Shown here in pieces: positions 1 through 64,000 of a stretch of 64,000 nt of DNA; the first letter of the stretch is position 1; each line of letters opens with the position of its first letter. The position numbers and the translations under genes were made by a program. The notes under the pieces are model-generated. The model searched no databases. It had not been told where the DNA came from and worked only from the letters and a program-made list of their open reading frames with translations. Origin of the DNA: Pseudomonas viridiflava. GTDB lineage: Bacteria; Pseudomonadota; Gammaproteobacteria; Pseudomonadales; Pseudomonadaceae. Where the stretch lies: assembly GCA_900596015.1 (NCBI GenBank), contig UVIF01000012.1:1-64000 (forward strand), in the 5' to 3' direction.

Positions 1-117
1 GGCAGAGCCCGCTCCCACAACGGCGGCCGGGTGTGCCAGTTGTTCCTGGGGTAGTGATGCGGTGCACCGGCTTGAGTCCGCGGTGTGCCATTCGCGGGCA
101 GAGCCCGCTCTCATAAG
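1..117. repeat. REP-type repeats at window start
   Basis: Two partial copies of the Pseudomonas REP core (gcagagcccgctcccaca and a variant ending ctcataag) occur at about 1-18 and 98-116. They lie in non-coding DNA ahead of the first gene. The left copy is cut by the window edge. Confidence 0.7.
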
Positions 118-224
118 CTAACTGGGTGTATCAGTTGTTACGGAGTCAGGTCTCGCTGCGCTGAACTCGATGGCTGCTACGCTTGTCGATGATGCATCGT
201 AATGGCCCACGGGGATCACGCGTC

Positions 225-671
225 ATGGAAAGCCTGGCGGTTCTGAAAATATTCCACGTCGCCGCCACCGTTGTGCTGCTGGGCAGCGTGGCGGCCGTCA
301 TCTACCGTGCCTGGCGCAGCTGGAAGGGCGGCGACCGGCTACCGTTCGCCAGCACCCTGCAACGGCCCTGGGTGTATGCCTGGCTGGTCATGGCCCTGAG
401 CCTGGTGAGCTTTCCCGTCACGGGATGGTGGCTGGTACACAGAGTGGGCTGGCCTTTGGGGCAAACCTGGATTCTCACTGCCGCGGTGCTGTATGTGATC
501 GGCGGTGGGGTCTGGTTGCTGCTGATCAACCGGGTTAACCGCCTGCGTTTCGCGACTGGGTTGAATGAAGGCGTAATCGCGGCCAAGCGCCGCAATGTGC
601 TGATCATCGCGGCGGTGGCCGTAGTGGTGTTGCTGTCGATCATCGGCTTGATGGTGACCAAGCCCGCCTGA
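225..671 (+). CDS. DUF2269-type integral membrane protein
   Basis: A 148-residue inner-membrane protein with four clear hydrophobic segments: about residues 8-28 (IFHVAATVVLLG), 50-72 (WLVMALSLVSFPVTGWW), 80-102 (WILTAAVLYVIGGGVWLLL) and 124-145 (VLIIAAVAVVVLLSIIGLMV). Length and segment pattern match the DUF2269 family, which has no established function. The reading frame extends upstream to a TTG at 183. ATG 225 is preferred because the protein then begins directly ahead of the first membrane helix, as in the family. It stands alone between REP-rich spacers, so no partner can be named. Confidence 0.75.
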   Translation: MESLAVLKIFHVAATVVLLGSVAAVIYRAWRSWKGGDRLPFASTLQRPWVYAWLVMALSLVSFPVTGWWLVHRVGWPLGQTWILTAAVLYVIGGGVWLLLINRVNRLRFATGLNEGVIAAKRRNVLIIAAVAVVVLLSIIGLMVTKPA

Positions 672-728
672 GACGAACCGCAGCGCATTCTTCGGCCGAT
701 GACCGCTCCCGCGGTTGGTCCCGATCCC

Positions 729-818
729 TGTGGGAGCGGGCTCTGCCCGCGAAAAGAGCGCCGCGGTGTATCAGACAAACCGCAGCGCATTCTTCGCGGG
801 CAGAGCCCGCTCCCACAG
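729..818. repeat. REP pair, inverted
   Basis: A head-to-head pair of REP sequences: tgtgggagcgggctctgcccgcg at about 729-751 and its reverse complement at about 796-818, separated by about 45 bases. Such pairs form hairpins between convergent genes; here they separate the DUF2269 gene from the minus-strand HAD gene. Role as a transcription stop or gyrase site is inference. Confidence 0.8.
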
Positions 819-828
819 TTAGCAGCTA

Positions 829-1482
829 TCAGCGCAGGGAGATTTCTTTCCAGCCGCGGCGTTTGGCTTCTTCGTGCAGGCGTGGGTCCGGGTCTACTGC
901 CACCGGATGGGCGACCTGCTCCAGCAGGGGCAGGTCGTTCATCGAGTCACTGTAGAAATAGCTGTCCTGCAAGTCGTAGCCGTTCTCTTCCATCCAGCGA
1001 TTCAAACGCGTGACCTTGCCTTCCTTGAAGCAGGGCACGTCGAAGCTGTGCCCGGTGTAGCGGCCGTCAACCATTTCGACTTCGGTGGCCAGCAAGGTTT
1101 CGACACCCAGCCGCGCGGCGATCGGGCCAGTGACGAAGCGGTTGGTAGCAGTGATGATCACCAGCTTGTCACCCGCATCGCGATGCTGTTGCAGCAAGGC
1201 CGCGGCCTTGGGCAGCATGATGGGCTCGATGCAATCGCGCATGAATTCGCGGTGCCATTCATCCAACTGCGCCACATCGGTCGCCGCGAGGATTTCCAGG
1301 GTGAAATCCAGGTACGCGTTCAGGTCCAGGCGGCCCGCCAGGTAATCCTCGTAGAACTCATCGTTGCGTGCCTTGTACGTGTCGGCATCGAGAATGCCGC
1401 GCGTGCACAGATAGTCCCCCCAGGCATGGTCGCTGTCGCCGCCGAGCAGCGTGTTGTCGAGGTCGAAGAGGGCCAGGCGCAT
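829..1482 (-). CDS. HAD-IB phosphatase, probable histidinol-phosphatase
   Basis: A 217-residue cytoplasmic HAD-superfamily phosphatase of the SerB-like type. All four motifs are visible: FDLDNTL at 6-12 (nucleophile D7, acid D9), TATN at about 110-113, lysine in FKEGK at about 152-156, and [10 protein letters not shown] at about 178-187. The gene is divergent from rppH-ptsP, the same order as PA0335-PA0336-PA0337 of P. aeruginosa. From memory, PA0335 has been reported to be histidinol-phosphate phosphatase, which would supply the penultimate step of histidine synthesis. That substrate is carried over from synteny and not shown by the sequence. Alternative: phosphoserine-type phosphatase. Confidence 0.8.
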
Positions 1483-1622
1483 GAAATGACTCGCATGAAG
1501 TAAGGAAAAGGCCCACAGAATACGGACTTTTCACATGCGTGCACATAAGCTACGCGGCGTCGTTGCTGCCTTCACAGGCTTTGTGGAACAATGCCAGAAC
1601 ATGCGTTTACGAGGTTGTTGCC

Positions 1623-2102
1623 GTGATCGACCCCGATGGTTTTCGCCCTAACGTTGGCATCATTCTCACCAATGACGCCGGTCAGGTGCTATGGGCTCGG
1701 CGTATCAATCAGGACGCCTGGCAATTCCCGCAAGGGGGTATCAACCCTCAGGAAACGCCGGAAGAGGCCTTGTACCGCGAGCTGAATGAAGAAGTCGGGC
1801 TGGAACGCCAGGATGTTGAAATACTTGCCTGCACCCGCGGCTGGTTGCGTTATCGTCTACCCCAACGCCTGGTGCGTACGCACAGCCAACCGTTGTGCAT
1901 CGGCCAGAAACAGAAGTGGTTCCTGCTGCGCCTGGTGTCCAACGAGCAGCGTGTGCGCATGGACCTGACCGGCAAGCCCGAGTTCGATGGCTGGCGCTGG
2001 GTCAGCTATTGGTATCCGCTGGGCCAGGTGGTGACATTCAAGCGCGAGGTCTACAGACGCGCGCTCAAAGAGCTAGCCCCGCGCCTTCTCTCGCGCGACT
2101 GA
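1623..2102 (+). CDS. rppH: RNA pyrophosphohydrolase (Nudix)
   Basis: RppH removes pyrophosphate from the 5' triphosphate of transcripts and so starts RNase E-dependent decay. The GTG at 1623 gives [13 protein letters not shown] and 159 residues, the usual pseudomonad length; the open frame continues upstream but encodes nothing family-like. The Nudix box runs from [12 protein letters not shown] to REL-NEEVGL (about residues 38-60) with the REx2EE core. The C-terminal part carries the conserved WRWVSYW segment. It lies 22 bases upstream of ptsP and is probably co-transcribed with it, an arrangement conserved in gamma-proteobacteria. Confidence 0.95.
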
Positions 2103-2124
2103 CGACGGAGTTCGACCCCGAGCC

Positions 2125-4404
2125 ATGCTCAATACGCTGCGCAAGATCGTCCAGGAAGTCAACTCCGCTAAGGATCTCAAGTCGGCGCTGGGGATCATCG
2201 TGCAACGCGTCAAGGAAGCCATGGGCAGCCAGGTCTGCTCGGTGTACCTGCTGGATCTGGAAACCAACCGTTTCGTCCTCATGGCCACCGAAGGCCTCAA
2301 CAAGCGTTCCATCGGCAAGGTCAGCATGGCCCCCAACGAAGGCCTGGTGGGCCTGGTGGGCACGCGTGAAGAACCGCTCAACCTGGAAAATGCCGCCGGT
2401 CACCCGCGCTATCGTTATTTCGCCGAAACCGGTGAAGAGCGCTACGCCTCGTTCCTCGGCACGCCGATCATCCACCACCGGCGTGTGGTGGGGGTGCTGG
2501 TGATCCAGCAAAAGGAGCGGCGTCAGTTCGACGAGGGCGAAGAAGCCTTCCTGGTCACCATGAGCGCGCAACTGGCGGGCGTTATCGCCCATGCCGAAGC
2601 CACGGGTTCGATCCGTGGCCTGGGGCGTCAGGGCAAGGGCATCCAGGAAGCGCGTTTCGTCGGCGTGCCAGGCTCGCCCGGTGCGGCGGTCGGCACCGCG
2701 GTGGTGATGCTGCCGCCGGCCGATCTGGACGTGGTGCCCGACAAGAGCGTCAGCGACATCGATGCCGAGCTGGCGTTGTTCCAGAACGCGCTCGAAGGCG
2801 TGCGCAACGACATGCGCACCCTGTCGGCGAAACTCGCCACGCAGCTGCGCCCCGAAGAGCGGGCCCTGTTCGACGTCTACCTGATGATGCTCGACGATGC
2901 TTCGCTGGGCAGCGAAGTGACCAACGTGATCAAGACCGGGCAGTGGGCCCAGGGTGCGCTGCGCCACGTCGTGACCGAGCACGTCAACCGCTTCGAATTG
3001 ATGGACGACGCGTATCTGCGCGAGCGCGCCTCCGACGTCAAGGACCTGGGGCGGCGCCTGCTGGCCTACCTGCAGGAGGCGCGTCAGCAGACCCTGGTCT
3101 ACCCCGACAACACCATCCTGATCAGCGAGGAACTGTCGCCGGCAATGCTCGGCGAAGTGCCGGAAGGCAAGCTGGTGGGCCTGGTGTCGGTATTGGGTTC
3201 GGGCAACTCCCACGTCGCCATTCTGGCGCGCGCCATGGGCATCCCGACGGTGATGGGCCTGGTCGACCTGCCGTATTCCAAGGTCGACGGCATCAAGATG
3301 ATCGTCGATGGCTACCACGGTGAGGTCTACACCAACCCCAGCGACATTCTCAGCAAGCAGTTCGCCGATGTGGTCGAGGAAGAGCGGCAACTGGCGCTGG
3401 GCCTCGACGCCTTGCGCGAGCTGCCCTGCATTACTCTGGATGGCCACCGCATGCCGTTGTGGGTCAACACCGGCCTGCTGGCCGATGTGGCCCGTGCGCA
3501 GCAACGCGGTGCCGAAGGTGTGGGGCTGTACCGCACCGAAGTGCCGTTCATGATCAACCAGCGCTTCCCCAGCGAGAAGGAACAACTGGCGATCTACCGT
3601 GAGCAGTTGGCGGCCTTCCACCCGCTGCCGGTGACCATGCGCAGCCTGGACATCGGTGGCGACAAGTCGCTGTCGTACTTCCCCATCAAGGAAGAAAACC
3701 CGTTCCTGGGCTGGCGCGGGATCCGCGTGACCCTCGACCACCCGGAAATCTTTCTGGTGCAGACCCGCGCCATGCTCAAGGCCAGCGAGGGCCTGAACAA
3801 CCTGCGCATTCTGCTGCCGATGATTTCCGGCACCCACGAGCTGGAAGAAGCCCTGCACCTGATTCATCGGGCCTGGGGCGAGGTGCGCGACGAAGGCACC
3901 GACGTGCCGATGCCGCCGGTGGGGGTGATGATCGAAATTCCCGCAGCGGTGTACCTGACCAAGGAACTGGCGCGGCAGGTCGATTTCCTCTCGGTCGGCT
4001 CGAACGACCTGACTCAGTACCTGCTGGCCGTGGACCGCAACAACCCGCGCGTGGCCGATCTCTACGACTACCTGCACCCGGCCGTGTTGCAGGCCTTGCA
4101 GCATGTGGTCACCGAGGCGCATGCCGAAGGCAAGCCGGTGAGTATCTGTGGCGAGATGGCTGGCGATCCGGCGGCGGCGATCTTGTTGATGGCCATGGGG
4201 TTCGACAGCCTGTCGATGAACGCCACCAACCTGCCGAAGGTGAAGTGGATGCTGCGCCAGGTGAACCTGAGCAAGGCCAAGGAGCTGCTGGCGCAGTTGA
4301 GCAAGATCGACAACCCGCAAGTTATCCACAGCTCGCTGCAGTTGGCCCTGAAGAACCTGGGCCTGTCGCGGATGATCAATCCGAGCACGCCGAAGAAGCA
4401 CTGA
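2125..4404 (+). CDS. ptsP: PEP-protein phosphotransferase, nitrogen PTS enzyme I
   Basis: EI-Ntr (759 residues) takes phosphate from phosphoenolpyruvate and passes it to NPr (PtsO) and then PtsN, a regulatory phosphorelay linking nitrogen and carbon status. An N-terminal GAF domain fills about 1-150 (from LNTLRKIVQEVNSAKDLKSA). The EI phosphohistidine domain has its active His at about 363 in GNSHVAILARAMGIP. The C-terminal PEP-binding barrel shows SLDIGGDKSLSYFP, SVGSNDLTQYLLAVDRNN and SICGEMAGDPAAA. It follows rppH closely. Full length, no lesions. Confidence 0.97.
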   Translation: MLNTLRKIVQEVNSAKDLKSALGIIVQRVKEAMGSQVCSVYLLDLETNRFVLMATEGLNKRSIGKVSMAPNEGLVGLVGTREEPLNLENAAGHPRYRYFAETGEERYASFLGTPIIHHRRVVGVLVIQQKERRQFDEGEEAFLVTMSAQLAGVIAHAEATGSIRGLGRQGKGIQEARFVGVPGSPGAAVGTAVVMLPPADLDVVPDKSVSDIDAELALFQNALEGVRNDMRTLSAKLATQLRPEERALFDVYLMMLDDASLGSEVTNVIKTGQWAQGALRHVVTEHVNRFELMDDAYLRERASDVKDLGRRLLAYLQEARQQTLVYPDNTILISEELSPAMLGEVPEGKLVGLVSVLGSGNSHVAILARAMGIPTVMGLVDLPYSKVDGIKMIVDGYHGEVYTNPSDILSKQFADVVEEERQLALGLDALRELPCITLDGHRMPLWVNTGLLADVARAQQRGAEGVGLYRTEVPFMINQRFPSEKEQLAIYREQLAAFHPLPVTMRSLDIGGDKSLSYFPIKEENPFLGWRGIRVTLDHPEIFLVQTRAMLKASEGLNNLRILLPMISGTHELEEALHLIHRAWGEVRDEGTDVPMPPVGVMIEIPAAVYLTKELARQVDFLSVGSNDLTQYLLAVDRNNPRVADLYDYLHPAVLQALQHVVTEAHAEGKPVSICGEMAGDPAAAILLMAMGFDSLSMNATNLPKVKWMLRQVNLSKAKELLAQLSKIDNPQVIHSSLQLALKNLGLSRMINPSTPKKH

Positions 4405-4478
4405 GGCGCGCCTCGAGAACTCTGAAAGCAGAGCGGTCAAGCGGCCGGAAACCGCTCTCACAGGTGACCTTGTATCCG

Positions 4479-4566
4479 TGGGAGCGGTCAGCGGCCGCGA
4501 AAGGCCTCCGGCGACTCAACGGGCACACTGCGGTGCTCATTTCGCGGCCGAAGACCGCTCCTACAG
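4479..4566. repeat. REP pair (gcggccgcgaa variant)
   Basis: Two inverted REP-like units, gtgggagcggtcagcggccgcgaaa at about 4479-4503 and ttcgcggccgaagaccgctcctacag at about 4541-4566. The core differs from the gggctctgcccgcg type seen elsewhere. It sits between convergent ptsP and the dehydrogenase gene. Confidence 0.7.
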
Positions 4567-4592
4567 TTGATCCTGTCCTCCTGCGCTCGCCG

Positions 4593-5519
4593 CTAATACC
4601 CGGCGCCTGGCTCGACCAGGCCTACCATGGGTTCCCCTCGCTGATGCCGGCGGATGTTCTCCAGCAGCACCTCGAACGCCGTGTGCGGATCGGTCATGGC
4701 GCCGATGTGCGGCGTCAGCCAGATTTTCGGATGGTCGAGGAAGGGGTGATCGCTGCGCGGTGGTTCCTCTTCCAGCACATCGACGATTGCATGGGCCAGA
4801 TGGCCTGAATCCAGCGCCGCCAACAAGTCTGCTTCCACCAGATGACCACCGCGGCCCAGATTGATCAGACTGGCGCCGGCCGGCAGCGCGGCGAAAGTCT
4901 GCGCATCGAGGATGCCGGCGGTGTCGGCGGTCAAGGGCAACAGGCACAGCAGGATGTCACAGCTGCCGAGAAAGTCCGGCAACTGCTCACGGCCGCCATG
5001 GCACAGTACACCGGGCAGGGTTTTGAGCGTGCGCGACCAGCCACTCAAGGCAAAGCCGAACGGCCGCAGCGCATTCAGTGCCGCCTGGCCCAGATTGCCC
5101 AGGCCCATGACGCCCACGCGGCGCTTGCCAGCAGCCAGCAGCGGGTGAGTTTTCCACGTGCTCTGGCGCTGTTGCTGCAGATAGGTCGGCATCTGTCGAT
5201 GCAGGGCGAGCACGGCGAAGCCGGTGTACTCGATGATGCCTTGGGCAATGCCAGGGTCGAGCATGCGCACTACGCTGACCGACTCGGGAACGTGCGCAAG
5301 GTCGAACTGATCAACCCCTGCGGATGTGGCGAAGACCACCTGCAGTTGGGGGAATCGGTCATACAGGTCCGCTGGCGGCTGCCAGGCGGCGAAGTAGCGT
5401 ACCTGCGCCGGGTCGCCGATGTCCGGCCAGAAGCGCACGGGGATATCCGGTGCATGTGCGGCGAACAAGGCTTTCCAGGCCGATGCACGCTCGTCGGGGA
5501 CTTTGAACAGCAGCGTCAT
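4593..5519 (-). CDS. D-2-hydroxyacid dehydrogenase, glyoxylate/hydroxypyruvate reductase A type
   Basis: A 308-residue NAD(P)H-dependent reductase, close to GhrA in length and layout. The Rossmann loop is GVMGLGNLGQAA. The family's catalytic trio is present: Arg in NLGRGGHLV, Glu in DVLEEEPPR and His in TPHIGAM. The start is the ATG at 5519 (MTLLFKVPDERAS); an alternative ATG lies 15 bases upstream, and the longer open frame beyond it is only REP sequence read as protein. It probably reduces glyoxylate or hydroxypyruvate. Exact substrate is not decidable here. Confidence 0.85.
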   Translation of the reverse strand: MTLLFKVPDERASAWKALFAAHAPDIPVRFWPDIGDPAQVRYFAAWQPPADLYDRFPQLQVVFATSAGVDQFDLAHVPESVSVVRMLDPGIAQGIIEYTGFAVLALHRQMPTYLQQQRQSTWKTHPLLAAGKRRVGVMGLGNLGQAALNALRPFGFALSGWSRTLKTLPGVLCHGGREQLPDFLGSCDILLCLLPLTADTAGILDAQTFAALPAGASLINLGRGGHLVEADLLAALDSGHLAHAIVDVLEEEPPRSDHPFLDHPKIWLTPHIGAMTDPHTAFEVLLENIRRHQRGEPMVGLVEPGAGY

Positions 5520-5635
5520 AAGGCAGGTTCTCATGAACGATCGGGATGAACACCGACGATGCCAGATTGCCGCGCAACATTCTCCCGAATCGAGCGGGTG
5601 AAACAGAACAAGTTGACCGTAGCAGCGGTGCTGTG

Positions 5636-5990
5636 TGGGAGCGGGGCTCTGCCCGCGAAGGGGGCGGTGCGGTGTGTCAGGGGTAGCGCGGTGTTCATTT
5701 CGCGGGCAGAGCCCGCTCCCACAGAACCACAATTCCCTGTAGGAGCGGTCCGTGGCCGCGAAGGGCGCGGTGCGGTGTGTCAGGGGTAGCGCGGTGTTCA
5801 TTTCGCGGGCAGAGCCCGCTCCCACAGGACCACAATTCCCTGTGGGAGCGGGGCTCTGCCCGCGGAGGGGCCGGTGCGGTGTGTCAGGGGTAGCGCGGTG
5901 TTCATTTCGCGGGCAGAGCCCGCTCCCACAGGACCACAATTCCCTGTGGGAGCGGGGCTCTGCCCGCGAAGGGGCCGGTGCGGTATGTCA
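5636..5990. repeat. Tandem array of REP pairs, about 104-base period
   Basis: Three successive units of about 103-104 bases; the shared string tgtcaggg begins at 5675, 5778 and 5882, with a diverged tgtcaggtg at 5986. Each unit holds two inverted REP cores (cgcgggcagagcccgctcccaca and tgtgggagcggggctctgcccgcg) separated by accacaattccc. The first unit differs in its second core (aggagcggtccgtggccgcg). Units two and three are almost identical, which points to recent tandem duplication. Confidence 0.9.
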
Positions 5991-6004
5991 GGTGTACCGC
6001 AGCC

Positions 6005-7084
6005 TCAACAGGCGGCGGCGATGGCTTCGCCTAAGGCACGGGTGGTGCCGGTGCCGCCGATGTCGGCAGTCAGTGGCGCGTGTTCGGGGCCCATCGCCAA
6101 GACCTTTTCGATCGCCGCCAGAACCGCCGCGCCAGCCTCTGGATGGCCGAGGTGTTCGAGCATCATGGCCCCACACCAGATCTGCCCGATGGGATTGGCC
6201 ACGCCCTTGCCGGCGATGTCCGGCGCCGAGCCGTGCACCGGTTCGAACAGGCTGGGGAAGTTGCGTTCCGGATTGATGTTGGCCGACGGTGCGATGCCGA
6301 TGGTACCGGTGCAGGCCGGCCCAAGGTCGGAGAGGATGTCGCCGAACAGATTGCTGGCTACCACCACGTCGAACCAGTCCGGATGCAGCACGAAGTTGGC
6401 CGTGAGAATGTCGATGTGGTACTTGTCGACGTTCACTTCCGGGTACTTCTTGCCCATCTCGACCACGCGTTCGTCCCAGTACGGCATGGTGATGGCAATG
6501 CCGTTGGACTTGGTCGCCGACGTCAGGTGCTTCTTGGGTCGGCTCTGCGCCAGCTCGTAGGCAAACTTGAGAATGCGATCCACGCCGACACGGGTCATCA
6601 CCGTTTCCTGCAGGACGATCTCGCGGTCAGTGCCGGGAAACATCTTGCCGCCCACGCTGGAATATTCGCCTTCGGTGTTCTCGCGCACGACCCAGAAGTC
6701 GATGTCGCCAGGCTTGCGGTTGGCAAGCGGCGCCTTCACCCCCGGCATCAGCCGGCAAGGGCGCAGGTTGACGTACTGGTCGAACTCGCGGCGGAACTGC
6801 AACAGCGAATCCCACAGCGACACATGGTCGGGCACCACGTCGGGCCAGCCCACGGCGCCGAAGTAGATCGCGTCGTAGCCCTTGAGCGTTTCGAACCAGT
6901 CGTCCGGCATCATCTTGCCGTGAGCCAGGTAGTAATCGGCGCTGGCGAAGTCGAACCAGTCCCACTGCAAGTTCAGGTCGTGGCGGGCCGCCACGGCGTC
7001 GAGCACACGGACCCCTTCGGGCATGACTTCCTTGCCGATGCCGTCACCGGGAATCACTGCGATCTTGTAATTGGACTTGCTCAT
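6005..7084 (-). CDS. Tartrate / D-malate dehydrogenase (decarboxylating)
   Basis: A 359-residue member of the isocitrate/isopropylmalate dehydrogenase family, TTUC/DmlA branch. NAD-dependent oxidation of D-malate, tartrate or 3-isopropylmalate is typical. Visible signatures: PGDGIGKEV near the N terminus, VRENTEGEYSS at about 134-144, DILSDLGPACTGTIGIAPSA at about 246-265, and EPVHGSAPDIAGKG at about 279-292. It is divergent from a LysR regulator across a 107-base spacer, like dmlA-dmlR of E. coli, so induction by its substrate is likely. No leuCD neighbours are present, which argues against leucine synthesis. Confidence 0.88.
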   Translation of the reverse strand: MSKSNYKIAVIPGDGIGKEVMPEGVRVLDAVAARHDLNLQWDWFDFASADYYLAHGKMMPDDWFETLKGYDAIYFGAVGWPDVVPDHVSLWDSLLQFRREFDQYVNLRPCRLMPGVKAPLANRKPGDIDFWVVRENTEGEYSSVGGKMFPGTDREIVLQETVMTRVGVDRILKFAYELAQSRPKKHLTSATKSNGIAITMPYWDERVVEMGKKYPEVNVDKYHIDILTANFVLHPDWFDVVVASNLFGDILSDLGPACTGTIGIAPSANINPERNFPSLFEPVHGSAPDIAGKGVANPIGQIWCGAMMLEHLGHPEAGAAVLAAIEKVLAMGPEHAPLTADIGGTGTTRALGEAIAAAC

Positions 7085-7191
7085 GGTGCCACTCCACGGG
7101 TTGATGAACGTGCCGACTCAGTGTAATCAGGGCGTGAGAATTAATAATTGGCCTGTTGGTTAAGCCATTCTTAGATTCAGGTAAACAATCC

Positions 7192-8106
7192 ATGAGCATG
7201 ATCGACGACCTGAGCTTCTTTCAGCAGGTGGCCACCCGCGCCAGCCTGACCGAGGTGGCCCGCCATCTTGGCCTGTCGCTGCCAGCGGTGAGCAAACGGC
7301 TGAGCCAACTGGAACAGCGCCTGGGTGTGCAGTTGCTGCAACGGACCACGCGACGCTTGTCGCTGACGCCCGAAGGTATGCTGTACCTGGAAGGCGGGCG
7401 GCCGATCCTGCGTCAGCTCGATGAACTGGAAAGCGCGCTGGGCACGCGTCAACCGACCCTGCACGGGCGACTGCGGATCAATGCCACCTTGGGCTTCGGC
7501 CGACGGCATCTGGCTCAGGTGGTCTCGGCGTTCGCGCGCCTGCATCCCGAGCTGGAAGTATCCCTGGAACTGAGCAGCCAGCCCATGAGCCTGCTCGATG
7601 ATCAGTTCGATCTCGGTGTGTTCATGGGCGAGCCGCCCGATTCGCGGCTCATCGCCGTGCGCCTGCTGGAAAATCCGCGCGTGCTGTGCGCAGCACCGAG
7701 ATACCTTGAAGACATGCCTGCACCCATCCGGGTGGCCGATCTGGCCGCCCACAACTGTATCGTGCTGCGTCAGTTCGGCAGTGATTACGCCATCTGGCGC
7801 TTTCGCAAGGATGGGCAGGACTATGCGCACAAGGTAACCGGGACCCTGTCGAGCAATGATGGCGAGGTGGCGCTGGGATGGGCACTGGACGGCCACGGTT
7901 TGATTTTGAGGTCGCGCTGGGACGTGCAGGCCCATTTGCAGAGTGGCCGGCTGCAGGCGCTGCTGACCGATCATCAGGCGCCGCAGGCCGACGTGTTTGC
8001 GATGTACCAGCAACGGCGCCATACGCCCCAGCGCATCACCGCATTCGTGCATTACCTGCGCGAGGCGCTGGGCCAACGATTGCCGTTTGCGGTCGGTGAC
8101 CTGTAG
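7192..8106 (+). CDS. LysR-family regulator, DmlR-like
   Basis: A 304-residue LysR-type transcription factor. The N-terminal winged helix-turn-helix is seen in FFQQVATRASLTEVARHLGL and PAVSKRLSQLEQRLGVQLL. The remainder is the periplasmic-binding-like effector domain. ATG 7192 (MSMIDDLSFF) is chosen over an upstream start at 7156 because the HTH then begins at the usual distance. Divergence from the tartrate/D-malate dehydrogenase suggests it controls that gene and itself from the shared spacer. The stop codon lies inside a 25-base inverted repeat arm. Confidence 0.85.
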   Translation: MSMIDDLSFFQQVATRASLTEVARHLGLSLPAVSKRLSQLEQRLGVQLLQRTTRRLSLTPEGMLYLEGGRPILRQLDELESALGTRQPTLHGRLRINATLGFGRRHLAQVVSAFARLHPELEVSLELSSQPMSLLDDQFDLGVFMGEPPDSRLIAVRLLENPRVLCAAPRYLEDMPAPIRVADLAAHNCIVLRQFGSDYAIWRFRKDGQDYAHKVTGTLSSNDGEVALGWALDGHGLILRSRWDVQAHLQSGRLQALLTDHQAPQADVFAMYQQRRHTPQRITAFVHYLREALGQRLPFAVGDL

Positions 8107-8190
8107 CAGCGGCGCGAGCCGCGTCCGGCCTCGACGCGGTGGGGCAGATGCACCGCGGCGTTGGTGACGCGGCTCGCGCCGCTGCTACAG
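8101..8190. repeat. Inverted repeat, 25-base arms, second repeat family
   Basis: The arm ctgtagcagcggcgcgagcc (continuing gcgtc) at 8101-8125 is repeated as its exact reverse complement at 8166-8190, with a 40-base loop. The left arm contains the TAG stop of the preceding LysR gene. Single copies of the same unit recur at 12704 and 16766, so this is a dispersed repeat family distinct from the gggagcgggctctgcccgc REPs. Confidence 0.85.
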
Positions 8191-8389
8191 GGTAGGCGTG
8201 CCGGGGTGGGTATGGATAACTTGAAATCATGGTGGTACTGACTAATGGTGCATTGTCGCGCAGGCTTCGCCTCTTGTACCTTCCAGCGGTCCCGCTCGGT
8301 CAAACAAAAATACAGAACCGGTGCAAACATGGGCTACCCGTCGAGGTTTTTGTCGCTGCCGAATTAATCTACCCCCAGGATGATTTGCC

Positions 8390-9427
8390 ATGAAAACCTT
8401 GTCTTTCGGTTCTGTCCTATCCCTGTTGTACGTGGCCATGGCGTGTTCCACCAGCGCCCAGGCCGAGCAGATTACCTTCGTCTCCCAAGGTGGCGTGTAT
8501 CAGGAGGCGCAGACCAAGGCCATCCTCGACCCTGCCGCCAAGTTGCTCGGCATCACCATCAAGCAGGACAGCGTTCCGGACGCCTGGCCCATGGTCAAAG
8601 CCCAGGGTGAAACCGGCAAGCCGGTGTGGGACGTCATCGACACCCCGCCTTCGAACTGTATCCGTGGTGGCCGCGAAGGCCTGATCGAACCGCTGGACCT
8701 GGCGAAAATGCCCAACGTCAAGGGCATGCCCGAGGCCTATCGCACGCCTTACTCGGTGGCCTACGAGTTCTATTCCTCGGTCCTGGGCTACAACACCAAG
8801 AGCCTGAAGAAGGTCCCGCAAAGCTGGGCCGACTTCTGGAACGTCAAGGACTTCCCGGGCACCCGCGCATTGCGCAACGACCCCATGGGTACCCTGGAAG
8901 CGGCGCTGATTTCCGATGGCGTGCCGCGCGACAAACTCTACCCGCTGGACGTCGACCGCGCCTACAAGCGCCTGGCCCAGATCAAGCCGGACATCGCCGT
9001 GTGGTGGAGTTCGGGCGGGCAGTCGGCGCAGCTGCTCAACGACGGCGAAGTGGACATGCTGATGATCTGGAATGGTCGCGTGGGCGCGGTGAAGAAAGAC
9101 AACACCGATGTCGACTTCACCTACAACGACGGCATCCTGCAGAACACCCAGCTGTGCATTCTCAAGAACGCGCCGAACCTGGCCCAGGCGGTCAAGTTCG
9201 TCGACACCGCAGTGTCGCCCGATCTGCAGGCCGACCTGCCCAAGTACATCGATTACGGCCCTGGCAACCCCGCCGCGTTCGCCACTGGCAAGCTCAGCGC
9301 CGAACGGGGCAAGGAACTCCCCAGCTCGCCGGAGAACGCCGCCAAGCAGGCGCTGATGTCCGAGGAATGGTGGTCGTCGGCCGAAGGTATTGCCGCCAAG
9401 GACCGCTGGTTGAAATTCGTCCAGTAA
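8390..9427 (+). CDS. ABC transporter periplasmic binding protein, polyamine type
   Basis: A 345-residue PotD-like extracellular solute-binding protein. A Sec signal peptide (MKTLSFGSVLSLLYVAMACS, cut near SAQA-EQ) is followed directly by the mature start EQITFVSQGG. The body carries WDVIDTPPSN, PQSWADFWNVKDFPG and WWSSGGQSAQLLNDGEVDM. It is a clear paralogue of the binding protein at 24729-25781 (shared FVSQGG-YQEAQ, SWADFW/TWADFW, LYPLDV and GGQSAQL). No permease or ATPase lies beside it, so it may feed the permease set at 19.7-24.4 kb. An AGGATG ribosome site precedes the ATG. It probably heads an operon with the GMC oxidoreductase 13 bases downstream. Confidence 0.87.
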   Translation: MKTLSFGSVLSLLYVAMACSTSAQAEQITFVSQGGVYQEAQTKAILDPAAKLLGITIKQDSVPDAWPMVKAQGETGKPVWDVIDTPPSNCIRGGREGLIEPLDLAKMPNVKGMPEAYRTPYSVAYEFYSSVLGYNTKSLKKVPQSWADFWNVKDFPGTRALRNDPMGTLEAALISDGVPRDKLYPLDVDRAYKRLAQIKPDIAVWWSSGGQSAQLLNDGEVDMLMIWNGRVGAVKKDNTDVDFTYNDGILQNTQLCILKNAPNLAQAVKFVDTAVSPDLQADLPKYIDYGPGNPAAFATGKLSAERGKELPSSPENAAKQALMSEEWWSSAEGIAAKDRWLKFVQ

Positions 9428-9440
9428 GGCGGCCGCAAGC

Positions 9441-11114
9441 GTGATCGACTATCTGATTCTCGGCGGCGGCAGCGCGGGGTGCGTGCTGGCCGCCCGGCTG
9501 TCCGAAGACCCCAGCAAGCGCGTGTGCCTGGTGGAAGCCGGGCGTGACATTGCGCCGGGCAAGATGCCCGCGGCCATTGCCAGTCGCTACCCCGGCCGCG
9601 CCTATCTGGATGGGCGCAACATCTGGCAGCGCCTGACCGCCCGCATGGCCGCTCAGGGCAGTCGTCGCTACGAGCAGGCGCGCCTGCTTGGCGGCGGATC
9701 GGCGATCAATGCGCTGATGACCAACCGCGGGGCGCCGGATGACTACGACGAGTGGGGACGGCTCGGCGCCGAAGGCTGGAGCTGGGAAAACTGCCTGCCG
9801 TACTTTCGCAAGCTGGAAACCGACTGCGATTTCAGCGGGCCGTTGCACGGTAGCGACGGACCGGTACGGATCCGGCGTACTGCACCGGCTTTTCTGTCGC
9901 CCTTCGTGAAAGCGGTGATGGGAGAGCTCGGGTCTCGTGGCCTGCCTACCCGTGCGGACCAGAATGGTGAGTGGCAGGATGGCGTCTACGTGGGTGCCAT
10001 CGGCGTCAGCGAGCAGGGTGAACGGATTCCGGTGTCGGTGTGCTATCTCACCGACGAGGTGCGTGCCCGCCCCAACCTGACCCTGCGCACCGAGTGTGTG
10101 GTGGACCGCGTGCTGTTCCGCAGCACCCAGGCGGTGGGCGCGCGTTTGCTGGACCAGGCCGGCGTGGCCGAGGACGTGTTTGCCGGGGAGGTGATCGTCT
10201 GCGCCGGGGCGATCCACAGCCCTGCGCTGTTGATACGCAGTGGGGTTGGCCCGCTTGACCAATTGCTCGATCTGGGCGTACCGCTGGTGGCCGACCGGCC
10301 GGGCGTGGGTGGCAATCTCATGGAGCATCCGTCGATTGCCGTGTCGGCGTTGCTGACGCCGCAGGGGCGAACGCCCCACGTCGACGAGCATCACGAACAG
10401 GCCATCGTGCGCTTTTCGTCCGGATTGCCGGGCACGGTGCCGGGTGACATGCACGGTGCGATCCTGTCGCGTTCCGGCTGGCACTCGGTGGGTTATCGCC
10501 TGGGCACGATGTTCTTCTGGGTCAATAAATCCTACTCGCGTGGGCGTGTGCAGGTGACGTCGCTGGATCCGTTGCAGGAGCCGGAGGTCAGTTTCTCGAT
10601 GCTGTCCGAAGCACGCGACCTGCAGCGGTTGAAGCAGGCCTTGCGCATGGGTGCGCAGGCGTTGTCGGCACCGGGGCTGGACGGTCTGCGCAGTGTGGTG
10701 TTTCCATCCAGCTACTCGCCACGGGTGGCCAAGGTGGCGATGCCTGGCCGTTTCAATGCCATGCAGCGTGGGCTGTTGAGCGTGCTGCTGGACATCGCCG
10801 GCCCCTTGCGCGGGCTGTTGGTGCGAGGCCTGGTGACCCAAGGGGTAACCCTGGAAAAATTGCTCGCCGACGACAAGGCGCTGACTGCTTTCGTGCGCGC
10901 CAATGTGGGCGGTACCTGGCATCCGTCAGGCACCTGCCGCATGGGCCGTGCGGAGGATCCCCAAGCGGTGACCTTGAGTGACGGGCGGGTGATCGGCGTA
11001 ACGGGATTGCGGGTGTGCGATGCCTCATTGATGCCGTCGATTCCATGCGCCAACACCAATGTGCCGACCATCATGATGGCCGAGCGCATCGCCGATCTGA
11101 TCAAGGCGGGGTGA
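9441..11114 (+). CDS. GMC-family FAD oxidoreductase (choline/alcohol dehydrogenase type)
   Basis: A 557-residue flavoprotein that oxidises an alcohol to an aldehyde. FAD-binding LILGGGSAGCVLAARLSEDP opens the protein, the GMC signature is LLGGGSAINALMTNRG at about 76-91, the second signature is GAIHSPALLIRSGVGP at about 256-271, and the catalytic His region is GTWHPSGTCRMG at about 491-502. Translation starts at GTG 9441, 13 bases after the binding protein. With the convergent aldehyde dehydrogenase downstream, it suggests alcohol to aldehyde to acid oxidation of an imported amino alcohol or similar substrate. The substrate is inferred only from context. Confidence 0.9.
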   Translation: MIDYLILGGGSAGCVLAARLSEDPSKRVCLVEAGRDIAPGKMPAAIASRYPGRAYLDGRNIWQRLTARMAAQGSRRYEQARLLGGGSAINALMTNRGAPDDYDEWGRLGAEGWSWENCLPYFRKLETDCDFSGPLHGSDGPVRIRRTAPAFLSPFVKAVMGELGSRGLPTRADQNGEWQDGVYVGAIGVSEQGERIPVSVCYLTDEVRARPNLTLRTECVVDRVLFRSTQAVGARLLDQAGVAEDVFAGEVIVCAGAIHSPALLIRSGVGPLDQLLDLGVPLVADRPGVGGNLMEHPSIAVSALLTPQGRTPHVDEHHEQAIVRFSSGLPGTVPGDMHGAILSRSGWHSVGYRLGTMFFWVNKSYSRGRVQVTSLDPLQEPEVSFSMLSEARDLQRLKQALRMGAQALSAPGLDGLRSVVFPSSYSPRVAKVAMPGRFNAMQRGLLSVLLDIAGPLRGLLVRGLVTQGVTLEKLLADDKALTAFVRANVGGTWHPSGTCRMGRAEDPQAVTLSDGRVIGVTGLRVCDASLMPSIPCANTNVPTIMMAERIADLIKAG

Positions 11115-11148
11115 GGCCGCGTTCCTCCAGGCAGACCGCGGCGCCTGG

Positions 11149-11213
11149 TTCGCGGCCGATGACCGCTCCTACGGGTGGCCGGTCAACGGTCGGAGCGGTC
11201 CCTGGCCGCGAAG
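11149..11213. repeat. REP pair (gcggccg variant)
   Basis: Inverted units ttcgcggccgatgaccgctcctacggg and gagcggtccctggccgcgaa lie between the convergent GMC and aldehyde dehydrogenase genes. Confidence 0.65.
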
Positions 11214-11229
11214 GGCGCGCTGCGGTGTG

Positions 11230-12657
11230 TCAGGTACCCCAGCCTACGATGCCTTTCACCTCGAGAAACGCTTCCAACCCCCATTCGGCGTATTCTCGGC
11301 CATTGCCTGATTGCTTGTAGCCACCGAACGGCGCCGCCGGGTCCCAGTTGGGATAGTTGATGTAGACGCTGCCGGCGCGCATCTGCAGGGCCACTTGGCG
11401 TGCCCGTGCAAGGCTGGCCGACTGCACGTACGCGGCCAGCCCGAACACGCTGTCGTTGGCCATGCGTACCGCGTGCTGTTCATCGGTATAGGGCTGGATC
11501 ACCAGTACCGGGCCGAAGATTTCCTCGCGGGCAATCGTCATCTGCGCATCCACCCCGGCGAAGATCGTTGGCTGCACGTAATATCCGAAGTCCAGCCCGG
11601 CCGGTCGGCCCAGACCGCCACACACCAACTGTGCGCCTTCCTCGATGCCGATGGCGATCATCCGCTGGATTGCCTGGTATTGCCGGTCACTGATCACCGG
11701 GCCCAGGGTGGTGGACGGATCGTCGGGTGCGCCGACTCGATGGGCCGATGCCGCCGCGCGAGCGATCGCCACTGCCTGATCGTGCAGCGCGGCGGGTACC
11801 AGCATCCGCGTGGGCGCGTTGCAGGACTGGCCGCTGTTGCCGAAACATCCGTTGACCCCTGCGGTCACCGCTGCGTGCAGGTCCACATCGTCGAGCAGGA
11901 TATTGGCCGACTTGCCGCCCAGTTCCTGGTGCACCCGCTTGACCGTCGGTGCGGCCAGCCGCGCCACTTCCACGCCGGCTCTGGTGGAGCCGGTGAACGA
12001 CACCATGTCCACGTCGGGGTGGCCGGCCAGCGCTGCGCCCACGCCAGGCCCGTCGCCATTGATCAGGTTGAACACACCCGCCGGTACCCCGGCGCTGTGC
12101 AACACTTCGGCAAAAATGATGGCGTTGATCGGCGCAATTTCGCTCGGTTTGAGCACCAGCGTGCAACCGGCCGCCAGCGCCGGTGCCACTTTGCAGGCGA
12201 TCTGGTTGATCGGCCAGTTCCAGGGCGTGATCAACGCCACCACGCCGACCGGCTCCTGATTGATCAGCGTGGTACCGCGCCGGGTGCGGAACTCGAAGCT
12301 GTCCAGGGTGCGCAGCATCTGCTCCAGGTGACGCTTGCCGATGCCGGCCTGCCAGTCGTGGGCCAGAGCTTTGGGCGCGCCGACTTCCTGCATGATGGCC
12401 GCGGCGATGTCGTCGTAGCGGGCCATGAAGGACTCGAGAATTCGTTCGAGCAGCGCCTTGCGTTCGGCCGCAGTGGTAAACGCAAAGTCGGCAAAGGCAC
12501 GCCGCGCCGCCGCGACGGCCGCATCGACGTCGGCCTGTTCACCCAGGGCGATTTCGGCAAAGGCCTGTTCGCTGGCCGGGTTGATCACGGCCAATCGGCG
12601 CACGCCCGACGGCTCGACCCATCGTCCGTCTATATAGAACTTCAACGCATTGTCCAA
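11230..12657 (-). CDS. NAD-dependent aldehyde dehydrogenase
   Basis: A 475-residue aldehyde dehydrogenase. Motifs: TPWNWPINQIACKVAPALAA, FTGSTRAGVEVARLA, general base Glu in HQELGGKSANILLDD, catalytic Cys in NSGQSCNAPTRM, and EEIFGPVLVIQPY. The open frame runs far upstream, but homology begins at DNALKFYIDGRW. A TTG at 12657 with GGAGAG six bases before it is the best start; no ATG or GTG is equally well placed. It is convergent with the GMC dehydrogenase and divergent from a LysR gene, which suggests shared pathway and regulation. Substrate not determined. Confidence 0.87.
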   Translation of the reverse strand: MDNALKFYIDGRWVEPSGVRRLAVINPASEQAFAEIALGEQADVDAAVAAARRAFADFAFTTAAERKALLERILESFMARYDDIAAAIMQEVGAPKALAHDWQAGIGKRHLEQMLRTLDSFEFRTRRGTTLINQEPVGVVALITPWNWPINQIACKVAPALAAGCTLVLKPSEIAPINAIIFAEVLHSAGVPAGVFNLINGDGPGVGAALAGHPDVDMVSFTGSTRAGVEVARLAAPTVKRVHQELGGKSANILLDDVDLHAAVTAGVNGCFGNSGQSCNAPTRMLVPAALHDQAVAIARAAASAHRVGAPDDPSTTLGPVISDRQYQAIQRMIAIGIEEGAQLVCGGLGRPAGLDFGYYVQPTIFAGVDAQMTIAREEIFGPVLVIQPYTDEQHAVRMANDSVFGLAAYVQSASLARARQVALQMRAGSVYINYPNWDPAAPFGGYKQSGNGREYAEWGLEAFLEVKGIVGWGT

Positions 12658-12703
12658 AAGTCGCTCTCCACCAGTGATAAAAAAGGCCGATGCGCCCACG
12701 TAC

Positions 12704-12732
12704 CCGTAGCAGCGGCGCAAGCCGCGTCCGGG
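12704..12732. repeat. Single copy of gtagcagcggcgc repeat
   Basis: ccgtagcagcggcgcaagcc followed by gcgtccggg matches the 8101 and 16766 repeats with one substitution. It lies in the divergent spacer between the aldehyde dehydrogenase and the LysR gene. Confidence 0.65.
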
Positions 12733-12837
12733 TTTGCCGCCAGCGCCGCAGGGAAAAGGGTTACGTGCTGTCAGAATAGGAACGGTTTTCCTGTCGGGGC
12801 AATTTACTAATAGTTTTCCCAGGCATAAACTCAGGTC

Positions 12838-13785
12838 ATGTCCAACCTTCGCCGAAAACTGCCCAGCTCCGGCTCCTTGTTCGTTTTCGAGGCAGCCGCC
12901 CGTTGCGGCAGTTTTACCCGTGCGGCCGACGAACTCTGCGTCAGCCAGCCCGCCGTGAGCCGCATGCTCTCGCGCCTGGAAGAACACCTCGGGGTGCAGC
13001 TGTTCGAACGCGTTCGCGGTGGTGCGCGGCTCACCGAAAGCGGGACCCTTCTTTACCGCCGGGTCCAGGAAGGCTTCGACACCATCGAATCGGCCATCGG
13101 CGAAATCTCGGCTCGCGCCACCGGCATGGAAACCATCACCCTGTCGGTGTCCACCGCGTTCACCACGCATTGGCTGATGCCGCGCATGAGCCGTTTCAGC
13201 GAGCGCTTTCCCGCGGTGGACATGCGTTACCAGCTCATGTCCGGGCGGATCGGCGGGCCGTTGATGGATGTCGACCTGGGCATGCGTTATCTCGACGCCA
13301 GCAGCGTCAAAGCCGCAGACAGCCTGGTTCTGCCGGAGATCACCCTGCCTGTGTGCAGCCCGCAATACCGCGCCGGCGTGCCGAGCGGCAAGGGCAAGAA
13401 TGCAATGCCTGCGCTGATCCACATGGACAACCAGGACCGTACCTGGGCGGCGCCTTTCGACCAGGGTGGACGCGCAGACAATGCCCTGGTGTTCTCCGAT
13501 TATGCGGTAGTGGTGCAGGCCGCCTTGCTTGGCCAGGGCATGGCTCTGGGCTGGCTCAACGTGGTCTCGCACTGCCTGGCCAACGGGCAATTGCTGCCGG
13601 TGGGTGACGAGGTCACGGTCAGCGCCCGGCACTGCTGCCTGGTGACACCGGCCAACCGCCCGAGCCGTCCTATCGTCGAGAGCGTGCGCCAGTGGATCAT
13701 CAAAGAAATGCAGGCCGACATCGCTCACGTCGACGCGCTTTACCCACAGTTAGGCCTGGCTCGGAAGATCGCGGAGGCGTCGTGA
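12838..13785 (+). CDS. LysR-family regulator, GcvA-like
   Basis: A 315-residue LysR regulator of the GcvA subgroup. The HTH lies in FEAAARCGSFTRAADELCVS and QPAVSRMLSRLEEHLGVQLF; the effector domain holds the subgroup-typical MRYQLMSGRIGGPLMDVDLG segment and a C-terminal WIIKEM. It is divergent from the aldehyde dehydrogenase and runs in the same direction as the HAD, FAD oxidase and cupin genes, so it is a candidate controller of both sides. Inducer unknown. Confidence 0.88.
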   Translation: MSNLRRKLPSSGSLFVFEAAARCGSFTRAADELCVSQPAVSRMLSRLEEHLGVQLFERVRGGARLTESGTLLYRRVQEGFDTIESAIGEISARATGMETITLSVSTAFTTHWLMPRMSRFSERFPAVDMRYQLMSGRIGGPLMDVDLGMRYLDASSVKAADSLVLPEITLPVCSPQYRAGVPSGKGKNAMPALIHMDNQDRTWAAPFDQGGRADNALVFSDYAVVVQAALLGQGMALGWLNVVSHCLANGQLLPVGDEVTVSARHCCLVTPANRPSRPIVESVRQWIIKEMQADIAHVDALYPQLGLARKIAEAS

Positions 13786-13924
13786 ACACAGGTATGCCGC
13801 CATCGCGGGAAAAACGGTAGGTTATGCCCTGAGGTAAGGACAAAACAGAACATATGGCGATTCACCCGGCTGATAATTGAACCACACCTTGCACCTTCCC
13901 CTGGTTCATCATGCGGAGCGCCCT

Positions 13925-14629
13925 ATGTCATTCAAGCAGTTCAAAGCCCTGACGTTCGATGTCGTCGGCACCCTGATCGATTTCGAGGCCGGCATTCTCA
14001 ACCATGTGCGCGAAGTGGCTGGCGAAGCGGGCAAGGCGTGCAGCGACGACGACATCCTCAAGGCCTACCGCGATGCCCGCGCGATGCCCGATTCGGGCTG
14101 GTGGCCGGATGACCTGGAGCGCTGCTATCACTTGATCGCCCGCCAGCTCGGCTTGCCCGACAGCGACGAATACGCTCGCGGCCTGGCCCTGGCGGTGGAA
14201 AACTTTCCGGCCTTCCCCGACTCGGTCGAGGCGCTCAAGCGTCTGCACAAGCACTTCAAGCTGGTGGCCACCACCAACTCGCAGATCTGGGCCTTGAAGC
14301 ACATGGCCAAGACCCTCGACGAGCCCTTCGATGTGCGCGTGACGGTCGATGACGTGCGCTTCGAGAAGCCCGATCCGCAGTTCTTCGCCTACACCCGTGG
14401 GGTGCTGGCCACGCAGGGCATCGTCTTCGAAGAGATTCTCCACGTTGCGCAGAGCCAGTACCACGACATTGGTGTAGCCATGCGCCTGGGCTACCAGACC
14501 TGCTGGATCGAACGCCGCCATGCGCAGAAAGGCAGCGGCGGCACCCTGGAATCCGAGCACACCAAGCCGCACTACCATTTCACTTCGCTGGCGCAACTGG
14601 CCGACGCAGTCGAACAGGAACTGGGCTGA
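13925..14629 (+). CDS. HAD hydrolase, haloacid-dehalogenase (type II-like) family
   Basis: A 234-residue HAD hydrolase. The nucleophile loop is FDVVGTLID (Asp at about 10), the second motif is VATTNSQIW, the lysine motif is FEKPDPQFF, and the acidic motif is HVAQSQYHDIGVAMRLG. These fit the (S)-2-haloacid dehalogenase-like branch, many members of which act on other 2-substituted acids or phosphates. Start is ATG 13925 (MSFKQFKALTF) after GGAGCG; an upstream ATG is not family-like. It heads a probable operon with the FAD oxidase and cupin genes. A degenerate paralogue lies at 17343-18029. Confidence 0.82.
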   Translation: MSFKQFKALTFDVVGTLIDFEAGILNHVREVAGEAGKACSDDDILKAYRDARAMPDSGWWPDDLERCYHLIARQLGLPDSDEYARGLALAVENFPAFPDSVEALKRLHKHFKLVATTNSQIWALKHMAKTLDEPFDVRVTVDDVRFEKPDPQFFAYTRGVLATQGIVFEEILHVAQSQYHDIGVAMRLGYQTCWIERRHAQKGSGGTLESEHTKPHYHFTSLAQLADAVEQELG

Positions 14630-14676
14630 CAACAGCGGCGCTTGCTCCGAGCGCCGCCTTCTGGTGGAAACCGGCT

Positions 14677-15960
14677 ATGACTGCGAAGAGTTTATGGGCG
14701 GCCACCGCCCGACCCGCCCCGGCACTGCAAGCATTGCAGGGCGAGCGGCAGTGCGACGTGGTGATCGTCGGTGCCGGCTACACCGGGCTGTCTGCGGCTC
14801 ACCACATTGCCCTGAGCGGCCGCGAGCCGTTGATTCTGGAAGCCAATACCTTGGCCTGGGGCGCCAGTGGCCGTAACGGCGGCGTGGTGTCGCCCAAGTT
14901 TCGCGTCGGCTTTCCTGCGCTGATGCAGCGCTTCGATCGCGACACCGCTCTGCACATGTACCGCACCGGTTATGCCGCCGTGGACAGCCTGGTGGAAATG
15001 ATCGACAGCCTGGGCATCGAGGGCGCGCAGTTGCACATGGGTGGGCACATTGCGGCGGCCCACAACGAGCTTGCCCTGACCGGGCTGCGCACTACCGCTG
15101 ACTGGATCAAGCGCGAAACCGGCGGCGAGTCGTCGCGCATGATCGATGCGGGCCAGGTGCGGGAAATGACCGGCTCGACCCTTTTTCATGGCGGCCTGCT
15201 GACGCCGAAGGCGGGCGGTATCCATCCGCTCAACTATGCCCGGGGCATGGCTCACAGCCTGAACGAGCGCGGCGTGAAGATGTTCATCAACAGCCCGGCG
15301 TTGCAGGTCCGCCGGGAAGGCGACCGGGTCATCGTGCAAACGCCTCAGGGTCGGGTCACTGCCAAACAGGTGGTGTATGCCACCAACGGCTATTCCGACC
15401 AGAGCGCCGCGACCGATACTCTGCACCGGCGGCTGATTCCCTTTCGCAGCGCCATCATCGCCACCGCGCCACTGCCTGCCGATGTACTGGCCAAACTCAT
15501 GCCCGGCGGTCAGGTCTGTGGCGACACCAAACGCATGCTGCGCTGGTTCCGGGTGGTCGGCGACCGGCTGATCTTCGGCGGCCGCGGGGCGTTCGGCAAG
15601 GACGATTCGGACAGCGCCTTCGCCACCCTGCAACGCAGCATGGGCGTGGTGTTTCCGGTCCTGCGCGACCAGCCCGTGGCGTTTCGCTGGTCCGGACTGG
15701 TGGCCATGACCCTCGATTACCTGCCCCATGCGGGTCAACTGGACGCGCACAGCTTCTATGCCATCGGCTACAACGGCGGTGGCGTGGCGATGTCCACCTA
15801 CATGGGCAAGCAGCTGGCGGCCATGACCGCGGGCGAGCCGGTGCAACTGGGCCTGCTGGCGGGCGATACGTTCAACCCCATTCCCCTGCATGCCTTTCGC
15901 GCGCCGGGTGTGCGCCTGGCCGCAGGTTGGCAACAACTGCTGGACGCCATCGGCCGCTGA
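14677..15960 (+). CDS. FAD-dependent amine oxidoreductase, PuuB-like
   Basis: A 427-residue DAO-superfamily flavoenzyme. It opens with SLWAATARPAP, followed by the dinucleotide fold VVIVGAGYTGLSAAHHIALS and the WGASGRNGGVVSP flavin segment. The C-terminal part has GYNGGGVAMSTYMGKQLAAM. This layout is that of gamma-glutamylputrescine oxidase and related amine oxidases, which turn an amine into an aldehyde plus ammonia. Neighbouring GabT and SSADH-like genes make an amine to GABA-like to succinate route plausible. A paralogue with the same SLWAATA start lies at 29099-30376. Substrate is inference. Confidence 0.87.
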   Translation: MTAKSLWAATARPAPALQALQGERQCDVVIVGAGYTGLSAAHHIALSGREPLILEANTLAWGASGRNGGVVSPKFRVGFPALMQRFDRDTALHMYRTGYAAVDSLVEMIDSLGIEGAQLHMGGHIAAAHNELALTGLRTTADWIKRETGGESSRMIDAGQVREMTGSTLFHGGLLTPKAGGIHPLNYARGMAHSLNERGVKMFINSPALQVRREGDRVIVQTPQGRVTAKQVVYATNGYSDQSAATDTLHRRLIPFRSAIIATAPLPADVLAKLMPGGQVCGDTKRMLRWFRVVGDRLIFGGRGAFGKDDSDSAFATLQRSMGVVFPVLRDQPVAFRWSGLVAMTLDYLPHAGQLDAHSFYAIGYNGGGVAMSTYMGKQLAAMTAGEPVQLGLLAGDTFNPIPLHAFRAPGVRLAAGWQQLLDAIGR

Positions 15961-15993
15961 GCCGCGAACTTCTTCATTGCCAAGACGAAACCT

Positions 15994-16704
15994 ATGCCTC
16001 CGATTCTGCATTATTCACAGCCTCCCCTCGACCGCCGTTTGCCGGTCGCAGCCTTTGCTTTGCAGGACGACCCCCTGGCGGCCGGCCGTACCGTGCATTT
16101 CCATGACCCCCAAACGGGCTACGCGGTGGGCGCCTCGACCAGCGTTGGCGCCAATTTGTCGATCGACGATTTTCCCTGGGTCGAACTGGGGATCGTGGAG
16201 GCCGGCGAGCTGACTCTGCAGGGCGAAGGTTTCGACCTGCGCCTGAAGGCCGGGGATTGTTTCGTGGTGCCTCGTGGTGTGGCGGTGCGCTGGCAGCATC
16301 GCGGGCAGCTGCGTCGCCTGTTCATGGCTTTCCCCGGCTTGCCGCCGAGCAATGACATGCCTCGCACGCCGCTGAAGATCGACTTCGCTCAGTCACTGCC
16401 GCCCAGCGAGCCGCCGTCGGCGACGGTGCTGCTGACTCCGGCTCCGAAAGCCTGGAGCGAAACGATGTTCAGCGCGGCCAACTTGCGCATCGGTCTGTGG
16501 CAGTGCGAGCCCTATGCACGCAAGCAGGTGCAGCCAGGCTACAGCGAGCTGATGTTCATTCTGGAGGGCGCAGTGACCTTGACGCCCGAGCAGGGCGACG
16601 CCTGCACGGTAAGCGCAGGCGAGGTCGTGGTGGTGCCGGCGGGGGCGACCAACGCCTGGGCGAGCGAGCAGACGGTGCGCAAGGTGTTTTGCATATTGAG
16701 TTGA
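15994..16704 (+). CDS. Bicupin domain protein
   Basis: A 236-residue protein with two cupin folds. In the first, LGIVEAGELTLQGEGFDLRL and GDCFVVPRGVAVRWQH are visible at about 67-102. In the second, ELMFILEGAVTLT and AGEVVVVPAGATNAW occur at about 183-226. It lies 33 bases after the FAD oxidase and probably shares its transcript. Cupins of this kind near amine oxidases are usually of unknown role (isomerase, dioxygenase or sensor). The metal-binding His pattern is weak, so catalysis is not assured. Confidence 0.75.
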   Translation: MPPILHYSQPPLDRRLPVAAFALQDDPLAAGRTVHFHDPQTGYAVGASTSVGANLSIDDFPWVELGIVEAGELTLQGEGFDLRLKAGDCFVVPRGVAVRWQHRGQLRRLFMAFPGLPPSNDMPRTPLKIDFAQSLPPSEPPSATVLLTPAPKAWSETMFSAANLRIGLWQCEPYARKQVQPGYSELMFILEGAVTLTPEQGDACTVSAGEVVVVPAGATNAWASEQTVRKVFCILS

Positions 16705-16765
16705 GACCGCGTAACGGCCGGACGCGGCGTGGGATGTGTGGGGTGGGCGGGCGTGGACATCGGCC

Positions 16766-16793
16766 CTGTAGCAGCGGCGCGAGCCGCGTCCGG
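16766..16793. repeat. Single copy of gtagcagcggcgc repeat
   Basis: ctgtagcagcggcgcgagcc followed by gcgtccgg is identical to the left arm at 8101. A diverged opposite arm (ggccggacgcggcg) lies about 40 bases upstream. It separates the convergent cupin and Lrp genes. Confidence 0.7.
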
Positions 16794-16812
16794 GGTCACC
16801 GCGGTGCGTGAA

Positions 16813-17304
16813 TCAAACCGCGCGCACCAGGCTGCGCAACGGCACAGCGCTCTTGAGCACCGGGCTCTTGATGACGATGTAGCTGAAATACTTGTCGATA
16901 CCGATGTTCTTGTCGAGGATCGACTCCATCAGCTCCTGGTAGTGCTGGATGCTGCTGCACAGGAACCGCACCAGGTAGTCATACCCGCCGCTGATCAAAT
17001 GGCATTCGAGCACCTCGTCGATGTTGCGGATGCTCGATTCGAACTTCACGAAATCGGCACGTTTGTGGTCCGACAGGGTCACCTCGGTGAACACCGTGAC
17101 GGAGCTGGCGAACTTGGCCAAGTTGACGTGCGCTTCATAACCACTGATGTAGCCCGCCGACTCCAGGCGTTTGACCCGTTGCAGGCAGGGGCTGGGTGAC
17201 AGGCCAACGGCTTCGGCGAGGCTGACGTTGGTCATGCGCCCGTCCTTCTGCAGCTGCACCAGGATATTGATGTCGATGCGATCCAGTTTCGTTGCAGCAT
17301 CCAT
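16813..17304 (-). CDS. Lrp/AsnC-family regulator
   Basis: A 163-residue feast/famine regulator. The HTH is at about 8-50 (LDRIDINILVQLQKDGRMTN, SPSPCLQRVKRLESAGYI), and the C-terminal RAM effector domain contains HLISGGYDYLVRF. It is the last gene of a minus-strand run (binding protein, permeases, gabD, ATPase, gabT, HAD), so it likely senses an amino acid or amine made or imported by that run. Confidence 0.88.
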   Translation of the reverse strand: MDAATKLDRIDINILVQLQKDGRMTNVSLAEAVGLSPSPCLQRVKRLESAGYISGYEAHVNLAKFASSVTVFTEVTLSDHKRADFVKFESSIRNIDEVLECHLISGGYDYLVRFLCSSIQHYQELMESILDKNIGIDKYFSYIVIKSPVLKSAVPLRSLVRAV

Positions 17305-17342
17305 GGGGTGGACCTCGTCAAGTCAAAGCATGAACGTGGGCC

Positions 17343-18029
17343 TCAGGCGTGCAATGCCGTTTGATGGGCATGGGCGAGGTCCGCAAGGCTGGCGTATTCA
17401 CAGCGCTTGCCGTCCAGAGCCTGGGGCGAAAGATTCCATGGCTGGCGGTGGTCACGGTGCAGGGTACACACCGGAAAATCCACACGCAGGTTCCAGGGGT
17501 CATCCGTTTCGGTACTGCGCACCGGCAGCAACTGCGAGCGCTCCAGGCCCAGGCGCTGCAGCTCGATGGCGAGGCTGCTGTGCCAGTCATCGTTGCAAGG
17601 CTCGATGACCGCATCGAATGCCACCGGCAAGCGTTGGGTCAGGGCGCCGACATCGATGCCGTGGGGTGGGGCGATCAGTATCAACCGGTAGAACTTGCTC
17701 AGGTACTGCAAGGCGCCGGGGGCGTCTTCGAAGATCGGCCAATGGGCCGACGAGCTACCGAAGGCAACACTTTCATCCCAGCCGGGAATCACATGCAATC
17801 GGTGCGCCATACGCTGGTACAGCTGGCCGTGGAACGCGCTGGCACTGGGGTTGCCGCCTGCCTGGCCAAGCTCCTGGGCGATCGCCCGGTAGGCCGTCAG
17901 CAGTTGCGCGTCGCTGCCGGGCATTTCGCTCTGCACCGACAAGGGTCGCAGACCTTCGAGAATGCCCCGTTCACGGTCGACCAAGGTGGCATAGGAGAAC
18001 CCCAGGGCCTTGTACTGTGTGACTTTCAT
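17343..18029 (-). CDS. Degenerate HAD-like protein (catalytic residues lost)
   Basis: A 228-residue protein that aligns along its length with the HAD hydrolase at 13925. The nucleophile loop FDVVGTLID is replaced by FSYATLVD, so the catalytic Asp is Ser. The second motif TTNSQ is replaced by APPHG, and the lysine motif EKPDP by PCNDD. The reading frame is intact, with an AGGAG ribosome site before ATG 18029, so this is not obvious decay. A non-catalytic binding or regulatory protein is the best inference. It lies between gabT and the Lrp gene on the same strand. Confidence 0.75.
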   Translation of the reverse strand: MKVTQYKALGFSYATLVDRERGILEGLRPLSVQSEMPGSDAQLLTAYRAIAQELGQAGGNPSASAFHGQLYQRMAHRLHVIPGWDESVAFGSSSAHWPIFEDAPGALQYLSKFYRLILIAPPHGIDVGALTQRLPVAFDAVIEPCNDDWHSSLAIELQRLGLERSQLLPVRSTETDDPWNLRVDFPVCTLHRDHRQPWNLSPQALDGKRCEYASLADLAHAHQTALHA

Positions 18030-18087
18030 GCATTGCTCCTGAGCGACGGTATGAAGGGCTTCCCTGCAGACTCCTACAGCTTTTCCA

Positions 18088-18140
18088 CCGTAGGAGCGGT
18101 CCGTGGCCGCGAACAGCGCGCTGCCCGCCCCGCTCCCACA
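18088..18140. repeat. Composite REP pair
   Basis: ccgtaggagcggtccgtggccgcgaa followed by a shortened opposite unit ending ccgctcccacag. It lies between gabT and the degenerate HAD gene of the same strand. Confidence 0.65.
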
Positions 18141-18141
18141 G

Positions 18142-19434
18142 TCAGGCCCCGGCTTTTGCCAGTGCCTTGTCGAGCATCTGCAAGGCTTCTGCCACCTGCT
18201 CGGCGCTGGTCACCAGTGGCGCGAGGAAGCGCACCACGTTGCGATACAACCCACACTTGATCACCAGCAACCCCGCCTGGCGCGCTTCGTCGATGACCCG
18301 CTGGGCGAGATCGGCATCGGCGCTGTGCGCGGCGTCGTCCTTGACCATCTCGATGGCCAGCATGAAGCCCAGGCCCCGCACATCACCGATGCGCGGATAG
18401 CGTTGCTGCAGCCCCAGCAAGCCCTCGCGCAACTGCAGCGCGCGCTGCTCGCCCTGCGCCAGCAGGTCTTCGTGCTCGAACAGATCCAGCACCGCAAGTG
18501 CCGCCGCACAGGCCACGGCGTTGCCACCGTAGGTACCACCCAACCCACCGGGCGTCGGCGCATCCATGATCTCGGCCCGGCCCACCACGCCCGACAGCGG
18601 CATGCCACCGGCCAGAGACTTGGCCACCGTGACCAGATCCGGCTGGATACCCGCATGCTGGAAACCGAACATTTTCCCGGTACGGCCGAATCCGGCCTGG
18701 ATTTCATCGGCAATCAACACGATGCCATGCTGCGTGCACAGCGCGCGCAGCGCCTGGAGAAACTCCACCGGCGCGGCCAGGAAACCGCCGTCGCCCTGCA
18801 CCGGTTCGATCAGGATCGCCGCCACCCGATCCGGCGCCACGTCACTGGCGAACAGTTCGTGCAACTGAGCCAGGGCATCGTCGCTGCTGATGCCGCGATA
18901 GGCGTTCGGGTAGCTGGCGTGGTAGATCTCCGCCGGGAACGGGCCGAAGTTCTGTTTGTAGGGCTGGCTCATGCCGGTCAGGGTCACGCCCAGCAGGGTG
19001 CGGCCGTGGAAGCCACCGCGGAACGAAATCACCGCTGGCCGGTTGGTATGGCTGCGGGCGATCTTGATCGCGTTTTCCACCGCTTCGGCGCCGGAAGTGA
19101 ACAGCACCGTTTTGTAGTGCTCCTCCCCGCCGATCAGGGCATTGAGCCGCGCCGCCACGTCGATGTAGGTCTCGTAGGCCGCCACCTGGAAGCTGACATG
19201 GGACACCTTGCCCACCTGCTGACGCACCGCCTCGACCACGGCCGGGTGATTGTGGCCAACGTTGAGCACGCCGATGCCGCCGACGAAATCCAGATAGCGC
19301 TTGTTGTCCACGTCCCACAACTCGGCGCCCTGGGCGCGCGCGGCGACGACCGGGTGGGCGGTGGCGATGCCACGGGGCACGTGTTGTTCGCGCAGGGCAA
19401 GCAGGCGTTGATTTTCGGTCAGTGCAGAATTCAT
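18142..19434 (-). CDS. gabT: 4-aminobutyrate aminotransferase family enzyme
   Basis: A 430-residue class III PLP aminotransferase that moves the amino group of GABA (or 5-aminovalerate) to 2-oxoglutarate. Key sites: LFTSGAEAVENAIKIAR, FRGGFHGRTLLGVTLTG, the PLP-Asp in LIADEIQAGFGRTG, and the Schiff-base Lys in AKSLAGGMPLSGVVG. GGAG precedes the ATG. The semialdehyde dehydrogenase gene lies two genes upstream on the same strand, matching the GabT-GabD route to succinate. It could instead serve another omega-amino acid. Confidence 0.9.
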   Translation of the reverse strand: MNSALTENQRLLALREQHVPRGIATAHPVVAARAQGAELWDVDNKRYLDFVGGIGVLNVGHNHPAVVEAVRQQVGKVSHVSFQVAAYETYIDVAARLNALIGGEEHYKTVLFTSGAEAVENAIKIARSHTNRPAVISFRGGFHGRTLLGVTLTGMSQPYKQNFGPFPAEIYHASYPNAYRGISSDDALAQLHELFASDVAPDRVAAILIEPVQGDGGFLAAPVEFLQALRALCTQHGIVLIADEIQAGFGRTGKMFGFQHAGIQPDLVTVAKSLAGGMPLSGVVGRAEIMDAPTPGGLGGTYGGNAVACAAALAVLDLFEHEDLLAQGEQRALQLREGLLGLQQRYPRIGDVRGLGFMLAIEMVKDDAAHSADADLAQRVIDEARQAGLLVIKCGLYRNVVRFLAPLVTSAEQVAEALQMLDKALAKAGA

Positions 19435-19596
19435 CTCGATCTCCGTGTGCGCCGAGCGTGGCGGGTGATGTGATCAGGATAAGGAGTGGCGCAAATCACA
19501 AGCACCGAAGTTGCGGGTTGCGCTGGGGTGTTTGCGTTTTTTTTGCGGGTGGGGCGGTAGATTCGGTTGTTTGGGTGGTGGGGTGTCAGTGCTGGC

Positions 19597-19684
19597 CTCT
19601 TCGCGGGCAGAGGGCTCGCCGCCCGCCCCGCTCCCACAGTTGTGCAGGTCCTTGTGGGAGCGGGCTCTGCCCGCGAAGGGGCCT
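19597..19684. repeat. Composite REP pair
   Basis: Unit ctcttcgcgggcagagggct extended by cgccgcccgccccgctcccaca, then an opposed standard REP (tgtgggagcgggctctgccc). The first unit and its flank gtgtcagtgctggcc recur almost identically at about 22586-22640. Confidence 0.8.
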
Positions 19685-19696
19685 GCACTGAGCTCC

Positions 19697-20785
19697 TCAA
19701 AACCCGGCGCGCGGCACCACGATGGTGTCTTCCGGATGCAGGCGCATCAGCATCGGCGAGCCAATCGGCGGCAGGCTCAGGTTGCCTTCGTGGTGGCTGG
19801 GCTGGCGCAGGCTGACCGTGGGCCCACCGTCCAGATCGACGAAGACCTTCAGGCTTTCGCCTTGAAAGACAATGTCGGCGACGCGTCCGCTCAAACGGTT
19901 CCACTCAGGCCCGGCGCTGGCGCTGTCCAGCAGCAGCTTTTCCGCTTGCAGCGCCAGGAATACATCGCCCGTAGCGGGCACCGGGCGCGTGGTGCGCAGG
20001 GCCGTGGTGCCCAGGGTCAAACCGTTGTTCGCGCTGCGTTGCAACGGCACCAGCGTGCTTTCGCCGATGAAGCTGGCGACGAAGTCGTCCGAAGGGTGGT
20101 CGTGCAGGCGGCGCGGCGTGTCGACCTGAACCAGTTGCCCGCCGCGCATGATGGCGATGCGGTCGCTCATGGTCAGCGCTTCACGCTGGTCGTGGGTGAC
20201 GTAGATCATGGTCGCGCCCAGGCGCTTGTGCAGGGCGCGCAGTTCGATCTGCATGGTCTCGCGCAGCTGCTTGTCCAGGGCCGACAGCGGCTCGTCCATG
20301 AGGATCAGCTTGGGTTCGAAAACGATGGCCCGGGCCAGTGCCACGCGCTGGCGCTGGCCGCCGGAAAGCGCGGCAATCGAGCGCTCTTCGTAGCCACTGA
20401 GTTCCACCGTGGCCAGGGCCTGTTTGACCCGCTCCCGGCTCTTGCCTGCGCTTTCGCCACGGGCACGCAACGGGAAAGCTACGTTCTCGCCCACGGTCAT
20501 GTGCGGAAACAGCGCGTAATTCTGGAACACCACGCCGATTTCGCGCTTGTGCGGCGGCATCAGGGTAACGTTGCGCTCGCCGAACAGGATGTTGCCGGAG
20601 CTCACCCGAATGAAGCCACCCAGAATGCTCAGCAGGGTGGTCTTGCCCGAACCCGAGGGGCCCAGCAACGACATGAACTCGCCGGCTTCGACTTTGAGAT
20701 TGACGTTGTCCAGCGCCTTGAGGCTGCCGTAGTGCTTGCTGACCTGGTTGACGCTGACCGATTCGAAACCTTCAGTGAAATTCAT
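19697..20785 (-). CDS. ABC transporter ATPase, PotA-like
   Basis: A 362-residue ATPase of a polyamine-type importer. Walker A is GPSGSGKTTLL, the Q-loop lies in VFQNYALFPHMTVGENVAF, the signature is LSGGQRQRVALARA, Walker B is LILMDEPLSALD, and the switch His is in TMIYVTHDQ. The last 100 or so residues form the TOBE regulatory domain usual in PotA/MalK proteins. It partners the permeases at 22720-24437 and the binding proteins at 24729 and probably 8390. gabD lies between it and the permeases. Confidence 0.92.
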   Translation of the reverse strand: MNFTEGFESVSVNQVSKHYGSLKALDNVNLKVEAGEFMSLLGPSGSGKTTLLSILGGFIRVSSGNILFGERNVTLMPPHKREIGVVFQNYALFPHMTVGENVAFPLRARGESAGKSRERVKQALATVELSGYEERSIAALSGGQRQRVALARAIVFEPKLILMDEPLSALDKQLRETMQIELRALHKRLGATMIYVTHDQREALTMSDRIAIMRGGQLVQVDTPRRLHDHPSDDFVASFIGESTLVPLQRSANNGLTLGTTALRTTRPVPATGDVFLALQAEKLLLDSASAGPEWNRLSGRVADIVFQGESLKVFVDLDGGPTVSLRQPSHHEGNLSLPPIGSPMLMRLHPEDTIVVPRAGF

Positions 20786-20828
20786 CTGTGGTGCTCCAGG
20801 AGATCAAGAATGTCGTTTCGCAAGGATG

Positions 20829-20970
20829 TCAGGGGTGGCCTCTTCGCGGGCAGAGACCCGCTCCCACAAGACGTGCACACAACCCTGTGGGGGTGGCCTC
20901 TTCGCGGGCAGAGACCCGCTCCCACAAGACGTGCACATAACTCTGTGGGAGCGGGTCTCTGCCCGCGAAT
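20829..20970. repeat. REP triplet
   Basis: Three REP cores in 140 bases: two direct copies of ggcctcttcgcgggcagaga followed by cccgctcccacaagacgtgcac, then one inverted tgtgggagcgggtctctgcc. The pair of direct copies repeats with a period of about 60 bases. Confidence 0.85.
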
Positions 20971-20994
20971 GAGGCCCGCCATGACCCCCCGCCT

Positions 20995-22455
20995 TCAACC
21001 CAACCCACCGATGTGCCAGGCCTTCACTTCGAGAAATTCATCCAGGCCGTACTTGGACCCCTCGCGGCCGGTGCCCGATTGCTTCATGCCGCCGAAGGGC
21101 GCCACTTCCATGGAAATGATCCCGGTGTTCAAGCCGACCATGCCGAACTCCAGGCGCTCGCCCACGCGCCAGGCGCGGCGCATGTCCTGGGTAAAGTAAT
21201 AGGCCCCCAGGCCATAGGGCGTGGCGTTGGCCAATGCCAGCGCTTCGTCCTCGGTATGGAAGCGGAACAGCGGCGCCACCGGGCCGAAGGTCTCCTCGCT
21301 GGCCAGCAGCATGTCGGCGTTGGCGTCCAGCAACACTGTGGGCTGCACGTACAGGCCATCGTTTTGCGGCAACCCACCGACGGCGACGGTAGCGCCTTTC
21401 TCCACGGCATCGCTGATGTGGCGGGCCACCTTGTCCACTGCCGCGGCGTTGATCAGCGGGCCGATGGTGACACCCTCGGCCAGACCGTCGCCAACCTTCA
21501 GCTCGGCCACGGCCGCCTTCAGGCGTTCGGCAAAACGTGCATAGATGCCGTCCTGCACCAGAATGCGGTTGGCGCACACACAGGTCTGCCCGGCGTTGCG
21601 GAATTTGCTCTGCATGACCCCGGCAATGGCCAGGTCCAGGTCGGCGTCGTCGAACACGATGAACGGCGCGTTGCCGCCCAGCTCCAGGCTCAGGCGCTTG
21701 ATGGTCGTGGCGCACTGGCTCATCAACAACTGGCCGATGCGGGTGGAACCGGTGAACGACAGTTTGCGCACGGCCGGGTTGCTGGTCATCTCGCCGCCCA
21801 CGCCTGCCGGCAGGCCGGTGAGCACGTTGAACACCCCGGCCGGAATGCCTGCGCGTTCGGCCAACACCGCCAGGGCCAGGGCCGACAGCGGGGTCATCTC
21901 CGACGGCTTGACCAGCACCGGGCAACCGGCTGCCAGGGCCGGTGCGCACTTGCGCGTGATCATGGCGTTGGGGAAATTCCACGGGGTGATCGCCGCGACC
22001 ACGCCGATCGGCTGCTTGAGTACCAGGATGCGGCGGTCGGCGGCGGGTGAAGGAATGGTGTCGCCGTAGATGCGCCGCGCTTCCTCTGCGAACCATTTGA
22101 CGAAGCTCGCGCCGTAGGCGATTTCCCCACGTGACTCGCCCAAGGGTTTGCCTTGTTCGGCGGTCATGATCAAGGCCAGGTCTTCCTGGTTGTCCATGAT
22201 CAGTTGGTACCACTTCTCCAGCAGCTTGGCGCGCTCGGCCGCAGGCACTTCGCGCCAGGTGACGAAACAAGCCTCGGCGGCGGCAATGGCGCGCCGGGTT
22301 TCGGCCGCCTGCAAGGCTGGTACGTTGGCGATCACGCTGCCGTCGGCGGGGTTGGTCACGGCAAGGGTGGCGCCGTCATCGGCGCTGATCCACTGGCCAT
22401 TGGCGTAGGCGCGCTCGACGAGCAGGGAAGGGTCACGCAGTGAGTGCTTCAACAT
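20995..22455 (-). CDS. gabD: Succinate-semialdehyde dehydrogenase family enzyme
   Basis: A 486-residue NAD(P)-dependent aldehyde dehydrogenase of the GabD branch. Motifs: TPWNFPNAMITRKCAPALAA, FTGSTRIGQLLMSQ, general base in LELGGNAPFIVFDDADLD, catalytic Cys in NAGQTCVCANRI (the GQTCVCANR string is characteristic of GabD), and EETFGPVAPLFRF. Start is ATG 22455 (MLKHSLRDPSLLVE); the longer frame reads through REP DNA. With gabT it would complete conversion of GABA to succinate. Glutarate semialdehyde is an alternative substrate. Confidence 0.9.
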   Translation of the reverse strand: MLKHSLRDPSLLVERAYANGQWISADDGATLAVTNPADGSVIANVPALQAAETRRAIAAAEACFVTWREVPAAERAKLLEKWYQLIMDNQEDLALIMTAEQGKPLGESRGEIAYGASFVKWFAEEARRIYGDTIPSPAADRRILVLKQPIGVVAAITPWNFPNAMITRKCAPALAAGCPVLVKPSEMTPLSALALAVLAERAGIPAGVFNVLTGLPAGVGGEMTSNPAVRKLSFTGSTRIGQLLMSQCATTIKRLSLELGGNAPFIVFDDADLDLAIAGVMQSKFRNAGQTCVCANRILVQDGIYARFAERLKAAVAELKVGDGLAEGVTIGPLINAAAVDKVARHISDAVEKGATVAVGGLPQNDGLYVQPTVLLDANADMLLASEETFGPVAPLFRFHTEDEALALANATPYGLGAYYFTQDMRRAWRVGERLEFGMVGLNTGIISMEVAPFGGMKQSGTGREGSKYGLDEFLEVKAWHIGGLG

Positions 22456-22593
22456 GATCAGGGTGCCTTTGCAGTCCGAACGATGCTCTAGTGTAGAAAT
22501 GTCCACGCAGCGGGCGATGCCGAGATGGGCCGCGCGGCGCGGCGTGGATGCTGAATTGCGATGGGGTGGCGGCAGGCTGTGCTGGGGTGTCAG

Positions 22594-22705
22594 TGCTGGC
22601 CTCTTCGCGGGCAGAGGGCTCGCCGCCCGCCCCGCTCCCACATGGATCGCTCCTGCAATGGAGATTTTCTGTGGGAGCGGGCTCTGCCCGCGAAGAGGCC
22701 GGAAC
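22594..22705. repeat. Composite REP pair, near-copy of the 19597 element
   Basis: ctcttcgcgggcagagggct extended by cgccgcccgccccgctcccaca, then a 35-base loop and tgtgggagcgggctctgccc. It lies between gabD and the permease gene. Confidence 0.8.
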
Positions 22706-22719
22706 AGTCACTCCTGAAA

Positions 22720-23517
22720 TCACCCTTGCTTGTTCCGCCCAGCCACCACCACCAGAATCAGCGACGCCAGAATCAGGATCGAACTGATCGCCGCAATCGT
22801 CGGGTCGATTTCGTCGCGCAGTGCGGTGAACATCCGCTTGGTCAGGGTCTGGTTGTCACCCCCGGAGATGAACAGCGCTACCACCGTTTCATCCAGCGAC
22901 GTGATGAACGCGAACAGGGTTGCCGAGACCACGCTGGGCTTGATCTGCGGCAAGGTCACCGCCATGAACGCGCGAAAGCGGTTCATGCCCAGGCTGCGCG
23001 CAACCATCTCCTGCGACATGTCGAAATTGCGCAGCCCGGCGAGCAGGGCAATGATCACGTAGGGCAGGGCCAGCATGATGTGCGCAAGTACCAGGCCGGT
23101 CAGCGAGCTGATCAGCCCCACCCGCGCGTAGACGAAGAACACCCCCGCCGCGATCAGGATGATCGGCACCATCATGGGCAGCAGCAGCACGATCTGCAGG
23201 GTACGGATGACTTTCAGGCTCGAGTTGTTGATGGCGTAGGCCGCAGCCATGCCGATGGGCAGGCTGACCGCAGTGGTCACCACCGCCGTGATCAGGCTGA
23301 CCCGCGCCGCCGACATCCACTCGGCACTGTGGAAGAAGGCTTCATACCAGCGCAGCGACCACTCCTTGGGCGGGAACTGCAGGAAGCGCGCCTCCGAGAA
23401 CGACATCGGTACCACGATCAGCACCGGGATGATCAGGTACAGCAGAATCGCCGCGACCAGCACGGTGAACAGCACATGCGACAGGCGTAGCTGGCGCAGG
23501 TAGGCAAGCGTATTCAT
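22720..23517 (-). CDS. ABC transporter permease, PotC-like
   Basis: A 265-residue inner-membrane permease with about six hydrophobic segments, the first at HVLFTVLVAAILLYLIIPVL. The cytoplasmic EAA loop reads EMVARSLGMNRFRAFMAVTLPQ (split as EMVARSLGMN and RFRAFMAVTLPQ). It shares an ATGA overlap with the preceding permease gene, so the pair is translationally coupled. It forms the channel with that gene's product for the PotA-like ATPase. Confidence 0.9.
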   Translation of the reverse strand: MNTLAYLRQLRLSHVLFTVLVAAILLYLIIPVLIVVPMSFSEARFLQFPPKEWSLRWYEAFFHSAEWMSAARVSLITAVVTTAVSLPIGMAAAYAINNSSLKVIRTLQIVLLLPMMVPIILIAAGVFFVYARVGLISSLTGLVLAHIMLALPYVIIALLAGLRNFDMSQEMVARSLGMNRFRAFMAVTLPQIKPSVVSATLFAFITSLDETVVALFISGGDNQTLTKRMFTALRDEIDPTIAAISSILILASLILVVVAGRNKQG

Positions 23518-24437
23518 CAGCGTGCTCCCAGGATGCGTTCGATGGGGATGAAGCGGTTGATGCCCCAGAAGATCAGGAACACCACGAACAGCAACACCAG
23601 GCCCACCGCACTGGCGGCGCCCCAGGCGTGATAGAGCTCGACGTTGCGCTGTACCAGCATCGACACCAGGATGGTACGGCCGCCGCCCAGCAGTTCAGGG
23701 GTGATGAAGAAGCCCAGGCAGATCACGAAAACCAGGATGGAACCGGCCATCACACCCGGCGCCGCCATCGGCAGGAACACCCGGCGAAAGGTGTAGAAGG
23801 GCTTGGCACCCAGGCTTTCGGAAGCCTGCATCAGGTCCTGGGGAATCTTCTTCATCACCGAATACAGCGGCAGCACCATGAACGGCAGCATCACGTGCAG
23901 CGTGCCGATCACCGTGCCGGTGGTGTTGTGCATCATGTTCAGCGGCTGGTCGATGATGCCCATGTCCAGCAGCGTCTGGTTGACCACCCCGCGCCGTTGC
24001 AGCAACACCAGCCAGGCGTAGGAGCGCACCAGCACGCTGGTCCAGAATGGCAGGATCACGCAGATCAGAATCAGGTTGGCCCAGAAACCCTGCAGGCGCG
24101 AGGCGGCGTAGGCAATCGGGAAGCCCATGACGATGGACAGCAGGGTCACGATCAGGCTGATCTTGAACGTCAGGTAGAAGGTGTCCCAGTAGATGCGCTC
24201 TTCGAAGATGCGCGCGTAGTTGGCCAGCGAAAAGCCGTCTTCGGTCTGCACCGACTGGAACGCCAGCCAGCACATCGGCAGGATCAGCAGCACCACCACC
24301 ATGAACAGCGCCGGGGCGAGCAGCAGCAACATCGAAGTGTTCTCCCGACGCTCCTCGCGCGTCAGGGCATCGGCATTGCTTGCAGGCGGCTCGCTGTGGG
24401 CGTCAGGCATGGATTTGGCGAGATAGGCGTTGGACAT
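23517..24437 (-). CDS. ABC transporter permease, PotB-like
   Basis: A 306-residue inner-membrane permease. The first membrane segment LLLAPALFMVVVLLILPMCW follows a charged cytoplasmic start, and the EAA loop is ASESLGAKPFYTFRRVFLP. ATG 24437 (MSNAYLAKS) is favoured because GAGG stands nine bases ahead; an ATG 15 bases earlier is possible. It is the first permease gene after the binding protein, separated from it by a REP pair of more than 100 bases. Confidence 0.88.
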   Translation of the reverse strand: MSNAYLAKSMPDAHSEPPASNADALTREERRENTSMLLLLAPALFMVVVLLILPMCWLAFQSVQTEDGFSLANYARIFEERIYWDTFYLTFKISLIVTLLSIVMGFPIAYAASRLQGFWANLILICVILPFWTSVLVRSYAWLVLLQRRGVVNQTLLDMGIIDQPLNMMHNTTGTVIGTLHVMLPFMVLPLYSVMKKIPQDLMQASESLGAKPFYTFRRVFLPMAAPGVMAGSILVFVICLGFFITPELLGGGRTILVSMLVQRNVELYHAWGAASAVGLVLLFVVFLIFWGINRFIPIERILGAR

Positions 24438-24613
24438 GGAACGATTCCTCACGGCCGAGCGCCGGTGGACCAGCGCAAGCAGCTTGTTGTCGGTCGGTCA
24501 GGGCGACCCTCAGGGTTCAATGTACCGACAAGCCAAAGAACGAAGCGGGCTTAAACAGCCTGCGCGCAAGTGATTTGTTTCGTATTGAGGGCGGGCGACA
24601 GCAGCAACTGCGT

Positions 24614-24716
24614 TGGCCCCTTCGCGGGCAGAGACCCGCTCCCACACGGCAGCGCTCAAGTGCCCCATTTCAGGAGCAGGCTTCAGACGTACTTCTGTGG
24701 GAGCGGGGCTCTGCCC
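24614..24716. repeat. REP pair
   Basis: ccttcgcgggcagagacccg then ctcccacac, a spacer of about 50 bases, and tgtgggagcggggctctgcc. It separates the binding-protein gene from its permeases and may lower downstream expression (inference). Confidence 0.75.
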
Positions 24717-24728
24717 GCCCTGGCACCC

Positions 24729-25781
24729 CTACTTTTTCTGCACAAAGGCCAGCCAGCGCTCTTCGGCCTTCACCCCTTCCTGCGACGCCCACCACTTGGC
24801 CGACAGCAGCGCCTGACGCGAAATGTTTTCGGGCGAGGACGGCAGCTTGGCCGCGCGCTCGGCGGGAATCGTGCCGGTCTTGAAGGCTTCCGGGTTCAGC
24901 GGGCCGTAGTCGATGATCATCGGCAGCGCTGCCTGCAGCTTGGCATCGATGGCCTCGTTGACGAACTTCATCGCCGCCGTCTTGTGCGCCGTGCCCTTGA
25001 GCACGCACAGCGAGTTGGTTTCCAGCACGCCCTGGTTGTAATCGAAGGCTACCGGCGCACCGTCGGCCTGCACCGCCGTGATGCGACCGTTCCAGGCCTG
25101 GATCATGTCCACTTCACCGTCACTGATCAGCTGCGCCGACTGCCCGCCGGACGTCCACCAGGTAGCAATGTGCGGCTTGATTTCCTCGAGCTTCTTGAAG
25201 GCCCGCTCCACGTCCAGCGGGTACAGCTTGTCGGGCGCCACGCCGTCGGCCATCAAGGCGATCTCGAGGGTGGGGCGCGGCAGGTTGCGCAGTGAGCGCT
25301 GCCCCGGGAATTTCTTCGTGTCCCAGAAATCCGCCCAGGTCTTGGGTACGTTGTCGCCCTTGAAGGCATCGGTGCGGTAGGCCAGCACGGTCGAGTAGCT
25401 GATGTAGCCGACGGTGTAGTCGTCTTTCAGCGCTGCCGGCAGCTGCGCTGCATTCGGCACCAGCGCGGGGTCGAGCTTTTCGAACAGGCCCTCGGCCTCA
25501 CCGCGCAGGCAATCGCCGGTGGGCAGGTCGACCACGTCCCAACTGACCTTGCCGCTTTCCACTTGGGTCTTGATGATCGGGTAGGCCTTGGGCGAGCTGT
25601 CCTGCTTGAGGGTCAGGCCCAGCTTCTTGGCCGCCGGCTCCAGGATGGCCTTGCTCTGTGCCTCCTGGTAGGCACCGCCCTGCGAAACGAACGTGATGTC
25701 CTCGGCCCAGGCCTGCCCGAAGGCGCTGACCAGCAAAGCCAGGCCGGTCAGTTTGAATGCGCGCAGCGTCATCGATGTCAT
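24729..25781 (-). CDS. ABC transporter periplasmic binding protein, polyamine type (paralogue)
   Basis: A 350-residue PotD-like binding protein with a Sec signal peptide (MTSMTLRAFKLTGLALLVSA, cleaved near QAWA-ED). The mature start EDITFVSQGGAYQEAQ mirrors the 8390 protein. Other shared blocks are TWADFWDTKKFPGQ, LYPLDVERAFK, WWTSGGQSAQLISDGEVDM and LPSSPEN. ATG 25781 has GGAG eight bases upstream. As first gene of the minus-strand run it supplies the permease set directly downstream. Ligand probably a polyamine, GABA or related amine; this is inference. Confidence 0.9.
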   Translation of the reverse strand: MTSMTLRAFKLTGLALLVSAFGQAWAEDITFVSQGGAYQEAQSKAILEPAAKKLGLTLKQDSSPKAYPIIKTQVESGKVSWDVVDLPTGDCLRGEAEGLFEKLDPALVPNAAQLPAALKDDYTVGYISYSTVLAYRTDAFKGDNVPKTWADFWDTKKFPGQRSLRNLPRPTLEIALMADGVAPDKLYPLDVERAFKKLEEIKPHIATWWTSGGQSAQLISDGEVDMIQAWNGRITAVQADGAPVAFDYNQGVLETNSLCVLKGTAHKTAAMKFVNEAIDAKLQAALPMIIDYGPLNPEAFKTGTIPAERAAKLPSSPENISRQALLSAKWWASQEGVKAEERWLAFVQKK

Positions 25782-26073
25782 GTACAGGACTCCCGAAAGT
25801 TGGCAGGTTGGAGGCGAGCTGGTTGTTGTCGCTCGGTCGTTCTGCTGGACCGCTGCTGTCCAATCTACCGCCAGGGGCTGCGCGCAAGCGGCCACAAATC
25901 GCCGCCGCCAAAGCGTTTTATTGCAAAAAAACAGGGTGGCGCAGCAGGAACTGTTTTGCCTGCGCAAAGCTATCGAGATGGGTGGAGGAGTACGCGCTCC
26001 GCGTAGGGATTTTTTGCACTCAGCAGATCAGGCCGGGTCTGCTCTTAACCTGCCCCTACAGAAGGTCTTCGTC

Positions 26074-26700
26074 ATGATCACCGTTCACCACCTGAACAAC
26101 TCCCGCTCGCAACGCATCATCTGGCTGCTGGAAGAGCTGGGCGTGACCTACGAGATCAAGCGCTACGAGCGCGATGCGAAAACCAATCTCGCGCCGGCCG
26201 AGCTCAAGCAGGTCCATCCGTTGGGTAAGTCGCCGATGATTCAGGACGGCCCGCACATCATCATCGAGTCGGCAGCCATCGTCGATTACCTGATCCGTCG
26301 TCATGGCCAGGGCGCCCTGCAACCCGACCCGGCCAGCGCCACCTACGACGAATACGTGCAGTGGCTGCACTTCGCCGAAGGCTCGGCGATGCTGCCGCTG
26401 ATGCTCAATCTGTACGTGGGCCGTCTGGGCGACGCTGGCGCGCCGCTGCATCCACGTATCGAATCGGAGTTGGAGAACTACCTGGGCTATCTGAATACCG
26501 CTCTCAGCCTGACCCCTTACCTGGTGGGCGAAGAGCTGACCGGCGCCGACGTGCAGATGAGCTTCGTCGGCGAGTTGGCCAAAGCCCAGGGCAAGCTGGA
26601 CGCCTACCCGCATCTGGCTGCCTGGGTCGAGCGCCTGCAGGCACGGCCCGCGTATCAAAAAGCGCTGGAGCAGGGCGGCGAGTACAAGTTCGCCAAGTGA
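26074..26700 (+). CDS. Glutathione S-transferase
   Basis: A 208-residue cytosolic GST. The N-terminal thioredoxin-like domain shows LNNSRSQRIIWLLEELGV, with the cis-Pro/Ser-binding region HPLGKSPMIQDG and IIESAAIVDYLI; an all-alpha C-terminal domain follows, with LTGADVQMSFVGELA. Start is ATG 26074 (MITVHHLNNSRSQ); the open frame upstream crosses the binding protein's promoter and is not coding. Single gene, substrate unknown. Confidence 0.9.
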   Translation: MITVHHLNNSRSQRIIWLLEELGVTYEIKRYERDAKTNLAPAELKQVHPLGKSPMIQDGPHIIIESAAIVDYLIRRHGQGALQPDPASATYDEYVQWLHFAEGSAMLPLMLNLYVGRLGDAGAPLHPRIESELENYLGYLNTALSLTPYLVGEELTGADVQMSFVGELAKAQGKLDAYPHLAAWVERLQARPAYQKALEQGGEYKFAK

Positions 26701-26936
26701 GCGTGACACGCGTGGCGTGTGGATGAGTGCACGGCAGATCAGCCTCCCGGCGTGGCTCCCTGGGAGGCTGACGCGGCACAGGTCCAGCTTGTGTAGGCAG
26801 CTGACCGTCTTCTTTCAGCCAACATCCGGGCATCAATTCCTGTGAATATGGTTATTCGTTAATCGTATTTAAAGTAAATTTCTTATACCCCTATAGTCGG
26901 CTCCAGCCCCCCTTGATTCTGTCGCTTGGAGCCTCT

Positions 26937-27959
26937 ATGTCTCGACCCACGTTCAATCGCCTGGCCGCCGCAATCGGCCTGGGTTTCAGCCTGCTCGCCG
27001 GTGCCGTGGTTGCACCCGCACAGGCCCATGCCGAGGGCGAGATTCGTATTGCCGAACAGTTCGGTATCGTTTATCTACTGCTCAACGTGGTGCGCGACCA
27101 GCACCTCATCGAAAAGCATGGCAAAGAGGCCGGCATCGACATCAAGGTCGACTGGACCCAGCTGTCTGGCGGCTCGGCGGTCAATGATGCGTTGCTGTCA
27201 GGCGCCATCGATATTGCCGGTGCGGGTGTCGGCCCGCTGTTGACCATCTGGGATCGAACCCACGGGCGGCAGAACGTCAAGGCGGTCGCCTCGCTGGGCA
27301 ACTTCCCGTACTACCTGCTCAGCAACAACCCCAAGGTCAAGACCATCGCCGACTTCACCGAGCAGGATCGTATCGCCGTGCCCGCCGTGGGCGTGTCGGT
27401 GCAATCGCGGTTCCTGCAATACGCGGCGGCCAAGCAATGGGGGGACAAGGAATTCAACCGCCTGGACAAGTACACCATCGCCGTCCCCCACCCCGATGCA
27501 ACGGCGGCGTTGATTGCCGGCGGTACCGAACTCAGCGGGCACTTTTCCAATCCGCCGTTCCAAGATCAAGCCCTGACCAACCCCAATGTGCATGTGGTGC
27601 TCAACACCTACGACCTGCTGGGCCCCAACTCACCCACCGTGCTGTTCGCCACCGAGAAATTCCGCGAGGAAAACCCCAAGACCTACCACGCGTTCGTTGA
27701 GGCCCTGGCCGAGGCGGCCGACTTCGCCCAGAAAGACAAAGGCGCCGCTGCCGATACCTACATCCGCGTGACCGGCGCGAAGATCGACCGGGCCGCACTG
27801 CTGAAAATCATCGACAACCCGCAGTTCGAATTCTCGATCACACCGAAGAACACCTACCCCCTGGCCGAGTTCATGCACCGCGTCGGCGCGATCAAGAACA
27901 AGCCGGCTTCCTGGCAGGATTACTTCTTCGAGGATGCCAAGCCGCTGCAGGGCAGTTGA
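26937..27959 (+). CDS. ABC transporter binding protein, NMT1/SsuA-like, orphan
   Basis: A 340-residue periplasmic protein of the nitrate/sulfonate/taurine binding class. It has a signal peptide (LAAAIGLGFSLLAGAVVAPA, cut near AHA-EG), then EIRIAEQFGIVYLLLNVV and the family region LLSGAIDIAGAGVGPLLTIWD. GGAG precedes ATG 26937. No permease or ATPase is adjacent, so it must share a transporter encoded elsewhere or act as a sensor. An AT-rich spacer upstream (26830-26900) probably holds its promoter. Confidence 0.82.
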   Translation: MSRPTFNRLAAAIGLGFSLLAGAVVAPAQAHAEGEIRIAEQFGIVYLLLNVVRDQHLIEKHGKEAGIDIKVDWTQLSGGSAVNDALLSGAIDIAGAGVGPLLTIWDRTHGRQNVKAVASLGNFPYYLLSNNPKVKTIADFTEQDRIAVPAVGVSVQSRFLQYAAAKQWGDKEFNRLDKYTIAVPHPDATAALIAGGTELSGHFSNPPFQDQALTNPNVHVVLNTYDLLGPNSPTVLFATEKFREENPKTYHAFVEALAEAADFAQKDKGAAADTYIRVTGAKIDRAALLKIIDNPQFEFSITPKNTYPLAEFMHRVGAIKNKPASWQDYFFEDAKPLQGS

Positions 27960-27970
27960 GGGTTGGACAG

Positions 27971-28261
27971 TCAGTAGATACGAGCTGCAAACGGCTCGAT
28001 CAGCGGTTGCTCGCGGTGCTCTGCCTGCCATAGATCCCAATCAGCCTGAACGGCCAGCCAGGTGCGTGCTTTGCCGATTCCAGCACGCTCCAGGCGAACG
28101 GCCAGGTCCGGGCTGATGGGGGCATGACCGTGCAAGATCCGTGAAAGGGTTTCCCGGGCATAGCCCAAGCGCCGGGCGAACTCCGCGATCTTGATGTTCA
28201 GGGCCGGAAGTACATCTTCCAGCAACGCTTCGCCGGGATGAGGAGGGTTGTGCATAGGCAT
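27971..28261 (-). CDS. higA: HigA-family antitoxin
   Basis: A 96-residue XRE-type DNA-binding antitoxin. NPPHPGEALLEDVLPALNIK at the start and the HTH AEFARRLGYARETLSRILHG at about 27-46 are typical of HigA. It would neutralise HigB and repress the operon. The toxin gene precedes it by 13 bases, the usual HigB-HigA order. Since that toxin gene carries a stop codon, this antitoxin is probably an orphan retained as a repressor or as an anti-addiction protein. Confidence 0.88.
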   Translation of the reverse strand: MPMHNPPHPGEALLEDVLPALNIKIAEFARRLGYARETLSRILHGHAPISPDLAVRLERAGIGKARTWLAVQADWDLWQAEHREQPLIEPFAARIY

Positions 28262-28274
28262 GGCGCAGTAGTCC

Positions 28275-28553
28275 TTAGTGATAGTCGAGGTAATCAAGCA
28301 ATTCGACGTCGCCGTCATCGAAGCGAAAGATCAACCGCCAATTACCGCTCACTGTCACCGACCAATATGTCACGAGATCGCCCTTGAGTGGATGCAGCCT
28401 CCACCCCGGCATGTCGACATCGCCAGCATCAATGGCGCGCTCCAGAATCGGCAAGATGCGAGCAAGGCGTTTGGCATGATCAGCGCGAATACCCTTGGTT
28501 GATCCGGTTTAGAAGAAAGCCTTGATGCCCTTGTGTCGAAAGCCTTTTATCAT
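28275..28553 (-). pseudogene. higB: HigB-family toxin with in-frame stop at codon 15
   Basis: Read from ATG 28553, the frame gives MIKGFRHKGIKAFF, then TAA at 28509-28511, then TGSTKGIRADHAKRLARIL and on to LLDYLDYH before the normal TAA at 28275. The total of 93 codons equals the usual HigB length. One base change (GAA to TAA) explains the stop, since related proteins read FFETGS. No start codon with a good ribosome site follows the stop until an internal ATG in DMPGWR, so full-length toxin is not expected. Confidence 0.85.
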
Positions 28554-28676
28554 GCTTATTCCGTGATGTAAACGATCACGCTTCCTGCGTATCGGCATCT
28601 CAGAGTAAAGACATTGTGAGAGGTCTTCGAACACCCGGCTGTTTCCAAATGTGGTCTGGAGCCAAGCGCCCGGTAC

Positions 28677-28706
28677 AAAAAAGCCCCGTCCATCACTGGC
28701 GGGGCC
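28677..28706 (-). terminator. Rho-independent terminator of the lipoprotein gene
   Basis: On the minus strand a ggcccc-gcc / gg-cggggc stem with a seven-base loop is followed by six T residues. It lies about 20 bases past the stop of the lipoprotein gene. Confidence 0.8.
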
Positions 28707-28726
28707 TGGGCCGATCGTGTTGCGAA

Positions 28727-29002
28727 TTACTTCTTCTCGGGCGCCTTGATCTCGTCCGGCACGTCCGAGGACAGCGCCTGGTGGCGGTCTTCGGTCACGC
28801 GCTTCTCGCGGGCCTTGTCGTGTTCTTCGGCGGCTTCGGCTTTTTCCTCGGCGGCTTGCGCAGGCTTGCCTTCGGCTTGCTTCTGGGCGGCGGCTTCGGT
28901 GTGCTCGTTGGCTTTCTGTACGTGGTCTTCGGACGTCTTGTCACAGGCCGCCAGGCCCAGGGCGGAAATCATCAGCAGAGCGAGGGAAAGTTTCTTAGGC
29001 AT
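28727..29002 (-). CDS. Small Ala/Glu/Lys-rich lipoprotein
   Basis: A 91-residue protein with a lipoprotein signal (LSLALLMISALGLAAC; lipobox LAAC with Cys at 20). The mature part is almost wholly charged and helical (HTEAAAQKQAEGKPAQAAEE, KAEAAEEHDKAREKR) and would form a coiled coil in the periplasm, anchored by lipid. The function is not known; Lpp-like or stress lipoproteins are possibilities. It has its own terminator. Confidence 0.8.
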   Translation of the reverse strand: MPKKLSLALLMISALGLAACDKTSEDHVQKANEHTEAAAQKQAEGKPAQAAEEKAEAAEEHDKAREKRVTEDRHQALSSDVPDEIKAPEKK

Positions 29003-29098
29003 GGAGGTGCAACCATTGTTCGGGGTGAACCCCTTTGAAACCGGCGCACGGCGATTGGTTCACCGTTAATCCCGTGCGCGACGCTCTGCCGCAGGCGC

Positions 29099-30376
29099 TC
29101 AGCTCACGTTCAAACGGTCGAGCAGGCTGTACCAGGCCACGCCTGCGCCGATGTAGAAGCGTTGCAGTCCATGCATCGGCAGCTTCTGCAAAGGGCTTAC
29201 CGGGTAGGCAAACTCGGCACGGCTGTCACACAGGCTGGCTGCCAGTTGTTGCCCCAGGCTGGTACACAGGGCAATGCCGCGACCGTTGCAGCCCAGCGCC
29301 AACGTCAGGCCCGGCGCGGGTTGATGCACATGCGGCATGAAGTCCCGGGTGATGGCGATGCGTCCGGCCCAGCGGTATTCGAAATCCAGTTTGCCCAGCT
29401 GCGGGAAGAGCAACGCCAGCGAGCGTTCCAGATGGGCAAAATCCTGAGGTGCGCCGGGGTCGCTGAAGGTGCCGCGGCCGCCCATCAGCAACCGCCCGTG
29501 GCTGTCCTTGCGAAAGTACAACAGCAACCGTTGCGCCGTGGACACGGTCTCCTGCCCGGCCAGAATGCTCTGTGCCGCCTCGCCCTGCAGCGGCCGGGTC
29601 GCAACGATGAAACTGTTCGCCGCCAGTACGCTCTGTGCCATGCCCGGCCACAGGCCATCGCTGTAACCGTTGGTGGCGAGCACCACCTGGGCTGCGCTGA
29701 CCATGTGGCCGCTGGCGGTCTGCACCTGCCAGCCCGACGCGACTGGCTGCAGCCCGATCACTGGGCTCTGGCCATGAATGCTGGCGCCAGCCGCTTGCGC
29801 GGCAGTGACCAGCCCGCGGGCATAGGCCAAGGGCTGGATGGCGCCGGCGCGGCCATCCAGCCAACCGCCGGCGAACGCCTGGCTGCCCATGCGCGCGGCG
29901 ACATCGCCAGCATCCAGGCGCTGCACCGGTACCCCGCGTTTCTCCCACTGCGCGGCGCGAGCGTGCAGGCCAGCCACGCCCTTGTGCGAATAGGACACCT
30001 GCATCCAGCCCTTGCGCACCGCTGCACACTCGATGCCGTGGCGCTTGATCAGGTCGAACACCAGGTCGGCGGAGCGCGACACGGTGTCGATCAATGGTTC
30101 TGCGACGGCTGTGCCGTACAGCCGCACCAGTTCGTCCGGGTCATGCTTCAAGGTCGGGTTGACCTGCCCGCCGTTGCGCCCCGACGCACCCCAGCCCGGT
30201 TCCCGCGCCTCCAGCACACACACGCTGACGCCACGCTCGGCCAGGTGCAGCGCTGTGGACAGGCCGGTGTACCCGGCGCCGACGATCACCACATCGTAGG
30301 TGCCCGACTCGCGCAGTGGCGGGGTGACCCGCGCAGGCGGCGCGGTCGCCGCCCACAGTGAAGGCACATCGATCAT
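29099..30376 (-). CDS. FAD-dependent amine oxidoreductase, PuuB-like (second copy)
   Basis: A 425-residue DAO-family flavoenzyme. The start SLWAATAPPAR, flavin fold VVIVGAGYTGLSTALHLAER and WGASGRNGGQVNP match the oxidase at 14677; the C terminus has LGCNGRGIALCTSLGQQLA. ATG 30376 overlaps the end of the ATPase gene by four bases, so it is the last gene of a coupled transporter operon. It likely oxidises the amine or amino acid that the operon imports. Confidence 0.88.
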   Translation of the reverse strand: MIDVPSLWAATAPPARVTPPLRESGTYDVVIVGAGYTGLSTALHLAERGVSVCVLEAREPGWGASGRNGGQVNPTLKHDPDELVRLYGTAVAEPLIDTVSRSADLVFDLIKRHGIECAAVRKGWMQVSYSHKGVAGLHARAAQWEKRGVPVQRLDAGDVAARMGSQAFAGGWLDGRAGAIQPLAYARGLVTAAQAAGASIHGQSPVIGLQPVASGWQVQTASGHMVSAAQVVLATNGYSDGLWPGMAQSVLAANSFIVATRPLQGEAAQSILAGQETVSTAQRLLLYFRKDSHGRLLMGGRGTFSDPGAPQDFAHLERSLALLFPQLGKLDFEYRWAGRIAITRDFMPHVHQPAPGLTLALGCNGRGIALCTSLGQQLAASLCDSRAEFAYPVSPLQKLPMHGLQRFYIGAGVAWYSLLDRLNVS

Positions 30377-31125
30377 GGCTGGCTCCGGGTGCTGGTGGTC
30401 GGGTGCAAGACCCGGCGCAGGAAATCCTGGGTACGCGGGTGCTGCGGATTGCCCAGCACCTCGTCGGCCGGTCCGGTCTCCACCAGATAACCCCCGTGCA
30501 GGAAGCACACGCGGTCGGCGACCTCGCGGGCAAAGCCCATTTCGTGAGTGACGACGATCATGGTCATGCCTTCGTCGGCCAGGGTGCGCATCACCTGCAG
30601 CACATCGCCCACCAACTCCGGGTCCAGCGCCGACGTCGGTTCATCGAACAGCATGGCCTCAGGCTTCATCGCCAGCGCGCGAGCGATGGCCACACGCTGC
30701 TGCTGGCCACCGGACAACTGCTCCGGGTAGGCATCGGCCTTTTCCGCCAGGCCAACCTTGTCGAGCAACGCCAGCGCCTCGCTGCGCACCTGCGCGGCCG
30801 GTTCGCCCTTGACGTACAGCGGCCCCTCCATCACGTTCTCCAGCACCGTGCGATGGGGGAACAGATTGAAGCGCTGGAACACCATGCCCATGCGGCTGCG
30901 CAGGGTGTGCACCGTCTTGCTGCCGCGTTGCACGGTTTCACCGAAGGCCTGGATCGAGCCGCCTTCATAGGTTTCCAGCGCATTGATGCAGCGCAGCAAC
31001 GTCGATTTGCCCGAACCCGACGGGCCGATCAGGCACACCACTTCGCCTTTCTGCACCTCGAGATCGACCCCGTGCAACACGCGGTGGTCGCCATAGTTCT
31101 TCTGCAACTGGCTGATCTTGATCAT
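30373..31125 (-). CDS. Amino-acid ABC transporter ATPase, GlnQ/HisP-like
   Basis: A 250-residue ATPase of the polar amino-acid uptake class. Walker [17 protein letters not shown]-loop VFQRFNLFPHRTVLENV, signature [16 protein letters not shown], Walker [13 protein letters not shown], switch His in [12 protein letters not shown] 31125 overlaps the permease stop by four bases. The longer frame upstream merely reads across the permease gene. Confidence 0.93.
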   Translation of the reverse strand: MIKISQLQKNYGDHRVLHGVDLEVQKGEVVCLIGPSGSGKSTLLRCINALETYEGGSIQAFGETVQRGSKTVHTLRSRMGMVFQRFNLFPHRTVLENVMEGPLYVKGEPAAQVRSEALALLDKVGLAEKADAYPEQLSGGQQQRVAIARALAMKPEAMLFDEPTSALDPELVGDVLQVMRTLADEGMTMIVVTHEMGFAREVADRVCFLHGGYLVETGPADEVLGNPQHPRTQDFLRRVLHPTTSTRSQP

Positions 31126-31790
31126 GCCTTCTTCCTCCGGCTCAGACGCTGCTCCATGCGCCGCAACCCGTACACCAGCGGCAGGCTCATCAGCAGGTAC
31201 AGCAAGGCCACCAAGGTGTAGACGGTCATGTTCTGGAAGGTCGACGAGGCAATCAGCTGGCCCTGGCGGGTCATCTCGGCCACGGTGATGGTCGACACCA
31301 GCGAGGAGTCCTTGAGCATCATCACCAATGTATTGCCGTAGGGCGGCAGCGCGATACGAAACGCCTGCGGCAGAATCACCCGGCGCATCATCATGAACGA
31401 ACGCATGCCCAGCGCTTCCGACGCTTCGCGCTGGCCCTGGTCGACGGCAATGATGCCGGTCCGAAAGTTCTCCGCCTGGTAGGCCGAGTAGGCGATGCCC
31501 ATGCCGATCACGCCGGCCTGGAAGGCGGTCAGATGAATGCCCATCTCCGGCAGCACGAAATAGATATAGAACAGCTGCACGATGATCGGCAGCCCGCGGA
31601 TCACGTTGATCACCGTGCTTGCGGCCCACGATAGCGCGCGGATCGGCGACAGCTTGAGCAGCGCCAGTATCAGCCCGAGCACGCTGCTGAGCAGAAACGA
31701 CAGCACCGTGATCTGGATGGTCACCCACGCACCCTGAAGCAGAATCGGCAGGAAGTCCTGCGCGTTCTGCAAGAATTCAGCAAGCTTCAT
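31122..31790 (-). CDS. Amino-acid ABC transporter permease
   Basis: A 222-residue permease of the HisM/GlnP type with about five membrane segments, first at VTIQITVLSFLLSSVLGLIL. The EAA loop is REASEALGMRSFMMMRRVIL, continuing PQAF. With a single permease gene the channel would be a homodimer. It follows the binding-protein gene by 14 bases. Confidence 0.92.
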   Translation of the reverse strand: MKLAEFLQNAQDFLPILLQGAWVTIQITVLSFLLSSVLGLILALLKLSPIRALSWAASTVINVIRGLPIIVQLFYIYFVLPEMGIHLTAFQAGVIGMGIAYSAYQAENFRTGIIAVDQGQREASEALGMRSFMMMRRVILPQAFRIALPPYGNTLVMMLKDSSLVSTITVAEMTRQGQLIASSTFQNMTVYTLVALLYLLMSLPLVYGLRRMEQRLSRRKKA

Positions 31791-31804
31791 GGTCGCTCCT
31801 CAGC

Positions 31805-32569
31805 CTACACGCCCCACTTCTGCACGATGCCCTGCAGCGTGCCGTTGGCCTTGATGGTGTCGATGGCCTTGTTCAGGCGCTCCAGGGTTTCGCTGTCACC
31901 CTTGCGCACCACGAAGCACACATCGCCGACTTTGGCCGGCGTGTAGTCGGCGGCCAGCTTCACCCCTTTGAAGGTGTTCTGACGAATCTGGTAGGCCACG
32001 ATCGGCTGGTCGGCCACGGCGGCCTTGATGCGACCCAGGGACAGGTCACGGACCATCTCGGCAATCGAATCGTAGGTGCGCACTTCCTTGAAGATGCCCA
32101 GCTTGTTGACCAGGTCGTAGAAGGCGGTGCCCGCCTGGGCGCCGATCACTTCACCCTTCAACGCATTGAGGTCGGGGTAGGCGGTGTTGTCGTCGGCACT
32201 GACGATCAGGCCTTCGCCGTAGGAATAGACCGGCGTGCTGAAGTCCACCACCTTGGCGCGCTCTTCGGTCTTGAGCATGCCCGCCGAAATGAAGTCCAGC
32301 TTGCCCGACGTCAGCGACGGGATCAGCGCCGCGAAATTGGTCTGTTCCATCTGCGTGCCGAAGCCACCGGCCTCGCCGACTGCTTTGGCGATGTCCACCA
32401 TCATCCCCTGAATGCTGTTGCTCTTGATGTCCAGAAAGGTAAACGGCGAGCCCGTGGCGGTTGCACCAACCTTGTACATCGGTGCCTCGGCAGCGTGCAC
32501 CAGGGAGGCACCGAGCGTCAGGCAGATACCGAGCGCGAAACGGCGAAACAGGGGCGAAAGGCTGTTCAT
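31805..32569 (-). CDS. Amino-acid ABC transporter binding protein
   Basis: A 254-residue family 3 solute-binding protein with a Sec signal (FALGICLTLGASLVHAAEA). Body motifs include GSPFTFLDIKSNSIQGMMVD, DFISAGMLKTEERAKVVDFS and IGAQAGTAFYDL. ATG 32569 (MNSLSPLFRR) is preferred; the upstream frame overlaps the promoter. It heads a four-gene operon (binding protein, permease, ATPase, oxidase) divergent from an IclR regulator. Confidence 0.9.
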   Translation of the reverse strand: MNSLSPLFRRFALGICLTLGASLVHAAEAPMYKVGATATGSPFTFLDIKSNSIQGMMVDIAKAVGEAGGFGTQMEQTNFAALIPSLTSGKLDFISAGMLKTEERAKVVDFSTPVYSYGEGLIVSADDNTAYPDLNALKGEVIGAQAGTAFYDLVNKLGIFKEVRTYDSIAEMVRDLSLGRIKAAVADQPIVAYQIRQNTFKGVKLAADYTPAKVGDVCFVVRKGDSETLERLNKAIDTIKANGTLQGIVQKWGV

Positions 32570-32784
32570 CGGGTCACTCCAGAAGGAATCGGAAGGTAGG
32601 CACCGCCATGCGGTCCCGAGGAAGGTCGCAAGCTCTGTGCCATTCCAGGTCGTTGCTATCAATTTACGCAGCTAAAAAATCGTTTAACGAAGGTTTCGTA
32701 TCGCTATACGATTCTCAGGCCCGGTATTTGCTGTTTGATAGCTGTCGTTCGGGTTCAATCGCTGGTCATTTCCTTGAGGCCCTC

Positions 32785-33564
32785 ATGTCCGAAGATCGCA
32801 ACAGCCTGTTCAACCAGTCCCTGGAAAAAGGCCTGGCCGTACTGCGTACATTCAGCGCCAAGCGCCGCAGCATGAGCCTGGCAGAGATCGCCGAAGCCGC
32901 CCACATGACCAAAAGCTCGGCCCAGCGCATGGTCTTCACCCTGGAAAGCCTGGGTTACCTTCGGAAACACTCGCGCACTCGGCATTACCAGTTGACACCC
33001 CATGTGCTGGAACTGGGCTTCAGCTACCTCGATGCTCATTCCCTGATCGAAGTCGGCAACCCGTTCCTGGCCGAACTCACCCGACTCACTGGCGAGACCG
33101 CCTGCCTGACCGAGCCCACCGGTGTGGAAATGACCTACATCGCGCGCTTCGTCAGCGCCCGCTTCGTGCCCGTGCACATGCCCATCGGCAGCCGCGTGCC
33201 GATGTACTGCACCGGCTCCGGCCGTGCCTACCTCAGCGCCCTGCCGCCCGCCGAGGCCCTGGCCCTGGTGCAAAGCAGCGCACGGGTAGCGCACACCCCG
33301 CACACCCACACCGACGTGGACGAGATCATGGCCTCGCTGCAAACCGTGCGCGAATGCGGCTACGCGGTGAACACCCAGGAACTGTTCCTCGGCGACATGA
33401 CCATCGCCGCCCCCGTCATCGGCGGCAACGGCCGCCCCGTGGCCGCCGTCCACGTGGTCGCCCCCACCAGCCGCTGGACCCGCGCCGACGCCGAAAGCCA
33501 GCTGGTGCCAGCGTTGATGCAGTGTGTGCAGGTGTTGAGCAATTCGGCGCGGAGTTTGGGGTAG
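32785..33564 (+). CDS. IclR-family regulator
   Basis: A 259-residue IclR regulator: N-terminal winged HTH (FNQSLEKGLAVLRTFSAKRR, LAEIAEAAHMTKSSAQRMVF) and C-terminal effector-binding domain (PVHMPIGSRVPMYCTGSGRA, YLSALP). ATG 32785 begins the conserved part. It is divergent from the amino-acid transporter and oxidase operon and is its likely regulator through the 215-base spacer. Confidence 0.88.
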   Translation: MSEDRNSLFNQSLEKGLAVLRTFSAKRRSMSLAEIAEAAHMTKSSAQRMVFTLESLGYLRKHSRTRHYQLTPHVLELGFSYLDAHSLIEVGNPFLAELTRLTGETACLTEPTGVEMTYIARFVSARFVPVHMPIGSRVPMYCTGSGRAYLSALPPAEALALVQSSARVAHTPHTHTDVDEIMASLQTVRECGYAVNTQELFLGDMTIAAPVIGGNGRPVAAVHVVAPTSRWTRADAESQLVPALMQCVQVLSNSARSLG

Positions 33565-33592
33565 GGAGCGAGCATAAACGCGGCACGCAGAC

Positions 33593-34717
33593 TTACCGTG
33601 CCGCGACGATCCGATAGCGCGTACTCCTACCCCCACCTGGCAACCTTTGCAGCAGGCCCTTTTCCAATAGATCGGCGAGGTGGCGGGTGGCGGTTGCCTT
33701 GCTGACCTTCGCTACCGCTTGATACTGCGCGGCGCTGATGCCTTCTTCGAATCCCTTGGCGCCGCTATCGAGCAGGCGATTGATCACTTTCAGCTGCTCC
33801 TTCGACAACGGCAGCGCACGGTGCGCCTGCCAGAAGCGCGCCTTGTTCAGCACTCGATCGATGTTCGTTATCGCTGCGGTAATTGCTGCGAGCAATGTCT
33901 GAAGAAACCACACCAGCCACGGCGTGACGTCCATGTCGGCTTTCTGCGTTTGTTCCAGAACCGCGTAGTAACCCCCCCGGTTGTCCAGAATGCTTGCTGA
34001 CATGGCGTAGAAACGCACCGCTTGGTGGTCACCCTGGGCAAGTGCCAGGTCGGTGAGCGCGCGGGTCAAACGACCGTTGCCATCGTCGAAGGGGTGCAGA
34101 GTGACGAACCAGAGGTGAGCGATACCGGCTCGCAGAAGGGGATCCAGCGAGGCAGATGCTACATTGAACCAGTCAACGAACGTTTCCAGCTGCTGCTCCA
34201 GCCCGTGCCGGGATGGGGCTTCGAAGTGCACCGTTGGCCGATCCAGCCGGCCCGACACCACCTGCATCGGCTCATTGCCACGCAACTCACCCACACGCAC
34301 CGGCGTGTGCAGCTGACTCGAATCGTCCGCTGGAAACAGCAGCGAATGCCACTGCAGCAAGCGCTCTACGCTCAAAGGTTGAGCGTGATTGCACGTTGCA
34401 TCGACCATCAATTGCGCCAGACCCTCGCTGCGCGAAGTTCTCTGCGCCTCTTTGGGCTCGTGTACGCCCAAGCGGCGAGCCAGGGAAGATCGTACCGAAC
34501 CGGCATTGAGTGCCTCACCCTCGATTGCCGAGGACGTGATGATATTCTGCAGCAGCGTATCGAGCATGCCCTGTCGGCTGCTCTCAGCACCAACGGCCCC
34601 AAGCCTGCCCAACAGCCGTCCTTGCTCACTTGTGCATTGACGCAGCAGGTCAGCCAGCTTTTCGGGTTGCCAGGAGAAGTGCGGCCATTGAGGTTGCTGC
34701 CAGATCCACTGGGGCAT
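33593..34717 (-). CDS. Fic-domain protein (AMP transferase) with N-terminal inhibitory motif and C-terminal wHTH
   Basis: A 374-residue class II Fic protein. The N terminus has the tryptophan-rich WIWQQPQWPHFSW start (DUF4172 type). The inhibitory helix motif SSAIEGE is at about 62-68, and the catalytic loop HPFDDGNGR at 208-216 is complete (His and second Arg present). The last 70 residues form a winged HTH (ISAAQYQAVAKVSKATATRH, LADLLEKGLL). It would transfer AMP to a protein target and be held off by its own Glu. It stands alone, with an array of gccgaat half-sites just upstream that its own HTH may bind. Confidence 0.9.
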   Translation of the reverse strand: MPQWIWQQPQWPHFSWQPEKLADLLRQCTSEQGRLLGRLGAVGAESSRQGMLDTLLQNIITSSAIEGEALNAGSVRSSLARRLGVHEPKEAQRTSRSEGLAQLMVDATCNHAQPLSVERLLQWHSLLFPADDSSQLHTPVRVGELRGNEPMQVVSGRLDRPTVHFEAPSRHGLEQQLETFVDWFNVASASLDPLLRAGIAHLWFVTLHPFDDGNGRLTRALTDLALAQGDHQAVRFYAMSASILDNRGGYYAVLEQTQKADMDVTPWLVWFLQTLLAAITAAITNIDRVLNKARFWQAHRALPLSKEQLKVINRLLDSGAKGFEEGISAAQYQAVAKVSKATATRHLADLLEKGLLQRLPGGGRSTRYRIVAAR

Positions 34718-34734
34718 AAGCGTTTTTGCCTTGA

Positions 34735-34797
34735 TGAGCCGATTGATAAACTTATTCGGCTCATATTATGAGCCGAATGTTGAGTCTATTCGGCTCA
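34735..34797. promoter_or_regulatory. Palindromic operator array before the Fic gene
   Basis: A perfect palindrome with 12-base arms around one central base, attcggctcata-t-tatgagccgaat, spans 34754-34778. Further half-sites tgagccgat (34735-34743) and attcggctca (34788-34797) flank it. All lie 18-80 bases upstream of the Fic start. Binding by the Fic protein's own wHTH is inference. Confidence 0.7.
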
Positions 34798-34855
34798 CGC
34801 TAGATATCAAGGGCCGTTTTAGATGCTTACGATTCGGGCCAATCACGGCTCGTTT

Positions 34856-35164
34856 TTAGAGCACCTGACGAATCCGCTCGCCCGCCCACTCCAACCGTTC
34901 GCACAACGGTTCGAGCAAGCAACGCATCTTGTCGGCGTCCAGCGCCGTAGAGTGGTCGGCACCCAGCAACTGCCCGGTCAACGCCAATGCATCGGTAACA
35001 TCCACCACTTGCTGAATCGCAGGCTGGATACCTTCTAGCGCCTGACTGAGGGCATTGACCTCGCTGAGCCACTGCTGGAGCGTGGCTTGGGGGACTGGGT
35101 TGGGGATGTCCAGATGTTTGAGCATTGAGTCGTGCAGGTTAGTGAGGTGAGTGGTGGCGGGCAT
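34856..35164 (-). CDS. Hypothetical small helical protein
   Basis: A 102-residue protein of no recognised family. ATG 35164 (MPATTHLTNLHDSM) has AAGGAA at good spacing; an open frame runs 20 codons further up. The sequence is amphipathic helix throughout (SEVNALSQALEGIQPAIQQV, LEPLCERLEWAGERIRQVL) with no signal peptide or membrane segment. It is divergent from the XRE regulator at 35345. Function unknown. Confidence 0.6.
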   Translation of the reverse strand: MPATTHLTNLHDSMLKHLDIPNPVPQATLQQWLSEVNALSQALEGIQPAIQQVVDVTDALALTGQLLGADHSTALDADKMRCLLEPLCERLEWAGERIRQVL

Positions 35165-35274
35165 GGGGCGTTCCTTGTGAGATGGTGAGTGGGACTCTAC
35201 GGCGGGTCGCGTTGGCCTTGGCATTCATTGCCCAGCCGACGAAAAATCTCAGCGAAGCCCGTGTTGATTTTAAA

Positions 35275-35325
35275 ATACTAAGGATTGCTTAGTATATTTT
35301 CAATGAAAATCTAAGATTCTCTTAG
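35275..35325. promoter_or_regulatory. Two ctaag-N5-cttag operators before the XRE gene
   Basis: atactaag-gattg-cttagtat at 35275-35295 and ctaag-attct-cttag at 35311-35325 share half-sites and a five-base spacer, with centres 33 bases apart (about three helical turns). They end 20 bases before the start of the XRE regulator, which fits autoregulation. Confidence 0.65.
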
Positions 35326-35344
35326 CCTTCGTGGAGGCTGAGAA

Positions 35345-35653
35345 ATGAGCATTTTTTGCAAGCGTCTGAAGGATGCGAGGAAAGCAGCAGGAATATCGCA
35401 AGAGCGGTTGGGACTTTTGGCGGGGATCGAGCCTGCGTCGGCCAGCGCTAGGATGAATCAGTACGAGACAGGCAAGCACGCGCCTAATACGTCGACGGTT
35501 TCACTGATCGCAGGTGTGCTGAACGTGCCGCCTTCGTATTTCTACAGTGAGGATGATGAAGAGGCGCGACTGTTAGTGCTGTTTCACCGTATGGACAGCG
35601 CGGAGCGTATGCAGATATTGGACTGGGCTGCAGGGCAACTGGATTCTAGATAA
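35345..35653 (+). CDS. XRE-family regulator
   Basis: A 102-residue DNA-binding protein. The HTH covers about 6-62 (LKDARKAAGISQERLGLLAG, MNQYETGKHAPNTSTVSLIA, GVLNVPPSYF) and is followed by a short helical tail. GGAGG stands just before the ATG. It ends three bases before the LysE exporter gene, so the two probably form an operon. Two matching palindromes upstream are likely its own operators. Confidence 0.85.
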   Translation: MSIFCKRLKDARKAAGISQERLGLLAGIEPASASARMNQYETGKHAPNTSTVSLIAGVLNVPPSYFYSEDDEEARLLVLFHRMDSAERMQILDWAAGQLDSR

Positions 35654-35656
35654 GGG

Positions 35657-36307
35657 ATGACTATGTTTGATATCACCAACCTCTGGCTTTTTATAGTTTC
35701 TGTTTTTCTGCTTTCCATTACCCCAGGCCCTGACATGGCTTACGTGGTAGGGCAAAGTGTTGCAAATGGTCGACGTGCAGGTGTCATCTCAGCGGCTGGA
35801 GTGGCCTTGGGTAGTTGCACTCATGCGTTGGCGAGCGTCGTGGGGCTCACTGCTCTGATTGCGGCCTCGCCTGTCATGTTTACCCTAGTTAAATATGTTG
35901 GCGCGATTTACCTGATCTACCTGGGTGGAAAGTTGGTGCTCGATACCTTTGGTCGCGCACGCGCAGAAGCCGCTGAAAGCGCTGACATCAAAAAAGACGC
36001 GGATCTCTATGGCCTGCTGTCAAAGGGGTTCATAACGACCCTGATGAATCCAAAGGTTCTGCTGTTCTTCATTTCATTCTTCCCACAATTCGTAGCGCCT
36101 GGAGGCGAGCACCACACCGCGTCTTTCCTGGTGTTGGGATTGACCTATGCGCTGGTAGCATTTTTGACCGACGCAACTTTTGCCATGCTGGCTGGAAGTG
36201 CCTCAAGCGGCATGTCACGCAACAGATCCATGCAGAAACTGATGGATCGTGTCGTCGGAGGTGTATTCATCGCGTTAGGCATCAGGCTTGCGCTGACTCG
36301 TACCTGA
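35657..36307 (+). CDS. LysE/RhtB-family exporter
   Basis: A 216-residue inner-membrane amino-acid or metabolite exporter. It has the family start WLFIVSVFLLSITPGPDMAYV with the ITPGPD motif, GVALGSCTHALASVVGLTAL, and about six membrane segments. A second ATG two codons in is equally possible. It is coupled to the XRE gene before it, suggesting export controlled by that regulator. Substrate unknown. Confidence 0.88.
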   Translation: MTMFDITNLWLFIVSVFLLSITPGPDMAYVVGQSVANGRRAGVISAAGVALGSCTHALASVVGLTALIAASPVMFTLVKYVGAIYLIYLGGKLVLDTFGRARAEAAESADIKKDADLYGLLSKGFITTLMNPKVLLFFISFFPQFVAPGGEHHTASFLVLGLTYALVAFLTDATFAMLAGSASSGMSRNRSMQKLMDRVVGGVFIALGIRLALTRT

Positions 36308-36436
36308 AAATGCCGAGGTAATCGCCGGGTTTTGCAGGTGATCACGAATCACATCCGGTGACGGATGCAGGCCATTGGTCGACGCCGCAGACTTATCGAC
36401 TGCCGTGTATCCCCCAATACCCGGCAAACTGGGTCA

Positions 36437-37558
36437 TTACAATGCGAACGTCGCCCCACGCGCATTTACGAACAACGAATAGATCGAGTGACTGCCGGCC
36501 ATGAATAGCCGGTTTCCTTCCCGCCCGCCGAAGCACACGTTTGGGCAGCGTTCGGGCAGGGAAATGTGCCCGATGGCCTTGCCCTGTGGATTGAACACCC
36601 GCACGCCGTCGAGTTTTTCCAGGTCGGCCTTGGGATCACCATTGCCGCCCCAGCCACACCACAAGTTACCTGCCTCGTCGCACTTGATGCCGTCGATGGC
36701 AGCGTAATCCAACCCTTCGATATGTTTGCGGCGCTCGCCCAGGGTACCGTCGTCCTTCACATCGATCGCCCAGATCAGTCGATTGGGCTTGGCCCGGCCT
36801 TCGACGACGTACAGCAGTTTTTCGTCGGGTGAAAAACACAGGCCATTCGGCCCGTTGATGTCGTCGATCACCCGCGTGACTTTCCTGCTGTCGCCGTCGA
36901 TGCGATACACCGCGTGTGGTTGAGTGGGGGTGATCTTGTGGCCTTCATAGTTGTTGATGGTCTGGAAGGGCGGATCGGTGAACCAGATGGAGCCGTCGGT
37001 TTTGCAGACGACGTCATTGGGGGAATTGAAGGGCTTGCCGTCGAAACTGTCAGCCAGCACGGTGACGGTGCCGTTGTGTTCGGTACGCGTGATGCGGCGG
37101 CCTTCATTGGTGGTGGTAGAGCCTTCGCAGACGATCAGTCGCCCGTGGCGATCCTGGCACATGCCGTTGGAGAAGTTGGAGTGTTCGCGGTACACGGAGA
37201 AGGTGTCCGTGATTTCGTCCCAGCGCATGATGCGATTGTTGGGGATGTCGCTGACCAACAGATAGCGACCAGCGCCGATCCATACCGGCCCTTCGGCCCA
37301 GCGCAGGCCGGTGGCCAGCCTTTCGACACTGGCATTGAACACGCGCAACTCAAGGAAACTGTCGTCGAGCACGTGCACCAGCGGGTCAGGGTAACGCTGA
37401 CTCAAGGGCTCGGCGGCACTGGACAGCCTGGGCAGCGCAGCGCTGCCCACGGTGGCGAGCGTGGCGGAAACAGCGAGGGATTGTTTCAGAAAACTGCGGC
37501 GGGTATTGCCCTTTGCTCGGTCGAGACGTTCAGGCCCGGCGGACGGGAATGAGTCCAT
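36437..37558 (-). CDS. SMP-30/gluconolactonase-family protein, Tat-exported
   Basis: A 373-residue beta-propeller lactonase-type protein. The twin-arginine signal is NTRRSFLKQSLAVSATLATV. Metal-site residues typical of the family are Glu in RWAEGPVWIG, Asn in NSPNDVV and Asp in AIDGIKCDE. It would hydrolyse a sugar lactone in the periplasm. It is a single gene, divergent from the FIST receptor. Confidence 0.88.
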   Translation of the reverse strand: MDSFPSAGPERLDRAKGNTRRSFLKQSLAVSATLATVGSAALPRLSSAAEPLSQRYPDPLVHVLDDSFLELRVFNASVERLATGLRWAEGPVWIGAGRYLLVSDIPNNRIMRWDEITDTFSVYREHSNFSNGMCQDRHGRLIVCEGSTTTNEGRRITRTEHNGTVTVLADSFDGKPFNSPNDVVCKTDGSIWFTDPPFQTINNYEGHKITPTQPHAVYRIDGDSRKVTRVIDDINGPNGLCFSPDEKLLYVVEGRAKPNRLIWAIDVKDDGTLGERRKHIEGLDYAAIDGIKCDEAGNLWCGWGGNGDPKADLEKLDGVRVFNPQGKAIGHISLPERCPNVCFGGREGNRLFMAGSHSIYSLFVNARGATFAL

Positions 37559-37801
37559 GTAGCGATCTCCGTAATTTTGTTTTTATGAGGAGACTCAGTA
37601 TTGCCTTGTGATAAGACATCGTACAAGTAATCAGGCATGAGTTTTTTCATGAAAACCGAGGCGTTTCTGGAAATTTCCAAACAGCAGCCTCAACTCCATA
37701 AACCCGACCACCTGCTTCAAGTCCCCCTTCTCAAGGCCGATAGGAGAACCAATGCAAGCCACGCCCCGCGTGCGCTGTGCCCCCTTCTAGCGAGCCCAGT
37801 G

Positions 37802-39823
37802 ATGAACCTTTTCAAACGCTTCAACAACGCCCGCGCAAACAGCCAGGGCGCCGTGAGCCTGAGCTGCACGGCTGCCGAGCTGGACCGCGCCCTGGCCGGT
37901 TTGCGCGCAGATCCCGTGCTGGTGACAGGCTTCGTCTCGCCCCACCTGGACATCGACAAAGTCGCGGCCAGCGTCCGTCAGCGCTTTCCCGATGGCACCA
38001 TCAGCCTGTGCACCACCTCGGGTGAGCTGTGCAACAGCGCCGATGGCTTGTACTGCGCCGCGGGCGAGCATTGGGACCGCATCGTCCTGCAATGCTTCGA
38101 GCGCAGCGTGATTGCCTCGGCGGAAGTGGTCATGGTGCCGCTGGAGTGCGAAGACATCCGCAAGGGCGGCAAACGCATGGAGATGCGCGAGCGCATCGAA
38201 AAGCTGGTCAACAACATCAAGCGCGTGCAGGTCAGCACGCCCATCGACCACCGCGACACCCTGGCCTATGTGGTGTTCGACGGGCTTTCGGCGTCCGAAT
38301 CGTTCTTCATGGAAGCGCTTTACGAGTCGGGTCGCTTCCCCTGCCTGTTCGTCGGCGGCTCGGCCGGCGGCAAATCGGACTTCCAGAAAACCCTGATCCA
38401 CGACGGCAAGCGCAGCTACCAGAACCATGCCCAGATCGTCTTTCTGAAGACGGCTCCGGATATCCGATTCGGTGTGTTCAAAAGCCAGAACTTCGAACCG
38501 GTCGGGCTGACGTTCAGCGTGCTCACCGCCTCCGTCGAAGACCGCACCATCGACCAGGTGATCGACAGCAACGGCAACATCATGAGTATGGTCCAGGCCC
38601 TGTGCAACGCCTTCAAATGCGACAGCCACTCCCTGGAAAAGAACCTGGCCGAGTACTCTTTCGCCATTCGCGTCGGCAGTGAATTGTTCGTGCGCTCCAT
38701 TGCCCGCATCGACCACGCCCAGCAGATCATCCAACTGTTCTGCGACGTGGCGCCGGGCGAAGAACTGGTCATGGTCAAGCGCACGCCGTTGCGTCAGGCC
38801 ACGGAAAAAGACTACCGACAGTTCCTGCAAGGCAAGGGCGGCCAGCCGGTCGCCGCCATTCTCAACGACTGCATCTTGCGCAGGCTCAACAACGCCAATG
38901 ACCTAGGCAGCATGCGCGGGCTCTTTGGCGATGTGCCGGTGGTGGGCTTCTCGACCTTCGGCGAAATCCTCGGCCTGAACCTCAACCAGACCCTGACCGC
39001 GATCTTCTTCTTCCACGTCGCCAAGGGGGCTTCGTTCACCGATGAATACGTGGACCGCTTCATCGCCCACTACAGCGAGTTCAAAGCGTTCTTCCTGCGC
39101 CGCCAACTGAAGAAAATGGTTGGCTTGAATCACGTGGTGGTCAAACAGATCGAAGCCTTCAAGCGCAACGACTTCACCAGCGCGCTCGACACCCGCGGCC
39201 TGGACAACGGCATCCTTCCCGTCTTCAAAGGCCTCGCGGCCCTGGGCCAGGTGCTCTCCGACGCAGGCGAACAACAGGAGCAGATGGCCACCCAGATCAA
39301 GCATTACTCCGGCGAACTGCACCTTTCCATGGATGACCTGGCGGCCACCATCGACCGGCAGAACACCGTGTCCAGCCAGGCCGGCAGCACCGTCGAAGAC
39401 CTTGCCCGGCAGGCGGACGAAGCGGTCGTGGGCGCACGTGCGCTGGCCAGTTCGAGCCTGCAGATTCAGTCCATCGTGCAGGTGATCCAGCAGATTGCCG
39501 GGCAGACCAATTTGCTTGCGCTGAACGCTGCTATCGAAGCAGCCCGCGCTGGCGAACTGGGGAGAGGGTTTGCAGTGGTGGCCGACGAGGTGCGCAAGTT
39601 GGCGGAGATCACACGCAAGAATGCGGCGGATATCGGCGTGGATGTCGACTTGCTGTCGAGCGAAATTCAGCGGGTGGCTCAGCAGATCGAAGACCAGTCC
39701 ACTGGGGTAGGCGCGTTGAGGGAGATGCTGGATACCCTGGAGGCATCGAGCCAGGCCACGGAAGGCACGGCGAGGCGGACCAAGGGGATTGCGGATACGT
39801 TGACCGGGCTGACGCGGGGGTAG
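37802..39823 (+). CDS. Cytoplasmic FIST-domain chemoreceptor (methyl-accepting protein)
   Basis: A 673-residue receptor with no membrane segment. FIST_N occupies about 40-240 ([43 protein letters not shown]), and FIST_C about 240-400. The C-terminal signalling domain has the conserved hairpin tip [20 protein letters not shown] and [16 protein letters not shown] at about 575-615. ATG 37802 begins the FIST part; an upstream ATG at 37637 adds 55 unconvincing residues. FIST domains are thought to sense small ligands such as amino acids. The signalling domain is short and probably speaks to CheA/CheW from the cytoplasm. Confidence 0.85.
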
Positions 39824-39876
39824 GGGAGCTTTGCGCAGGTTGGGCATCGGTCATGACGTCGAGTCTGCTCCGGTAC

Positions 39877-40731
39877 TCAAAGCCTGAACCCCTCGACGAT
39901 ATGCTCGGCCAACGCATCGATCATCGGCGAGCGGGTATCGGGGTTGCGCAGCAGCATGATGCTCGCCAATGGCAACAAGGGCATGCCCTCGGCTTCGCCG
40001 ATGATCCGCAGCCCCGGCGTGATCAGGCTCTGCAACTGTGCGGTGACCGCCAGGCCAACGCCGACCGCGGCCATTATCGCGGCGAGGCTGGGGCTGGAGT
40101 AGGCGATCCGGTAGGGCTTCTGCGCGGCGTCCAGGGCATTGCACGCCCATATCCGGCAAAAACAATCGGTATTGAACATCGCCAATGGCACGGGCGTTTG
40201 TTCGTGGAGAAAAAACCCTTCGGCTTCAGCCCACACGAAGCGCTCCTGACGCAGCAGCTGGCCGACTTCGCGCCCGGGCTCACGGGTAACGATCGTCAGA
40301 TCCAAATCCTTGCGTTGCATCAATTGCCGGGAGCTCTCGCAATGGACCTCCACCTGCACCAGCGGAAACGCCTGGGCGAAGCCGGACAAGATCCCCGGCA
40401 GAAAGCGCATGGCGTAGTCATCCGGAGTGCCGATGCGCACGGTGCCGACCATGTGCGGCTCGCGCAGGGTGGTGAACACTTCGCTGTGCAATTTGAGAAT
40501 GCGGCGCGCGTAACCCAACAGAATCTGCCCTTCAGCCGTCAGCTTCACCTGCCGGCCATCACGTTCGAACAATTGCCGACACAGCACGTCCTCCTCGAGC
40601 CGCTTCATCTGCATGCTCACTGCCGATTGAGTGCGGTTAACCCGCTCGCCGGCCTTGGTGAAACCGCCTTCATCGGCGATGGCCACGAAAGTACGCAGGA
40701 CTTCCGAATCGATGCTCTGGTAATGGGACAT
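39877..40731 (-). CDS. LysR-family regulator
   Basis: A 284-residue LysR protein. HTH in VLRTFVAIADEGGFTKAGER and NRTQSAVSMQMKRLEEDVLC, effector domain after about 90 (VRIGTPDDYAMRFLPGILSG). It is divergent from the small DUF1127 gene, a common pairing in pseudomonads. Target not evident. Confidence 0.87.
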   Translation of the reverse strand: MSHYQSIDSEVLRTFVAIADEGGFTKAGERVNRTQSAVSMQMKRLEEDVLCRQLFERDGRQVKLTAEGQILLGYARRILKLHSEVFTTLREPHMVGTVRIGTPDDYAMRFLPGILSGFAQAFPLVQVEVHCESSRQLMQRKDLDLTIVTREPGREVGQLLRQERFVWAEAEGFFLHEQTPVPLAMFNTDCFCRIWACNALDAAQKPYRIAYSSPSLAAIMAAVGVGLAVTAQLQSLITPGLRIIGEAEGMPLLPLASIMLLRNPDTRSPMIDALAEHIVEGFRL

Positions 40732-40826
40732 TGATCAATCTCTGAGATGCACAGCATTCAAAACATTCGTTGGATTGATGTTAAGCCTGAACCGAGAATC
40801 AAGCCATCAACCCGGAGGATGAGCAG

Positions 40827-41060
40827 ATGAAAGGTCAAACAGTGAATGCCTGTGTTTCGAACGACGGCCGCACCCAGCATAAGTCGTTGGGGCCTCTAGC
40901 CCCTCTCTGGAAGCGCATCACGCGCTGGTATGAACTAGCTTGGCAACGGCATCAACTGGAGCAGATGAGTGACGCCGGGCTCAAGGACCTGGGCTTGAGC
41001 CGTGCGGATATCTATAAAGAGATCGAGCGCCCGTTCTGGGACGATCCGTTCTGCAAGTAA
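40827..41060 (+). CDS. DUF1127 small protein
   Basis: A 77-residue protein. The C-terminal half carries the DUF1127 core (WYELAWQRHQLEQMSDAGLK, DLGLSRADIYKEIERPFW). Small DUF1127 proteins bind RNA or influence phosphate and carbon uptake in some alpha-proteobacteria; nothing specific can be said here. GGAGGATG precedes the ATG. It is divergent from the LysR gene. Confidence 0.85.
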   Translation: MKGQTVNACVSNDGRTQHKSLGPLAPLWKRITRWYELAWQRHQLEQMSDAGLKDLGLSRADIYKEIERPFWDDPFCK

Positions 41061-41214
41061 ATCGGTTTGGCCATCGCCAGAGCAAGACAAACGACGCCGT
41101 CATCCGTCTTATGGGCATGCGAGAGCATTCTCCACCGCGCAGGTGTGCCGGTCGGCTTCTTTGACGTCGACGGCATCCGCTTGCGGGCCTGCCCAACGAG
41201 GACCGTCTGAAATC

Positions 41215-42054
41215 ATGATTCGTAAAATAATTGCAGTGTTCACCGCCTGGCTTCTTGGCGCGGCGATGGCCGCTCATGCGCAGCCGGTCACGCTGGACGG
41301 TACCGAGCAATGGACCATGCAAAGCGAAGGCGGGCTGGAATACCGCATCATGATCAGCCTTCCCGAGGGTGACGTGCCCTACACCGGCGGTTATCCAGTG
41401 ATCTATCTGTTGGACGGCAATGCCTATTTCCCGGCGTTTCATGCTGCCAAACGCGCACAGGCCAAATTGCGCGGAGCCATCCTGGTGGCCATTGGTTATC
41501 TGAGCGATACGCCCCTGGACTTTGCCCGGCGCGCGTTCGATCTGACACCGCCTGCGCCCGCCGATCGCAACACACCCCCACAGGGCGGCCAGGATCTGTT
41601 TCTCGATTTCATCCAGACGCGCCTGATGCCCAAGGTGTCCGAGCATTTCAAAGTCGACGAAGACCAGCGCAGCCTGGTCGGGCACTCGTTCGGCGGGATG
41701 CTGGGCGTGTACGCGATGTTCACTCGGCCCACCCTGTTTCAACACGTTGTAGCGGTCAGCCCCAGCCTGTGGTGGCGCGACCAATTCCTGCTGGCACCTG
41801 AACGCGCCTTCACCGAGCGCGTTCGCGCTGGGCAACTCGACATGACGCAGACCAGCCTGAGCATAGTGATGGCCGAGCGTGATTCGGTCCAGGGCATCCA
41901 GGATGCCAGGGCGTTGTATTCACGCCTGCAGGAGTTGTCCGGTACCGGGCTGCGCACCGGCTTTGTGGTCGAACCTGGCGAGGACCACACCTCCATACCC
42001 TTTCGCATCCCCAATCAGGTACTGGGTGAATTGATTGGAGCAAGGCGCTATTGA
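41215..42054 (+). CDS. Periplasmic siderophore esterase, IroE/PfeE-like
   Basis: A 279-residue alpha/beta hydrolase of the esterase_D/Fes class. It has a Sec signal (IIAVFTAWLLGAAMAAHA) and the nucleophile elbow GHSFGGM, followed by VAVSPSLWWRD; the catalytic His is in GEDHTSIP near the C terminus. IroE and PfeE cut catecholate siderophores such as enterobactin to release iron. It lies just upstream of a FecI-FecR-receptor module, which supports a role in periplasmic siderophore hydrolysis. ATG 41215 begins the signal peptide; the longer frame overlaps the DUF1127 gene. Confidence 0.85.
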   Translation: MIRKIIAVFTAWLLGAAMAAHAQPVTLDGTEQWTMQSEGGLEYRIMISLPEGDVPYTGGYPVIYLLDGNAYFPAFHAAKRAQAKLRGAILVAIGYLSDTPLDFARRAFDLTPPAPADRNTPPQGGQDLFLDFIQTRLMPKVSEHFKVDEDQRSLVGHSFGGMLGVYAMFTRPTLFQHVVAVSPSLWWRDQFLLAPERAFTERVRAGQLDMTQTSLSIVMAERDSVQGIQDARALYSRLQELSGTGLRTGFVVEPGEDHTSIPFRIPNQVLGELIGARRY

Positions 42055-42092
42055 GCAGGCAGGAAAGCGCAGGCAACAACGCCTTCGCAAGC

Positions 42093-42111
42093 GCAAATGA
42101 TTCTCTTTGTG
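42093..42111. promoter_or_regulatory. Candidate Fur box
   Basis: gcaaatgattctctttgtg matches 12 of 19 positions of the Fur consensus gataatgataatcattatc. It lies 41 bases upstream of the sigma-factor ATG, where iron-starvation sigma genes usually carry one. The match is moderate. Confidence 0.4.
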
Positions 42112-42152
42112 ATATTTTCCTGCCCTGCCACTCCGCCTTTCAAGGTTCCTTC

Positions 42153-42650
42153 ATGTCCGGCCCAGATCTCAAGGCGCTGTACCTCGCCCACCGCAGCGAA
42201 ATTCAGGATTACCTGGACCGTCGTTTGCGTTGCAAAGAGACCGCCGCCGATCTGACTCAGGACACGTTCATTCGCCTCTCCGAACAGATGGGCCGAACGC
42301 CGATTGCGAATTTCCGTGCTTATCTGTTCTCCAGCGCCCGCAATCTGTTCATCGATCACACCCGGCGCCAGGAACATCGCAAGGGCGAAACCCTTGATCC
42401 GCAGACAACCTCAAGCTTCGAGCCGTCCACGCCAACGCTTGAACAAGCGGCAATTGCTCATCAACAACTCAATACGTTGAACGTCGTGATCCAGAACATG
42501 CCCGCGCCTTGTCGCGAGGTGTTCCTGATGGTGCGCGTGGAAGGCCTGACCTATGTGGAAATAGGCCAGCGCCTGGGTATTCCTGCCAAAACCGCGTATA
42601 GCCGCATGGTGCGCGCCCTGGATCTGCTCAAGATCGGTATGTCCGAATGA
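42153..42650 (+). CDS. FecI-type ECF sigma factor
   Basis: A 165-residue iron-starvation sigma factor. Region 2 is YLDRRLRCKETAADLTQDTF, continuing IRLSEQ; region 4 is EVFLMVRVEGLTYVEIGQRL with GIPAKTAYSRMVRAL. ATG 42153 is the first residue of the family alignment. It would transcribe the TonB receptor gene when released by FecR. Its end overlaps fecR by four bases. Confidence 0.92.
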   Translation: MSGPDLKALYLAHRSEIQDYLDRRLRCKETAADLTQDTFIRLSEQMGRTPIANFRAYLFSSARNLFIDHTRRQEHRKGETLDPQTTSSFEPSTPTLEQAAIAHQQLNTLNVVIQNMPAPCREVFLMVRVEGLTYVEIGQRLGIPAKTAYSRMVRALDLLKIGMSE

Positions 42651-43609
42651 GCGCCGAACCACCACCAGCGTCCCCTGTGGCGCACGTTGACGACATAAGC
42701 CATCGAGCCAGCGCCTGGTTTGCGTTGATGCAGGGCGGGTCGCCCACTGCGGCGGAACAGGCGGAGTTGGCCGCGTGGCTGGATGCCGACCCCCGACATG
42801 CCGAGGCCTATGCCCAGCTCGAGCACCTGTGGGCCGCGTCCGCGCAGTTGCATTCGCTCAACGCGGCACCGGCCGCTGCGCAACTGTCTCGACGGCGTTT
42901 CGTCGGCATGGGCATCGCCGCCAGTGCCGTGGCCGTCAGCGCATGCGCCTCCATGCTGTGGCTCAACGATATGGGCTTGCCGTTCGCCGATGTCCGCAGC
43001 GCCGTGGGCGAGCGGCGGACGGTCAGCTTGCCCGATGGGTCCACCGTCGACCTTGCCGGCCACACCGCACTGAATGTGGATTTTTCACCGACCCGGCGGG
43101 CCGTAGAACTGCTTCATGGCGAGGCTTACTTCACTGTGCTGCCTGCAGCCGCCGGTGAGTTCACGGTCAACAGCCGATCCGGGCAGGTAGTGGCCGCCGA
43201 GGGTGAATTCTGTCTGTCATGCGATGACGCATCGACACTGCTGACGGTAAGCCGCAAGACGGTCCGTGTGGTAACGGCCAACCAGCAGATCGATCTGGCA
43301 GAGGGCCTTTCGCTGCGTTTCAGCAGTGATCGGACCGGCCCCATCCAGCACGCCGAACTGGCCCAGGTACTCGCCTGGCGCAGCGGACGATTGGTGTTCT
43401 TCGACAAGCCGTTATTTACGGTCATCGATGAGCTGCAACGCTGGCGCGAAGGCCGAATCTTCATCATGGACAAGCAACTTGCCAGCCGCCGGGTCAGTTT
43501 GATCCTCAATCTGAACAAGCCCGAGCAAATGCTCGACGCCATCACCAAAGCCCTGGCGGTGCGTGTGGATCGTTACACCGACCTGATCACTCTGATCTAT
43601 CCCGCCTGA
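42647..43609 (+). CDS. FecR-type anti-sigma / sigma regulator
   Basis: A 320-residue single-pass inner-membrane protein. The N-terminal sigma-binding part has AWFALMQGGSPTAAEQAELA and AWLDADPRHAEAY; one membrane segment lies at about 84-104 (GIAASAVAVSACASMLWL). The periplasmic FecR domain (SLPDGSTVDLAGHTALNVDF) ends in an STN-like region. It relays the receptor signal to the sigma factor. Coupled to it by overlap. Confidence 0.92.
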   Translation: MSAEPPPASPVAHVDDISHRASAWFALMQGGSPTAAEQAELAAWLDADPRHAEAYAQLEHLWAASAQLHSLNAAPAAAQLSRRRFVGMGIAASAVAVSACASMLWLNDMGLPFADVRSAVGERRTVSLPDGSTVDLAGHTALNVDFSPTRRAVELLHGEAYFTVLPAAAGEFTVNSRSGQVVAAEGEFCLSCDDASTLLTVSRKTVRVVTANQQIDLAEGLSLRFSSDRTGPIQHAELAQVLAWRSGRLVFFDKPLFTVIDELQRWREGRIFIMDKQLASRRVSLILNLNKPEQMLDAITKALAVRVDRYTDLITLIYPA

Positions 43610-43718
43610 TCCCACAGAAAAATCTTTTACGCACCCTCAGGGAATTGCGTGCGCTCATGCGTCTTAGCCTGACTGATTGGTATTCGCATTTTCGCGCACT
43701 TCCTGGGGTACGACCGCA

Positions 43719-46139
43719 ATGGCAAGGCAACTCAACCATGAATCCAGCATCGACAACCGCTGGCAGCGCAACGCGCTGGGCACCGCATTGGCGTGCACAC
43801 TGCTCGTCGGCGCACTTCAGGCTCATGGCGCGCAGGTCCATTCGGCGGCGACGTCCGTAGAGCGGCTGTCACTCAATATTTCCGCGCAGCCCCTGCGTCA
43901 GGCCTTGCTGCAGTTCAGCCAGCAGTCCGGCCAGAACGTGCTGCTGGACGGCAACCTGGACAGCGCCCTGCGCAGCACTGCCGTACAAGGCCGCTACTCG
44001 TCGGAAGAGGCACTGGCGAAGTTGTTGCAGGGCAGCGGCTACACCTTCGCCCGAACCGATGCCATGACTGTTTACCTGGTCCCGGTGCAGAACACGCAGG
44101 CCAGCAGCGAAATCCTCCTGGCGCCCACGCAGATCCAGTATCAAACCTCCGGCGACGTCAGCCCAACCCGCGGTTACCGGGCAAACCCCGTGTCCAGCAC
44201 CACTCGCCTGGGCCTGAGCGACAAGGAAACCCCGCAAGCGATCACCGTGATTACGCGCGAGCAGATGGACGACTTCCAGCTCAACAGCGTGAAAGACGCA
44301 CTGCGCAACGCACCGTCGGTGACCGTGGAACAGTTCGAAACCGATCGCACCGCCTTCACTTCACGTGGTTTCAAGATCGAAAACTTCGAGTTCGACGGCA
44401 TGAGCCTGCCGTTCTCCGGCGGCGTATTGGTCGGCGATCAGGACATGACCGAGTTCGAGCAGGTCGACGTGCTGCACGGCGCCAACGGCCTGATGAGCGG
44501 CACCGGCGATCCGTCTGCCACGGTCAACCTGGTGCGCAAACGCCCCACGGACACGTTCCAGGCGCGGGTCGACAGCAGCGTGGGCTCGTGGGACAACCGC
44601 CGCTTGAGCTTTGACGTGTCAGGTCCACTCAGCGAAAGCGGAAACGTTCGCGGACGCTTCATCACCTCCCATGACAAAGGCAACTCCTACCTCGATCAGT
44701 ACGGCCATGAGGTCAACGTCGCGGCCGGCCTGCTGGCTTTCGACCTGTCCGATGCCGACACCCTCACGGTAGGCTTCACCCAGCAGAACAGCTACTCCAA
44801 TGGCAGCACCTGGGGCGCCTTGCCCATCGCCGATTACCAGGGCAACCGCATTCACTACAGCAGCCGCAGTTCCAGTGTCGGCCAGCCGTGGACCTACTGG
44901 GACGTGCACACCCAACGTGCCTTCGCCGAGCTGACCCACGCGTTCGACAATGGCTGGACCAGCACCCTGACCCTGGCCGGAATGAAGCAGGATTCCGACA
45001 CCAAGATGTTCTACGCCATCCCCGCCACCGCGGACCAGGCATACGGCTATATCAACCGTACCACCAGCAAGGAAGAGCAAGTCACCGCCGAAGCGAAACT
45101 GTCTGGCCCCTTCGCGCTGTTCGGCAGGGAACATGAACTGACCCTGGGCGCCAACTACGGCCGCACCCACCACGACGAGGTCGGCCATTACAAAGACGCA
45201 TCTGGCAACCAAATGGTGAGCCTGGCCGACGCGCTGTCCGGCAACGTCGTGCAACCGCCGCTGAACTACACCGACGACCTCAATACCCAGCTGTTCACCG
45301 ACCGACAAAAGAGCCTGTTCGCCGGCGCGCGCTTCAGCGTCATCGATGACCTGCACTGGATTGCCGGCGCGCGCATGCTCAGCGCCGACGGCGATGGCGC
45401 CGGCTACGGATCGCCCCACGACACACGGGTGCACGGCAAAGTGACCCCGTACACCGGCCTGGTCTACGACCTCACCCCACAGTGGAGCCTGTACACCAGC
45501 TGGACGAAAATCTTCAAACCGCAATACCTGCGCAGCACCAGCGGCGGCTTGATCCTTCCGCTCGAAGGCAAAAGCCTGGAAGTGGGTGTCAAAGGCCTCG
45601 TGCTCGACGAGCGACTCACCCTCACCGCTGCCGCGTTCAAAACCGATCAGCAAAACGTCGCCGAGCTCACCGGCGAAATCGTCGGTGGCCAGTACCTGTA
45701 CCGCGGCACCAACGTCAAAAGCCATGGCTTCGAACTGGGCGCGTCGGGAGAAGCACTACCTGGCCTGGACATAGCGGGCGGCTACACCTTCGTGCAGATC
45801 GAAGACGACAACGGCGACGACACCCGCAAATACATTCCCACCCACACCCTGCGCGGCAGCCTGACCTATCGCCTGCCCGAGATGCCCAGCGTCAAGGTGG
45901 GCACCCGTTTCCAATGGCAGAGTGCAACCGAGGTCGACACCAACAGCAACGTGCGCCAAGAGGCTTACGCGCTGGTGGACTTGATGGCCAGCTACGACAT
46001 CGACGATAACTGGAGCACCTCGCTGAACCTCAACAACGTCACCGATCGCAAGTACTTGCTGTCGCTTTATCAATCGTCCGGGTCGACCAACTATGGCGCG
46101 CCGCGCAATTTGACGGCGTCGGTGACGTGGAAGTATTGA
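43719..46139 (+). CDS. TonB-dependent siderophore receptor with signalling domain
   Basis: An 806-residue outer-membrane receptor. After a signal peptide (LGTALACTLLVGALQAHGAQ) comes an N-terminal STN signalling domain (SLNISAQPLRQALLQFSQQS, about 45-125), then the plug with the TonB box region and VITREQMDDFQLNSVKDALR, then a 22-strand barrel ending in NLTASVTWKY with the usual terminal aromatic. ATG 43719 is chosen over TTG 43677 by signal-peptide position. The STN domain and adjacent sigma/FecR genes define a cell-surface signalling system. The upstream IroE-like esterase suggests a catecholate ligand. Confidence 0.93.
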   Translation: MARQLNHESSIDNRWQRNALGTALACTLLVGALQAHGAQVHSAATSVERLSLNISAQPLRQALLQFSQQSGQNVLLDGNLDSALRSTAVQGRYSSEEALAKLLQGSGYTFARTDAMTVYLVPVQNTQASSEILLAPTQIQYQTSGDVSPTRGYRANPVSSTTRLGLSDKETPQAITVITREQMDDFQLNSVKDALRNAPSVTVEQFETDRTAFTSRGFKIENFEFDGMSLPFSGGVLVGDQDMTEFEQVDVLHGANGLMSGTGDPSATVNLVRKRPTDTFQARVDSSVGSWDNRRLSFDVSGPLSESGNVRGRFITSHDKGNSYLDQYGHEVNVAAGLLAFDLSDADTLTVGFTQQNSYSNGSTWGALPIADYQGNRIHYSSRSSSVGQPWTYWDVHTQRAFAELTHAFDNGWTSTLTLAGMKQDSDTKMFYAIPATADQAYGYINRTTSKEEQVTAEAKLSGPFALFGREHELTLGANYGRTHHDEVGHYKDASGNQMVSLADALSGNVVQPPLNYTDDLNTQLFTDRQKSLFAGARFSVIDDLHWIAGARMLSADGDGAGYGSPHDTRVHGKVTPYTGLVYDLTPQWSLYTSWTKIFKPQYLRSTSGGLILPLEGKSLEVGVKGLVLDERLTLTAAAFKTDQQNVAELTGEIVGGQYLYRGTNVKSHGFELGASGEALPGLDIAGGYTFVQIEDDNGDDTRKYIPTHTLRGSLTYRLPEMPSVKVGTRFQWQSATEVDTNSNVRQEAYALVDLMASYDIDDNWSTSLNLNNVTDRKYLLSLYQSSGSTNYGAPRNLTASVTWKY

Positions 46140-46323
46140 GCGGGCTTGTTCCGGCCGGATGGGCGCAGGTTAGCGTGAGCTGATAGTGAGTCGTCGATCA
46201 TGAATGCTTGAAAAATATGCGGAGCTCAGTGCGGTCGGTCGAAAGTGAGGTAGCTTTCCTGAAGCACCCAACAAGATACTAGGGTGCGTAAGAAATTCTT
46301 GTCCACCGACTGAGTGAGCTTTC

Positions 46324-47238
46324 ATGAATCGCCGCAATTTCATCCTGGGCGCCGGCTCTGCCATGCTGATGTTGAAACTGGCCGCCGCTCAGGCCAATGA
46401 TCCACCGGCCAACAGCGAAACAGTCGAGCTGTGGAGCGGCGTACCGCCAGGCGGAGGCGGACCGTCGGGAGACAACACGCTCACATCCCATGGTTCCTTA
46501 AGCAACGTCACCCGCCCTTACCTGCAGATCTTCAAACCCGCCACACCCAATGGAAAAGCCGTGATCGTCGCTGCCGGTGGGGGCTATAAACGAATCGAAC
46601 TGGGCATCGAGGGATGGCCCTTGGCGCAGTGGCTGAACGAGCGCGGGTATACCGCCTATGTGCTGGCCTACCGTTTGCCGAGTGAAGGCTGGAACGCCGG
46701 CAACATCGTGGCCCTGCAAGATGCACAACGCGCGCTGCGCATTGTCCGCAGCCGGGAAAAGCATGTGACCCTGCTGGGCTTTTCAGCGGGTGGGCATCTG
46801 ATGGGCATGACCGCGACGCTGGGCGACTCTCAGACGTATGCCGCGCAAGACAGCATCGATTCGATACCCGCCGTCGCTGAGGGGGCGGCGTTGATCTATC
46901 CACCGATTACGTTGGAGCGGCCTTATACATATACCTCGACCCACAAGGTACTGGTCGGGCCAGATGCGTCGGCGCAAGAAGAGGCTGAGTGGTCTGTGCA
47001 GAACCGCGTGACTGGCAGCACACCGCCCGAGTTTTTGGTGCAGGCGGAGGATGACTCGGTGGTTGATCCCCACAACACGCTGATCATGGCTGCGGCGTGT
47101 GAGCAACGCGGGGTGGCTGTGGAGATGCATCGGTATGCGACAGGTGGGCATGGGTTTGGGTTGGGGAGGAGGGGGACGGCGAGTGGGGAGTGGCCGGGGA
47201 GGTATGAGGCGTGGTTGGGGAGGTTGGGGGTGGGGTGA
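46324..47238 (+). CDS. Exported alpha/beta hydrolase (esterase/lipase, BD-FAE type)
   Basis: A 304-residue hydrolase with a Tat-like start (MNRRNFILGAGSAMLMLKLA). The oxyanion region is VIVAAGGGYKRIE, the nucleophile elbow is LLGFSAGGHLMGM, the acid is near DDSVVDPHNT, and the His is in TGGHGFGLG. This order fits acetyl-xylan/carbohydrate esterase-like enzymes. The last 60 bases are G-rich but remain in frame. Confidence 0.82.
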   Translation: MNRRNFILGAGSAMLMLKLAAAQANDPPANSETVELWSGVPPGGGGPSGDNTLTSHGSLSNVTRPYLQIFKPATPNGKAVIVAAGGGYKRIELGIEGWPLAQWLNERGYTAYVLAYRLPSEGWNAGNIVALQDAQRALRIVRSREKHVTLLGFSAGGHLMGMTATLGDSQTYAAQDSIDSIPAVAEGAALIYPPITLERPYTYTSTHKVLVGPDASAQEEAEWSVQNRVTGSTPPEFLVQAEDDSVVDPHNTLIMAAACEQRGVAVEMHRYATGGHGFGLGRRGTASGEWPGRYEAWLGRLGVG

Positions 47239-47461
47239 GGAAGGGTACTTGAAGTAAGCCTCAAGTTTACTCATTTCATCGCTGCTGACGAATTGCGCAT
47301 GTGTAGATGCTCGTAAGCAGTGGCAACGTATCCATCCATTTGCACGTAAACTACTTCGGCGATGCGTATCTTATCGATCAATCCTGAGCTGCCACCGATG
47401 CAGCCGGTTTGAATACTACCAATCGGCGCGTCTTAATCTTCTGATCAAGAAGGGGCTACCC

Positions 47462-47743
47462 ATGGCTGCACTATTAAGTCGAGCTGAGCTTGCCGTTTCC
47501 GCCACGGCTCTGGTTCGTAGCTTTAGCGCGCACTTGAATGACATCACCAGTGGCGACATCTCGCATTTGGTGGTCTTCAAGGACAACGAGCCAGCCGCCG
47601 TACTGATAGGCATTGACGCCTACCAAACCCTGCAGGATGAGCTCGAAGATCTGCGTTCTGAGCTGCTTGCCATCGAGCGCCTGGCTAGCGTTGAGAACGA
47701 CGTTACCGTGAGCCTCGAAGACATGGAGGCCCGGTTCAATTAG
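47462..47743 (+). CDS. Phd/YefM-family antitoxin
   Basis: A 93-residue type II antitoxin. AELAVSATALVRSFSAHLND and HLVVFKDNEPAAVLIGIDAY form the DNA-binding Phd/YefM fold; the C-terminal helix LASVENDVTVSLEDMEARF would wrap the toxin. It ends three bases before the RelE-family toxin frame, which is broken. Intact antitoxin with dead toxin repeats the state of the HigBA locus. Confidence 0.83.
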   Translation: MAALLSRAELAVSATALVRSFSAHLNDITSGDISHLVVFKDNEPAAVLIGIDAYQTLQDELEDLRSELLAIERLASVENDVTVSLEDMEARFN

Positions 47744-47746
47744 GTA

Positions 47747-48038
47747 ATGAAGATGAAGGACTGGACTATTCGGCTTCATTCATTGGTACAGACAGACCTC
47801 AAGCTGCTGGGCAGTGCTAAAGCCAAGAGAGTCCTGAAGGTCATCCGCGAGCGTAGTGCCGAGGGGAGAACTACAAGATCGACAAGGCCTTGCGCTGACT
47901 ACTGGCGGATATCGCCGGATCCGGACGGGTGATGTCCGTATCGTCTACCGCATCAACGGTACTGAAATCATCCTGGTCGTGTGCGTAGGTGCCCGACGTG
48001 ATGACGAAGTCTACGACGCCGCAGTAAGAAGGGTGTGA
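47747..48038 (+). pseudogene. RelE/ParE-family toxin, frameshifted
   Basis: The first frame reads MKMKDWTIRLHSLVQTDLKL and VLKVIRERSAEG, then loses homology. A second frame gives ENYKIDKALR (like the family's EPDKIGKALR), and a third gives GYRRIRTGDVRIVYRINGTE to the normal end. Two single-base losses explain this, one in the G run at about 47862-47866 and one at about 47893-47896. Full-length toxin cannot be made. Confidence 0.82.
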
Positions 48039-48044
48039 ACCCAG

Positions 48045-48066
48045 AACCGCCTCGGCGGGTTTTTTT
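48045..48066 (+). terminator. Rho-independent terminator after the toxin-antitoxin locus
   Basis: aaccgc-ctcg-gcggg followed by seven T residues, a few bases past the toxin stop. Confidence 0.75.
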
Positions 48067-48465
48067 ACGCCTCACGATCAACCAGCAATATGGACATTAT
48101 GGGGCTCTCCGGGAATTTCGGGGGCTTCGGGCCATCCTCGAAGCTCAAGGCACCGAAGCTGCAGAGCGGGGTATTGCTCGGCGATCAGAGACGTTGCCAA
48201 CCTAGCTTTTACCTCATCCGATCATGGGCATCTCGCGCCGTGCGCATTACCAGTGCGATCAGAGCTGAGCTAGAACGCTTGCGTGGCAAGGCTTTCCGAG
48301 GAGTCGAACGGAAGATTACCTTGGTTACCTGTTCCCATGGGTCACCATGAAAACAGATCAGCCGCGCTGGGAGGGGGCTCGTTGGTGGCTACACGCTTGG
48401 CTGCGGGGCAGTGGTGCTAGGGCGTCTGCCCATGCTCGGTCGCATGCTTGTTACGTGCTGGACAA
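48067..48465. other. About 400 bases with no recognisable gene
   Basis: Two short plus-strand frames (48090-48350 and 48347-48547) exist but show no family motif and no good ribosome site; the second runs through a terminator and tRNA-like sequence. This looks like worn junction DNA between the toxin-antitoxin locus and the island. Confidence 0.4.
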
Positions 48466-48503
48466 AAACAAAGGGCCTGCATCGCTGCAAGCCCTTGTTT
48501 TTT
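48466..48503. terminator. Terminator hairpin next to the tRNA-like fragment
   Basis: acaaagggc-ctgc-atc-gctgcaa-gcccttgttttttat forms a strong stem with T residues on the plus side and A residues (T on minus) on the other. It stands where the terminator of a minus-strand tRNA gene would be, directly beyond the tRNA 3'-end copy. Confidence 0.7.
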
Positions 48504-48526
48504 ATGGTGCGGCACCAGGAGTCGAA
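48504..48526 (-). repeat. Imperfect copy of tRNA-Thr 3' end, candidate attachment-site remnant
   Basis: tatggtgcggcaccaggagt followed by cgaa matches the 3' end of the intact tRNA-Thr gene (58219-58243) except for one missing C and one A/G change. It has the same orientation as the tRNA. A direct repeat of a tRNA 3' end at the far side of foreign DNA is the usual mark of integrase-mediated insertion. Confidence 0.65.
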
Positions 48527-48717
48527 AAGATCCATAAAATTTTGTAAATAAAAAATTTTATCTAGTTGTTTAGCTTTCTAAACCTAAACCTATCCTTATC
48601 ATTATGCCGCGCTTCTGTGCCGTTGTCAGAGAGGAGTTCTCGCTCGGAATGTAGTCATAGACGATTCTGCGGATTGATCTGGTTCAGGTGATTCTCCAAG
48701 GGAGCAGAACTGATAAT
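48527..48717. other. AT-rich spacer with inverted repeat
   Basis: Contains taaaatttt-N8-aaaatttta at 48535-48560 directly inside the attachment remnant. No coding frame is supported. It lies downstream of the reverse-transcriptase gene and could hold a terminator or small RNA, but nothing proves it. Confidence 0.35.
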
Positions 48718-48921
48718 TCACAAGCCGCTGGGCCATTGATCTGTTCTAGACATCAATATGTGAAGATCAATTTCGATGCTGGGGTGATCCATGCCACGCA
48801 TCCGTTTTTTGCGTTCCCACCCTCTTTTAGGGGTTAGCTGGATGCGTACAAGCAGTTGGAGGCCCTGCGGACTCTTCCTCAGAGAGGTAAGGGGATAGAC
48901 AACAAATATCCCCTTGACCAC
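48718..48921 (-). CDS. Small hypothetical protein coupled to the reverse-transcriptase gene
   Basis: A 67-residue frame that starts with GTG 16 bases after the stop of the large reverse-transcriptase gene, with GGGAGAG six bases ahead of it. It is basic in its centre (TPKRGWERKKRMRGMD) and hydrophobic at the start (GIFVVYPLT). No family is recognised. The well-placed ribosome site and same-strand position are the reasons to list it. Confidence 0.35.
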   Translation of the reverse strand: MVKGIFVVYPLTSLRKSPQGLQLLVRIQLTPKRGWERKKRMRGMDHPSIEIDLHILMSRTDQWPSGL

Positions 48922-48937
48922 CTTAAACTCTCCCAGG

Positions 48938-51900
48938 CTACTCGTTTAGCTCGCGTATCCGAGTAAGTGGATGACATGTAGGCGCATGCCTCAAGCCGGT
49001 TTTCAGGAATGTAAAACATTTCTTTGGCAACGATTGATATCGCGCAACCAAATTAGTTTTATTAATTTCCTCGTCTATATTTGACTTTGACTTTTTGAAG
49101 GTGGGTATCACATCAAGATGATCGAGAAGGTTCTGCATGGACTCTTGGTCCCTAAGGATGTTGCGAATTAAATCTTTATCCTGTTCTCCTATTCGGTTCG
49201 TAGTGCCGAAGAGCGCGTCCTCACTGATATCTTTTCCACAGATAACATTTACCTTTACAGCTTCATTCATCGCACTTTTTAGAAATGTTTCGATGTTTCT
49301 AATTGCATTAGATGTGTATAAAATTGTGCAGATGTCAATTGATTTTAATTTTTTCAAGTTTGATATCAAGGTTTCCCTGTGTTCGACTGGGATTAGGAAG
49401 TTATTTGATTTGGATTTGGTTTCTATGCCCGTCAAGTAAAAATTCATTGAGGAAATTATTTGCGATCCCGTGATGATTGTGTCGGTTATAAGAGTTGCTC
49501 TTTCGGAGTCAATTGCGATACTTGCCGGAGAGAGACTCTCGATACTACGGCCAATATCGTTGTCCTTAAATAATACTCGATGCGTACCATTGTAGTCGCC
49601 GATGTGCTTTATAAGAAAAGGGTTGCTACCTTCTTCACTTAGTAAATGTTCGACTTTTTTTGTGAACTTAAAGATGTCCTCTTTATGCATCACTGTATGA
49701 GCAGATATTAATGTTACCAACGCTTGGTGGAATTTTTTTGGCAGGGAGCTAAGCCACTGTACTAAATTGGAATGCGCATCGGTTTTGGAAATGTCTCGGT
49801 GTATTGAAACTACATCAACGGCAGAGCTAAAGCCATTTAAGGACAATATACTTTTTTCGTCAAAAATAGTAGTTGGGTAGCTTTTGAAGTGATTTCCTTT
49901 GGAGGAATAAACGTCCAGTCTGCTTGTGACAGATTTATATATTTTACTTATAAAGCTGTGCATGGCTGCAATATATATTCCGGACGAGTCCTCGTAGAAA
50001 TAAACGTGCTCAGACGAGCTTATAGCTATGGAGTGTTTCGTCTCAAATTGATGAATTTCATTCGTTGTCATGTTAACTAGCTGTATCATGTTGAATGGAT
50101 GATCTTTTCCATCGAAATGTAATGACTCGCTGATTGGAGAAACTATAGGTCTGATGCGCTTGAATTGAACTGTGTCTAAAGTTGAAGTTTCGGAGCTGTG
50201 CCGCGCTACAAGTTCGCAAAAGTTCTTCCTGTATTGCTCAATATCGGTATGAAGATATAAAGCTAACGAAGGGATCACTGTTGTAGGGATTAATTTTAAA
50301 GCTGTTTCTATAGTGTTTAATAGATGTATTGGTGTGCTATCAGTGGGGGTCGTGCTTTGATCGATGGCGTATATATGACGATCACTGTTCTTTTGATTAA
50401 AGCGATGGTATTGATCAACAAATTTGTCGATTCTTCTTGCCGGCTCAGTTTCGTCGATCGAGAGATATAGAGCGGCCGCCGCCGCTAAGTCAAAGTAAAA
50501 CGGATCCTCAGATCCATTTATTTCTTCAATCTGTAGTAGCAAGTGTTTTATAAATTCGACAGCGTCAATAGTTTCGACCAAGTTGTCAATATACTTGTCT
50601 TTAATTATAAGTATGTTGGCGTCGTAGCTTGAAGTAGATCGAAAGTAACTTTTAATAAAGTTTTTCTGGTTGTTGATTAGTGTCTCAATATTTCCGTCCC
50701 TATCTTCAAGTATTATTGTTCTTGAATTTACAAGTTCTTGGCTGAAGGGCAATAATGTATTATCGGTAAGTAGTCGATCATTACAGAATATGTTGGGGTA
50801 CGCCCCAGAGCCTCTGCACACATTTATTATGTCGAGGAGCTTTTTTAGCTTTTGCCCTGTGGTCTGTTCTGAAATTGTTTCGGTCAAGGTTTTTAGACTT
50901 TCCGGTGTATAATCGACAACTATTTCACTATAGCCATTGTGTTCGTTTAGAGGAGTACTTGTTGAGTGAAAATTAGTGGTTGGTTTCCTGAAAAGAATAG
51001 ATCTTTCTCTTTTTAATACAATCGAACTGTTTTCGATAATATTTTTTTCAAACCATGACTTATTCGTTGTCGGAAATATTGATGTCTGGTCTTTGTCTAT
51101 AAGCCATTTGTAGAAATCGGCTTTATCTTTGAGTTCGTCAAGTGCTTTCTCAATGCCTGCGCTTTTAATATCGTTGTCTTGGAGCGTTATGTATATTAGT
51201 AGAAGGCTGTGGAATTTCTCAAAAATCTTTCTTTTGTCAATAAGTCCGCGAAATATATTACCGTCAACAATTGTTGATATTAGAAGTAGTGCGTTATCTT
51301 GGCTGTATTCAATGTCGCTTATTTTTTTGAACCAGTCAGGTGCCCTGTGAGCTATTTCTGTCTCATAGGTATTGAATATATGCGCACAATATTTCCACGA
51401 ACTTCTCAATAGATCGGTGGACTTATTTTTGCTGGATATAGAGAACAGGCATAACAGGTAGTAGTATTTGGACGCCGTTGAAGGAGCACATATCTCTGGG
51501 GGGGAATCTATCGATAGTTTGCCATTTCTTTCATCAGTCGAAAGTTTTGCATAGAATGTAGCAGCTAGATCATTGAGATCTTTACGTTCAGTTCTCGAAC
51601 TAGCACAGAGGGGGTATATAGCCTCAATGAATCTTGGTAATTCTTTTATATCGTTCAGGGCGGTGTTGAGCTGTTCGACTAATCTTGTATTTATTTCTAG
51701 GCTTTCATTCTCTGGAAGGCTTATTAAGCAATTTATTATATGTGGTGAAGGGATATCCTTTAAGTTAATTTCCACGCCAAAAACTAACGCTAGGTAGGTA
51801 AGGTTTTCATTGGTTAACTCAGATTTTGATAATTTTTTCTCAAGTCGAATTATCAGTTTTTTAAGATCGTCTGAAGTTGACTTGCTAGACTCAAGTGCAG

Positions 51901-54283
51901 TTATAAGGCTCGCAGTGAATACTTCTGATTGAAGCTCGTCTAGGTGATCTACTGACTCTAGCGCGTCCCAGTTTTCGGGTGAATCTAAGACAAAATTAAA
52001 TAAGTGTTTATATAGACTTCCCCTTCCAATTTTGGCGTTCAGTGTGGGTTCAACCTTTTCTCTTTTTAATGGGTCAAGGGTTGGTACGCCTGCCAAATGG
52101 GAAAATATAAAGGCCAAGTCATCATTGCAGCTGTCTGACTGAACGAGTTTAATGAACTCATTTATTGCTAGATTTTTTTGTGTAGTAGTCGAGTCAGCAA
52201 AATTTCTTGAGACTCTGTCAACAGCATACTTTGATTGAGAGCGATAAGTGTTAAAGTCCTTGGAGAAATGTCTTATTTTAGTAATGCTGGTTTTTTCATT
52301 GTTTATATCTAGTCCTAGCAATTCGAGTTCTGCACGAAGCATTGCAAGTGCTGATTTGGCAGAATCTTCGGAGGGGGCGATAATAAAAATATCATCTACA
52401 TAACGTTGGTAGAGCTGAATTTCTTCTAGTTGCAATTTCGAGTCGAGGTTTAGATCAAGATTATCAAGGTATAGCTCTGCTAAGTACCTTGCATAAGCTG
52501 GGCCTTGAGGCAAGCCAACTTTTGAGTTAACAACTCTTTCCGTTATTTCAAAGAGTGTATCAATGTGCGATTGGTACGAGCTTTTTGATTCTACTGATAA
52601 CTCAATTAGCTTCGCGTCGATCCGTGGATTAACGCCTCCAAGTAACATCCTTTTGAGATTGTCATGAGGTATAGTATCGTAGAAACTTTTTATGTCTGTT
52701 TTAAGGATGTAATAGTTTTGGTTGTCTGGATCTTCGATTGCGCTGCTTATGTTAGATACGAATTTGATCCATAGATACAGCCATGGCTGAAATATGTAGC
52801 CGTCACTAAACCCCTTGTTTGGTTTGTATCCGTGGGAGTTGCTGCTTGGGGGGATATTTAAAAAATAAATCAGTTGCTTCAATATGCAAGAGGTTGCAAT
52901 TCTTTCAGGCGCTTTCAGCGTGATGAGCGTTCGAACTTTGTTCTGTTCGTTCCGTAGATGCTTATAAAATTCTGCTGATTTAGGGTTTTGTATTGCTTTA
53001 TTTACTAGGGTTAGTAAGCGATAGCTATCGGTGGAAGACAGTTCGTTTATTACCACTTTTGACTGAGCTTCGTCGTTTAGAAATAAGTAGCTAAGCTCGG
53101 CTGTTTTAGTTATTTCAATGTCGGATTTTGATATCTCAAATGTGGCGTCTGTAAAATGCGTGTATGTAGGAATACAAGCCTTTATCAGATCTTCGACTGT
53201 TAGTGAACTAGTAAATTTTACATTCGTAGTGTTTTCTATTTGTTCTTGTGATGGAAAATTGAACGATGATAGTTTCTTTATCGATCGAATTGTTATCTCA
53301 GGATTGTAGTTTTCACTCTTGCTAAATATATCTATCAGGATTTTTTGTCCTGCATCTTCTATATTTTTCGCTTTGATGTTGTAGAGCATGCCTACAAGAA
53401 GTTTTCTTTCCTCGTGGTTGAGATTTCCGCCGTCTATTATTTTATTGCCTAGAGTATGGAGCGGCAAGTGATCTTTCCAGTGTGCCTGCAACATTTCCAG
53501 TGTGAAGCCGTTGTTTCGTATTCCTATTGATTTTATTCTTGCGGGGCGCAATGTTTCATCATGAGTGAAGTTGAAAATAACCCCTAAGATCGTTTCTAAT
53601 TCAGATTTGCTTGTGCTTTTATGTTGTTTTAGAATTTCTAGGCTAGTGTTTATAGTTTCGCTATCAAGCTCTGTGGTTTGTTTGAATGTGCCAAGTTCCG
53701 ATTGTGTTTTTAATAACACAGCATAACGCTTTGATTTGGTATGTTTTGAAAGTGGAACCTTTACACCTAGTCCGGTGCCGTCTGTTGGAGTGCCTGAGCT
53801 CGGAAAAAGGTCTACTCCTATCAGGTCTTTATTATAGAAAAGTTGTGTGCTCTCGATCAAAGCCTGTTGGATTTCGTAGCCTGTACGATAGCTTGTTTTC
53901 TCTTTGAATGTTATCCAAACGTGAAAGCCTCTGTTTCCAGAGAACTCAAGTAGATACGGCACATTTAGTTTGCTAAGTTCTGTGCAGAAGCTATTGACCG
54001 CGCGCTCAAGCTCAGCTTGTGCAATCGGCCTGAGCTCATTCTCTAAATTTTGTTTTGAAATGTCGAAATCAAAACAGATCCATTTGATTGTTAGGTCGTT
54101 ATTTTTTTGGTAAATTGCAAGTGATCCGGAAGTACTTAAAGTCTTCTCCAAAAGTTTTTTTGTAACTGCGCCAGGTTTTCTCCTGTACTTTCCATCAGGC
54201 TGATGCTGTGCGTGGGAAGCCTGATCTGTGGCGAAAAATTCATGTAGTAGCGCTGCTAATTCGTTCAAAATAGTCGACTCCAT
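48938..54283 (-). CDS. Giant primase (AEP) - reverse transcriptase - phosphoribosyltransferase-like protein
   Basis: A 1781-residue AT-rich gene, start ATG 54283, no frame breaks. Residues 1 to about 200 form an archaeo-eukaryotic primase module: FDFD at 71-74, SGNRGFHVW at 115-123 and GLGVKVPLSKH at 171-181. A reverse transcriptase spans about 430-720: motif A KTDIKSFYDTIPH (Asp 530), motif B GLPQGPAYARYLAE from 590, catalytic YVDD at 628-631, then LGLDINNEKTSI. A long helical region follows. Near 1598-1608 LITDTIITGSQ resembles the PRPP loop of phosphoribosyltransferases. UG/Abi reverse transcriptases act in phage defence; from memory the UG10 (DRT7) lineage has PrimPol and phosphoribosyltransferase parts. 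Domain calls rest on motifs seen here; the defence role is inference. Confidence 0.9.
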   Translation of the reverse strand: MESTILNELAALLHEFFATDQASHAQHQPDGKYRRKPGAVTKKLLEKTLSTSGSLAIYQKNNDLTIKWICFDFDISKQNLENELRPIAQAELERAVNSFCTELSKLNVPYLLEFSGNRGFHVWITFKEKTSYRTGYEIQQALIESTQLFYNKDLIGVDLFPSSGTPTDGTGLGVKVPLSKHTKSKRYAVLLKTQSELGTFKQTTELDSETINTSLEILKQHKSTSKSELETILGVIFNFTHDETLRPARIKSIGIRNNGFTLEMLQAHWKDHLPLHTLGNKIIDGGNLNHEERKLLVGMLYNIKAKNIEDAGQKILIDIFSKSENYNPEITIRSIKKLSSFNFPSQEQIENTTNVKFTSSLTVEDLIKACIPTYTHFTDATFEISKSDIEITKTAELSYLFLNDEAQSKVVINELSSTDSYRLLTLVNKAIQNPKSAEFYKHLRNEQNKVRTLITLKAPERIATSCILKQLIYFLNIPPSSNSHGYKPNKGFSDGYIFQPWLYLWIKFVSNISSAIEDPDNQNYYILKTDIKSFYDTIPHDNLKRMLLGGVNPRIDAKLIELSVESKSSYQSHIDTLFEITERVVNSKVGLPQGPAYARYLAELYLDNLDLNLDSKLQLEEIQLYQRYVDDIFIIAPSEDSAKSALAMLRAELELLGLDINNEKTSITKIRHFSKDFNTYRSQSKYAVDRVSRNFADSTTTQKNLAINEFIKLVQSDSCNDDLAFIFSHLAGVPTLDPLKREKVEPTLNAKIGRGSLYKHLFNFVLDSPENWDALESVDHLDELQSEVFTASLITALESSKSTSDDLKKLIIRLEKKLSKSELTNENLTYLALVFGVEINLKDIPSPHIINCLISLPENESLEINTRLVEQLNTALNDIKELPRFIEAIYPLCASSRTERKDLNDLAATFYAKLSTDERNGKLSIDSPPEICAPSTASKYYYLLCLFSISSKNKSTDLLRSSWKYCAHIFNTYETEIAHRAPDWFKKISDIEYSQDNALLLISTIVDGNIFRGLIDKRKIFEKFHSLLLIYITLQDNDIKSAGIEKALDELKDKADFYKWLIDKDQTSIFPTTNKSWFEKNIIENSSIVLKRERSILFRKPTTNFHSTSTPLNEHNGYSEIVVDYTPESLKTLTETISEQTTGQKLKKLLDIINVCRGSGAYPNIFCNDRLLTDNTLLPFSQELVNSRTIILEDRDGNIETLINNQKNFIKSYFRSTSSYDANILIIKDKYIDNLVETIDAVEFIKHLLLQIEEINGSEDPFYFDLAAAAALYLSIDETEPARRIDKFVDQYHRFNQKNSDRHIYAIDQSTTPTDSTPIHLLNTIETALKLIPTTVIPSLALYLHTDIEQYRKNFCELVARHSSETSTLDTVQFKRIRPIVSPISESLHFDGKDHPFNMIQLVNMTTNEIHQFETKHSIAISSSEHVYFYEDSSGIYIAAMHSFISKIYKSVTSRLDVYSSKGNHFKSYPTTIFDEKSILSLNGFSSAVDVVSIHRDISKTDAHSNLVQWLSSLPKKFHQALVTLISAHTVMHKEDIFKFTKKVEHLLSEEGSNPFLIKHIGDYNGTHRVLFKDNDIGRSIESLSPASIAIDSERATLITDTIITGSQIISSMNFYLTGIETKSKSNNFLIPVEHRETLISNLKKLKSIDICTILYTSNAIRNIETFLKSAMNEAVKVNVICGKDISEDALFGTTNRIGEQDKDLIRNILRDQESMQNLLDHLDVIPTFKKSKSNIDEEINKTNLVARYQSLPKKCFTFLKTGLRHAPTCHPLTRIRELNE

Positions 54284-54395
54284 AACTAAGTCTAAAACGG
54301 TATTTGGATATTTATTTTGTCAAGGTTACGTGTGTCGCCTTGACAGAAAACATCATGTTCGGATCGTGCTGCATCTATGTTTGGTTTTTTTAAGC

Positions 54396-54743
54396 TCATG
54401 CAATGTGTGCCCCATGAATAAGTATGCTTATCTCAGGTAGGCTATTTAAACTATGTTTTTTAATCAGCTTTTCAAACGGGTTCTTTTGACCAAAATAGAG
54501 CGCTAGAGCTTCCTTGTAGAAATATCGAGCTTTACTAAGGGCGTCTACGAACGCAGAGGAAGCTAAACAAAACCAAATAATTACGCTGCAATACTCCATC
54601 TCGGCAATACTACTGAGTCCCCCCTCTTTTCTGAACAGAAGGACAAGATGTATACAGGTGCTTCTCGTTTTGGGGGGAGGGGTAATATACCTAGCCATAT
54701 ACACTTTCTCGGAAAAAAGTTTGATTATCATACTGCAACACAC
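54396..54743 (-). CDS. Hypothetical island protein
   Basis: A 115-residue frame just upstream of the reverse-transcriptase gene on the same strand, in AT-rich DNA. The N-terminal third may not be translated; an internal Met (MEYCSVIIWFCLASSAFVDA) starts a more protein-like stretch with KARYFYKEALALYFGQKNPF. No family recognised. It overlaps the next frame upstream by 16 bases. Confidence 0.35.
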   Translation of the reverse strand: MCCSMIIKLFSEKVYMARYITPPPKTRSTCIHLVLLFRKEGGLSSIAEMEYCSVIIWFCLASSAFVDALSKARYFYKEALALYFGQKNPFEKLIKKHSLNSLPEISILIHGAHIA

Positions 54744-55255
54744 CGCGGTCTATTTTGCGAAGGCTGCCATCTTCGAAAGTTAGGCGTAGCGGCAAACCGA
54801 TCTATTATTTTTAGTCCGTTGGGATGTTTACACGCCCACCTCCCGTCTTTAGACGTGCAGAAATCTTCTCTGAAGATTCTTCTTTTGTAGGAGGAATCGA
54901 CGTTTGAGTTGCGGATTAGTTCGACTTGGTTACTCAAGCATCCTAGGGGCCGCTCGTTGCTCACGTCTAAGAACTTAATTCTTGCAAAAACGTGGAATTC
55001 CAATCGGTGGTGTGGCTTGGTTTGGACATGTGAGAGTTCTGAGGTGGTGCAGCGTTTCTTTATGAGCTTATTCTTATCATACAACTCCAGCTTGCTGAAG
55101 AAGTAGGCTTGAACTTCATTGCCGCCGACGTACACGCTCTCGTCCATTACGCGCTCTATCATAGTCGCCCAGCTTTTTACTTCCGTCTGGGTATTGTGAA
55201 TGTGCGGGTTTATTGGGACCGCCCGTGACGTCTGATTTGGACGTCTCAATGCCAA
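54728..55255 (-). CDS. Hypothetical island protein
   Basis: A 175-residue basic frame; the likely start is the internal Met at MIERVMDESVYVGGNEVQAY or the first Met. It contains KLELYDKNKLIKKRCTTSEL, HRLEFHVFARIKFLDVSNER and KRRIFREDFCTSKDGRWACK. Two Cys residues in the last block are spaced by nine residues, which is not a clear zinc site. No family recognised. It runs in the same direction as the reverse transcriptase. Confidence 0.4.
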   Translation of the reverse strand: MALRRPNQTSRAVPINPHIHNTQTEVKSWATMIERVMDESVYVGGNEVQAYFFSKLELYDKNKLIKKRCTTSELSHVQTKPHHRLEFHVFARIKFLDVSNERPLGCLSNQVELIRNSNVDSSYKRRIFREDFCTSKDGRWACKHPNGLKIIDRFAATPNFRRWQPSQNRPRCVAV

Positions 55256-55515
55256 GGGCTTTCATCCTGAGCGTCCCCATCTTTAACCCCACGGTGCCAC
55301 ATATGTGGAGGCAATCCTAGCACTGCGTGATATCAAAATAGAGGCAATCATTCGGATTTTTCTGAGATCAAAGGCGTTCGCTTGAGTCAGTAGAGAGGCA
55401 TCGCTTAGCGACGCGTGAATAGCCCCTGACTTCGTCGACAACGTGATTGCCCGGTTGGCGTCAGGCAGTGAAGGGGGGGAGCCATCGTGTGAGCATGTGT
55501 TGACGTGGACTGTTT

Positions 55516-55876
55516 TCACGGTCTCACCCGTGGCATTTCCTGCCGGTTTCTCCTTTGTATGGAATGGTCAACGCTATGTTTACCATTGATGCCGACCTCG
55601 CCTCTCGCTATGAACTGCCATGGTATGGCTAGGCGGAGAGCGAGTAGATTCATGGTCAGCAGATAGTAATAGCGCGTCGACTCAGCGTGCTGATTCAAGT
55701 GCTGATTTAGAAACCAGTCGAGATGCTTTCTCTGCCAGTTCCATGGTATTTCGGTTCCAGCGATCAAAAATCGCCTCTTGAATGGCCTTTGCCTGGCGAA
55801 GGTGACGCTTGCGTGTGGCATGCGACACGCTCAGCACCCCTGTCAGAAAAATCTCCATATCGAATGGCTTGCTCAT
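55516..55876 (-). pseudogene. Integrase-associated small protein, frameshifted
   Basis: From ATG 55876 the frame reads MSKPFDMEIFLTGVLSVSHA and RHLRQAKAIQEAIFDRWNRN, then another frame continues PWNWQRKHLDWFLNQHLNQH and AESTRYYYLLTMNLLALRLA. Together they form one protein of a type often found directly after this integrase in pseudomonads. The shift lies at about 55741-55750, near ccatggtatt. The ATG overlaps the integrase stop by four bases. Confidence 0.7.
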
Positions 55877-56853
55877 GCTCGACCACCAATGTAAGCCGAC
55901 ACCACGTCGATACGGGTGTGTCCGAGTTCATAGCTGATTTGCACACGGGCCTCCTGATCGAGGCGTCGGTCGAGTTGGTAGCAATGGCCATCGTTGATAG
56001 GCGCGGGATGCTGGGTCATTTGCTCATAGCGTTCGCACGCATAGGCCGTTCGTAATTCATGAAAGCCTTTCAGGTTGTACTGATGGAGGAGGTCCCGTGC
56101 GGTTCGGACGATTTCCCGTTGGAAATCGAGATAGCTTTCGTTCGGGGCAAGCAGGTTGTGACTGCCGTCGGGTGAGACCTGTTCGGCGAATCTTAGCGCT
56201 TCGCGAATATGATCATCGACCCTGATCCAGCGAGGTGCCGAGGCACTTGAGCGGCCCCCTTTGGTGCCATCCTGGATGTTGATCTTGCCGTAGTGTTCTG
56301 CCTCACGTTTTAAGCGCGGTAGGTCGGCCAAAATGGCCTCGCGCAGGCGCATGCCGGTGGCTCGTGCCAACTGCGCGATGGCCGCGGCGCGTGGCAGCTG
56401 GTGTTCGTAGAGGGCGTCGATGATTCGCTTCACGTGTTCGCGGTCTTGGCCTTGCGGCACCGAACGACGAACACTGGTGCGCCGCATCCCTAGTGCCTTA
56501 CTCGGACTCGGTACTTTCACATACTGATCACCGCGAAGCGCGGCCATGGTCCGATTCACACTGGATAACCGGTTTTGCGCAGTGGCGATGCCGATAGCAC
56601 CTTGTTCAACTTGCTGGCGCAGATGCTCGGAGTAGTCCAACAAGGTCTGCCGATCAATCTGCCGCGCATCGTTAAACCCCGGCCCATCTTCCGAGCGACA
56701 CCAGCGTACAAATGCCTGCCAGCGATCACTGTGCGCCTTGACTGTGCCGTAATGCCCTCCGCCAAATAGATCTCGCAATGCCTGCGGCCCTGCGTAACTC
56801 AGCTGCCGGCCATAGCCAAAATTACGCCCATCTCGTCTACCTACCAATCCCAT
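55873..56853 (-). CDS. Integrase-domain (tyrosine recombinase-like) protein
   Basis: A 326-residue recombinase of the Integrase_1 type. The N-terminal SAM-like core-binding part is SDRWQAFVRWCRSEDGPGF with LLDYSEHLRQQV. Catalytic landmarks are box I Arg in ATGMRLREAILA, HxLR as GFHELRTAYACERY, and LGH plus the likely Tyr nucleophile in ELGHTRIDVVSAYIGG. ATG 56853 has GAGG nine bases upstream. It is GC-rich, unlike the reverse transcriptase. It lies about 1.4 kb from the tRNA-Thr gene and is the likely integration enzyme of the island. Confidence 0.83.
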   Translation of the reverse strand: MGLVGRRDGRNFGYGRQLSYAGPQALRDLFGGGHYGTVKAHSDRWQAFVRWCRSEDGPGFNDARQIDRQTLLDYSEHLRQQVEQGAIGIATAQNRLSSVNRTMAALRGDQYVKVPSPSKALGMRRTSVRRSVPQGQDREHVKRIIDALYEHQLPRAAAIAQLARATGMRLREAILADLPRLKREAEHYGKINIQDGTKGGRSSASAPRWIRVDDHIREALRFAEQVSPDGSHNLLAPNESYLDFQREIVRTARDLLHQYNLKGFHELRTAYACERYEQMTQHPAPINDGHCYQLDRRLDQEARVQISYELGHTRIDVVSAYIGGRA

Positions 56854-57280
56854 GACCAAATTCCTCTCGAAGCCAAACCTTTGAAACCATCCCCACGTTA
56901 TCCCTCCATGGATGTTGAGTGTTATCAGGGATCAAGGCCCCTGCGACCTGTGAGGGTTGTCCACTAACGCGGGACTGGCGGCTCCTTACGACCGGGAGCT
57001 TGGGCATCTCATGATCTGACCTCCTGAACACTTTCGAAGAAGTGGGCGGGTGGAGGCTGCACTGGCTGACGAGACCGGTGCGAGATCCTGAGTCGGGTGA
57101 AGGCAGTGATGCGGTGACCGGGGCGTGCTTGACTGTCAGTCAGGTGCAGTCCATTCACTGGGCTGCGGCACCATCATCTGCATCGCTGTTGCTGATGACT
57201 TTTCGGTGTTTGTCACGCCGATTGTCACGAGGGGGAATGCCGCAATGCCCTGTACGAGGTGGGCTGCAGCAGTGGTAGGA

Positions 57281-57315
57281 GCGCCCGTCTCTTTCCGGGA
57301 GAAAGAGACGGGCGC
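57281..57315. repeat. Perfect hairpin, 15-base arms
   Basis: gcgcccgtctctttc at 57281-57295 is the exact reverse complement of gaaagagacgggcgc at 57301-57315, with loop cggga. No T run follows on either strand, so it is not an ordinary terminator. Confidence 0.85.
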
Positions 57316-57553
57316 AGGTTGGCGCAATGAAATGACCAAGCGGATAGGTTGCTGCAGGGCAGCTATGAAAGGGGGAAGTTGCCGCAGTGGGCACACTGGT
57401 AAATGTAGGCATCCATCACATCGCTGTGACCGTGCGAGCCGCCGGACGCTAATCGCACTTTGGGAGAACCACCACGGTGTGGCGTAGCCTTAAAGGTTCT
57501 GGCTACCTGGGTTGCTGTCAACGACAGCGCTTTGCCCGATCTTTTCTATGCCT

Positions 57554-57618
57554 GTGGATAATTCGGGACAAGGCTCGAGCCTATATGAGCTCTGCGGCTA
57601 TTGATAAAATTATCCACA
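57554..57618. other. Pair of perfect DnaA boxes in opposite orientation
   Basis: tgtggataa at 57554-57562 and ttatccaca at 57610-57618, 47 bases apart, with a weaker tttccacag about 20 bases further on. The intervening DNA is AT-rich (ctattgataaaa). A third perfect box is at 58565-58573. An origin-like or DnaA-titrating role is possible but unproven. Confidence 0.5.
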
Positions 57619-57677
57619 GGTGGAAATTTATGGCTTTCCACAGACGGTTCCGTGGGGCTCTAGTTTTTTAAGTGAAG

Positions 57678-57718
57678 TCCATCCAAACAGGGCTTCTTTG
57701 AAGCCCTGTTTGGATGGA
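57678..57718. repeat. Perfect hairpin, 19-base arms with TTT loop
   Basis: tccatccaaacagggcttc at 57678-57696 and its exact reverse complement gaagccctgtttggatgga at 57700-57718. It lacks the T run of a terminator on both strands. It differs from all REP cores in the window. Confidence 0.9.
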
Positions 57719-57845
57719 TCCGCATGCACAAGCCGATCACCGAGATATGAAGACCGAGCGCTTACTCAGTTGCGTCACGTTTTGCTTTAAGGCGAGTGAC
57801 GTTCGCTCCGGTATGGTTCGCGAACTCAGGAGGAGTGACATGCTC

Positions 57846-58112
57846 CTACTGGTTGGCCTCCAGGTACCGGCTCCGCGAGTTCATGATCAGCCTGCGCTTC
57901 CCAATGTTCTCCCAGATGCCGTGCTTGAGGTCGAACTCGTTCAAGTGTGCGAAACGCAATTCGATGGGGCACACGAACATGTAAAGCCATGGTGGGCTTT
58001 CGTGGGGACTGTGGTCGCAGTTGTAGGTGCGCAGCGTTTGCGTGACGGTGGGAAGGGAGTATTTGATAGGGGCTTGGAGCGGTGGTGACTGAACCGACGC
58101 TTTCGTGGCCAC
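57846..58112 (-). CDS. Possible hypothetical protein or gene fragment
   Basis: An 88-residue minus-strand frame. The second half looks protein-like (WLYMFVCPIELRFAHLNEFD, LKHGIWENIGKRRLIMNSRS), while the first 30 residues read REP-like DNA and are doubtful. No family recognised. It could be the remnant of a longer mobile-element gene. Confidence 0.3.
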   Translation of the reverse strand: MATKASVQSPPLQAPIKYSLPTVTQTLRTYNCDHSPHESPPWLYMFVCPIELRFAHLNEFDLKHGIWENIGKRRLIMNSRSRYLEANQ

Positions 58113-58179
58113 TGGCCGCTCCTACAGGGGTTGTGCGCATAGGGCTAACAGCGGCCAGACGCCCACAAGAACCACAAAC

Positions 58180-58208
58180 AAAAAAGGCCCACCTTGCGGT
58201 GAGCCTTT
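58180..58208 (-). terminator. Terminator of tRNA-Thr
   Basis: Read on the minus strand, ggctcacc-gcaa-ggtgggcc is followed by six T residues, starting about 13 bases past the tRNA 3' end. Confidence 0.8.
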
Positions 58209-58220
58209 CTCGTCAAACTA

Positions 58221-58296
<76 letters not shown>

Positions 58297-58586
58297 AAGT
58301 GAGGGCGCTGATTATAGCCATTCGATCAGCCGAGTAAACCCCCCTGCGGCATAATTTCTTCGCCTTTAGCTCTTAACCCTCCAGTGCTTATGCACATTTG
58401 GCGTGCCAACCTCGGCAACCGCTCGGCGTTTAGGTCGGTTTGATGACATCGTTTGCAAGCTACTGTTTTCGCTGGCGAATCGGACATGAACGAAAAATGA
58501 CTGATCACCAGTCTCGCGTCCAAACGCCGACCCAGCGCACTGCGCAACATTTCTACCCACAGAGTTATCCACAGGTTGCGCACGCT

Positions 58587-59789
58587 TCAGTTGCGCTCAG
58601 CGATGATCATCAGATTGCGCGGGGTCAGGGTTTCCAGGCAGAAGGTGCCGACCTGTGCGGTGTACCGGCGCTCTTGTAGGTACAGGGCGCGGTCGAGCAC
58701 CAGCCACAGTTCCAAGGGCTTGCGAAACAGGCCGCGTAGCAGTTCCAGGTTGCGGACTTGGGCAAGTCGTTGCCAGCCGCGCGCTTCAAGCTTATCGAAA
58801 TTCACGGCATGCCCAATAGTTACGCTCTGCAGCGCTGCAAGGTCGTGGCAGTAATCGGCAAAGGGTTTGTCCAGCCAGGCGGCGGGCAGGGAGGGGCAGG
58901 GCAGGTAGTGGTCGATGCCGCGTTGCTTGCGCTGCAGCAGGTCGAAGGCCAGGCGGCGGGCCATGGAGTGGTCGCGCTGGCGGCGCACGCGGGCACCGGC
59001 GGTGACGGTGGCTTCGAGGGGCAGGCCGAGGTCTTCGAGGGTCAGGGAGAGGGCCGAGGGTTCGGCGCACAGTTGGCGATAGGCGCTGTGGGTGCGGTTG
59101 TAGCAGCAGGGTGCGAAGGCCAGGTGTTGGCAGCCTGCCTGGGTGGCGCGGTGCATGAGCTGGACGTGCAGGTCGCCGCAGGCGTGAAGGGCGACGGGTG
59201 TGCTGGAGGCTGGCAGGCGCAGGTTGTCGGCCATGACGTCCTGCAGTTGGTGCTGGGCGGGCAAGGCGTGATGGGTGCTCAGCTGGGCGCCGCTGGCCAC
59301 CAGTGCCGGGTCGTGTTCCAGGCAGGTGAGTTGCTGGCCGTCGCGCAGCAGGCGGCGGCCGAGGTGGCCTTTGCCGGCGCACCAGTCCAGCCAGTGGCTG
59401 GCGGACGCTGCGAAGGGCAGGGCGGCGGCGAAGGCTTCGATCTGTTGCCATTTGCGGCCGGGTACATCGACGTCGAGGCGGTGGCGCGCAGTGGGCAAAA
59501 AACTGGTCGGCAGCGGACCTACCACGGCCAGCGCATGCGCCTGCTGGGCTAAAGCAGGAAAGGGCGCCGGGGCGTCCAGTTCCAGTAACGAGTTATGCAC
59601 AGCCTCGGCCTCGGCCAGGGTGCGGGCGCGCAGCCAAGTGGCGAGTTCGGGATGTTTCGCTTCCCAGGGCAAGGTCAATTGGGTGAAGGGCTTGGGCCGC
59701 CACAGGTCGGCATGGTCAGCCAGGAAGGCGTCCAGTGCGTGAAAGCGCTCACGCAGCTGGTCGCCTTGCAGGGTCAGCGGCCTTGGCAC
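58587..59789 (-). CDS. SAM-dependent methyltransferase
   Basis: A 400-residue protein with a Rossmann methyltransferase core: SAM loop LDWCAGKGHLGRRLLRDG at about 145-162, LEHDPALVASG, ALHACGDLHVQLM and the FAPCCYNR segment. This layout matches the Methyltransf_32 / GSTCD-like class, with unknown substrate. The start is GTG 59789, overlapping the permease gene by 16 bases, so it is the last gene of the amino-acid transporter operon. Confidence 0.82.
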   Translation of the reverse strand: MPRPLTLQGDQLRERFHALDAFLADHADLWRPKPFTQLTLPWEAKHPELATWLRARTLAEAEAVHNSLLELDAPAPFPALAQQAHALAVVGPLPTSFLPTARHRLDVDVPGRKWQQIEAFAAALPFAASASHWLDWCAGKGHLGRRLLRDGQQLTCLEHDPALVASGAQLSTHHALPAQHQLQDVMADNLRLPASSTPVALHACGDLHVQLMHRATQAGCQHLAFAPCCYNRTHSAYRQLCAEPSALSLTLEDLGLPLEATVTAGARVRRQRDHSMARRLAFDLLQRKQRGIDHYLPCPSLPAAWLDKPFADYCHDLAALQSVTIGHAVNFDKLEARGWQRLAQVRNLELLRGLFRKPLELWLVLDRALYLQERRYTAQVGTFCLETLTPRNLMIIAERN

Positions 59790-60463
59790 GCGTCCACGCG
59801 CAGCCAGCGCTCGAGCAGCTTGAAGCCCTGTACCAGCACGAACGACATGGCCAAGTAGAACATGCCGGCGGCAAAGAAGATTTCCACCGGCAGGTAGGTG
59901 CGGGCGATGATCGTGCGGGCCATGCCGGTGAGTTCCAGCAGGGTGACGGTGCTGGCCAGCGAGCTGGCCTTGAGCATCAGGATCACTTCATTGCTGTAGG
60001 CCGGCAGGCCGATGCGCGCGGCGCGTGGCAGCATGATGTGCAGCAGGGCTTTGCTGCGGGACATGCCGAGGGCGCGAGCGGCTTCGATCTCGCCCTTGGG
60101 TATGGCTTGCAGCGCGCCGCGCAGGATTTCTGCGATATAGGCGGCGGTGTGCAGGGTCATGGTCCCGGCGGCGCACCAGAACGGGCTGCGCAGGTACGGC
60201 CACAGGCTGCTCTCGCGCACCGCGTCGAACTGCGCCAGCCCGTAGTACACCAGAAACAGCTGCACCAGCAGCGGGGTGCCGCGAAAGAAGAAGATGTAGG
60301 CGTACGGCAGGCCGCTGATGTACCACTTCTTCGAGGTGCGGGCGATGCCCAGCGGGATGGCCAGGATGAGCCCGGCGAGTACCGCGATGGCCACCAGCTC
60401 GAGGGTCAGGGTAGCGCCTTGCATCAGGCGCGGCAGCCATTTGATGATCACTTCCCAGTTCAT
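59774..60463 (-). CDS. Amino-acid ABC transporter permease, HisM-like
   Basis: A 229-residue permease with about five membrane segments (first at LTLELVAIAVLAGLILAIPL). The EAA loop is EIEAARALGMSRSKALLHIM, continuing LPRAAR. It overlaps the HisQ-like gene by four bases. With that partner it forms a heterodimeric channel for basic amino acids. Confidence 0.92.
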   Translation of the reverse strand: MNWEVIIKWLPRLMQGATLTLELVAIAVLAGLILAIPLGIARTSKKWYISGLPYAYIFFFRGTPLLVQLFLVYYGLAQFDAVRESSLWPYLRSPFWCAAGTMTLHTAAYIAEILRGALQAIPKGEIEAARALGMSRSKALLHIMLPRAARIGLPAYSNEVILMLKASSLASTVTLLELTGMARTIIARTYLPVEIFFAAGMFYLAMSFVLVQGFKLLERWLRVDACQGR

Positions 60464-61155
60464 TGCGAAGCCCTCGCGAAGCCGCGCGAGGCGCGTTTCT
60501 CCATGAAGTGCAGGGCAACCATGGCGACCACGGTGAGGCTCAGGTACATCAGGGCGGCAACCATATAGAAGGTGAAGGGTTGTTTGCTGACGGTGACGGC
60601 GTTCTGCGCGTTGCGCATGATCTCTTCCAGGCTGATGACGGACACCAGTGCGGTGTCCTTCATCAGAATCAGAAACAGATTACCCAGCCCTGGCAGGGCG
60701 ATGCGCCACATCTGCGGCAGCACCAGGCGGATGAAGATGCGCGACGTGCTCAGGCCCAGGGCCAGGCCGGCTTCGCGGTGGCCCTTGGGGATGGCCAGGA
60801 TGGCGCCGCGGAACACTTCAGTGGCGTAGGCGCCGAAGCACAGGCCCAAGGCGATGACGCCGGCGGCGAAGGGGCTGAGTTCCAGGCTGCCGACGCCCAG
60901 CGCCAGGCCGATGCTGCGCAGGCCATTGACGGTGCCGAAGTAGATCAGCAACACCCACAGCAGTTCGGGAATGCCGCGTACCAGCGTCGAGTAGAAACCG
61001 CCGAGCCATTGCAGGGGGCGGTTGCCGGAGGTTTTCGCCAGGGCACCGGCGAGGCCCAGCAGCAGCCCCAGGCACAGGGCGCTGAGGGCCAGTTTGACGG
61101 TCATCAGCGCGCCTGCGGCAAGCGCAGGGCCGAAGCCATAGAGATCGATGTTCAT
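60460..61155 (-). CDS. Amino-acid ABC transporter permease, HisQ-like
   Basis: A 231-residue permease with about five membrane segments (LMTVKLALSALCLGLLLGLA). EAA loop HREAGLALGLSTSRIFIRLV, continuing LPQMWR. It lies 56 bases after the binding-protein gene, in the classical order. Confidence 0.92.
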   Translation of the reverse strand: MNIDLYGFGPALAAGALMTVKLALSALCLGLLLGLAGALAKTSGNRPLQWLGGFYSTLVRGIPELLWVLLIYFGTVNGLRSIGLALGVGSLELSPFAAGVIALGLCFGAYATEVFRGAILAIPKGHREAGLALGLSTSRIFIRLVLPQMWRIALPGLGNLFLILMKDTALVSVISLEEIMRNAQNAVTVSKQPFTFYMVAALMYLSLTVVAMVALHFMEKRASRGFARASQ

Positions 61156-61211
61156 GGGCAGGCTTGTTCAGGGGCGGGCATCGGCCATGTAGGCCAACGC
61201 CCGCCGGGCTG

Positions 61212-61961
61212 TCAGAGGATGCTGAAAGGGAAGTACTTGTCGTTGATCTTCTTGTAGGTACCGTCGGCAATGATTTCCTGCAGCGCGGTATTCAGCTTGT
61301 CGCGCAGGGCATCGCCCTTGCGCACGGCGATGCCGATCTTGTCGCTTTGCTCGACCGCGTCACCCTTGAATTCGAAATTCTTGCCGGCGTCGCTCTTCAG
61401 CCAATCGTAGCTGGCGTACTTATCGGCCAGGATGGCGTCGAGGCGGCCGCTGCTCAGGTCGAGAAAGGCGTTTTCAGAGGTGTCGTACAGCTTGAGGTCG
61501 ACATCCATGCCGTACTTGTCTTCCAGCCAGGTGCCGGACAGGGTCGCGCGCTGGGCGCCGATGACTTTGCCCTTGAGGCTGTCGCCGTCGGTCTTGAAGT
61601 CATCGCCCTTCTTGGCAATGAACTGCAACTTGTTGCTGTAGTAGGGGTTGGTGAAGTCGACCACTTCCGAGCGCTCGGGGGTGATCGACATCGACGACAC
61701 CAGGAAGTCGAACTTCTGTGACTGCAGTGCGGGAATGATGCCGTCCCAGTCGGAGGTGACGATTTCGCACTCCACTTCCATCTTGGCGCACAGGGCCTTG
61801 CCGATGTCGACGTCGAAGCCCACGACCTGGCCGCTGGTGTCCTTGTTGTTGAACGGTGGGTAGGCCGCTTCCACGCCCATTTTCAGTTTTTCGGCAGCCA
61901 TGGCGGCGCCGTTGACCAGCAGTGTGGCGGCAACCGCCAGGAAGATTTTCTTCATGCTCAT
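61212..61961 (-). CDS. Amino-acid binding protein, HisJ/ArgT-like
   Basis: A 249-residue family 3 periplasmic binding protein. Signal peptide KIFLAVAATLLVNGAAMAAE, then LKMGVEAAYPPFNNKDTSGQ, the family signature GFDVDIGKALCAKM, and DFLVSSMSITPERSEVVDFT. GGAG stands ten bases before ATG 61961. The ligand is likely a basic amino acid (arginine, ornithine, lysine or histidine). Confidence 0.92.
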   Translation of the reverse strand: MSMKKIFLAVAATLLVNGAAMAAEKLKMGVEAAYPPFNNKDTSGQVVGFDVDIGKALCAKMEVECEIVTSDWDGIIPALQSQKFDFLVSSMSITPERSEVVDFTNPYYSNKLQFIAKKGDDFKTDGDSLKGKVIGAQRATLSGTWLEDKYGMDVDLKLYDTSENAFLDLSSGRLDAILADKYASYDWLKSDAGKNFEFKGDAVEQSDKIGIAVRKGDALRDKLNTALQEIIADGTYKKINDKYFPFSIL

Positions 61962-61976
61962 ATTGTTATTGCTCCG

Positions 61977-62750
61977 TTAGCGGTTGCTGGACATGAACTG
62001 CCTGCAGCGCGCCGACAAGGGGTTGTCGAATACTTGCTCGGGCGTACCCTGCTCTTCCACCAGACCTTGATGCAGAAACACCACCTCGCTGGAGACCTGC
62101 CGGGCAAAGCCCATCTCGTGTGTCACCAGCAGCATGGTACGGCCTTCTTCGGCCAGGTTGCGAATAACCGCAAGTACCTCCTGGACCATTTCCGGATCCA
62201 GCGCCGAGGTTGGCTCGTCGAACAGAATAACCTTGGGCTGCATGGCCAGGGTGCGGGCAATCGCTGCACGTTGTTGCTGGCCGCCGGAAAGCTCGTTCGG
62301 ATAGGCGTGGCGCTTGTCGGCGATACCCACCTTGGCCAGCAGCGCCTCGGCCACTTCGATCGCTTCGGCGCGGCTTTGCCCCAGCACGCGGCGCGGTGCC
62401 TCGATGATGTTGTCGAGCACGCTCATGTGCGGCCACAGGTTGAAGTTCTGGAAGACGAAACCGATCTGGCTGCGCAGCCGGTTGATCTGGCGGCTGTCGG
62501 CGGCGATCAGCTCGCCGTTGCGAGCGGCCTTGAGCTTGAGTGCTTCACCGGCAACCAGGATCTCGCCCTGATGGGGGTTTTCCAGCAGGTTGATGCAGCG
62601 CAGCAGGGTCGACTTGCCGGAGCCGGACGAACCGAGGATGGAAATCACCGCGCCGTCATTGGCGGCCAGCGATATGCCCTTGAGCACGTCCAGTGCACCG
62701 TAGCGCTTGTGCAGGTTACGGATTTCCAGAGCGGGCGTGGCCTGAGCCAT
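61977..62750 (-). CDS. Amino-acid ABC transporter ATPase, HisP-like
   Basis: A 257-residue ATPase. Walker [20 protein letters not shown]-loop [18 protein letters not shown], signature [16 protein letters not shown], Walker [17 protein letters not shown], switch [11 protein letters not shown]. First gene of a five-gene minus-strand operon (ATPase, binding protein, two permeases, methyltransferase). Confidence 0.94.
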
Positions 62751-63340
62751 GTGCGGTCCTCATATAGGCGGGTGCGGCCTGCCGTCACCAAAGTGAACAG
62801 CGAAGCGCAAAGCTAGCATAGCGCGGATGGCGAGGCTGGACTTGCAGCTTGTGTCCGATCTGCCTGGCGCGATGTGCGAAGGCACCGCAGCAGGAACGTC
62901 GAACGGGCAGGGCGCGATAAAAAAGGCGCGATGTTGCCAGTTTTGCCCAGTGGAGGAAAGCGCGAATGCGGCTTGAATGTGGCAACGCGATAAGAGGCAG
63001 GTCGCACGAAGTTGCACCTGAGCCACGCAGTGCCTATGCAAAAGTTGCGCCTTTAGGTTGCACTGTTTTTGTGCGAAGGTGTTACCGACGTAGTTTTTTG
63101 GTGCGGCATATCGCCCCACGCTGAGTAGTTCGGTAATGCGTCTCAGCTCGCAAAGCAAACCTCAACAGATTCAATCTGTTGGCACGAATGGCCGAGAGGT
63201 CCGTTTCAGGGCGGCAGGATATACCTTGGTACAATTTGGCGCAATTTTTGCGTAAAAGATAAGGAACGGGGTGTAGCGGACTTTGCACAAGGCTCGCGAT
63301 CACCGCCGGACAGAACGCTATTCTTCGCAAAGGTAGTTTT
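62751..63340. other. 590-base divergent spacer
   Basis: It holds the promoters of the HisP-like operon and of the permease gene. No reading frame in it shows a recognisable protein. A short inverted repeat aacagat-tca-atctgtt is at 63164-63180, and a sigma-54-like sequence follows at 63237. Confidence 0.5.
63237..63252 (+). promoter_or_regulatory. Candidate sigma-54 promoter of the permease gene
   Basis: tggcgc-aattt-ttgcg differs from the tggcac-N5-ttgcw consensus by one base in the first block and one at the end; the essential GG and GC pairs have correct spacing. It lies about 90 bases upstream of the ATG at 63341. Confidence 0.4.
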
Positions 63341-64000
63341 ATGAGTACGCAGAATTCCACAGGTCTCGCTCAGGGACTCAAGCCGCGTCATGTAACTATG
63401 CTGTCGATCGCCGGTGTCATTGGTGCCGGCCTGTTCGTAGGTTCCGGGCACGCCATCGCCGCTGCTGGCCCTGCTGTGCTACTGGCCTATGCTGCTGCCG
63501 GCAGCCTGGTGGTGCTGGTCATGCGCATGCTCGGTGAAATGGCCGTTGCCTCGCCGGATACCGGATCGTTTTCCACCTACGCCGACCGTGCCATCGGTCA
63601 CTGGGCCGGTTTTTCCATCGGCTGGTTGTACTGGTGGTTCTGGGTGCTGGTGATTCCGCTGGAAGCCAACGCCGCCGCCTCGATCCTGCATGCCTGGATT
63701 CCTGGCGTGTCGCATTGGGTGTTCGCATTGTTGATCACCCTGGTGCTGACGGTGACCAACCTGTTCAGCGTGAAGAACTACGGTGAATTCGAATTCTGGT
63801 TCGCGCTGATCAAGGTGCTGGCAATCATTGCCTTCATCGTCGTTGGCCTGGGCGCCGTGTTCGGCTTCATGCCCAACAGCCAGGTCAGCGGTGTCAGTCA
63901 CCTCACCGATACCATGGGCTTCATGCCCAACGGGCTGGGTGCCGTCGTCGCCGCCATGCTGACCACCATGTTTTCGTTCATGGGTACCGAGATCGTCACC
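63341..64000 (+). CDS. gabP: GABA/amino-acid permease, GabP-like (partial)
   Basis: The first 220 residues of an APC-family permease; the gene runs off the window. It starts MSTQNSTGLAQGLKPRHVTM, followed by the family signature MLSIAGVIGAGLFVGSGHAI and SPDTGSFSTYADRAIGHWAG. About six membrane segments are visible before the cut. GabP takes up GABA by proton symport; related amino-acid permeases share these motifs, so the symbol is tentative. It is divergent from the HisP-like operon. Confidence 0.85.
   Translation, partial: MSTQNSTGLAQGLKPRHVTMLSIAGVIGAGLFVGSGHAIAAAGPAVLLAYAAAGSLVVLVMRMLGEMAVASPDTGSFSTYADRAIGHWAGFSIGWLYWWFWVLVIPLEANAAASILHAWIPGVSHWVFALLITLVLTVTNLFSVKNYGEFEFWFALIKVLAIIAFIVVGLGAVFGFMPNSQVSGVSHLTDTMGFMPNGLGAVVAAMLTTMFSFMGTEIVT

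Follow-up and report, generated by a model that had tools for sequence, protein, structure and literature searches.

The window analysed here, a whole stretch of 64,000 nucleotides of Pseudomonas viridiflava DNA, contains an island of about 9.7 kb (9,716 bp from repeat start to repeat start) at a tRNA-Thr gene, and the sole recognised cargo of this island is one very large gene (Table 1). As the original prediction had stated, this gene is intact, with one uninterrupted open reading frame that has an ATG start, 1781 codons and a lone terminal stop. The PADLOC profile RT_UG10_large spans residues 6-1780 of the encoded protein with 1879.8 bits, a full-length match and the best among the UG families, followed by RT_UG10_small with 362.3 bits and then by the next family, RT_UG19, with 112.2 bits. 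Among Pfam families, RVT_1 (62.5 bits) and AEP-TOTE (59.4 bits) each exceed their curated cut-offs; these scores and that of RT_UG10_large lie far outside what chance would give. The NCBIfam matches to Drt2, Drt3a, Drt4, PrimPol_Msp and group II maturase are all below theirs. A search of the source genome returned a single match.

Table 1. Features of the island and of the protein that it encodes (positions in the window)
Feature	Position	Strand	Basis
Left attachment repeat (24 nt), duplicating the tRNA-Thr 3' end with one base missing and one mismatch	48503..48526	+	
UG10_large / DRT7 gene, 1781 aa, intact	48938..54283	-	Single ORF and profile match
PRTase-CE-like domain, about residues 1491-1697	49193..49813	-	Pfam PRTase-CE matches in 3 of 5 members, this one included, with 2 relatives above cut-off; weak structural match
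PRPP-type loop ATLITDTIITGSQ, residues 1596-1608	49460-49498	-	Motif position
Middle region, mostly helical, residues 901-1480, without reliable assignment	49844..51583	-	Low-confidence model
Alpha-helical repeats following the RT, residues ~683-900, DRT4/DRT6-like	51584..52237	-	Structural alignment
Reverse transcriptase domain, about residues 380-680 (D530, YVDD 628-631)	52244..53146	-	RVT_1 above cut-off; 6ar3_A, Z 22.1; tree
AEP Prim-Pol domain, residues 4-238 (FDFD 71-74, SGNRGFHVW 115-123, D158)	53570..54274	-	AEP-TOTE above cut-off; 7nqf_B, Z 26.0; invariant residues
Tyrosine integrase, 328 aa	55873..56859	-	Pfam Integrase_1 above cut-off; counterpart in 4 of 5 same-site islands
radC RNA (RF01754), upstream of integrase	57409..57542	-	
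Second-integrase remnant	57765..57986	-	Four of five related islands have it at full length
Right attachment repeat, 25 nt, covers the tRNA-Thr 3' end	58219..58243	+	
tRNA-Thr (TGT), integration target	58221..58296	-	

The tRNA-Thr site and its cargo

The tRNA-Thr site is empty at two loci (L041 and L042), where the left flank runs into the tRNA with an overlap of 25 nt, and it is occupied by islands in five other genomes (L044 to L048), in all of which the repeat occurs twice, in L048 by a shorter 17-nt match. The L046 island is peculiar in having left-flank sequence beside both repeat copies. Counterparts of the 328-aa integrase, with 76-84% identity, are present in four of these five islands and absent from L047. 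The second integrase, which we take to be P4-type, is full-length in L044 (the query), L045, L047 and L048, whereas L046 (58 residues) and the window have just a remnant of it; the islands of the window and of L046 have lost this enzyme.

None of the five other islands at this site carries a DRT7-type gene. Their cargo, as sampled by PADLOC on ten chosen proteins and by Pfam on ten rather than from every ORF, consists of Hachiman HamA/HamB in L047, which is the only strong match to a well-known defence system among the five; CARF6, ORC-CDC6-like, PRTase-CE and DNA methyltransferase genes in L046 (1463-6824); a ThiF protein with weak E1-E2 matches in L045; a UvrD-like helicase and a protein kinase in L044; and, in L048 (5094-8285), a 1063-aa protein with a C-terminal PRTase-CE domain and a P-loop ATPase region recognised by eye. 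The presence of several different defence-like cargoes at one site supports a defence role for the window gene independently of its family name, and the tRNA-Thr (TGT) site is likely a place where defence cargo is swapped, a hotspot, in this genus. The four-gene set of L046 looks like a separate defence system.

The base composition of the DRT7 gene also sets it apart from its surroundings, its GC and GC3 both being 38.5% against a GC of 59.5% for the window and a GC3 of 81% in one adjacent gene (43677-46139). Taken with the island setting, this composition fits the horizontal transfer that had been proposed for the gene. Upstream of it lies a 1.6 kb stretch (54284-55872) that is AT-richer than the host and has three short ORFs with no Pfam match; it may hold decayed genes or regulatory sequence. 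Just outside the island (47462-48040) there is a Phd/YefM-like antitoxin gene, with a Pfam match below the cut-off, followed by what appears by eye to be a broken RelE-type toxin frame.

Domains of the 1781-residue protein

The motifs that had been read from the translation, namely FDFD, SGNRGFHVW, D530, YVDD and the PRPP-type loop, all lie exactly at the residues first given. An AlphaFold model of residues 1-900, built with ten sequences, has a mean pLDDT of 84.5. In this model residues 4-238 match the CRISPR-associated Prim-Pol 7nqf_B with Z 26.0 over 218 residues at 2.4 A, so the AEP/PrimPol-like module passed the structural comparison on which the original prediction had staked it. D72, D74 and D158, which we take to be the catalytic acids of Prim-Pol, show no variation in the ten aligned rows. 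The protein has the fused AEP Prim-Pol with intact catalytic motifs expected of DRT7 / UG10 large. In the window protein and its nine aligned relatives this domain is N-terminal, whereas the excerpted text of PMC12596737 describes a C-terminal PrimS domain in DRT7.

The second module is a reverse transcriptase (RT). D530 sits in KTDIKSFY (528-535), and D530, D630 and D631 are again invariant in 10 of 10 aligned rows. The structural matches to residues ~380-685 of the model are group II, DGR and DRT enzymes (6ar3_A, Z 22.1). Behind the RT there is an alpha-repeat domain, a trait of class 1 UG RTs, and the longest alignments covering both RT and repeats among the matches listed are to DRT6 (9wy8_A, Z 17.4 over 387-887, 428 residues) and DRT4 (9vdo_A, Z 16.7 over 387-891, 427 residues), with AbiA, AbiK and AbiP2 close behind at Z 16.6-16.9 by the structural aligner; Foldseek also supports these folds.

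In a tree of 19 RT rows, the ten UG10 rows form one side of a branch with support 99/98, and the window RT adjoins that of the Shewanella protein with support 99/99. The other side of the UG10 branch consists of nine bacterial RTs, two of them UG17 and seven best matched by a general RT profile, and one of the nine (L008) has a very long branch. This tree contains neither Abi RTs nor known retrons, its only DRTs are UG10 and the two UG17 rows, and it is narrower than a full UG/Abi placement. The refutation test that the original prediction had set on the placement of the RT was also passed, by UG10 membership in profile and tree. A group II intron maturase was rejected, TIGR04416 scoring 72.7 bits against a cut-off of 300, and a retron RT was set aside by profile rank alone, the 19-row tree having no labelled retron.

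The long helical stretch noted behind the RT is alpha-repeat-like to about residue 890, and from 901 to about 1480 it falls in a low-confidence model. The model of residues 841-1781, built with six sequences, is poor (pLDDT 57.4), and none of its 364 Foldseek matches reached E 0.001 or better. CRM1-like proteins gave helical matches to it, the best at Z 8.1, a level that the aligner calls common. Pfam HTH_55 at residues 1459-1504 stayed below its cut-off.

In regards to the C-terminus, the last 332 residues match Pfam PRTase-CE (PF24390) with 15.1 bits, below the 27-bit cut-off, and the same region exceeds that cut-off in two relatives, from Shewanella (L012, 28.3 bits) and Sulfurovum (L019, 28.7 bits). 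In the Bacteroidales and Bacillota C-termini, two of the five members scanned, the family was not reported at E up to 1. The loop of the window protein reads TDTIITGSQ and departs from the rule of two acids followed by (S/T)G, the second acid and TG being present and the first acid absent. Across the five full-length large members the first acidic position is T, T, S, A and G, and the second acid (E in one), the (T/S)G and the Q are kept in all five. D1563, N1565, G1566, H1568, G1606 and Q1608 are invariant in the same five.

The structural match for this domain is weak, with two uracil phosphoribosyltransferases aligning to the tail of the pLDDT 57.4 model (5e38_C, Z 5.2, model 691-852; 1i5e_A, Z 4.9, 651-857). 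A custom PRTase-CE profile made from 20 sequences of same-genus genomes covered the loop in all five UG10 C-termini, yet its best score was 9.2 bits against 11.9 for shuffled sequences (n=1000), and it is not counted as support. When profiles were compared with a single PRTase-CE protein, the alignment spanned no more than the 18 columns of the loop, at E 0.17, and a PDB sequence search with the C-terminal profile gave a best E of 0.61. An invariant NGxH motif common to PRTase-CE was considered and rejected, as a similar string occurs in only one of the 20 sequences. The C-terminus is probably a diverged PRTase-CE-like domain, moderately supported by these comparisons and of uncertain catalytic capacity. 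Of the proposed UG10/DRT7 assignment with PrimPol and phosphoribosyltransferase parts, the name and the PrimPol hold, and the phosphoribosyltransferase part is tempered to a moderate match whose loop has no first acid.

Relatives and rarity

In the genome collection 35 stretches fit the search pattern and 11 encode a relative. RT_UG10_large is the best profile for L019, L012, L011, L016 and L013, RT_UG10_small for L014, L015, L017, L018 and both pieces of L021, and PrimPol for L020. Full-length identity to the window protein is 45% for L012, 24% for L019 and 25% for both L011 and L016, making the Shewanella protein (L012) the nearest relative found. The truncated L013 protein (1147 residues) was used for the tree and for aligning the N-terminal and middle parts, and was kept out of the five-member full-length and C-terminal alignments; L020 (Prim-Pol match only), L021 (two frames) and L023 (incomplete at the record start) were excluded from alignments and tree. 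The Shewanella gene adjoins, as judged by eye, a tyrosine-integrase-like gene (L012, 15326-16657) and may also be cargo of a small mobile element.

The UG10_large profile found only the source genome among 398 genomes of the same genus (E 1e-40), among 369 of the same class (E 1e-60) and among 398 of the same phylum (E 1e-30), counts that cover the large form, with small-form genes left out, and that come from overlapping samples. Plasmid records gave one partial relative (E 1e-30), on a Peribacillus plasmid and incomplete at the record start. Phage records gave none at E 1e-10, and in viral contigs 48 and 4 stretches fit a peptide pattern with none encoding a relative. A phage or viral origin was rejected on these searches, with no relative in phage records and none confirmed in viral contigs.

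A candidate DRT7 defence protein and its proposed mechanism

The profile match over residues 6-1780, the invariant catalytic acids, the domain folds, the RT tree and the island site with its other defence cargo together lead us to read this gene, on sequence evidence and with a probability of roughly 0.7, as a DRT7 (UG10, large form) system in which a single protein would act against phage. The family is not new. UG10 was named in 2014 (PMC4244168, in the text excerpted), and a primase fused to UG10 RTs had been published by 2021 according to passages of PMC8934634, so the novelty that the original prediction saw in a protein able both to prime and to copy was overstated. The 2026 DRT3 preprint PMC13174585, in its excerpted text, describes class 1 UG RTs as RTs fused to alpha-repeats, with template-independent synthesis in those studied, and cites three DRT7 preprints (Kim 2025, Figiel 2026 and Song 2026). 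The commentary PMC13213688, again in excerpt, calls DRT7 an RT-primase-polymerase fusion for which preprint evidence indicates protein-primed, protein-templated synthesis of poly(A)/poly(T)-rich DNA. No solved DRT7 structure could be recognised by name among the 13 sequences matched at E 0.01, and the term PRTase-CE was not found in the literature searched, a set that includes neither the UG/Abi survey of 2022 nor those three preprints.

Following those preprints, second-hand through the commentary, phage infection would lead the RT to use a residue of its own chain as the primer and to extend it, with no nucleic acid as template, into an A- or T-rich DNA strand. The Prim-Pol fused to it would then help make the complementary strand, and the protein would end up linked to a palindromic duplex of poly(A)/poly(T)-like sequence; this division of labour between RT and Prim-Pol is our own suggestion. 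By comparison with other DRTs, such duplex DNA might harm or arrest the infected cell, or soak up phage replication factors. The weakest step concerns the PRTase-like tail, which would most likely bind a ligand, either a nucleotide or something PRPP-like, and serve as regulator or effector. The preprints may concern distant or smaller DRT7 members, the nearest relative found being 45% identical, and the excerpted text of review PMC13314766 has the DRT7 mechanism under investigation, which counts against this explanation.

The tail could alternatively be the main effector, an active PRTase-CE that is switched on by the DNA and alters the nucleotide pool or makes a signal. The above-cut-off matches in two relatives, the six invariant residues and the PRTase-CE genes or fusions in two of the five other same-site islands all speak for such an activity; however, the first acid of the loop is replaced in all five members, the window score is below the cut-off, two of the four other members go unreported, the custom profile does no better than shuffles, and the small UG10 form has no tail region at all. 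We consider it unlikely. A more elaborate version, in which DRT7-large would be a three-enzyme pathway in one chain where RT and Prim-Pol build a protein-borne DNA signal and the C-terminal PRTase-CE then modifies a nucleotide, seems less likely still, and no DRT mechanism tabulated in the excerpted PMC13213688 works as a three-enzyme pathway with a PRTase-CE output.

A further alternative is an RNA-dependent DRT7 homologue, whose RT would copy a nearby non-coding RNA as in DRT2, DRT3a and DRT9 and whose Prim-Pol would make the second strand. The 1.6 kb gap between gene and integrase, where no gene is recognised, would suit an RNA gene, but the same excerpt lists DRT4 as template-independent and DRT7 without RNA, and it is to DRT6 and DRT4 that the RT and repeats align longest among the matches listed. 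Moreover, Rfam at gathering scores yields the radC RNA and the tRNA alone between 46000 and 60000, and the flanks of the gene have no significant similarity to those of the Shewanella relative; on this non-exhaustive search for a partner RNA we regard such a partner as very unlikely. Least probable is a role in replicating or repairing the island instead of defence, for although AEP primases are common on mobile elements and this one has an integrase and the remnant of a second, UG10/DRT7 is a named defence family and the five same-site islands, four with the same integrase type, do without such a gene and carry other cargo including Hachiman.

Under the DRT7 defence reading, the window gene provides a fresh intact orthologue, 45% identical to the nearest relative found, of a system whose mechanism is unsettled and rests on preprints according to the reviews, as excerpted. 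It should help to define the residues that determine the DNA product and the function of the PRTase-like tail, the latter being the one point of interest that the gene leaves. The tRNA-Thr site is likewise a useful marker for further defence cargo in the genus.

Comparison with known systems places the protein within an established type. The CRISPR-associated Prim-Pol of Marinitoga (CAPP) has a similar Prim-Pol fold (Z 26.0) and CART-CAPP resembles the protein in its RT domain too (Z 18.6), but the profile of the window protein belongs to UG10; of six window proteins scanned with Pfam, none is a CRISPR protein. DRT4 (UG15), DRT6, AbiK, AbiA and AbiP2 have the RT plus alpha-repeat architecture in common with it, and to our knowledge lack both the Prim-Pol and the PRTase-like part. 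PRTase-CE (PF24390) is shared as a C-terminal domain, above cut-off in two relatives among the five UG10 members scanned, and differs in the first acid that the UG10 loop lacks and in the window match below cut-off. The UG10 small proteins (ORFs of 834-881 aa) have the Prim-Pol, the RT and the start of the repeats, form sister rows in the RT tree, and lack everything from about residue 900 onward. Finally, the full-length UG10 large relatives in Shewanella (45%), Sulfurovum, Bacteroidales and Bacillota have the same whole length and domain order, and no structural difference from them could be shown; what sets the window protein apart is a new host and an identity of at most 45% to the relatives found. 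The window gene is thus another rare, intact member of the DRT7 type already described rather than a new kind.
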